A DNA stretch of 27,876 nucleotides from positions 1 through 27,876 of IMG/VR virus record IMGVR_UViG_3300021182_000055. One strand, 5' to 3'. How positions within the stretch are numbered: the stretch's first letter is position 1; the number at the start of each line of letters is the position of its first letter. A program made the translations under genes and the position numbers. Positions 1 to 27,876 of the stretch are shown in pieces. A model generated the notes under the pieces. The model worked only from the letters and a program-made list of their open reading frames with translations. It was not told the origin of the DNA and made no database searches. The DNA is from a virus.

Positions 1-976
1 TAACCTCTACTGACTGACCGCCAAAGATATAGTGATAACTCTGACTTTTTAGACGCTTAGCATATTGTAGAAATAGGCCTAGGTGCTGAGCATAAAACTC
101 AGGTGTAAAGGTACGCTCTATAAATGTTGGGTCATCATTAAACTTAGCCTCAAATGGGATAAGTAGAGTACGACGCTTAGCACCTTCACTCTTATCACCA
201 AAAGTTGGAATATTATTAGCACTGAATATATGATGCAAATTGCCGTCAATCATCACACTAGTCTGGGAGTGAAATTTGTGAACTGGAAAAGGCTCATGGG
301 TACCAATGCTCTTATATGCCTTAGAGTCCTGAATATATCCCTCACTAGACTCTTTAACTATATTAGCTAAGTTCCCATTCAGTGCGGGAGCATCACGCTC
401 ATCCTCAATCTGCTTAATAGTAAGCCCTGAGATAAACCCAGGAAATAGGTCATATAATACTTGTGCTAATGTCGTCTTGCCGTTACGACCCTCTCCCTTC
501 CACCAAATTACACCAGCTGGCTTGTGGGCTAGAAAAATAGGTGCAATAGTCTGCAAAATATCGTCGTATACACCTAAGTCGTTATTGGCAAGTGCCAATA
601 CGAAATCCGATTGCATAGGTTCAAGTTGTGGAGTAATAGGGGTAGCATAAACACAATCCTCAGTCGATATCTCATCAGTAAAATCAACAGTCTTAGTGTT
701 CCAAACTAAGTCACCCATACGAATATATCGGTCATATTGCGTCAAATCAGGAGTAGCTAGTTGCATATAGTCCCATACCTCATTAATCCGAGAACGCATA
801 GGGGTCTGTAATAAGGCATATGCCTGAGTGCGGAAATAGTCCTCACTTAGTGGTTGCCAGTAGCCATTGTCAGCCATATATAGAGTCGTACCCTTAAATC
901 GAGCAACCCTCATATTAGCCTGAATTCGGGCTATGTCGAGTTGCTTTTGCTCTTCTGCTTTAGTTTTTGGTGCCAT
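1..976 (-). CDS. Phage primase-helicase, SF3/D5-P4 type (partial, 3' end outside window)
   Basis: Reading leftward from an ATG at 976, the frame stays open to base 1, so the C-terminus lies outside the window. About 325 residues are visible. Residues 159-170 contain WKGEGRNGKTTL, the Walker A form typical of superfamily 3 helicases of D5/P4-type phage and plasmid primases. Near residues 250-270 come the sensor-like FSANNIPTFGD and a KRR arginine-finger segment, in the usual SF3 order. The region before Walker A resembles the D5 N-terminal domain. No primase active-site domain is visible at the N-terminus, so priming may rest on another protein. The expected role is ring-shaped DNA unwinding at the phage replication fork. 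It is transcribed away from the other replication genes, which is unusual for this module. The SF3 family call is firm; the exact subfamily is not. Confidence 0.85.
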   Translation of the reverse strand, partial: MAPKTKAEEQKQLDIARIQANMRVARFKGTTLYMADNGYWQPLSEDYFRTQAYALLQTPMRSRINEVWDYMQLATPDLTQYDRYIRMGDLVWNTKTVDFTDEISTEDCVYATPITPQLEPMQSDFVLALANNDLGVYDDILQTIAPIFLAHKPAGVIWWKGEGRNGKTTLAQVLYDLFPGFISGLTIKQIEDERDAPALNGNLANIVKESSEGYIQDSKAYKSIGTHEPFPVHKFHSQTSVMIDGNLHHIFSANNIPTFGDKSEGAKRRTLLIPFEAKFNDDPTFIERTFTPEFYAQHLGLFLQYAKRLKSQSYHYIFGGQSVEV

Positions 977-985
977 GTAGTAAGG

Positions 986-1014
986 AATATAGCACTAGCA
1001 ATTAAGTTCGTAAA
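986..1014 (-). promoter_or_regulatory. Candidate promoter of the primase-helicase gene
   Basis: On the minus strand there is an extended -10 box TGCTATATT (986-994) with a weak -35 TTTACG 17 nt upstream (1009-1014). Only 9 nt separate the -10 box from the ATG at 976, so the predicted transcript starts 2-3 nt before the start codon. No Shine-Dalgarno site fits in that space. This resembles the leaderless arrangement seen at other genes of the window. Confidence 0.5.
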
Positions 1015-1085
1015 CCCCCACATATAGCGTATTAAAAGTTATCAACAACTAGACTATTGGAACTTTGCTATAAAACGAGTTAATT

Positions 1086-2075
1086 CTACAACACAAATTC
1101 AGCAATAGGTTTCTGACCGGCATGTTCCTTGACTATTGCCTTCAACTTATCGTCAATTGCAAATTTCTTAAATGTCAGTTCTGGCTTATGCCACCTAAAA
1201 GCACTGACCGGTACCTTAACAAAACCACAGGTCTCGTCTCGAACTCCTAAACTAAGGAGTAATTCCTCCTGATCTTTTGTCCAAATCGCACCACTGATAT
1301 ACTCCACAGACTCCTGTAAATTCTCTCGCCAGCCAGTCCCAAAATCGAAATACTGAGAGTGGTGAGTTACCTTACCATAATAGTCATGTAACTGGGCTAT
1401 AGTCATATACCAACGCCACGTCAGTCCGACTATCGGCATAACTCTATGGGCAATAGATATCCAACCGTCCTTGTAAGGTAATAACTGTGAGCCACCATGA
1501 ATCTCGCCCTCATAAACAGGTGTGCCACGAGGCTTGCCATACTTCACCACCTGAGTTTGAGAGTATATAAAATCAAACTGTTCAGTCGTATGTTCTGGTG
1601 GCGACCAGTTTTTTTCGCTATGTTTACCTGGTTGCCCATAGTCATGAATTAGTCTATAAGTCCCATTATCGTAGTCAATCAGTATATCGCTCTGAGTACA
1701 ATGGCCATACGGAAAAGTAACCCCTATGCCATGTAAGCCGTCGTGTCGCCAAAATATTCTAACGTCCTCAATATTGTGTTTGAGGATAAAGTCTGGTGAG
1801 CCAGGTTCGGGCACAATTAGTTTCAAGCCTGTAACCTCAAATGTATCAGGGTTAATTTTACCAACAAATAAAAAACTAGATTCATCTCTATAGGGTGAGT
1901 TTGGTTCTAGGTGAAGTGTTAGTGGTAATTTGTCGTGGCAACGAAACGCAACCCAGGTAGTGCCTTTATCATCCTTACATAGTGTGGGATTGTGCCACCA
2001 CGTTATAGATTTTCCTTCAGGAGGGTTCATAATATGGACAGGATAATCAAAGCGTTCGATAAGCCCAATTTTCAT
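1086..2075 (-). CDS. GH130-like five-bladed beta-propeller protein (putative glycan-active enzyme)
   Basis: This 329-residue protein has the pattern of the five-bladed propeller fold shared by GH130 glycoside phosphorylases and related glycosyl hydrolase-like proteins. It shows HNPTL with a VAFR strand near residues 28-44, EDVRIFW near 102, EKNWSPP near 154, IYSQTQVV near 169, GGSQLLPYKDGW near 193 and a SLGVRDE repeat near 275. The EDxR, EKNWxP and GGS positions match conserved blade-edge motifs of that fold (family knowledge). No signal peptide is seen, so it should act inside the infected cell. Its ATG overlaps the stop of the upstream gene by 4 nt (ATGA) and has an AGGA ribosome site, so it is the last gene of a three-gene leftward operon. 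The substrate is unknown: sugar phosphates, host glycans or modified nucleotides are all possible. Confidence 0.6.
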   Translation of the reverse strand: MKIGLIERFDYPVHIMNPPEGKSITWWHNPTLCKDDKGTTWVAFRCHDKLPLTLHLEPNSPYRDESSFLFVGKINPDTFEVTGLKLIVPEPGSPDFILKHNIEDVRIFWRHDGLHGIGVTFPYGHCTQSDILIDYDNGTYRLIHDYGQPGKHSEKNWSPPEHTTEQFDFIYSQTQVVKYGKPRGTPVYEGEIHGGSQLLPYKDGWISIAHRVMPIVGLTWRWYMTIAQLHDYYGKVTHHSQYFDFGTGWRENLQESVEYISGAIWTKDQEELLLSLGVRDETCGFVKVPVSAFRWHKPELTFKKFAIDDKLKAIVKEHAGQKPIAEFVL

Positions 2076-2530
2076 GCTATGTCCTCAAGAAGTGTCACCC
2101 TGCCAAGTTCTAAAAATACTCTCTGCTCGGTTAGATTCTCTAGTAAGTCCCAAGCATCTCGACTATTGGGAGTCGGCATACCAGGCTTAGTCGCAATTAC
2201 TTTAAGGTAATCCATAGTCATTGTTAACCTATCTAAACTATCCATCTCATTGTGAGCAAATTGTAACTTAACCACCTCATTACGTAAATTGTGATTAATT
2301 AATAGTGGGGGTCTAACCTCAGCGTGTAAATCTCGGTGAGAGGTAACGGTAATCCGTTGCAGAAAGCCACCAGCCCCTCTGTAACCTTGCAGGGCTACCG
2401 CACCAGCGTAGACGTGTCTAGGAAAAATCAAATGATGTTTATTAGTCTCGTCATCTCTTAGAGTCCGACCTTCTCTGTCAGTATACCACTTGTGCTGGGT
2501 TATCTGAGACTGTCTTAGCGACTTACTCAT
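2072..2530 (-). CDS. Hypothetical protein, HNH-like histidine pattern
   Basis: A 152-residue soluble protein of unknown function. It has a HHLIFPRH segment near residue 32 and HRDLHAEVRPPLL near 65 followed by an NHNLRNE stretch. Paired histidines with a later N/H-rich segment recall degenerate HNH-type nucleases and similar small phage or mobile-element proteins, but the full zinc-binding or catalytic set cannot be assigned by eye. The start ATG overlaps the end of the upstream gene by 8 nt, and the GGGA just upstream is a weak ribosome site, so translation is probably coupled. It shares an operon with the upstream unknown protein and the downstream propeller protein. Confidence 0.6.
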   Translation of the reverse strand: MSKSLRQSQITQHKWYTDREGRTLRDDETNKHHLIFPRHVYAGAVALQGYRGAGGFLQRITVTSHRDLHAEVRPPLLINHNLRNEVVKLQFAHNEMDSLDRLTMTMDYLKVIATKPGMPTPNSRDAWDLLENLTEQRVFLELGRVTLLEDIA

Positions 2531-2855
2531 CTAAATCCCTACTGTTAAGCCTTATCCACGCATCCAAATCACCCTCAGCAGGTAGTGGTGCTTTCGACCA
2601 TCTATATTTGTGGTCAATCAATTGCTTAGCAACTTGCGTAAAGTTATCTATAGTCTGCCTAAACATAAACAGCCCAGATATAGCTAGTGTGGCTGGGTCA
2701 ACCTCAGTCCAAAATATATGGTCTATTTGCTCATATGGCGGGTAGTGCAGATAGACTGTGGTGTTATTCCAATTCAAATCATAATACTCATCGTCATAAA
2801 TAAAGTCTACATGAGGCTGGTCATTTTGGGAGTAGAAATTCAGTAATTCGCTCAT
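2523..2855 (-). CDS. Hypothetical protein, first gene of the propeller operon
   Basis: The frame is open back to a GTG at 2933, but the ATG at 2855 is preferred. A TTGCCA-N17-TATAGT promoter lies directly in front of it, and the upstream extension runs through a predicted terminator hairpin. That gives 110 residues beginning MSELLNFYSQ. The protein is acidic and rich in aromatic residues (several Tyr, Trp and Phe), with no membrane segment or recognisable motif. If the GTG were used, it would have 136 residues. It overlaps the next gene by 8 nt. Function unknown. Confidence 0.6.
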   Translation of the reverse strand: MSELLNFYSQNDQPHVDFIYDDEYYDLNWNNTTVYLHYPPYEQIDHIFWTEVDPATLAISGLFMFRQTIDNFTQVAKQLIDHKYRWSKAPLPAEGDLDAWIRLNSRDLDE

Positions 2856-2861
2856 AACCTC

Positions 2862-2890
2862 ACTATATATTGCTAACGGTAAATTGGCAA
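2862..2890 (-). promoter_or_regulatory. Promoter TTGCCA-N17-TATAGT, predicted leaderless start
   Basis: Minus strand: -35 TTGCCA at 2885-2890, a 17-nt spacer, and -10 TATAGT at 2862-2867. Six nt then separate it from the ATG at 2855, so the expected +1 is at the start codon itself. The -35 box sits right beside the U-tract of the preceding terminator, so one transcription unit ends where the next begins. Confidence 0.65.
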
Positions 2891-2891
2891 T

Positions 2892-2948
2892 AAAAAATCC
2901 CCCGATATAATGAGCCTTAACAAATTGACTCACTATATTAGTGGGGGA
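2892..2948 (-). terminator. Rho-independent terminator after the 3050-3448 gene
   Basis: On the minus strand TCCCCC (2943-2948) pairs with GGGGGA (2898-2903). An internal ATATA/TATAT and TGAG/CTCA extension adds to the stem, and six T residues follow (2892-2897). The hairpin overlaps the alternative GTG start at 2933 of the next frame, which argues against that longer protein. Confidence 0.7.
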
Positions 2949-3049
2949 CTGAATTAGGAGGAGACACTAAAGGTGCTTACCAAAGCATAAGCCCTGATAC
3001 GCCCCTATTGTACCATGACAACCCCAGCCAAGGGTTATATTAAATTAAT

Positions 3050-3448
3050 TTATTTTTCGTCAAATCTGTTCTTGAATTTGGGGAATTTATCTAGTTGCCA
3101 TGGTTCTCTTAAACCATCTAAACCATCTGCATACCAATTCCATAATATATCTCTAAATATATCCTTCATGGCTTTTCGCTGTTCGGGGTCAGAAATCATA
3201 GCATCTATCTGAGTTAACACTTTACCAGTAAGATTATTAACCTTATTGGTAGTCAGCATCTGCTCAAAGTCATCTGACACTCTAGTTGAACCGTCTTTAT
3301 CTGGGTCAAAATCTGTCCTGATTATTCCACCGATGCTGTGGCTCTCAGGAACTCTTATATCTAAATCTATTACTTCGTGATTATCATTTATATAGGGTTG
3401 ATAATTTGTACCATACCCCTCAAATACTATTAACTTTACTTTACTCAT
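3050..3448 (-). CDS. Hypothetical protein
   Basis: A 132-residue protein with no recognised domain. The N-terminus (KVKLIVFEGYG) looks like a beta strand, the middle is charged, and the C-terminal half is predicted helical with Trp-rich patches near residues 107-124. No signal peptide or membrane segment is seen. The ATG at 3448 has only a poor ribosome site (GCGAG about 7 nt upstream) and no convincing promoter at the leaderless distance, so the start is less certain than for its neighbours. A terminator follows at 2892-2948, so it is the end of its own transcript, possibly with the 56-aa gene upstream. Confidence 0.55.
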   Translation of the reverse strand: MSKVKLIVFEGYGTNYQPYINDNHEVIDLDIRVPESHSIGGIIRTDFDPDKDGSTRVSDDFEQMLTTNKVNNLTGKVLTQIDAMISDPEQRKAMKDIFRDILWNWYADGLDGLREPWQLDKFPKFKNRFDEK

Positions 3449-3532
3449 ACTAAACTCGCTTTCTAAACTAAACTTGGCTGGGAATGTTAAAGTACGCTAC
3501 TGCTAGTATACACCACCCATAGCTGCGCTGGC

Positions 3533-3703
3533 CTAATCTAATGTGAAAAGCTGAAGGTCGGTGGTAGTCTCCAAAGCCTGTTTGCCAATCGCCAGTCCAA
3601 TCAAATGCCGTCGATACTCCAAACTCGCAATCTCAATCATAATCCGTGAGTCTTCATGCCTCAGCAAATCTAATGGAAACTGGTCGTAGTTAAAATCGGT
3701 CAT
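3533..3703 (-). CDS. Small hypothetical protein (56 aa)
   Basis: A 56-residue minus-strand frame beginning MTDFNYDQFP and ending in TAG at 3533. The central part is a likely amphipathic helix (residues 20-45) rich in Ile, Leu, Arg and Glu. Support comes from a near-consensus extended -10 box (TGCTATAAT) placed 7 nt before the ATG, the same geometry as other predicted leaderless genes here. No homologue is recognised. It lies between the HNH endonuclease gene and the 132-aa gene and is read in the same direction. Confidence 0.5.
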   Translation of the reverse strand: MTDFNYDQFPLDLLRHEDSRIMIEIASLEYRRHLIGLAIGKQALETTTDLQLFTLD

Positions 3704-3710
3704 ACTCGGA

Positions 3711-3719
3711 ATTATAGCA
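3711..3719 (-). promoter_or_regulatory. Extended -10 promoter before the 56-aa gene
   Basis: Minus strand TGCTATAAT, a perfect extended -10 box, ends 7 nt before the ATG at 3703. No good -35 box exists at 16-17 nt spacing, where the DNA is locally GC-rich. The expected start of transcription is at or next to the ATG. Confidence 0.5.
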
Positions 3720-3748
3720 CAACCTTGCTTGCCTGCGGCGGCTTTTGT

Positions 3749-4291
3749 TTAATCAAGAACCTCTGCGCCGGTATCAAGTCTGATAATCACTCGTTCTTCA
3801 GAGTGTTGTTTCCAGCGTACAATTCTGTCATCAAAATATTCTTCGCAAAATCGTGCCATAACTGACCCATCAATATACTTATGACATCTAGCGCATACAG
3901 TCTGAGTCCTATATGCTTTCTTCGGCCTACCAACTCCATACCCATTCTCAACTGCATGCCTAATATTCTCTCGTGCCGTCACCCACTCTAAATTAGTAGC
4001 CTTATTATTTTTCTTGTCCCCGTCTTTATGATTAACTTGAGGCTTATTATCAGGATTAGGCACAAAAGCTACAGCCACTAACCTATGTACCGGTACTTTC
4101 TTATGCCGTATCGAACATTCTAAATATCCATAGGCTGTTTCTAAGAGTGATTTTTCATATAGTTCTTTACCGTCTAAATAAATGGGTTTGTTACCAAGAT
4201 TGAAAGTAGTATAAACCTTCCCTTCATTAGATAAATAAAGGCGCGTTTGAGGATTTTTTACGTTTGTTGGGGTAATGTCGATTATATTCAT
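3749..4291 (-). CDS. HNH homing-type endonuclease
   Basis: A 180-residue free-standing endonuclease of the HNH family common in phages. The catalytic core is clear: VHRLVAVAF (His69), [13 protein letters not shown] (Asn87-His88) and NLEWVT (Asn100), followed by a NIRHA helix. The N-terminal part resembles the NUMOD4-like segment that often precedes this core. A downstream CARC pair (Cys133, Cys136) might help bind DNA or a metal. No intron is evident nearby, so it is best read as a mobile moron that nicks or cuts DNA. It has its own promoter directly before the ATG. It is the leftward gene bordering the AT-rich regulatory region. Confidence 0.85.
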
Positions 4292-4297
4292 AATTGT

Positions 4298-4326
4298 AGT
4301 GTACTCCTACACAACCTAAATGTCAA
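4298..4326 (-). promoter_or_regulatory. Promoter TTGACA-N17-TACACT of the HNH gene, predicted leaderless
   Basis: Minus strand: perfect -35 TTGACA (4321-4326), a 17-nt spacer and -10 TACACT (4298-4303), then 6 nt to the ATG at 4291. The same TTGACA-N17-TACACT combination occurs at 4774 and 8017 on the plus strand. An AGGAG lies inside the promoter 12 nt before the ATG. It would be absent from the transcript if initiation is at the predicted site. Confidence 0.65.
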
Positions 4327-4773
4327 ATTACTTTCGCGCGCCGAAATAATGTAATAATAATATTTCATCAATCCAAAAAATACACCCCCCAACATAACAA
4401 AAACTAACTTAGTGTTGTAATAGTATTTTTGTTGTTAGTAATAACAAAAACACACATAAATAAATATAGTGTAAACGTAAACACGATTTTTATATTAGCT
4501 ATATAAAACATGTACTATATACATGCATAATCACCTGCGCACATATAACACAATATATAATTATGTTTACAAGAATATATGTTTACAAAGTATGGTATTT
4601 TTGCTCAATAACCTCTGTTACAAAATATGTTATAATAAGCTATTACAACACAAAAACTCATGTTTACCAAGTACATGTAAACAATGTTTACAATCACTTT
4701 ACAACATATATATCAGTTTTGTAAAGCATAGTAAAAACTGTTCGTATTTTGTACCATGACTTTAAAAATAGTC
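4327..4773. other. AT-rich divergent intergenic region with dyads; candidate origin or operator region
   Basis: About 450 bases between the leftward HNH gene and the first rightward promoter hold no supportable gene. The sequence is far richer in A and T than its surroundings. It contains a near-perfect 25-bp dyad (arms 4426-4437 and 4439-4450), tandem GTAAAC copies (4471-4482), several TGTTTACA repeats and an 8-bp inverted pair CTTTACAA/TTGTAAAG (4697-4704, 4719-4726). Such a mix fits a replication origin or a multi-operator control region. No consensus DnaA box (TTATCCACA) is seen. Inference only. Confidence 0.45.
4563..4693. repeat. TGTTTACA repeats with a perfect 17-bp palindrome
   Basis: ATGTTTACAA occurs at 4563-4572 and 4579-4588 (16-bp period), with a variant TGTTTACC at 4661-4668. 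TGTAAACA-A-TGTTTACA, a perfect inverted repeat with one central base, lies at 4676-4692. Repeated half-sites in both orientations are what a dimeric DNA-binding protein or an origin-binding protein would use. The spacing and density exceed what local AT richness alone would suggest, but this was judged by eye. Confidence 0.5.
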
Positions 4774-4802
4774 TTGACACGATACTATTCAAGTGATACA
4801 CT
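4774..4802 (+). promoter_or_regulatory. First rightward early promoter, TTGACA-N17-TACACT
   Basis: -35 TTGACA (4774-4779), a 17-nt spacer and -10 TACACT (4797-4802). The predicted +1 is near 4809, giving a leader of about 230 nt before the first ORF at 5043. It should drive the early rightward genes. The palindrome AAGTGATACACTT overlaps its -10 box. Confidence 0.7.
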
Positions 4803-4803
4803 T
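4791..4803. promoter_or_regulatory. Candidate operator AAGTGATACACTT
   Basis: A 13-bp palindrome (AAGTG-ATA-CACTT) covers the -10 box of the promoter at 4774. The core GTGATACACT recurs at the promoter at 8017. A protein bound here would block RNA polymerase. The regulator is unknown; the HTH protein at 8452 is a candidate. Confidence 0.5.
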
Positions 4804-4808
4804 ATAAC

Positions 4809-5042
4809 ATACTAATAACAATACAAATTATTAGTAGCACTTTACAAAGATCAGATATAAAGATAAGACAAGATCAACTCCAGTTTATAAGCAATACTGG
4901 TATAAAAACAAGCTAATTAGTCGATTTAACAATTATCACTAAGTAACATATCTGATCTGATGTAGAGTTTAACAATTTGAGTAGTTAAATAGATTCACAA
5001 TCTGTATTACTTATTAGTCAATTAATTTAAGGAGTACGAAAA
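4809..5042 (+). ncRNA. Structured 5' leader of the early transcript
   Basis: The leader begins almost at its first base with a perfect 9-bp hairpin (4810-4818 with 4828-4836). It is followed by a domain closed by a perfect 11-bp stem (4848-4858 with 4948-4958) that encloses a CCAGT/ACTGG hairpin. A TTTAAC/GTTAAA hairpin comes after. The 5'-terminal hairpin could protect the mRNA, and the larger domain could act as a control element. AT richness makes short stems cheap, but the 9- and 11-bp perfect helices are less easily dismissed. No known riboswitch class is recognised. Confidence 0.4.
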
Positions 5043-5183
5043 ATGTACAAAGGTTATATAATTGGGCGGTCTGATAATACTGGTTTATGGTATGCGATGA
5101 CAGGCACAATAACCAAAGGTATGTACAATATCAAGTCGCTAAAAGAGCTTAAAAGACTTTTAGACCTTGGTTACATGTACTAG
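5043..5183 (+). CDS. Small early protein (46 aa)
   Basis: A 46-residue frame beginning MYKGYIIGRS and ending in TAG. A strong AAGGAG ribosome site (5029-5034) stands 8 nt before the ATG. The N-terminal half looks like beta strands with aromatic residues and the C-terminal half like one charged helix (KSLKELKRLLDL). It has no membrane segment and no recognised family. It is the first ORF after the early promoter and is flanked on both sides by predicted structured RNA. Such tiny first genes in phage early regions often alter host functions, but nothing here shows what this one does. Confidence 0.6.
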   Translation: MYKGYIIGRSDNTGLWYAMTGTITKGMYNIKSLKELKRLLDLGYMY

Positions 5184-5236
5184 TAAAACCAGTCTAATTG
5201 ACTGGCAAGTGGTACAGAATAAATTGTGAATTTAAA

Positions 5237-5337
5237 TAGATATATAAAGAAGTTGGCAATTGACAACAAAAGGGGTTAACAATTAGTACAGTTAACAGCA
5301 ATCAACTACTTTAAGTTGAAACCCTCTTATATATCTA
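5237..5337 (+). ncRNA. Candidate structured RNA, multi-branched, 11-bp closing stem
   Basis: A perfect 11-bp helix pairs 5237-5247 with 5327-5337. Inside are GTTG/CAAC (5252-5255, 5264-5267), GGGTT/AACCC (5273-5277, 5320-5324) and TCAACT/AGTTGA (5302-5307, 5314-5319). An alternative TTAAC/GTTAA stem (5276-5280, 5291-5295) competes with the second. Nested helices over 100 nt with no ORF suggest a functional RNA or a processing site between early genes. Not a tRNA. Confidence 0.35.
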
Positions 5338-5339
5338 AC

Positions 5340-5395
5340 ATACTGGAAACGACATCAACGTGTAATTTTATTACTTAGCATGGTTCGTCCAGTAT
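5340..5395 (+). ncRNA. Second stem element directly after the multi-branched RNA
   Basis: ATACTGGA (5340-5347) pairs perfectly with TCCAGTAT (5388-5395) over 8 bp, enclosing about 40 nt with no strong internal stem. CCAGT/ACTGG hairpins also occur near 4880-4900 and 5190-5206, so this motif recurs in the region. From here to 5541 no gene is seen; a GCCGT/ATGGC stem and a GTTTGGTGC motif near 5473 are the only other features. Confidence 0.3.
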
Positions 5396-5541
5396 CTATA
5401 TCTAGGCATCATATAATACAGCCGTCAACATCGTAAAACTTAGGTTATGGCAAATAATTGTCGAAGATAATCGGTGTTTGGTGCTTAGTTATAGACTACT
5501 CAAATTGTAATATTAAATTAATCATGAGGAGTATAAATATT

Positions 5542-5745
5542 ATGAATAATCTAGCACTGAATGGCGGTAAATATAAGAAGATAGATATTTACCTAAAAGA
5601 CTTAAACGGCAATTATGCTTATGAATGTTCAACTAATAGCTATAAAACATGCAAGCAAGCTAAACAGTCATTTTTAAATAAGTATGATTACTTAGATGAT
5701 ACACAAGTTAAAACTAATTTCAGTAAAGGAGTATACCAACTATGA
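5542..5745 (+). CDS. Hypothetical early protein (67 aa)
   Basis: The frame extends back to a TTG at 5458, but the ATG at 5542 is chosen because AGGAG lies 10 nt upstream and the extension has no ribosome site. The protein begins MNNLALNGGK and carries a beta-rich first half and a helical KQAKQSFLNKY segment. This layout is loosely like that of the 46-aa protein upstream. Two cysteines are present and no membrane segment. Its TGA overlaps the ATG of the next gene by 4 nt. No family recognised. Confidence 0.6.
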   Translation: MNNLALNGGKYKKIDIYLKDLNGNYAYECSTNSYKTCKQAKQSFLNKYDYLDDTQVKTNFSKGVYQL

Positions 5746-5993
5746 AACAATCAACAATACAATGGCACTTAGCAAGAGACAATCAAGCTCAATTAGCTAA
5801 GTTTTGCGAACAGAACAGAGTACGTTCATCAACTGAACTAAATACATACAATGATGGCGAACACGATTATTTTCAACAGACATCAGTATTTAACAATGGT
5901 GGTTTTATAACTGCCGAACTACTACATGGAGATACCAGGAGTTATAGCGTAAATGACCACTATCAAGTAGTAGACTATGTTTTAGGGAATTAA
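5742..5993 (+). CDS. Hypothetical early protein (83 aa)
   Basis: An 83-residue soluble protein rich in Gln, Asn and aromatic residues, with a helical N-terminus (residues 5-30) and a strand-rich C-terminus. An AAAGGAG ribosome site and an ATGA overlap with the upstream gene show translational coupling, so the two probably form a pair. Its stop codon is directly followed by the first copy of the repeated intergenic element (5993-6068). Function unknown. Confidence 0.65.
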   Translation: MKQSTIQWHLARDNQAQLAKFCEQNRVRSSTELNTYNDGEHDYFQQTSVFNNGGFITAELLHGDTRSYSVNDHYQVVDYVLGN

Positions 5994-6068
5994 AGTGTTG
6001 GTGCAACTATAACGTGCGATGGTTAGTTGCCAAGTGGGAGCATATCAATCCCCAGCCAACAACTCTAA
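5993..6068 (+). repeat. Repeated intergenic element, copy 1
   Basis: Shared ends with copy 2 (6702-6785): AAGTGTTGGTGCA at the left and AGCCAACAACTCTAA at the right, around an unrelated middle. TGTTGG (5996-6001) and CCAACA (6056-6061) can form the closing stem. This copy also folds GCAACTA/TAGTTGC (6003-6009, 6024-6030) and GGGA/TCCC (6036-6039, 6049-6052), giving a three-way junction. A hairpin CTTATC...CCCG/CGGG...GATAAG (6087-6122) follows. Confidence 0.5.
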
Positions 6069-6184
6069 AATAATAATAAGTTGGTGCTTATCAACCCCGT
6101 TCAGTCGGGAAAGGTGGATAAGAATAAGTGCAAACCCAGAACTGCTACCAATAGTTAGCTAAATAACAATAACGAAAGGAATAT

Positions 6185-6394
6185 ATGAAAGCAATATTAA
6201 TACTCGGATTTTTAACCCTAAGCTGTTTTAGCTTTACAGGCTCACAACCTGTTGGCATAACTAGCTTGCAACCAAGTGGTATGATAGTTAAAAACACTAC
6301 CACACAAAATGCAGGAACGCTCACAGGTAATTTAAATGTAGCAGGCATAACACAGCTACAAAATGGTGGAACTATCAATGAGAATACCAATTAG
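6185..6394 (+). CDS. Small exported or membrane-anchored protein (69 aa)
   Basis: A 69-residue protein with a hydrophobic N-terminus (MKAILILGFLTLSCFSFTG) typical of a signal peptide. A Cys at residue 14 might serve as a lipobox, but the -3 position is Thr, so that is doubtful. The mature part (residues 20-69) is Gly/Thr/Asn-rich, like short beta-solenoid pieces of phage fibre proteins. An AAAGGA site precedes the ATG. It lies among early genes, so a role in the infected cell envelope such as superinfection exclusion is possible but unproven. Confidence 0.6.
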   Translation: MKAILILGFLTLSCFSFTGSQPVGITSLQPSGMIVKNTTTQNAGTLTGNLNVAGITQLQNGGTINENTN

Positions 6395-6451
6395 ATCATT
6401 AGGCTTTAGCAAATTCGTTTATGTCAGAACTATAAAAAATGGAGGTATAAA

Positions 6452-6700
6452 ATGAGTAAATACGATCTAACTTACAGCGAAATGTCAACAGATAAAACTC
6501 GAAAACACTATAACGCTTTAAAGTTTAAAAATGAACCACATATCGAGATCAATATACCAGAGCGCTATAATCGTTTTATATTGCTAGCAATTATACTACT
6601 GTTCACGCTACTTGTAGCAGGTGGCACAGCTAGCCCAAATAGTCAGAAGTTACCTATACCAAATTATAATAGACTACCTAAAAGCGTATTAATTAAATAA
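6452..6700 (+). CDS. Small single-pass membrane protein (82 aa)
   Basis: An 82-residue protein with a charged N-terminal half, one clear transmembrane segment (about residues 41-60, RFILLAIILLFTLLVAGG) and a short Pro-rich tail. A strong GGAGG site precedes the ATG. It is the second predicted envelope protein in a row in the early region. Its stop is immediately followed by the second copy of the intergenic element. Function unknown; host-envelope modification or exclusion of other phages would fit its place (inference). Confidence 0.65.
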   Translation: MSKYDLTYSEMSTDKTRKHYNALKFKNEPHIEINIPERYNRFILLAIILLFTLLVAGGTASPNSQKLPIPNYNRLPKSVLIK

Positions 6701-6701
6701 T

Positions 6702-6785
6702 AAGTGTTGGTGCAGGTGTAAATGAGACTTATGCAGTGAGAGCCTGAATAAATACAAGCAAGCAACTAACAGCCAACAACTCTAA
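6702..6785 (+). repeat. Repeated intergenic element, copy 2
   Basis: The same 13-base left end and 15-base right end as copy 1 (5993-6068), with a different 56-base middle. TGTTGG (6705-6710) pairs with CCAACA (6773-6778). A strong 10-bp hairpin (6788-6797 with 6807-6816, one G-U pair) follows just before the ribosome site of the helicase gene. Both copies begin at the stop codon of the preceding small gene. Confidence 0.5.
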
Positions 6786-6829
6786 GTTATCGAGCGAATT
6801 ACGAGGTCGCTTGATAGGAAAGGAAAATT

Positions 6830-8020
6830 ATGTTAAAGCTCTATTCTTGGCAACAAACTTATTTAGATGATCTTCGAGCTAATGTCATTATGACAGCTAC
6901 GCTTGGTAGTGGTAAAACAGCTTTGAGCCTAAACCATGCTAAACGCTACTCTCCAAACATACCTATAATAGTTGTAGCACCAGCTAGCAAAATCAGAACT
7001 AAAGACTGGCAACGTGAAGCAACTGACTGGGAAGCACCACTGCATAGTACTTATTCTTATGAGATGTTCGCTAAACAGCAAGAATTACCACCAGAATACG
7101 TGCTTATAGTAGACGAGTGTACTTATATTAAGTCTGCAACTGCAAAACGCTCCAAAGCCGTTATACGTGCTGTACAGAGCCAAAATTGCAAACAGTTTAT
7201 ATTACTATCAGGAACTCCACTGCCTAAAGGCTGGCAAGATATACAGACATACGGTATTCTATTCAATCTTTGGGCTAACAAAACACAGTTTTTTAGAGAG
7301 TATGTACTAATTGATCGCTCTAGGGGCTGGCCTCGGATTATAGGCTATCGGGGCGAGGAGCAATTGAAACGCTACTGGCAAGCTATCTCTAGGGGCTTAG
7401 ATCATATTTTAGACTTGCCACCTAAGCATAATATCAATGTAAATATAGAACTCAGTCCAGGACAGTTGAGAGCATATAAAGATGTTAAGCAAAACCGCAT
7501 CACACCAGACGGAGACCTGCTAGATATGCCCAGCAAACTACATGCCTACTTGCGGCAGTCTTTAAGCTACTACCGACAAGATGCCTTGCGCAATATTCTC
7601 GATGACACGCTCGACCATGTAATTGTGTTCTATAACTACAACTTAGAACGTGACGCTATTTTAGAAGTATTGAAAGATTATCCAGAACGTACTATCTGGG
7701 AGCAGTCGGGGCATAGAAGCAATTTACCGGAGCGAGATATATGGTACACAATGCCACCGAGCGTTACAATTGCTCAATATCAAAGCGCAAGCACCGGCAT
7801 TGAGCTTACATACGCCCATATAACGGCTTATTACTCTCCGACCTACTCTTATGCAGATTATGCTCAAAGTCTTGGCAGAACGTACCGTACGGGGCAGAAA
7901 TACACTACTTTGTACTATTTCTTTAAGTGCAATTACACCATAGACGGTGCTGTTTATAAGTGTCTTGACAACCGTCAAGATTTCCAAGATCATTTATGGG
8001 AAGAGGAAAATGCCTATTGA
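6830..8020 (+). CDS. SNF2/DEAD-like superfamily 2 helicase
   Basis: A 396-residue compact helicase. Motifs in order: LGSGKT (Walker A, residues 25-30), VDECT (motif II, 94-98, with C in place of the usual A), LLSGTP (III, about 125-130), QSASTGIEL (V) and SLGRTYRTGQ (VI, near residue 360). The WQQTY at residues 7-11 is a Q-motif-like start. This is the SNF2-type phage helicase commonly found near DUF669 and Sak4-like genes, thought to act at forks or in recombination. The AGGA ribosome site lies 5 nt before the ATG, directly after a 10-bp hairpin. The promoter of the next operon overlaps its stop codon. Confidence 0.85.
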   Translation: MLKLYSWQQTYLDDLRANVIMTATLGSGKTALSLNHAKRYSPNIPIIVVAPASKIRTKDWQREATDWEAPLHSTYSYEMFAKQQELPPEYVLIVDECTYIKSATAKRSKAVIRAVQSQNCKQFILLSGTPLPKGWQDIQTYGILFNLWANKTQFFREYVLIDRSRGWPRIIGYRGEEQLKRYWQAISRGLDHILDLPPKHNINVNIELSPGQLRAYKDVKQNRITPDGDLLDMPSKLHAYLRQSLSYYRQDALRNILDDTLDHVIVFYNYNLERDAILEVLKDYPERTIWEQSGHRSNLPERDIWYTMPPSVTIAQYQSASTGIELTYAHITAYYSPTYSYADYAQSLGRTYRTGQKYTTLYYFFKCNYTIDGAVYKCLDNRQDFQDHLWEEENAY

Positions 8021-8045
8021 CAATAACAATTCAGTGTGATACACT
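8017..8045 (+). promoter_or_regulatory. Second rightward promoter, TTGACA-N17-TACACT
   Basis: -35 TTGACA (8017-8022) overlaps the helicase stop codon. The spacer is 17 nt and the -10 is TACACT (8040-8045), identical in boxes and spacing to the promoter at 4774. It should drive the replication/recombination operon from 8090 onward. Confidence 0.7.
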
Positions 8046-8057
8046 CCAAGTGATACA
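8033..8057. promoter_or_regulatory. Two GTGATACA operator-like sites at the second promoter
   Basis: AGTGT-GAT-ACACT (8033-8045) is a palindrome over the -10 box, and AAGTGATACA (8048-8057) follows after two bases. The second is identical to the left ten bases of the palindrome at 4791-4803. Shared sites predict one regulator acting on both promoters. Confidence 0.5.
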
Positions 8058-8089
8058 ATAATAAGACAAGAAAGGAATTAAATAATATA

Positions 8090-8452
8090 ATGACGAACAA
8101 TCAAAGCAATTTACTGGTTCAAAAGCCAGAAACCAAGAAAGCACTTGCAGTCTTGCAGAAATTTGCATCTCAAGAAAAAGCTTTTAAAGAAATGGAAGTT
8201 AAGAAAAAAGAAGCTGAAGCAACATTACTTCAGGCTATGGTCGACAATGACATAGTTAAATTAGAGGGTGATTGGGGTTACATCACTAAAGCAGTTCGTA
8301 AGACATTTAAGGGTAGCAACCCAGAGTTTATGAAGAGCGTGCTAGACACTACTAAGGTATCAGCTCAAGTAACTCTAACTGGTGAATTACCAGAGGGCGT
8401 AGAGCAGTCAGAAACAGTTTATATCACTAAGAAATTTAAGGAGGAAAAATAA
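8090..8452 (+). CDS. Conserved-type phage protein with N-terminal coiled coil
   Basis: A 120-residue protein. Residues 14-50 form a charged helix likely to be coiled coil (ALAVLQKFASQEKAFKEM and onward), followed by a beta-rich part with KLEGDWGYITKAVRKTF. This layout, a helix then an itness of short strands at the head of the AAA-ATPase/DUF669 cluster, matches small phage proteins that sit where Gp157 or Gam-like nuclease inhibitors are found in other phages. That similarity is positional and not proof. It is the first gene after the second rightward promoter. The last base of its stop is the first base of the next ATG. Confidence 0.65.
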   Translation: MTNNQSNLLVQKPETKKALAVLQKFASQEKAFKEMEVKKKEAEATLLQAMVDNDIVKLEGDWGYITKAVRKTFKGSNPEFMKSVLDTTKVSAQVTLTGELPEGVEQSETVYITKKFKEEK

Positions 8453-8736
8453 TGCGACATTTAACCGATAAAGATTTTAATACTATAAAAGTGTTAATTA
8501 ACGCTGGCGTTAAGACTAGCAAAATACAAGAAGTTACAGGACGCTCAAGCTCAACCATAAGCGCGATATCTCGGTCTGATACTCTTGAAGATTATAAAAA
8601 ACTTTTGAGAGAGCAGCGAAACCATGAAGAGACTGTTATTGCAACAGATGCTCCACTTACGACAGCTGGTCTCAAGGAATTACTGACTATATTAAATAAT
8701 CGCCTACAGGCTATAGAAAGGAAATTAGGAATATGA
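8452..8736 (+). CDS. HTH DNA-binding protein, candidate regulator
   Basis: A 94-residue protein. Residues 9-40 read as a helix-turn-helix: an NTIKVLINAGVK helix, a turn at TSKIQEVTGRS, then SSTISAISRS as recognition helix. This resembles resolvase- or sigma-type HTH segments. The C-terminal 35 residues (LKELLTILNNRLQAIERKL) are a likely coiled coil for dimerisation. A small dimeric HTH protein is the best candidate in this window for binding the GTGATACA or TGTTTACA palindromes, though nothing links them directly. Start overlaps the upstream stop by one base; AGGAG is the ribosome site. Confidence 0.6.
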   Translation: MRHLTDKDFNTIKVLINAGVKTSKIQEVTGRSSSTISAISRSDTLEDYKKLLREQRNHEETVIATDAPLTTAGLKELLTILNNRLQAIERKLGI

Positions 8737-9380
8737 GCAGAATAATCGTAATAATCGGCTATAGCGGTACTGGTAAGACATTTAGTCTTAAAGGACTAGC
8801 TAAGTCAGATGTAAACCTAATATCACCAACTGGCAAAGAAATGCCATTTAAGTCAGATATTAAAGTAGTTAAAACAGACCTAGAGAGTCTACCAACCGTA
8901 GCATTGGCTGCACCTGCACCAATGGTAGTAATTGACGATACTAACCAATTCTTCACACTCTATCAAGGCAAGCACAGCTTAGATAAAGATCAGTTCTTTG
9001 TCTTCAAGTCAATCGCTAACACATTTAACCAGCTTGTGGAAAAGCTTGTAAACAAACCAACTGATCAGAACTATTACATATTTGCCCACGTAGACACAGA
9101 GGATACTGGCAGGCGTAAGTTCAAGACCACTGGTAAGTTTATTGGAGACAATTTACAACCAGAATCACTAACTAATGTAGTGCTTGAGACAGTCTATGAT
9201 GACACTGAGTCAGATGTCAAAGACCGATACAAATTCGCAGTTCACAAGCTAGAGGGTTCTAGTCCGGTCAAAACACCTGAGGATATGTTTAAGGAAGATT
9301 TAATACCTAATGATCTAAAATTGGTCGATGCTACAATAAGATCATATTATAAACCAGTAACAACTAAGGAGAAAAAATGA
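8733..9380 (+). CDS. RecA/Sak4-like phage AAA ATPase
   Basis: A 215-residue P-loop ATPase. GYSGTGKT (residues 9-16) is Walker A and MVVIDDT (64-70) is Walker B. A SPTGKEMPFK strand-turn typical of this phage family lies between them, and the C-terminal half contains the YYIFAHVDTEDTG segment expected after the sensor region. It belongs with phage nucleotide-binding proteins grouped with Sak4 and AAA_24, which pair with a phage SSB and nuclease in homologous recombination or replication. Here the DUF669-like SSB candidate and YqaJ-like nuclease are downstream, which supports that role. The ATG overlaps the upstream TGA by 4 nt. Confidence 0.8.
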   Translation: MSRIIVIIGYSGTGKTFSLKGLAKSDVNLISPTGKEMPFKSDIKVVKTDLESLPTVALAAPAPMVVIDDTNQFFTLYQGKHSLDKDQFFVFKSIANTFNQLVEKLVNKPTDQNYYIFAHVDTEDTGRRKFKTTGKFIGDNLQPESLTNVVLETVYDDTESDVKDRYKFAVHKLEGSSPVKTPEDMFKEDLIPNDLKLVDATIRSYYKPVTTKEKK

Positions 9381-9514
9381 GAGCAATATTAACATTAATA
9401 GTCTTAGGGGCACTACTTGTCTTCGGCATAGGTCACGGGGCTACAAGCACAACTCTATATGGCTATTACCAGACATTTACACCACCAAGCACAATTAACA
9501 CACAGGGAGAATAG
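9377..9514 (+). CDS. Small secreted or membrane protein (45 aa)
   Basis: A 45-residue frame starting MRAILTLIVLGALLVFGIG, a clear hydrophobic segment (residues 3-19) that may be a signal peptide or a membrane anchor, followed by a short Thr/Tyr/Pro-rich tail. It overlaps the ATPase stop by 4 nt (ATGA), and AAGGAG is placed 6 nt before the ATG, so it is very probably translated. A third tiny envelope protein in the early genes, inserted between two recombination proteins. Function unknown. Confidence 0.6.
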   Translation: MRAILTLIVLGALLVFGIGHGATSTTLYGYYQTFTPPSTINTQGE

Positions 9515-9516
9515 AT

Positions 9517-10077
9517 ATGGCAAACTTTTTAGACAAAGCATTAGATAATGTAGGTAAAACACCAACTGGTGGTACTGGATTTACTCCAGGGGCTCACACA
9601 GCTAAGATAGCTCTATCAGAAGCCACTACCGACACTAAAGGTCGATCGATTATCAAAATCTTCTTACTAGGTGATAACAACGAAGAGGCTGAAGCTACAT
9701 TATGGCTGCATACAGAAGGTGGCAGTGCAATGGCTGTTACGAAGGTTCTTGGTATATTAGTACATAATGTATCCGAAGAAAAAAAGCCAACTATATCAGA
9801 TTTTGGCAAGCGCACATTTGCTAACATTAAGAAACCAGAAGATGTAAAAGACGGACTATTAAAGATTCTAAATGAAAAGCTAGTAGGTAAAGAAGCGTTT
9901 ATTTATGCTGAAGAGCCAGCTGGAAACTACACTACTACTAAGTATGTAGACCTATGGCACTACGACCAGAGCAAGCGAGCACCTAAGGGCGCTGAGCTAG
10001 ATCACGATTCAACTATTGACAACGTAGATGGTGAAGAGGTTGCTCCTGGAGACTTACCTAATGATCTCTTCGACTAA
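9517..10077 (+). CDS. DUF669-like single-stranded DNA-binding protein
   Basis: A 186-residue protein matching the layout of phage DUF669 proteins: an N-terminal FLDKALDNVG helix, a Pro/Gly-rich TPGAHTAKI entry strand, and an OB-like strand region with LWLHTEGGSAM. Its acidic C-terminus (GEEVAPGDLPNDLFD) resembles the acidic, Phe-containing tips by which SSBs recruit partners. The expected role is coating single-stranded DNA and loading recombination or replication factors. Neighbours (Sak4-like ATPase, SNF2 helicase, nuclease) fit. A GGGAGA site precedes the ATG. Family assignment is by pattern; DNA binding is inferred. Confidence 0.7.
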   Translation: MANFLDKALDNVGKTPTGGTGFTPGAHTAKIALSEATTDTKGRSIIKIFLLGDNNEEAEATLWLHTEGGSAMAVTKVLGILVHNVSEEKKPTISDFGKRTFANIKKPEDVKDGLLKILNEKLVGKEAFIYAEEPAGNYTTTKYVDLWHYDQSKRAPKGAELDHDSTIDNVDGEEVAPGDLPNDLFD

Positions 10078-10285
10078 CATTGACCCAATCCTAGCATATT
10101 TGCTTGAGTTTAATAAAACATACCCAATCGAATATAGCGATAGGCTACTAATACCAGTTGGAGGCTTAGCTAAAATGCTAGAAGACTTCAATCAGTTTAG
10201 TCTGAACAGAGTAGAAGTAATAAAATCAGAACTGTATCAACCATCTGAGCCAGAAGATATTGATAAATTATTAAGTATGATTTAA
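10061..10285 (+). CDS. Hypothetical protein (74 aa)
   Basis: The ATG at 10061 is preferred over one at 10028, since it has a GGAG site 10 nt upstream and a shorter overlap (17 nt) with the DUF669-like gene. The 74-residue product is acidic and mostly helical (PILAYLLEFNKTY; GGLAKMLEDFNQF), without membrane segments or recognisable motifs. Function unknown; operon partner of the recombination genes. Confidence 0.55.
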   Translation: MISSTNIDPILAYLLEFNKTYPIEYSDRLLIPVGGLAKMLEDFNQFSLNRVEVIKSELYQPSEPEDIDKLLSMI

Positions 10286-10295
10286 GGAGAGAAAC

Positions 10296-10397
10296 ATGAA
10301 TAACCCTAAAACCATATCCAGACCATCAGATTTAATGAATGATAATGTTCCAACTACTAAAGGTGAACAGGAGATGTTAAGTAATGTCTACAACTAA
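10296..10397 (+). CDS. Tiny ORF (33 aa)
   Basis: A 33-residue polar frame (MNNPKTISRPSDLM...) with a strong AAGGAGA site 7 nt before its ATG. It overlaps the next gene by 14 nt, so it might serve mainly to couple translation. There is no hydrophobic or structured segment. Without the ribosome site it would not be worth listing. Confidence 0.45.
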   Translation: MNNPKTISRPSDLMNDNVPTTKGEQEMLSNVYN

Positions 10398-10674
10398 AAC
10401 CATAAAACCTACTAACCAAGACTTTAGAAGTAAGTTAGATGAGATACTAGATAATCACGAATTAAGGCTTATCATGGATAGTTCAGAGCTAGATATACAT
10501 GAATTAGCCAATATAGAAGCCATAGAAGCTATCATTACTCTAATAGATGAGGGAGTGCCGAAGAGTATTAAACCTAGTTCTAAAACTAAATTAAATACCG
10601 AGTGGGGATGTGGTTATAATTCGGCAATAGCAGATATAAGAACTAACCTAAGAATTAAAGGAGAAGTAAGATGA
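10384..10674 (+). CDS. Hypothetical protein (96 aa)
   Basis: A 96-residue protein, helical and acidic in its first 55 residues (FRSKLDEILDNHELRLIMD; ANIEAIEAIITLIDEG) and then short and polar with a WGCGYNSAIADIR segment. A GGAG site lies 9 nt upstream. The stop overlaps the next ATG by 4 nt. No family recognised. Confidence 0.6.
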   Translation: MSTTKTIKPTNQDFRSKLDEILDNHELRLIMDSSELDIHELANIEAIEAIITLIDEGVPKSIKPSSKTKLNTEWGCGYNSAIADIRTNLRIKGEVR

Positions 10675-10931
10675 GTAGGAATACTAAAATTAGATATAAG
10701 CTAAAACACGCTGTTAATGGTTTTGAAAAAGGTCAGTTATTTGAGAGTAAAGATGATGTAACTGATAAGATATTGGAACGAGTAGAAATACCTATTGATG
10801 TTGAGGACGCTGTAAATAGACTTATAGACCAAGCGATGTATAGACCCTATTATCATAACGATATGAGGGGAGCCGATGATACAAGAGAACTCGGTAATAT
10901 AGTAAAAAGAGCTTTAGGAATAAAGACATGA
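10671..10931 (+). CDS. Hypothetical protein (86 aa)
   Basis: An 86-residue charged protein, probably helical in its C-terminal two thirds (DVEDAVNRLIDQAMYR). It has a Lys/Arg-rich N-terminus that could contact nucleic acid, but no motif proves it. ATGA overlaps on both sides tie it tightly into the operon between the 96-aa protein and the DNA methyltransferase. Unknown function. Confidence 0.6.
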   Translation: MSRNTKIRYKLKHAVNGFEKGQLFESKDDVTDKILERVEIPIDVEDAVNRLIDQAMYRPYYHNDMRGADDTRELGNIVKRALGIKT

Positions 10932-11980
10932 CCTCTAACTCACTACCAGATAAAACAGAGAATGGAGGAGTGGCTGAATTAAAATATTTTAGTATGTTTA
11001 GTGGTATTGGTGGTTTTGAGTTAGGTATTGGTGAACGTGGCGAGTGTATAGGTTATAGTGAGATAGATAAATACGCAATTAAAGTCTACGAAAGGCACTT
11101 CAAACATGAAAACAAAGGCAACGCAACTACAATTAACGAACGAGAACTCCCAGACTTCGACTTACTTGTTGGAGGATTTCCTTGCCAAGCTTTCAGCATT
11201 GCTGGAAAAAGGCAAGGATTTAACGAAACAAGAGGAACTCTCTTTTTTGACATCGCAAGGATTCTCAAATACAAAAGACCCAGACATTTTGTACTCGAAA
11301 ACGTCAAAGGTTTACTATCTCATGACGGAGGAAAAACTTTCCAGACAATACTTAAAGTTCTCACCGACTTGGGGTATAGCGTTGAATGGCAGGTACTTAA
11401 CGCAAAAGATTTCGGTGTTCCCCAAAACCGAGAACGCATCTTCATTGTCGGACATCTTGGAGGATTCGGTGGACGAAAAGTATTTCCTATCACAGGAAAC
11501 GATAGACAGGTTAGGCTTCCAGATGATGCAATCGCTTGGAGTAAATCGCATAGAACTGGAAAGTCATCAGCAGATTATAAACGGAAAAATTACGGAAAAA
11601 CCGAACTTAGAATAGTCCGGGGATTAGCTAATACGGTTAATACTGGAGATGGTGGCTCAAACCAAAGTACAGCTACCTTTGTATATGATGACTACAACTC
11701 AAAGTTTAGAACCGATGGGAATATAGGGAGTCTAACTACCAACATTGGCTCGAAAGCATTGAGAAATGGTACTAAATTATTCGAGGGTGCTAGAATACGA
11801 CGCCTGACTCCACTAGAATGTGAACGCTTAATGGCATATCCAGATAATTGGACTAAGTATGGAGTAGGAGATGAACCTATTAGCGACACCCAAAGATATA
11901 AAATGTGTGGCAATGGAATAGTATCTAACGTAGTTGAGGCAGTAATGGAGAAATTATATGAACAAACCTATGACAGATAA
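10928..11980 (+). CDS. DNA (cytosine-5) methyltransferase
   Basis: A complete 350-residue C5-cytosine methyltransferase. Motif I FSGIGGFELG (about residues 24-33) binds S-adenosylmethionine. Motif IV GFPCQAFS carries the catalytic Cys (residue 86). Motif VI is LENVKG (about 123-128) and motif VIII QNRERIF (about 166-172). The variable target-recognition region follows, then motifs IX-X near RRLTPLECERLM and CGNGIVSN. No restriction endonuclease is adjacent, so it is an orphan enzyme, probably protecting phage DNA or altering gene expression; the target site cannot be read. A near-identical 26-bp repeat lies at its 5' end and at its stop, which may mark how it entered the operon. Confidence 0.9.
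   Translation: MTSNSLPDKTENGGVAELKYFSMFSGIGGFELGIGERGECIGYSEIDKYAIKVYERHFKHENKGNATTINERELPDFDLLVGGFPCQAFSIAGKRQGFNETRGTLFFDIARILKYKRPRHFVLENVKGLLSHDGGKTFQTILKVLTDLGYSVEWQVLNAKDFGVPQNRERIFIVGHLGGFGGRKVFPITGNDRQVRLPDDAIAWSKSHRTGKSSADYKRKNYGKTELRIVRGLANTVNTGDGGSNQSTATFVYDDYNSKFRTDGNIGSLTTNIGSKALRNGTKLFEGARIRRLTPLECERLMAYPDNWTKYGVGDEPISDTQRYKMCGNGIVSNVVEAVMEKLYEQTYDR
10947..10972 (+). repeat. 26-bp direct repeat, copy 1 (inside the methyltransferase start)
   Basis: This 26-bp sequence begins CAGATAAAACA and ends AATGGAGGAGTG. It matches 11974-11999 at 25 of 26 bases. It encodes the PDKTENGGV just before the catalytic domain and contains GGAGGAG. Confidence 0.6.
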
Positions 11981-11999
11981 AACACAGAATGGAGGAGTG
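11974..11999 (+). repeat. 26-bp direct repeat, copy 2 (methyltransferase stop and next ribosome site)
   Basis: The second copy spans the methyltransferase stop and provides the GGAGGAG ribosome site (11991-11997) for the ATG at 12006. Reading from an ATG at 11970 gives a 10-codon peptide MTDKTQNGGV, very like residues of copy 1. The first 17 bases from 11970 recur at 12724-12740, at the start of a later gene. Confidence 0.6.
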
Positions 12000-12005
12000 T
12001 GAATT

Positions 12006-12734
12006 ATGAAATTACATAAAATTGAAAAAGGGAGATATGTTTTATATCTTGGTGAAGATTACAAAAATCAACTAAGACTTGAAGTTAGCCGTACTTATAA
12101 TTTTGGATTGGGGTGGAATATCAAAAAAGAGGAAAGCAATTTATCTCTTAGTCTTTATTGTTTTAAGGTATTTAGCGTGTGGTTTACTATTAACTTAGAT
12201 AGATTTAAGTATCGTAATGACCCTATTGAAACGGGTATGTGTTGGCTAGCAAAAGAACATGTTATTAAAATAGAATTACTTGACCAGACTGGTATGGATA
12301 GCTCTAAACCAGCTAAAATACATATTTATTGGAATTATAGAGATTGGCTATTTGGTAGACCAACTTACAGCGAAAGTCGTCATCAAGATTATCAATTAGG
12401 CAGTAAACGCCAAGAATATGTTATGGATATGCCCGAGGGTCAATATAAGATGAAATTAGACTTCTACACAAGTTATTGGCATAGACCTCGCTCACCGTTT
12501 GTAAAAGCACTTAGGCGTGTTGAAATAACCCCAGAACGCCCAGTACCCGTTCCAGGTAAGGGTGAAAATAGTTGGGACTTAGACGAAGACGCAACATATA
12601 GTTCTACGATGCCAGTCAATGGGCGTACTCCCGAACAACTAATAGCCGATTTTAAACAAAGTAATATGCGTTCCAGAGAGCGTTATGGTGGCAAGAATTG
12701 GTTACCAGAGAAAGGCACTCCTCATGACAGATAA
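12006..12734 (+). CDS. Conserved-type phage protein of unknown function (242 aa)
   Basis: A 242-residue protein with a strand-rich N-terminal half and the segments YWNYRDWLFGRPTYSE (near residue 110), DMPEGQYKMKLDFYTSYW (near 141) and VPGKGENSWDLDEDATY (near 178). A C-terminal region ends in RSRERYGG. The GKGENSWD block followed by an RRYGG-like tail is, from memory, a recurring pattern in proteins of many unrelated phages whose function is unknown. The ribosome site GGAGGAG is provided by the second 26-bp repeat. No membrane segment. It overlaps the next gene by 11 nt. Confidence 0.65.
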   Translation: MKLHKIEKGRYVLYLGEDYKNQLRLEVSRTYNFGLGWNIKKEESNLSLSLYCFKVFSVWFTINLDRFKYRNDPIETGMCWLAKEHVIKIELLDQTGMDSSKPAKIHIYWNYRDWLFGRPTYSESRHQDYQLGSKRQEYVMDMPEGQYKMKLDFYTSYWHRPRSPFVKALRRVEITPERPVPVPGKGENSWDLDEDATYSSTMPVNGRTPEQLIADFKQSNMRSRERYGGKNWLPEKGTPHDR

Positions 12735-13251
12735 AACACAAGAGGAGCTAGAGGAGATATTCAAAAAGTTTACTAATGAGATAGTTCTTAATACTAGTGA
12801 CGCTTATGCAATAACTGAAATCCTAATAATTGCGAGAGATAAGGCTATTAAATCTATTACCACCTACATCAATAAAAACTATGAGGTTAAAACTAAAAAA
12901 GACTCTATCAGTTCAAGGGAACTTAATCCAACTGACGAGCCTAAGGATAGTATATCACAAGAAAATCAGTTAGATGAAATATTAGACTCTATAGCACATA
13001 CGATAGGAGAAATAAAGTGGAGAGAACAAGCCAAACAAGCTATCCTTAAATCCTATATTCCAATAGAAGAGGTTGAGGGTAGGGTAAGGAGTGCCAGAAT
13101 TGATGAGTTGGGGTCAATAATACCAAGTACGGTAGATTATGTGAATAAATTGGAAGACAGCAATAGATTAGAACTTACTACATATGATATTTTAAATTAC
13201 TTAGTTAACCGTATCTCCGCACTCCAAACAGATAATAAAAAGGAGGGATAG
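12724..13251 (+). CDS. Hypothetical helical protein (175 aa)
   Basis: The ATG at 12724 is chosen, giving 175 residues beginning MTDKTQEELEE. An earlier ATG at 12685 would extend the overlap with the preceding gene and has no better site. The protein is acidic and largely helical with coiled-coil tendency (residues 1-25 and 75-105). The start region reproduces 17 bases of the repeat at 11970. No domain recognised. Confidence 0.55.
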   Translation: MTDKTQEELEEIFKKFTNEIVLNTSDAYAITEILIIARDKAIKSITTYINKNYEVKTKKDSISSRELNPTDEPKDSISQENQLDEILDSIAHTIGEIKWREQAKQAILKSYIPIEEVEGRVRSARIDELGSIIPSTVDYVNKLEDSNRLELTTYDILNYLVNRISALQTDNKKEG

Positions 13252-13254
13252 GAA

Positions 13255-13449
13255 ATGAGTAAATTAAGACACCCAATTAGATACTGGCACTGGCGTTACT
13301 TAATGAAAGGTAATATCAAAGTTAACGTTGACTTAGATAAGTCTATGCCGATAGATTTAACAGCAAGAGGACAACACTGGGATAATGTCCGAGACCAATT
13401 TGAGGCATTATGGGCTGAATCTGCCACTCCTAAAAAGGACTCAAAGTGA
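13255..13449 (+). CDS. Small basic protein (64 aa)
   Basis: A 64-residue protein with a basic, Trp/His-rich N-terminus (LRHPIRYWHWRYLMKG) and a later HWDNVRDQFEALW helix. A strong AGGAGG site precedes the ATG. Its TGA shares a base with the ATG of the nuclease gene, so it is probably coupled to it. No family recognised; nucleic-acid binding is only suggested by charge. Confidence 0.6.
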   Translation: MSKLRHPIRYWHWRYLMKGNIKVNVDLDKSMPIDLTARGQHWDNVRDQFEALWAESATPKKDSK

Positions 13450-14078
13450 TGATAAGATATTACAACTACAAACAACGTTCGAAACAGTGGTATATTATGC
13501 GCCTTGGTCGCTGGACTGGTTCTACGGCCATAGACCTGCTTAGAGGTAAGAAAACACCACCTAACACAGATAATGTATATGACAATAAGCATATGTTACG
13601 AGGTCGAGTCTTAGAACCACTAGCTATTGAGGCATATGAGCATGCGACTGGTAACCGAGTCAGTCAGTTTGGCTTCATAACCAACTCCAAGTATAAGCAC
13701 GCTGGTTATTCTCCTGACGGTATAGAGCCAGATACTATTGATGAGGTTAAGTGTGTGAATGTAGAGAAACACATGGCTATTGGTACAGGTAAAATACCTA
13801 TACCTACCGAGTGGATATCTCAGACTCACTTTGGAATAGTAGTTACTGAACTGCATAAAATCAGACTTATTCTCTATAACCCAGATGCCGAGACACCACT
13901 GTTTTATCTATATATACCAATTCAGCAAGCTATCTTAGATAACATAATAGCTAAACTAAAGGCTACTGAGCCTAAGCGTAAGCCTAGCCAGATGAGAGCT
14001 AAACAAAAATATGATGCTAATAACTCAACCAAGATCAAAGAGTACAACCATAAGTATTACCTGAAAAACAAGAAGTAA
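13449..14078 (+). CDS. Lambda-exonuclease/YqaJ-like recombination nuclease
   Basis: A 209-residue nuclease of the PD-(D/E)XK fold. RGRVLEPLAIEAYE (Glu56) begins the core, GYSPDGI supplies Asp90, and IDEVKCVN supplies Glu99 and Lys101. A QTHFGI segment follows as in YqaJ and lambda exonuclease. This enzyme class degrades one strand from double-strand ends to start single-strand annealing recombination. It fits with the Sak4-like ATPase and DUF669-like SSB upstream. A GTG at 13446 is an alternative start; the ATG at 13449 is preferred for ribosome-site spacing. The C-terminal 40 residues are Lys/Asn-rich and likely extended. Confidence 0.8.
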   Translation: MIRYYNYKQRSKQWYIMRLGRWTGSTAIDLLRGKKTPPNTDNVYDNKHMLRGRVLEPLAIEAYEHATGNRVSQFGFITNSKYKHAGYSPDGIEPDTIDEVKCVNVEKHMAIGTGKIPIPTEWISQTHFGIVVTELHKIRLILYNPDAETPLFYLYIPIQQAILDNIIAKLKATEPKRKPSQMRAKQKYDANNSTKIKEYNHKYYLKNKK

Positions 14079-14079
14079 A

Positions 14080-14108
14080 TTGACACTTTTGAATGCAAGC
14101 TAGATAAT
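14080..14108 (+). promoter_or_regulatory. Lysis-cassette promoter TTGACA-N17-GATAAT, predicted leaderless
   Basis: -35 TTGACA (14080-14085), a 17-nt spacer and -10 GATAAT (14103-14108), then 7 nt to the ATG at 14116. The predicted +1 falls on the start codon. It lacks the GTGATACA sites of the two early promoters, so it is probably controlled separately. Confidence 0.7.
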
Positions 14109-14115
14109 AGTGGGT

Positions 14116-14511
14116 ATGAACGATAGCAGTAATCTATCCACTATCATTGTTGCATTGATAGCTTTGGTGTCCCTTGTAATCTCACTCTTTGGTGGTGCAG
14201 TTATTTATTTTGCTAAATGGTTCTCTAGGAACTATGGCAGAGATATGGTGGCTCATACTAAAGCTGCTACAAAACAGGCAAATGCTAGTAGTAAAGCAGC
14301 TGAGGCTAGTACAGTATTAACTTCAGCAGTCGTAAAGAATACTCAAGCTAGCGATCTACAGGTAAAATCTAACAGTGAAGTTTTGACTTTTATGAGAGCT
14401 TTAAATGGGAAGCTAGCTAAAGCTACAATCCAAACGGCTAAGGAAGCTGATAACGCAAATAGGGCAGCAGATGATACTCATAAACAAGCTGTCCAAGATT
14501 TAGGAAAATAA
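14116..14511 (+). CDS. Membrane-anchored coiled-coil protein of the lysis cassette
   Basis: A 131-residue protein starting at the ATG at 14116; a GTG at 14110 is less likely because it precedes the predicted transcript start. Residues 9-36 are a long hydrophobic segment (STIIVALIALVSLVISLFGG and onward), followed by KWFSRNYGRD and a long Ala/Lys/Thr-rich helix likely to form a coiled coil to residue 130. This topology, one membrane helix with a cytoplasmic helical tail, occurs in some holins and antiholins. Its position just before the endolysin supports a lysis role, but it could also be an unrelated membrane protein. Confidence 0.6.
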   Translation: MNDSSNLSTIIVALIALVSLVISLFGGAVIYFAKWFSRNYGRDMVAHTKAATKQANASSKAAEASTVLTSAVVKNTQASDLQVKSNSEVLTFMRALNGKLAKATIQTAKEADNANRAADDTHKQAVQDLGK

Positions 14512-14513
14512 AG

Positions 14514-14522
14514 TGCTATAAT
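14514..14522 (+). promoter_or_regulatory. Extended -10 promoter before the endolysin
   Basis: TGCTATAAT is a perfect extended -10 box, with no good -35 box upstream. The predicted start near 14529 leaves a short leader containing the AAGGAG site (14536-14541) 6 nt before the endolysin ATG. It would let the endolysin and holin be made without the gene upstream. Confidence 0.5.
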
Positions 14523-14547
14523 AAGACTATTAAATAAGGAGAATAAA

Positions 14548-15219
14548 ATGACAAATTACGCACAAACAGCTTATCCAGAGCAGTTAGGAAATGGGCCAGA
14601 TACTATTGCTAGTGCTGGATGTTTGCTAGTTGCTATCTGTGATATATTGGGAAATGATTTTGGAATTAATATCGACCCACCAACACTAGACGCTTGGTTT
14701 AAGGCTCACGCTGATTTTATTGGTAGTGAAGACCTAGGTTGGGGTTCTATTACTAGATTCGCTTCAAACATTGTTGCCAGTTCTATCAATGGCCCAGGTT
14801 GGAATATTGCCAACAACTCTATAGCTGAGTTTCACTATGGTCCTAACCTTGAATATACTCACTTCTGTCAGATAGCTAATGCCTCGGCTCATACTATTGT
14901 TGATGCGTGGGATGGTGTAACTAAGGTTAGCCCTTATGGTGCTCCAGTAGCATCTGCTACTTATGTGAACACAAACCCTGCTCCAGCTCCAGTCTATGTA
15001 CCACCAGCTCCAGTTGAGCATATTATCCATGTTACCGCTAAACCTAGTATGAATGTCCGAACCTCTCCACATATAGGCAATAATCTAGCTATGTCACCTC
15101 TACCAACTGGCACACCAGTTAATTATGTGGCTATCGTTCAAGGTGATTCGATAAATGGTAATACTAACTGGTATCAATCGTCTCAAGGTCACTTCTATAG
15201 TCAAACTTGTGCAAATTAA
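14548..15219 (+). CDS. Endolysin: C39-like cysteine peptidase with C-terminal SH3-like domain
   Basis: A 223-residue protein without a signal peptide. The N-terminal domain has ASAGCLLVAICDILG (Cys25), EYTHFCQI (His105) and TIVDAWDG (Asp119), the spacing of a papain-like Cys-His-Asp triad as in the peptidase C39-like family. A Pro/Ala-rich linker (about 138-155) leads to an SH3-type domain (156-223) with the usual NVRTSP entry and NWYQSSQGHFY strand, likely to bind the cell wall. It would cut peptide cross-links of host peptidoglycan. Position after a membrane protein and before a holin candidate agrees. C39-like domains also occur in other peptidases, so the exact bond cut is unknown. Confidence 0.75.
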   Translation: MTNYAQTAYPEQLGNGPDTIASAGCLLVAICDILGNDFGINIDPPTLDAWFKAHADFIGSEDLGWGSITRFASNIVASSINGPGWNIANNSIAEFHYGPNLEYTHFCQIANASAHTIVDAWDGVTKVSPYGAPVASATYVNTNPAPAPVYVPPAPVEHIIHVTAKPSMNVRTSPHIGNNLAMSPLPTGTPVNYVAIVQGDSINGNTNWYQSSQGHFYSQTCAN

Positions 15220-15233
15220 TTTAAGGAGATAAT

Positions 15234-15464
15234 ATGAAGAATTTTTATGAAACACAAATAGTAGGACGCAGAACTCACATTGTAGCTGTAGTATTAGGTC
15301 TTTTAAACCTATCTGTAGCGTTTGGATGGATTAGTCCATCACATTTAGTACAAATTAACATAGTACTAGGCGCATTAGGCTTAAGTGCCCTAAGAGCTGG
15401 TGTCAGTAGACAGTCAGCTGAGCAGTCACTAGTCACTGATGTCAAAGAGCTTGCTAAGGGTTAA
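15234..15464 (+). CDS. Holin-like protein with two membrane segments (76 aa)
   Basis: A 76-residue protein with a charged N-terminus (FYETQIVGRRTH), two hydrophobic segments (about residues 15-34 and 39-56) and a charged C-terminus. This is a common holin layout, and the adjacent endolysin supports it. An AAGGAG site precedes the ATG. It would form pores in the host membrane at the end of infection to release the endolysin. Sequence alone does not prove holin activity. Confidence 0.65.
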   Translation: MKNFYETQIVGRRTHIVAVVLGLLNLSVAFGWISPSHLVQINIVLGALGLSALRAGVSRQSAEQSLVTDVKELAKG

Positions 15465-15469
15465 AAGCC

Positions 15470-15497
15470 TTGCAACGTAAAACGATAGTGCTATAAT
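15470..15497 (+). promoter_or_regulatory. Promoter TTGCAA-N16-TATAAT with TG extension
   Basis: -35 TTGCAA (15470-15475), a 16-nt spacer, and -10 TATAAT (15492-15497) preceded by TGC. It lies just after the last rightward gene and points at no ORF, only at a terminator about 60 nt downstream. Confidence 0.55.
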
Positions 15498-15503
15498 AAA
15501 TAG

Positions 15504-15569
15504 TGCTAGTATTGGGAACCCCTGATAGTTGGTTGCGTACGGACTGACTTGAGGGGGTTTCCTTTTTTT
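15504..15569 (+). ncRNA. Candidate small RNA ending in a Rho-independent terminator
   Basis: From the predicted start near 15504 the transcript would end at seven T residues (15563-15569). It carries a 9-bp stem: GGGAACCCC (15514-15522) with GGGGTTTCC (15554-15562), one G-U pair. The 31-nt loop is large and contains CGTACG. The hairpin also serves as the terminator of the lysis operon, so the RNA could be only a by-product of an internal promoter. No ORF is present. Confidence 0.45.
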
Positions 15570-15576
15570 ATGTATT

Positions 15577-15601
15577 AAAAGAGACGCATTTAGCGTCTCT
15601 T
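15577..15601. terminator. Convergent terminator hairpin, mainly for the leftward structural operon
   Basis: A perfect 9-bp stem AAGAGACGC/GCGTCTCTT with loop ATTTA. Read on the minus strand it is followed by TTTT, so it should stop transcription arriving from the structural genes. The plus-strand side is followed by TCTTC, a weaker signal. Confidence 0.7.
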
Positions 15602-15670
15602 CTTCAATTTGTACTTATATTCCATATCTGAGTAAAATAACTTAAAGTTATCTAATGAGATGTGTTTCAT
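15590..15670 (-). CDS. Possible 26-aa ORF at the end of the structural operon
   Basis: A 26-residue basic frame (MKHISLDNFK... ending KLKKRR) whose TAA lies in the loop of the terminator at 15577-15601. No clear ribosome site is seen, and a GTAGC/GCTAC hairpin stands just upstream. Kept only because it ends exactly at the terminator. The rest of 15602-15726 shows no gene. Confidence 0.25.
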   Translation of the reverse strand: MKHISLDNFKLFYSDMEYKYKLKKRR

Positions 15671-15726
15671 GGGTAGTAGCGTTAAGCTACATTGGATCCT
15701 CGATTAACTACTCTATTATATCACTA

Positions 15727-17514
15727 TTAAGATACAGCCAAGCTAATTGGTCCTGGGACTGTTAGGGGTAGAACGATAGGGTCTGGAACTGATAGACTGA
15801 TTAAAATAGGTGTTGGCATCACAATACCTATCAGTATAGGGTCTTGAACTAATAAACTCAACAATATAGGGTCTGGGACTGATAGAGAGATTGCTAAGGA
15901 CTTTAGGAAAACTTCAAATATTACAGGAGTCACTACTTGAGTACCGCCCGTTAGAGTGATAACTGCGTGAAGTTGTGAAATTGCTACACTAACCTCAGCT
16001 ATGGCTGCTATAGACTGGGTACCACCCGTGAGAGTGATTGTGGCATGAGACTGGGAGATAGTGATATTTTGCACTGTAGCAACACTCTGAGTGCCCCCAG
16101 TTAGCGTGATAGTAGCATGAGATTGAGTGATTCCTATAATATTAACTGAAGTTACTGACTGTGTACCTCCAGAGAGTGTGATTGTAGCGTGGGACTGAGA
16201 TATAGCTATTATATTAACTGATGCAACAGCCTGAGTCCCTCCCGTAAGAGTTACTGTAGCGTGAGATTGGCTAACAGATACAATATTAACCGTCGAAACT
16301 GATTGGGTTCCACCAGTCAATGTCACAGTGGCGTGGGATTGACTAATGCTAACATCATTTATAGTAGCAATCGACTGTGTGCCTCCAGTGAAAGTCACTG
16401 TAGCTGCTGATTGAGAGATACCTACGATATTTACACTAGCTACAGCCTGTGTGCCCCCTGTGAAGGTTAGAGTCGCATGAGACTGACTAATACCTACGAT
16501 ATTCACCGAAGCTATACTTTGAGTTCCTCCAGTGAGAGTGATAGTTGCTCCGACTTGAGCATTAGTTGAGGCAGTTTGGACTAGTTGCGTACCACCCGTG
16601 AGAGTGATTGTGGCTGCTACCTGAGATATACTACCCGTCTGTAGAGTAACTACTGATTGAGTTCCACCTGTCAGAGTTACTGTGGCTGCTGATTGGGATA
16701 CAGCCCCATCATTAACAGTTGCAACTGCTTGAGTTCCTCCAGTTATGGTGAGAGAAGCCGCTGACTGGCTTACTGAACCAACTTGAGCAGAAGCTACAGC
16801 TTGGGTACCACCTGTGAAGGTTATACTAGCCCCTACTTGAGAAACAGTGGCATTAACCGCTGAGCCAGCATCATAAAAAGTTACTACGCCACCAACATTA
16901 ACTCTTCCAGTAGAAAGAGTGAAAGTCGCAGTTTGAGTACCAGTAGACGATACTACTTTGCTCTCCATACCAACACCACCATCACTTGTAGTACCAGCAG
17001 AGGTAGTTAGGTTAGTATAACCAGTCCCTAGAGTAAATGTAGTGGCCGCTGCGATACAAGTACCCATACCTATAACAATCTCAGTGGCTTGAGTGGTTGC
17101 TAATGAAGCACCTGAAGTTACGGTAGTAGACGAAGCATTAAGTGTACTCTTACTTTGGTCTAAAGTAGGAGTGTTTACGAAGCCATTAAAATATTGAACA
17201 ACTACAGCTGCGTTAGTAGCACTAGAGTTGAAGTTAACTGTTACAGTAGGGCTAGATTTAGCAGTAGTAATTTTAGCATAGTAAACTTTCTGGTAAACAG
17301 TCGTGCCATTACCCGTACTAGCATTAGGAATAGCAGTATATGTATTTGGAGTAGTAGCATTATCTGTAACCGAAGTAGTGGCATCTGCACCACCGTTATA
17401 GTTAATCGTAACAACGACAAGCTGTCCAAGTGCAAAAGTATTAGTAAACGCTGCAGTAGTAGCAACACCAGTTGCGTTGGTTACTGATTTACCTTCAACA
17501 AACGCTAGAGCCAT
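15727..17514 (-). CDS. Long repeat protein, probable tail fibre or virion-surface protein
   Basis: A 595-residue protein in three parts. Residues 1-220 form a Thr/Ala/Gly-rich beta domain, like lectin- or Ig-like modules of phage surface proteins. Residues 224-530 hold 13 tandem repeats of about 24 residues with the core ISQSHATVTLTGGTQSVA. TGGTQ is kept in 12 of them; the tenth has SGGTQ. Residues 541-590 hold five exact 10-residue repeats of the type LSLSVPDPIL. The repeats suggest an extended beta-solenoid or shaft. An AGGAG site lies 7 nt before the ATG. It is the last large gene of the leftward structural operon. No enzymatic motif is visible. Host contact or surface decoration are inferences from place and composition. 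Confidence 0.7.
   Translation of the reverse strand: MALAFVEGKSVTNATGVATTAAFTNTFALGQLVVVTINYNGGADATTSVTDNATTPNTYTAIPNASTGNGTTVYQKVYYAKITTAKSSPTVTVNFNSSATNAAVVVQYFNGFVNTPTLDQSKSTLNASSTTVTSGASLATTQATEIVIGMGTCIAAATTFTLGTGYTNLTTSAGTTSDGGVGMESKVVSSTGTQTATFTLSTGRVNVGGVVTFYDAGSAVNATVSQVGASITFTGGTQAVASAQVGSVSQSAASLTITGGTQAVATVNDGAVSQSAATVTLTGGTQSVVTLQTGSISQVAATITLTGGTQLVQTASTNAQVGATITLTGGTQSIASVNIVGISQSHATLTFTGGTQAVASVNIVGISQSAATVTFTGGTQSIATINDVSISQSHATVTLTGGTQSVSTVNIVSVSQSHATVTLTGGTQAVASVNIIAISQSHATITLSGGTQSVTSVNIIGITQSHATITLTGGTQSVATVQNITISQSHATITLTGGTQSIAAIAEVSVAISQLHAVITLTGGTQVVTPVIFEVFLKSLAISLSVPDPILLSLLVQDPILIGIVMPTPILISLSVPDPIVLPLTVPGPISLAVS
15745..15894 (-). repeat. Five 10-residue PxPI repeats at the C-terminus of the repeat protein
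   Basis: Successive decapeptides AISLSVPDPI, LLSLLVQDPI, LIGIVMPTPI, LISLSVPDPI and VLPLTVPGPI are in perfect register. The period differs from that of the 24-residue repeats upstream, so the tail is a separate module. Confidence 0.75.
15925..16845 (-). repeat. Thirteen coding repeats of about 24 codons
   Basis: Each unit reads roughly (I/V)SQSxATxTxTGGTQx(V/I)A(S/T)VNI with small length changes (23-26 residues). The protein is more regular than the DNA, as third codon positions differ widely between copies, which suggests old repeats held by selection. Confidence 0.8.
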
Positions 17515-17527
17515 ATTAGACTCCTAT

Positions 17528-17980
17528 CTAGCTTGATGCAGTGCCGAAAACTCCCGAAGTTGAGTCCCAGGTTATAGTAAATGTACCACCACCTGAAGCT
17601 GTTTGTGAGCCACCGAAGTCGACGTTACAAATAGGTACCCCTGATACGACATAAAGCTTAGCTGCTACAGCTGTGAAGCCTGCACCTGTAGCTGTCCAAG
17701 TAGTAGTACCTGCTGCACCACCACCAAAAGCTCCTGTAATCTTACTCAGTTGTGGGGTTGTAGTTTGAGAACTTTGTGTTCGAGTTCCAACTGCACCACC
17801 ACCAGTGGTATAACCATTAGCTGAAGCTACCTCTGTACCTGAAGTGGTATAGGTAGTATCTGTATTAGTGAAAGTTGATGCACTAAATAGAGCACAGTTA
17901 ACAGTATCACCTGTCCAGCTATTAGCTTTTAATAAGTATCCGTTAATTATGGCCGGATATACGTGTGTTACAACTGACAT
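17528..17980 (-). CDS. Phage virion-type protein (150 aa)
   Basis: A 150-residue Gly/Thr/Ala-rich beta protein. The C-terminal half (LYVVSGVPICNVDFGGSQ and FTITWDSTSGVF) matches, from memory, a recurrent phage structural module found in minor tail or decoration proteins. No signal or membrane segment. AAAGGG precedes the ATG. It stands between the repeat protein and a small acidic protein, in the tail half of the structural operon. Exact place in the virion unknown. Confidence 0.6.
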   Translation of the reverse strand: MSVVTHVYPAIINGYLLKANSWTGDTVNCALFSASTFTNTDTTYTTSGTEVASANGYTTGGGAVGTRTQSSQTTTPQLSKITGAFGGGAAGTTTWTATGAGFTAVAAKLYVVSGVPICNVDFGGSQTASGGGTFTITWDSTSGVFGTASS

Positions 17981-17981
17981 A

Positions 17982-18254
17982 TTAGTTTACCCTTTCTGAG
18001 GCTATTATTTCTTCTGGAGTGAGGTGTACTGGCATAGGTCCAGGGAATTGGTCTGAGTGTATTGGTCCAACGTGGACACTAACCTTTTGGTTGCCGTCTT
18101 CATCTTGCACACCATGATCGGTTGAGGTAACACCAAAACCTTCTTTTACTACACTTCCATCAGGTGCAGTTACTACTGTGCGTTGCATTGTAGAAACACT
18201 ACCATCTGGGTGATTTACTGTTACTATTTCGTCGTTTGCTGTGTTATCTGCCAT
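17982..18254 (-). CDS. Hypothetical small protein (90 aa)
   Basis: A 90-residue acidic protein with two similar turns (NHPDGSVSTMQRTVV and TAPDGSVVKEGFG), so it may contain a short internal duplication, followed by a HVGPIHSDQFPGPMPVHL segment. An AAGGAG site is well placed 6 nt before the ATG. It lies among tail genes. No family recognised. Confidence 0.6.
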   Translation of the reverse strand: MADNTANDEIVTVNHPDGSVSTMQRTVVTAPDGSVVKEGFGVTSTDHGVQDEDGNQKVSVHVGPIHSDQFPGPMPVHLTPEEIIASERVN

Positions 18255-18299
18255 TATAGGCTCCTTGTTATAATCATAAGTTTATTCTAACATATATTA

Positions 18300-18731
18300 T
18301 TAAATGCGAGTAGTAATATCATCATTACAACTAAAAGAATTTGAACCTAGTGAGCTTATATTCCCACTGCCATCTAGTAACTGAATATCATAATAATAAA
18401 CTACATTAGACAGAGGCTGAGTGTCAGTATTGAGTAGTGTAATCTCAGCTATATATGGGACATTGTTCAGGTTAGGCAGATTAACTGTTGGGCTAGTATA
18501 ACTCTGTACAAAACCACTATTAACACTCTTTGCAATAATAGCTGTAACATCTGTACCGTCATCTGGTGGAGTTTGCGATAGGTTGAGGGTGAAAAACACC
18601 GTACAACCAGTTAGATTGAAAGGAGTTACTCCGTCTGCTTCATAGACAGGTATTACTAGAACTCTGGAATCACCACGAATATAGTTTTTGATTTGTGGTG
18701 CTTGTACTGAGGCAGTTATTGTTAGTGACAT
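18300..18731 (-). CDS. BppU-like baseplate/tail protein (143 aa)
   Basis: A 143-residue protein whose N-terminal half (YIRGDSRVLVIPVYEADG, NLTGCTVFFTLN) follows the pattern of BppU-type N-terminal domains, which start with an RGDS/T-type strand and a TGATIxFT-like repeat, and attach receptor-binding parts to phage tails. The rest is strand-rich. The upstream gene ends 3 bases before its ATG. A tail attachment role fits its neighbours. Domain call by pattern, moderate confidence. Confidence 0.6.
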   Translation of the reverse strand: MSLTITASVQAPQIKNYIRGDSRVLVIPVYEADGVTPFNLTGCTVFFTLNLSQTPPDDGTDVTAIIAKSVNSGFVQSYTSPTVNLPNLNNVPYIAEITLLNTDTQPLSNVVYYYDIQLLDGSGNISSLGSNSFSCNDDITTRI

Positions 18732-18734
18732 GGG

Positions 18735-19772
18735 TTAAGTTCCTACTACAAAAAATGATGTACCCGATGATGGGTTAGTGCCACTATACCAAGAGAACCC
18801 AGTTGAGCTAGTTCCTGTTGTGACTATATATTGACCAGTTGTAGTTCCGCCATTTCCAGCAACTCCCTGAACTACGGACTGAATAGAGCTAAAAAAGCTA
18901 GTTGGAAATGTAACCCCATAGGTAGTTGTAGCTGAAGCTACAGTAATCGTCATCCATAGTAGTTTAATTCCACCAAGATTTATATAATACATAGTTCCAC
19001 CAGCAGTACCAGCGTTGGCTTGAGATTGAACACCAGTCTCAGGATTTAAAGCATTAGACAACCCTAACATTGAAGATAAGACTGAATTAGCTTTCACTGA
19101 TGATTGATAACGAGTTTGATATATCGAACTGACAGTAGAACTGCCCGTAACCACCTTAGCTACACGAACACAACTAGCCGTAACAGCTGGCTCAGTAGCT
19201 CCATTAGTTACTGCTACATAGGTAAATGCACTACTAGATGGGTTAAAGTCGACATAAGTATCTTTGCTGGCTGTAAATGTGTGAGTAGTTACTACTGGAA
19301 TAACCGAGCGTACACCGTTATACCAGACATTACCAGCAGTTTGTGAGCCAACTAAACCTGAGCTTGTTGACCATACTCCACCAGCAGGTTCTACGAAATT
19401 ATTGAATTGTTCAGGAAAATAAGTAGTACTATTTAGTCCCGTAGCCACTATATTAGCCCATTCTGTAGTCGGTTTAAGTACCACTATATCTTCAATAGCA
19501 TTACCTTTGTCAGTGTAACCTGATGCAAATGCTGTAATAGTTATAGTTGTGCCTGAAACTGTGCCATAGAATACTTGAGTGGTTGTAGGGTCTAGCTTGT
19601 CTGTTGATAATAATGTGCCAGTGGTAGCTATAAAAGTACCTGTTGGCCAGTTAGTTGATGCGTTGACGGTAATAGAGGTTGAGCCTATCGAGCGTGTGGC
19701 TTGCACAGTTGCTCGTACTGACTCACCTGCACCATCACTGGCTGATAGGGCTGCGTAGTTAGGAGAACTCAT
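18735..19772 (-). CDS. Tail fibre-like protein (345 aa)
   Basis: The ATG at 19772 gives 345 residues; a TTG at 19787 is the alternative. The sequence is rich in Ser, Thr, Gly and aromatic residues with a strand pattern throughout. The C-terminal 80 residues (LLWMTITVASATTTYGVTFP onward) resemble the C-terminal domain of gp53-like tail fibre proteins, where a conserved hydrophobic strand and a VTFPxxF turn occur. It is the first gene after the capsid terminator and may have its own weak promoter. Likely part of the tail tip or receptor-binding apparatus. The general type is fairly secure, the exact role not. Confidence 0.65.
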   Translation of the reverse strand: MSSPNYAALSASDGAGESVRATVQATRSIGSTSITVNASTNWPTGTFIATTGTLLSTDKLDPTTTQVFYGTVSGTTITITAFASGYTDKGNAIEDIVVLKPTTEWANIVATGLNSTTYFPEQFNNFVEPAGGVWSTSSGLVGSQTAGNVWYNGVRSVIPVVTTHTFTASKDTYVDFNPSSSAFTYVAVTNGATEPAVTASCVRVAKVVTGSSTVSSIYQTRYQSSVKANSVLSSMLGLSNALNPETGVQSQANAGTAGGTMYYINLGGIKLLWMTITVASATTTYGVTFPTSFFSSIQSVVQGVAGNGGTTTGQYIVTTGTSSTGFSWYSGTNPSSGTSFFVVGT

Positions 19773-19778
19773 AGAATA

Positions 19779-19807
19779 ATGATACAACTTATGTCTACTT
19801 AAAACAA
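19779..19807 (-). promoter_or_regulatory. Weak candidate promoter before the tail fibre-like gene
   Basis: Minus strand: TTGTTT (19802-19807), a 17-nt spacer, and TATCAT (19779-19784), then 6 nt to the ATG at 19772. The geometry equals that of the other predicted leaderless genes, but the -35 box matches only 3 of 6 bases and overlaps the terminator T-run. Confidence 0.35.
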
Positions 19808-19832
19808 CAAAAAAGAGGCATTTCTGCCTCTT
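19801..19832 (-). terminator. Rho-independent terminator after the capsid gene
   Basis: Minus strand AAGAGGCA (19825-19832) pairs with TGCCTCTT (19813-19820) around a GAAA loop, followed by TTTT and further T-rich sequence. It would separate the capsid transcript from the tail genes. Confidence 0.75.
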
Positions 19833-19854
19833 AATTGCTTTAACTAATTACTTA

Positions 19855-20733
19855 TCAAGAGCTTGAAGCGTAGATAAGAGATAGGTTAGCAACCCTACGA
19901 AGCATAGGAATTGTTGCACCACGATCACGAATCTGAACCTCAATACCGTCAAATCCAGGAACTTGAGTAAGAATACGGAAGTCTTCTGGTGATACCTTAG
20001 GAGTAACATTTATGACAGCTCGCTTGTCAGCGATGATTACATATGTTCCAGCTAAGAAATAGGCGTCAGGAGTTTCAACAGTTGTGACACCGTTATACTT
20101 GCCTAAGAAACCATTCTGAGCGTTAGCAAAACCTAGGTTTGAACCTGTGTAGTTGGTCTGAGCTCGCAAACTTGCAACGAAGTTGTAAGATACCCAAGCA
20201 ACCATACTATTCAAATTAGGATTACCAGCTACACGAGCGACGTTAACAGCTTGCTGGAAAGCAAGGTTAAGACCGGACGTTGGTAGGTTTGGGTTAGGCC
20301 AAATTCCACCAGTAGTAGTAATTTCGATTTTATTTGCGTAAGGAACAGCTGCTTCGATTTTACTCAAAGAGTATTCATCGTGAGCAGGGATAAACACGTC
20401 ACTAAGTTGCTGAGCAGCCCATTGAGCACCTAAGCTATCAATAGGAACGTCTTGCTGAGCTTGACGTGAAATACGGGTAATCATACCCTCATCGTAGTCA
20501 ATCGTATAGTCGTTGTTTAATGTGTTAGTAATGCCAGGCGTGCCCCAAGTAGCACTAGCGCTGGAGTTGTTAGTGCTAACTAAAGCACCGTCGTTGAAGT
20601 ATAGCGAACGAACAGTGTAAGCACCTGTCCAGGTGTAACCGTTGTCACCAAGGTGTTGAGTAACGACACTTAATATCTTAAGTGGTTTTTCCAACATATT
20701 GGCTGTTCGAATACCATATTGATTAGGATTCAT
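19855..20733 (-). CDS. Major capsid protein (HK97-type, candidate)
   Basis: A 292-residue protein with the features of phage coat proteins: a central YTIDYDEGMITRISRQAQQDVP segment, then a HDEYSLSKIEAAVPYA helix resembling the spine/P-domain helices of HK97-fold capsids, and a C-terminal part with SPEDFRILTQVPGFDGIE. It has its own promoter region with a palindrome, a GAGG ribosome site and a following terminator, as expected for a highly expressed gene. No protease gene is seen next to it, so cleavage of a delta domain is unlikely or handled elsewhere. Assignment rests on size, motifs, expression signals and place next to TerL. Confidence 0.7.
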   Translation of the reverse strand: MNPNQYGIRTANMLEKPLKILSVVTQHLGDNGYTWTGAYTVRSLYFNDGALVSTNNSSASATWGTPGITNTLNNDYTIDYDEGMITRISRQAQQDVPIDSLGAQWAAQQLSDVFIPAHDEYSLSKIEAAVPYANKIEITTTGGIWPNPNLPTSGLNLAFQQAVNVARVAGNPNLNSMVAWVSYNFVASLRAQTNYTGSNLGFANAQNGFLGKYNGVTTVETPDAYFLAGTYVIIADKRAVINVTPKVSPEDFRILTQVPGFDGIEVQIRDRGATIPMLRRVANLSLIYASSS

Positions 20734-20784
20734 TGAATTTTACCTCGATTTTAGTTTTTAATAATAAGCTTTACGCTTATGCAC

Positions 20785-20805
20785 ATATCATATTATATAT
20801 GATAT
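20785..20805. promoter_or_regulatory. Palindromic site over the capsid-gene promoter
   Basis: ATATCATAT (20785-20793) and ATATGATAT (20797-20805) form a perfect inverted repeat with 3 central bases. On the minus strand its centre contains TATAAT (20792-20797), a -10 box about 60 nt before the capsid ATG. The -35 position is poor, which suggests an activated or late-specific promoter. A 6-bp hairpin ATAAGC/GCTTAT lies between it and the gene. Confidence 0.5.
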
Positions 20806-20825
20806 ATAAAATGCAAATAAAATGT

Positions 20826-22187
20826 CTAGAAATTCCACGAGGGTTGTTCCCAGTTCTCATTTACTATCATTTCTGGTTCTTTTTTCTTGGTAGGTAATGT
20901 CATATATGGTGTACCGTCTTTTCTGAAACTCTGCTCTATAGACGCATTGAGATACCTAAAAGCATCAGCATAGTGGGACTCGCTTTTGTGTTCTGGTCCC
21001 TCATAATCACCAGTGAACTGGTTAAACTTCTTCTTATATATAGACAACTTACGGACAAACTCGATAGTGGTTGGTTTATGAATAGTAGTAGTGGGTTTTT
21101 GCAACAAAGCAATTGCTCGCCTAATGCCGTCCTCTTTAGCTTCTTTGCGGAGTAGACTGGCATTGACAATACCTGCGTTACGCCAGTTTTGGATACGAGC
21201 TATAGCTTCTTTATCATCAGCTTTTGCTCCATCGTGAGGCAAAAAGTGCCAGCCATAGTTATAAGGTTTTGATTGGATAAACTTAATAAGAGCTTCATCA
21301 CCTACATCATGGCTCTCAAAAGCATCTATAATATTCACCTTCTTATCTATATACTGCCAGAATAAACCAGCTGTAGTGCCAGCTCCCGAGCCTAAGTCAT
21401 AATTAACAAATACGGGATAAGCAGGCTTATGAGGATAATTACCTATACGCCCAGCATTTCTAGCCTCTGTAATTATATTACCGTAATAACTAGTAGCTAA
21501 AGCCTGTCCCTCATCTAGTAAGAACTCCTGCCTAAACAAGAAGTCATTACCATATTCTACAATATAATCATCACGTACTTGGTCAAGTTTTTCTTGAGTC
21601 ATATATTCAAGAGCATTGACCTTCTGAGCATATTGAGTAGGGTCTTTTTCAGCAGCGTTATAAAGTTTTAGAAATGTACCGCCAGATATACCGTCTTGTT
21701 TAACCGTACTCTCGATGATAATCTGACCATCATTTACCGCTGTAACAGGACGAATAACACCTAATACTCCTACACGCATGTCTACAAACTCACTGAGTAT
21801 ATATAGTTTAGTATTTGCACCACGCAAAGACTCAGGATTATTATTTGAGCCTACAAGAGTAAGCGTTGAACCATTTTTGAGCAACATGCTCATATTATCT
21901 GAAGTGGAATATAGAGTTTGAATCAGCTCTTTAGGCACGTGTTCAATAGTCCTAAAGCCATCATTCTCTACATTATTCCAAAACGACCTATAACCCTGTT
22001 CCTTGGTAGGGTAAACCATAACCACGCCCATAGGCTCATTGACCATACGGGTGATAGCATAAGCAAAACAACTAAGACCTTTTCCAGCTCGTCTAGGCCA
22101 CTTAAGAACAATAGTTCTTGCTTTTGGGGCGTTTTTTAGAAACTCCTGTTGATAGGGACGGGCTTTAAAGTGTTGCGGGATTTCCAC
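20826..22187 (-). CDS. terL: Terminase large subunit
   Basis: A 453-residue packaging motor. The ATPase domain carries KWPRRAGKG (about residues 29-37), the deviant Walker A of large terminases, and LYILSEF (about 128-134), a Walker B-like strand. The nuclease domain follows with VNYDLGSGAGTT (Asp264), IIDAFESHD and HYADAFRYL (Asp408), the three acidic positions of the RNase H-like fold. It starts with GTG two bases after the upstream stop. It translocates DNA into the prohead and cuts concatemers. Its place downstream of the portal and scaffold and just before the capsid is unusual. Confidence 0.9.
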   Translation of the reverse strand: MEIPQHFKARPYQQEFLKNAPKARTIVLKWPRRAGKGLSCFAYAITRMVNEPMGVVMVYPTKEQGYRSFWNNVENDGFRTIEHVPKELIQTLYSTSDNMSMLLKNGSTLTLVGSNNNPESLRGANTKLYILSEFVDMRVGVLGVIRPVTAVNDGQIIIESTVKQDGISGGTFLKLYNAAEKDPTQYAQKVNALEYMTQEKLDQVRDDYIVEYGNDFLFRQEFLLDEGQALATSYYGNIITEARNAGRIGNYPHKPAYPVFVNYDLGSGAGTTAGLFWQYIDKKVNIIDAFESHDVGDEALIKFIQSKPYNYGWHFLPHDGAKADDKEAIARIQNWRNAGIVNASLLRKEAKEDGIRRAIALLQKPTTTIHKPTTIEFVRKLSIYKKKFNQFTGDYEGPEHKSESHYADAFRYLNASIEQSFRKDGTPYMTLPTKKKEPEMIVNENWEQPSWNF

Positions 22188-22189
22188 AT

Positions 22190-22642
22190 TTACTTCTTCT
22201 TGCTAGGTATGAGGATAGTTTCTTCCTCGTCTTCACTCTCGACTGGAATACTTCTAGCAGCCGATACCTCACGCTCGTAGTCGCTTTGAGCTTGCTCTTT
22301 ATCGAGTGAGTTCTGAGCAACCCTAAGAGCGAATTGACGATTACGGTTAATCTCATACATTAAAACGTGAAAAGCATTTATCATCTCTAAAGGTGTAGTA
22401 GTTCTGTCGCTTATCTCCTGTAATTTATCAGGGTCTTCTAGGACATCTCTAACCTTAGCTGCAAGCTCAGGGGCTATTCTCCAGCCGTGATCGTTATTAG
22501 CAGCGTTCTTAGGCTGTAAGTCGCCCATATCTATATAGGCTCTAATTTTCTGTGGTTGAGTGATAGGAATATCGGCTACTGGGTGTTTGCCTTTCTTATC
22601 TACTTCTGTTATTTTTACGAATTTTACAAATTTCAAATCCAT
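22190..22642 (-). CDS. Hypothetical protein directly upstream of TerL (possible small terminase subunit)
   Basis: A 150-residue protein with a basic beginning (KFVKITEVDKKGKHP), a central helical region (residues 60-125) and a very acidic tail ending IPSKKK. Small terminase subunits have this size and a helical core, and often lie just before TerL, but no DNA-binding helix-turn-helix is obvious, so the idea is positional. A strong GAGGAG site precedes the ATG, which shares a base with the upstream stop. Confidence 0.45.
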   Translation of the reverse strand: MDLKFVKFVKITEVDKKGKHPVADIPITQPQKIRAYIDMGDLQPKNAANNDHGWRIAPELAAKVRDVLEDPDKLQEISDRTTTPLEMINAFHVLMYEINRNRQFALRVAQNSLDKEQAQSDYEREVSAARSIPVESEDEEETILIPSKKK

Positions 22643-22851
22643 TAGTTTTGCTCCTCGATTTTATCATTATTAGTTAATGCCTTATTAAGCCACATAGCAC
22701 TCTGTTCTAGGTTGGTAAAAGCTAAAGCTGAACCTCTAGTAGGAATAGGAAACTCAAGACGAATATCCTTTGCTAAAGCCTCATACTTATCTCTAAATAC
22801 TTGCATTTTAGCTATTTGTTGTTCAGTTGGTTGTACATATTGCATTGTCAT
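22642..22851 (-). CDS. Hypothetical protein (69 aa)
   Basis: A 69-residue mostly helical protein (QQIAKMQVFRDKYEALAKD; LEQSAMWLNKALTN) with good spacing from an AAGGAG site. The second half recalls small phage tail or head proteins with an LExAxMWxxKAxxH-type segment, common in phage structural regions, but the function is unknown. It overlaps the next gene by one base. Confidence 0.6.
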   Translation of the reverse strand: MTMQYVQPTEQQIAKMQVFRDKYEALAKDIRLEFPIPTRGSALAFTNLEQSAMWLNKALTNNDKIEEQN

Positions 22852-22870
22852 ATTCTTCTCCTTATGTTAA

Positions 22871-23848
22871 TTATTGTTCTAAATACTTATCTAGTGCAGT
22901 GGCTAGTATGTTAGGTTTACCCTTAGCATCTCCAGCTGTACTACCTAAATCGCCTCTGTCCTCTTGGTCAGCTTTAATCTCAGCCTGTTTGGCAGCCTTT
23001 TCAGCGGCTCTGGCTTCCTCTTGCTGCTTTAACAAAACTTGGTCAGTAGCGTTTCTAAAAGGCTTCAAAGCTGGACCATAAAATTCTAGTGGTGAGATAG
23101 GCACTTCTGTAACATAACTGCCATCCTCGCTAGTTTTAAATGTCTTTTGATAAGCTGCTAACAACTCTTTGGCAGTGTCTGGGAAGGCTTTTAGGATGTC
23201 TCCGTAAAGTTCATCCACCCTATCAGCCTCTTCCTTAAAACTAACATTAACATCAGTTAGCTCATCTACTCTTTTTTCCTGAGCTGCTATATTCTCTTGG
23301 ACAATCCGTTGAGCATCTAGTAGTAATGATGTAGCCTCTTCTCTAGTATAAGGCTCATCAGTCTCAGGGTTAATAACCTGAGTCAACTGAGTAACGCTTG
23401 AGATAGGTGTGCCGTCATCGAGTTTTATCTGAGTAAATTCATCATCTAGTTTTAAGGCTTCTTTTAAGTCATCACGAACCTTACCAGCAAAACTGTTACG
23501 CTCACTACTGGTTCTCTCACGCTCTTCCTGTTCCTCTCGCAGGGCAGCTTTTATATCATCACGACTTAGAGGTTTAACCTCTTCGGTAGATTCACCTTCG
23601 ACTTTATCATCGGCTGGCTTGTCTCCGTCGGCTGGTTTATCGTCTTCAGGCTTGTCGGCTGGCTTGTCTGACTCATCAGGCTTATCACCCTCTGGCTTAT
23701 CGTCTTCATCAGGCTTATCACCCTCATCTTCAGGTTTTTCATCTGGTTTTTCCTCCTCTTTGTCTTTGCCTAGTAAAGCATTGGCTAAAGAATTTACATC
23801 AAATTCCTCAGGTTCTACTGGGGCTATTGGTTTATCGTCTTGATTCAT
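22871..23848 (-). CDS. Scaffold-like protein with acidic DKP repeats
   Basis: A 325-residue protein. Residues 30-100 are an extremely acidic, Pro/Lys-containing stretch of degenerate repeats (GDKPDE, DDKPEG, DKPADK). Next come a long helical, coiled-coil region (about 105-265) and a short C-terminal part ending in ATALDKYLEQ. High charge, coiled coil and position between the portal and the terminase/capsid fit an internal scaffolding protein that directs prohead assembly and leaves. A GAGGAG site is 8 nt before the ATG, and the ATG overlaps the upstream TGA. Scaffolds diverge fast, so sequence similarity is weak evidence. Confidence 0.65.
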   Translation of the reverse strand: MNQDDKPIAPVEPEEFDVNSLANALLGKDKEEEKPDEKPEDEGDKPDEDDKPEGDKPDESDKPADKPEDDKPADGDKPADDKVEGESTEEVKPLSRDDIKAALREEQEERERTSSERNSFAGKVRDDLKEALKLDDEFTQIKLDDGTPISSVTQLTQVINPETDEPYTREEATSLLLDAQRIVQENIAAQEKRVDELTDVNVSFKEEADRVDELYGDILKAFPDTAKELLAAYQKTFKTSEDGSYVTEVPISPLEFYGPALKPFRNATDQVLLKQQEEARAAEKAAKQAEIKADQEDRGDLGSTAGDAKGKPNILATALDKYLEQ

Positions 23849-24147
23849 TTTATATCTCCTCGACTTGATTTTATACCATCTATGGCGTTATTTACTTTTT
23901 GCGTTAAACTAGTTAAAAGTTCCACATAATGATTACACATAGCTTCACGTTGATCGGCATTAAATACACTAGGGAATCGTTTCATACCAGATATGGTATG
24001 GTAGAGTTTAATTTCACTAGCTAATGTTTTTTGAACTCTAATTAGAGCCTTCTCATCAGCAACATCAACGGAAGGAGCAGTCTTTTCAGGGGCAAAAGCA
24101 TCAACAGATGATACGTAGTTAAGGCTTTCGTTATCGTTCTCGTTCAT
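23845..24147 (-). CDS. Hypothetical protein (100 aa)
   Basis: A 100-residue protein with an acidic N-terminus and a helical C-terminal half (LIRVQKTLASEIKLYH; MCNHYVELLTSLTQKVNNAIDGI). It has a promoter upstream and is coupled to the scaffold gene by a 4-nt overlap. No family recognised; it may be a head-assembly accessory. Confidence 0.6.
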   Translation of the reverse strand: MNENDNESLNYVSSVDAFAPEKTAPSVDVADEKALIRVQKTLASEIKLYHTISGMKRFPSVFNADQREAMCNHYVELLTSLTQKVNNAIDGIKSSRGDIK

Positions 24148-24170
24148 AAATTATATAGTTTCCTATTGAG

Positions 24171-24198
24171 ATAATAACACAACCAATTTAAGTGTCAA
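24171..24198 (-). promoter_or_regulatory. Promoter TTGACA-N16-TATTAT for the scaffold/terminase operon
   Basis: Minus strand: TTGACA (24193-24198) directly after the portal stop, a 16-nt spacer, and TATTAT (24171-24176). The predicted start leaves a leader of about 16 nt with AGGA before the ATG at 24147, so this unit is not leaderless. Confidence 0.6.
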
Positions 24199-24200
24199 AT

Positions 24201-25907
24201 TTATTGTGCTACTGGAGGTTGTACAGGGGCTGCAGGTTGTGCAAGGTTTGGTGCATCCGGCATATTACTAATCTCAGGAGCAGTCTTTTGAAGCAATACT
24301 TGCTCAATCTTGTTAGCGTTAGCCATAGCTGTTGGGTCATTAGGGTTGGAAGTCTGTCGTAATACTGTCAGCTCATCCTGTAGAGTAGCTACATCCTGTT
24401 GGTTAGCTGCTTTAGTACCCATAGATAGGTCAATGTCTACTGTCCAAGTCTGAATAGCCTCATAGAAGTCATCCCAGTTAAGGTTATATTCGTTATCTGG
24501 ACCGACAACTGGAGTCGGTTGACCAGTAGCTGGGTCAATAGGTTGTAAGCCGTTAATAATGTCCTTAGCTACATCATCAATTATAATCGTACCATCACCC
24601 TGTTGCTCACTGATATATAGGTCAAGAGCTGTTAGTACATACTGTCTGAGATAATTCTCAATAGTATTAGTAAACTGTGTAGTCTGGTTATCCTGCATAC
24701 TCTGTTGAGCCTGTGCTTGGACGGTATTGACATAAGCTGCACTAGAACCAGTAGCAGCAGCTGGAGATATACCCATAACACTGTCCACAGTACCCTCTGT
24801 ATACTCTAATACCTCTTGGAACTGCTCAAGTGAAGAGTTAGATAACTCCTGAATTTTTACGGCAGCCTGAGGGTCTAATGTTTCCCACTTAGCTTGACGT
24901 TGTAATCTTACTGGGGCTAGGTATTGGCCACGTACCTCGACTGGAGGGTCTGCATTAATCAGTAGCATTTTAGCGATACTTTGTAGGTAGATATTGTTAA
25001 AATTAGCAGCTGGACTAGCTAGACGTACACGAGACAAGCCAAATGGAGAGAGAGGATTAGGGTCGAGAACTAGAGCTGTAACTCTGTTATAGCCAAACTT
25101 ACTACGTGACTCAGTGTGTCTGAGCACCTTATCGGAGTTAGGACTAAACACATCTATATCGTAATAAGGACCTGTGCCATAACGAGTTATGAAGTTGTAT
25201 ATATTATTGGAGCTATTCACTAACTCATTAAATTGAGGTACTGAACTGTCTCTAATACTATAAGAATAGGCTTCTGGGCCAGAGTCGTACATCTCCTGTA
25301 GAGCTTTTACATTCCACGAAGTCTTTTTATTCTTTTTAAGCTTAGTAATCATAGCCTTAAGCTTGTTCTTGGAGATACGAGTTCGAACATAGAAATAGTC
25401 ACTCTTAGCAAAATCAAGCACTCCACGCTCAATAGCTATGTCGGAATAGTGGATAAATGTCAGGTCAGTAGTTAAACGTCCCTGAGTTCTAAGCTCGGTC
25501 ATACTGGACTGCCAACCATAGGTTAGGGCTGACTCAGCTATAAGCTGGACTGTAGCTAGAATACCTACACCTGACTGGTCTTGGTTCAATATCTCACGCC
25601 TGACTATATACTCACAAATTGCACTCTTAATGCTTTGACGAGTACCATTGACAGGTACACCAAAGGTAGGCATTTGCTGGATAGAAGCACGAGGTAATTG
25701 TTTAACATCATTACCAAGTCGAGTATCACCAACCTGAGGAGCATTTTTAACATTACTTAAAGCTACGCCACCCACTAGATTAGCTAGACTCATATAGTCA
25801 ATAGTGAAATTGTAACGCCACTGAGAGTCTAGTAACCACTCATTGAGCAGGTCACTAGAGTCCATATCATCAGTTTTACTATCTATAAGAGTTTGTTTCT
25901 TAGCCAT
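24201..25907 (-). CDS. Portal protein
   Basis: A 568-residue protein starting at the ATG at 25907. The frame opens further upstream, but that part overlaps the tail gene and lies before the promoter. The segment LDPNPLSPFGLSRVRLASPA (near residue 285) and the following NIYLQSIAKMLLINADPPVEV match the clip/stem region of phage portals, as does the long Gln-rich C-terminal helical part with QAQAQQSMQDNQ. It forms the dodecameric ring through which TerL pumps DNA. It stands next to the large tail gene and upstream of the scaffold, as in podovirus head modules. Its own promoter is embedded in the neighbouring gene. Confidence 0.75.
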   Translation of the reverse strand: MAKKQTLIDSKTDDMDSSDLLNEWLLDSQWRYNFTIDYMSLANLVGGVALSNVKNAPQVGDTRLGNDVKQLPRASIQQMPTFGVPVNGTRQSIKSAICEYIVRREILNQDQSGVGILATVQLIAESALTYGWQSSMTELRTQGRLTTDLTFIHYSDIAIERGVLDFAKSDYFYVRTRISKNKLKAMITKLKKNKKTSWNVKALQEMYDSGPEAYSYSIRDSSVPQFNELVNSSNNIYNFITRYGTGPYYDIDVFSPNSDKVLRHTESRSKFGYNRVTALVLDPNPLSPFGLSRVRLASPAANFNNIYLQSIAKMLLINADPPVEVRGQYLAPVRLQRQAKWETLDPQAAVKIQELSNSSLEQFQEVLEYTEGTVDSVMGISPAAATGSSAAYVNTVQAQAQQSMQDNQTTQFTNTIENYLRQYVLTALDLYISEQQGDGTIIIDDVAKDIINGLQPIDPATGQPTPVVGPDNEYNLNWDDFYEAIQTWTVDIDLSMGTKAANQQDVATLQDELTVLRQTSNPNDPTAMANANKIEQVLLQKTAPEISNMPDAPNLAQPAAPVQPPVAQ

Positions 25908-25914
25908 AATGCTT

Positions 25915-25943
25915 ATTCTACCATATTTCCTATTGTATGTCAG
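25915..25943 (-). promoter_or_regulatory. Portal promoter CTGACA-N17-TAGAAT, predicted leaderless
   Basis: Minus strand: -35 CTGACA (25938-25943) lies inside the last codons of the upstream tail gene. The spacer is 17 nt, -10 TAGAAT is at 25915-25920, and 7 nt follow to the ATG at 25907. The predicted +1 is the A of the ATG or one base before. No ribosome site stands at a usable distance. Confidence 0.65.
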
Positions 25944-27876
25944 CCTTCGGGCCAATTTCGACTCCTTCGTAAGACCAGCTTCGAAGTGTACCACCAGATA
26001 CATTATTAGCATCTGACACAAAACTCCATTGAGCCTCATTCACTACTTGGTTAACTGGGATAGGTTGCCTATAGTTTGCGGCTTGTTGTTGGTCATCAGA
26101 GGTATTAAATACTGGATTCTCACCCCAACCTAGCAGTGGTACTTCAGCTGGTAAAAATTCATACGAATAGTCTGTCCAGTTGCCATCACTACTGGTTACA
26201 TAAGGAGGTCCAGTGATAGTTTTGCTACGAGTACTGTATTTCACTAAACCACTTGGAGAAGATACACTATATGTCACACTGATATCTATATTGCCCACTA
26301 CATCTATCCAGTATGGTACTGCTTGGACTAGAGCCAGATATGCACTGTGGTCTTGGTTAGAGCCCGTTAACGGTCCTGTAGCACTGAAAGGGAATGGTGT
26401 AGGTACGCCACTAGAGTCCTCGTCCTGAGCCACAAAGCCCTGTTCTAGCTTAAATATGTGGTTATCCTGAGTTACATACATAAAGAAGTTATCCGTAGTA
26501 GGACTAATAATGCCAAACCAGTTATTGGTTATATTCCAAGGGTACCAGCGAGGGTTGTTAGCATCTGTAAAGTCATAGACTAGAATCATATTATTATAAG
26601 AAAACCCATTTACGGCACACGATAAGAATATACGGTTATCAATGCCAGCTCCTACCACGTTAGGTAGTTGGTCAGCATTTATAGATTGCCATAACTTAGC
26701 GATTGGTATAGATATGTTATTAACCACTAGTACTGCAAGCGTAGTTGGTCGAGTTGTAAGTTCCTCAACTGAGGATATAGTAGGGAAATAGACACTATTG
26801 TCATAAGGGAATACAGCGTAAGGACTGGCTCCAGCTGGCACAGTACGTCCCTGGTCTTTAGAACCCCATACTACAAACGAGTAATTACCATAATTAACTG
26901 TAGATTGTGAAATTTCTGTCTGTATAGAGACACCAGCAGCATTAGAGTAGAACATAACAATACCTGGAACACCCTGTGAATTACGGAATGATACTAGGTT
27001 AGTTGGGAAATAATTGGTGCCTTCATTAACCAATAATGTAAAACCATTATGAGTAGGAGTGAAGTCAAAAGCATTTCCAGGATCGCCACCAATAATAATT
27101 GCGTATTCATTACCGACGATACCCCACAAAAATACACGACCCTCAATTTCGGTACCATAAGTCGCTACAAAACCTTCTGTAGAATTATCATTAGGAGCAG
27201 TACCAGCACCAATTTGAGGTTGAACAGTACCGTCATCGTTGAATACAGTAGTAGCCAGGTCAAGTCCAGATGCTATTAGAAGCATCTGATCGTTACTTAT
27301 AGTGCCAGTTGCAACACCACTAGCCATCCATAGATTCCAGCTAGTAGCATTAGTCGGAGTGGTATTATTACGAGTAATAACCAATCCATAAGCATTACCG
27401 CCTTGCCAATCAGCACGGTCAATCGACACCCAACCAGTTAGAATGGGACTATTCGTAGTCTGACCAGCCCCATCACCATTAAAAGTTATCGAATAGTAAA
27501 CTGGATATGGAGTACTACTCCCAGTAGAAGTGGCATAGGTTAAGCCTGAGCCAAAATAGGCAGCTGTAGGAGCATTTGTAGGGTCAGCTACAGCATTAAA
27601 AAGTACCATTTGCATAGTCGTAAGGTCAATGTATCTACTAGTATCGTTACCATTAGCTACATAAAGCTTACTCTCAGCCATCACAAACTGGTATCTGATG
27701 CCAGTGCCAGTTGTAACTGCGTTAGGACCCCCACAAACCGTCCAAGCAGTATCACCATCCTGACAGTATTTAACTACGCTATCGTCACATATAAAGTAAT
27801 AGGTTGTGCCATTATAAATAGCTGGATATACCTCATAAACAGTACCTACGGCATCAGGAAGCCATGCTTTGAGTCC
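25930..27876 (-). CDS. Large tail protein, beta-propeller-like (partial, 5' end outside window)
   Basis: The frame is open to the last base of the window, so the true start lies outside; at least 648 residues are encoded. An internal GTG/ATG at 27684 is not the start, because 64 more in-frame codons precede it without a stop (including YEVYPAIYNGTTYYFICD). Repeated blocks of strands with FLWGIVGNEYAIIIGG, RIFLSCAVNGFSYNNM and VYDFTDANNPRWYPWNI resemble bladed tail proteins of podoviruses, such as the P22 gp10-type hub/stabilisation protein. It sits directly upstream of the portal, as expected for a head-to-tail or tail tube component. The assignment is by pattern only. Confidence 0.6.
   Translation of the reverse strand, partial: GLKAWLPDAVGTVYEVYPAIYNGTTYYFICDDSVVKYCQDGDTAWTVCGGPNAVTTGTGIRYQFVMAESKLYVANGNDTSRYIDLTTMQMVLFNAVADPTNAPTAAYFGSGLTYATSTGSSTPYPVYYSITFNGDGAGQTTNSPILTGWVSIDRADWQGGNAYGLVITRNNTTPTNATSWNLWMASGVATGTISNDQMLLIASGLDLATTVFNDDGTVQPQIGAGTAPNDNSTEGFVATYGTEIEGRVFLWGIVGNEYAIIIGGDPGNAFDFTPTHNGFTLLVNEGTNYFPTNLVSFRNSQGVPGIVMFYSNAAGVSIQTEISQSTVNYGNYSFVVWGSKDQGRTVPAGASPYAVFPYDNSVYFPTISSVEELTTRPTTLAVLVVNNISIPIAKLWQSINADQLPNVVGAGIDNRIFLSCAVNGFSYNNMILVYDFTDANNPRWYPWNITNNWFGIISPTTDNFFMYVTQDNHIFKLEQGFVAQDEDSSGVPTPFPFSATGPLTGSNQDHSAYLALVQAVPYWIDVVGNIDISVTYSVSSPSGLVKYSTRSKTITGPPYVTSSDGNWTDYSYEFLPAEVPLLGWGENPVFNTSDDQQQAANYRQPIPVNQVVNEAQWSFVSDANNVSGGTLRSWSYEGVEIGPKADIQ

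Follow-up and report, generated by a model that had tools for sequence, protein, structure and literature searches.

The early operon and the repeated element

The window analysed here (the whole stretch of DNA, 27,876 bases) is a complete virus record with genes for a terminase, a probable portal, an HNH nuclease, an SNF2-type helicase and a C5 DNA methylase. In front of the helicase gene, an element with paired ends is present twice among small early genes. The features of this region are as follows:

4774..4802, + strand: early operon promoter, TTGACA-17-TACACT with TG before it; similar in G001, G012, L182 and L005
5742..5993, + strand: gene of 83 amino acids with no family; its stop codon touches copy 1
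5993..6005, + strand: 5' arm of copy 1, AAGTGTTGGTGCA; helix strand TGTTGGT at 5996-6002
6006..6052, + strand: variable middle of copy 1, 47 nt
6053..6068, + strand: 3' arm of copy 1, CAGCCAACAACTCTAA; helix strand GCCAACA at 6055-6061
6087..6122, + strand: hairpin after copy 1, not clearly significant (equalled by 13 of 200 shuffles)
6452..6700, + strand: gene of 82 amino acids, probable membrane protein; its stop codon precedes copy 2
6702..6714, + strand: 5' arm of copy 2, AAGTGTTGGTGCA; helix strand TGTTGGT at 6705-6711
6715..6769, + strand: variable middle of copy 2, 55 nt, folding no better than shuffles
6770..6785, + strand: 3' arm of copy 2, CAGCCAACAACTCTAA; helix strand GCCAACA at 6772-6778
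6787..6817, + strand: hairpin of 11 bp that follows copy 2, ahead of the ribosome site AGGAAAGG (6816-6823); z -3.5, 0 of 200 shuffles as good
6830..8020, + strand: SNF2-type helicase gene, 3' of copy 2; the G001 homologue also stands behind a copy

The next matching promoter was found at 8017-8045, behind the helicase gene. Neither another strong promoter nor a + strand terminator was seen between the promoter at 4774 and the copies, which lie about 1.2 and 1.9 kb past it. Thus, the promoters at 4774 and 8017 place both copies within one polycistronic early message. The TTGACA-17-TACACT promoter is similar across the phage group (window 4774 and 8017; L005, L179 and L182 leaders), and L005 and G012 have in common a 5' leader stretch behind it that carries AACAAAGCTATnTAGCAGTTACC. 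A separate region of the window also appears structured (z -4.4 against shuffles), namely the 339 nt that separate two small early genes at 5187-5525; no relative of it was found.

Both the 13-nt 5' arm and the 3' arm occur twice without a mismatch, as the original prediction had it. The 15-nt 3' end described there does recur, and with its leading C it is really 16 nt long, so that the middles measure 47 and 55 nt rather than 48 and 56 nt. These middles are unrelated and can be aligned over the first few bases only, and the whole element comes to approximately 76-84 nt per copy. The two arms are the only exact repeats of at least 13 nt in 4.5-8 kb of the window; dinucleotide shuffles gave, on average, 0.33 repeated 13-mers and 0.03 repeated 16-mers. 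The sequence TTGGTGC is found four times on one strand within 1.3 kb, as had been noted. However, the occurrences at 5478 and 6081 are not full copies of the element because neither has an AGCCAA partner.

Copy 1 begins at the last base of the stop codon of the 83-aa gene, where both copies had been said to begin, and copy 2 starts slightly later, two bases past the stop codon (6698-6700) of the 82-aa gene. The helix starts 2-4 nt past the stop codon of a small gene. No similarity was found between the 83-aa and 82-aa genes, and a duplication of the neighbouring genes was rejected for this reason.

Predicted closing helix and folding

In both copies, the predicted pairing of TGTTGG with CCAACA extends to TGTTGGT/GCCAACA, a closing helix (P1) of 7 bp including one U.G pair. 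AGT/ACT pairs across a bulged A would lengthen it to 9 bp, so that the repeated stretches match the strands of this predicted helix plus a few bases. When the element was folded alone, most P1 pairs had probabilities of 0.9-1.0; when 150-nt flanks were included, the P1 probability fell and competing pairings won. Copy 1 as a whole folds only mildly better than shuffles. Its middle may form an inner stem GCAACTA/TAGTTGC, the first strand of which starts within the 5' arm, together with GGGA/TCCC, and the two 7-bp helices could stack. For copy 2, the fold does not surpass that of shuffles (z +1.4); its interior has no stable fold and it contains no long duplex.

A hairpin had been proposed behind each copy. 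The one behind copy 2 is well separated from shuffles, whereas the one behind copy 1 was matched too often by shuffled sequences to be retained with confidence. The ribosome site AGGAAAGG lies almost entirely outside the predicted hairpin at 6787-6817, and no sequestration of it was seen. A riboswitch was considered and rejected, since an expression platform is absent: there is no intrinsic terminator on the + strand and no hidden ribosome site. A riboswitch-type mechanism is thus unlikely.

A third copy in a related phage

Relatives were gathered with the helicase, the terminase and the P-loop ATPase as queries. The close relatives were G001, G002, G003, G012, L180/L181, L182 and late-gene fragments, with helicases 80-83 % identical to that of the window in G001, G002 and G003 and about 50 % identical in G012, L180/L181 and L182. 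G001 (helicase 81 % identical) is the closest relative with the region intact. The syntenic gap in front of its helicase gene contains a third copy at L002:4872-4938, with GCTGGTGC...AACAGCCAGC at L002:4874-4935. This copy starts 4 nt past the stop codon of a small gene that is unrelated to those of the window, keeps the core TGGTGC...CAGCC and encloses an unrelated middle in a loop of 50 nt (52 and 60 nt in the window). A strong hairpin and then an AGAAAGG ribosome site come after it. When the complete G001 record was scanned with the pattern, no other intergenic copy appeared. Each of the three copies (two in the window, one in G001) lies on the coding strand, with a stop codon before it and a ribosome site behind it, and the genes preceding them differ.

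The helix is changed on both sides, from GTTGG/CCAAC in the window to GCTGG/CCAGC in G001. One U-A pair is replaced by C-G, four other pairs and the inner U.G are kept, and the next pair outward is lost. A conserved RNA closing helix was among the readings originally offered, and this copy, at the same gene boundary and with a compensatory change, speaks in its favour. When the G001 gap was shuffled, an equally good match was held by 11 of 20,000 shuffles, position and loop length not being counted.

These shuffles bear on the view that the pair of copies is a functionless recent duplication of an intergenic piece, in which the middle was replaced and the likeness to G001 is due to chance. Arms that are base-identical within one genome would be expected from such an event, and the likeness to G001 consists of about 11 core bases and the pairing. 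However, the shuffles make the G001 match unlikely, position and loop length agree as well, and the adjoining genes are not duplicated. We consider a duplication of this kind improbable.

The window copies could also be read as encoding a translated leader peptide, as both open with GTG TTG GTG CAR NTR TAA, a frame of five codons that stays open through the differences between the copies in their first 20 nt. Copy 2, however, has no preceding ribosome site; G001 contains no short frame of this kind, and a stop stands immediately before the aligned frame there. We give this reading hardly any weight.

More serious is the possibility of a DNA operator made of inverted half-site pairs for a phage DNA-binding protein, with single half-sites at 5478 and 6081. 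The four TTGGTGC sequences on one strand in 1.3 kb agree with it. Covarying inverted arms would also fit a protein of shifted specificity, which weakens the argument for RNA. On the other hand, the full copies all lie just past stop codons, inside the operon and away from the promoter, and the arms are unequal (TGGT vs TGGC) in three of three copies, a feature that RNA wobble allows and a palindromic operator disfavours. An operator is therefore rather doubtful.

Searches in other relatives and databases

The helicase is present in G002, G012 and L182 with the region intact, and no clear copy was found in front of it, which counts against the RNA reading; in G002 there is no comparable gap before the helicase. 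The upstream gap of G003 is unreadable because the record begins inside the helicase gene. The prediction was to be abandoned if relatives lacked the element and the pairing was not conserved; both points were examined and the finding survived, through one relative.

The exact ends at this spacing were found nowhere else in 2.9 million viral contigs. With the looser pattern TTGGTGC...AGCCAAC, 115 of the matches listed from the viral contigs (at least 121) overlap open frames, and the six non-frame matches among those listed were read as chance because they have no matching gene context. A descriptor (GGTGC...AGCC with paired flanks) applied to approximately 80 related loci recovered the two window copies and two unconvincing matches; its open-frame filter removed the G001 copy. 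A nucleotide search of known phages gave no match. Rfam at the curated threshold had no match in the window or in the relatives searched, and a permissive Rfam search of 4.4-8.1 kb returned chance-level matches only. No cloverleaf of a tRNA or tRNA-like gene was detected by ARAGORN.

These searches also concern the suggestion that the copies mark a cassette boundary, or a recombination site or mobile element with constant ends. The constant ends, the free middles and the location at the ends of small genes are in line with it, and the set of small genes from the promoter to the helicase does differ between the window and G001. However, the exact ends at this spacing are absent from other viral contigs, the DNA sequence of the ends changes from one phage to the other, and integron attC core sites are not matched. 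As indirect evidence from gene content, the small-gene region varies just as much where relatives have no copy. This part of the prediction was not supported, and we regard such a boundary as highly improbable.

Other structured RNAs and repeats in the group

A separate structured RNA was observed in early leader or intergenic regions at L002:3277-3346 (G001), L182:1767-1867 and L179:5436-5613 (G012). Stacked outer and inner helices, unrelated in sequence and matching in shape, are arranged around GAGAGCGTA ... ATAACGTACC with a variable insert. Stretches covering this RNA have z values of -4.5 to -6.9, and in G001 and L182 the folds computed for it are near-identical around the motifs. It is absent from the window and had no Rfam match in G001 or G012. 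When the two motifs were searched for at 11-41 nt apart in all viral contigs, G001 and L182 were recovered along with chance coding-like sites only, and 393 host-class genomes gave no instance of the pair. This structured RNA is better supported than the paired-end element of the window.

Two further structured regions were seen. The first is a 200-nt intergenic RNA of G012 (L169, minus strand, 1236-1040; z -5.0), which is closed by the helix CAAGTAGCC/GGCTACTTG and may form a pseudoknot through GCCACAACTTAG / CTGAGTTGTGGC. The second is a 276-nt leader domain (L182:1879-2154), whose long closing helix has an inner end GGU...AGCC resembling the window element. This core was not counted as a copy, since group-wide it is not enriched over other cores. 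In addition, L004:9905-10180 contains 15-nt tandem repeats of the TGGTGCTAATCTGCG type in a coding region, which probably encodes a pentapeptide-repeat protein.

Host and proposed role

The nearest terminase among bacterial genome contigs (43 % identity) is on a contig binned as Candidatus Saccharibacteria, and a helicase relative of 41 % identity is in another genome of the Saccharibacteria class. From these relatives, the host is probably a member of the Saccharibacteria, on circumstantial grounds.

The paired-end element is probably a small RNA element of the early message. The compensatory change, the position past stop codons, the orientation on the message strand and the lack of a promoter speak for an RNA element rather than for a DNA site or recombination boundary. 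As a tentative reading, which we prefer without holding it firmly, it would be an intercistronic element acting on the stability, the processing or the translation boundaries of early messages. We infer both that it acts as RNA and that its role is one of stability, processing or insulation. The arms would pair into a closing helix of 6-9 bp with the core GGUGC...AGCC and a free loop of 50-60 nt, and this helix, placed just past the stop codon of a small gene, would be followed by a further hairpin and then the next ribosome site. Such a boundary module might protect segments of the early message, mark them for cutting or insulate them, and a factor that reads the paired arms would probably take part.

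Several observations count against this RNA element. Copy 2 does not fold better than shuffles, P1 is outcompeted with long flanks, and across the two phages there is one compensatory pair, with the next outward pair lost in G001. Judged from these sequences, the RNA case is thin, with one independent relative and one compensatory pair. The arms are identical within the window, more so than the pairing requires, and only the pairing and a short core are kept between the phages, which suggests either recent spread inside the genome or a phage-specific partner. It seems quite unlikely that the element belongs to a wider set of lineage-specific structured RNAs, placed between early genes of Saccharibacteria phages and working on host polymerase, ribosome or nucleases with no dedicated phage protein. 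If the element is an RNA element, it would be a small and so far uncatalogued means of post-transcriptional control, used by phages of tiny, barely studied epibiotic bacteria. Other, stronger structured RNAs were also seen in this phage group, in early leaders and in the spaces between early genes.

Comparison with known systems

Like REP/BIME extragenic palindromes, the element is repeated, intercistronic and has palindromic ends (compare PMC3116915). It is unlike them in that it occurs just twice in 28 kb and that its free middles are long.

Integron attC sites carry RYYYAAC...GTTRRRY core sites at their two ends. The element shares with them short inverted ends, a variable middle and a place just past the stop codon of a small gene. 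However, its ends (GTTGGTG/GCCAAC in the window, GCTGGTG/GCCAGC in G001) lack RYYYAAC...GTTRRRY on both strands, the G001 copy having no GTT/AAC ends, and attC was rejected.

RNase III processing sites between the early genes of T7-like phages are long hairpins. Such sites resemble the element in lying between early genes, on the message strand and more than once per operon, whereas P1 has 6-9 bp and copy 2 is without a long duplex.

The put antiterminator binds the beta' zinc domain of RNA polymerase, and terminators are then read through. The early operons of HK022 carry two put RNAs (putL and putR) of about 70 nt, with two stem-loops (PMC9378689). The element might accordingly be bound, as nascent RNA, by a regulator or by RNA polymerase itself, for example as a factor-independent antiterminator of the HK022 put kind, which we think unlikely, if less so than the other alternatives. 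Unlike in HK022, there is one promoter (4774), and both copies are in one operon far from it rather than near two promoters. No intrinsic terminator that would call for suppression was seen on this strand, copy 2 has no long stable internal stem-loop in its first domain, and the host is far from enterobacteria. Like putL and putR, the copies number two per phage, are of a similar size (approximately 76-84 nt against 70 nt), belong to early transcripts and have ends similar in sequence. In addition, a domain with a closing helix is followed by a hairpin, and the arms are identical within a genome and different between phages, as would be expected for a lineage-specific partner. This likeness to put is one of layout and size.
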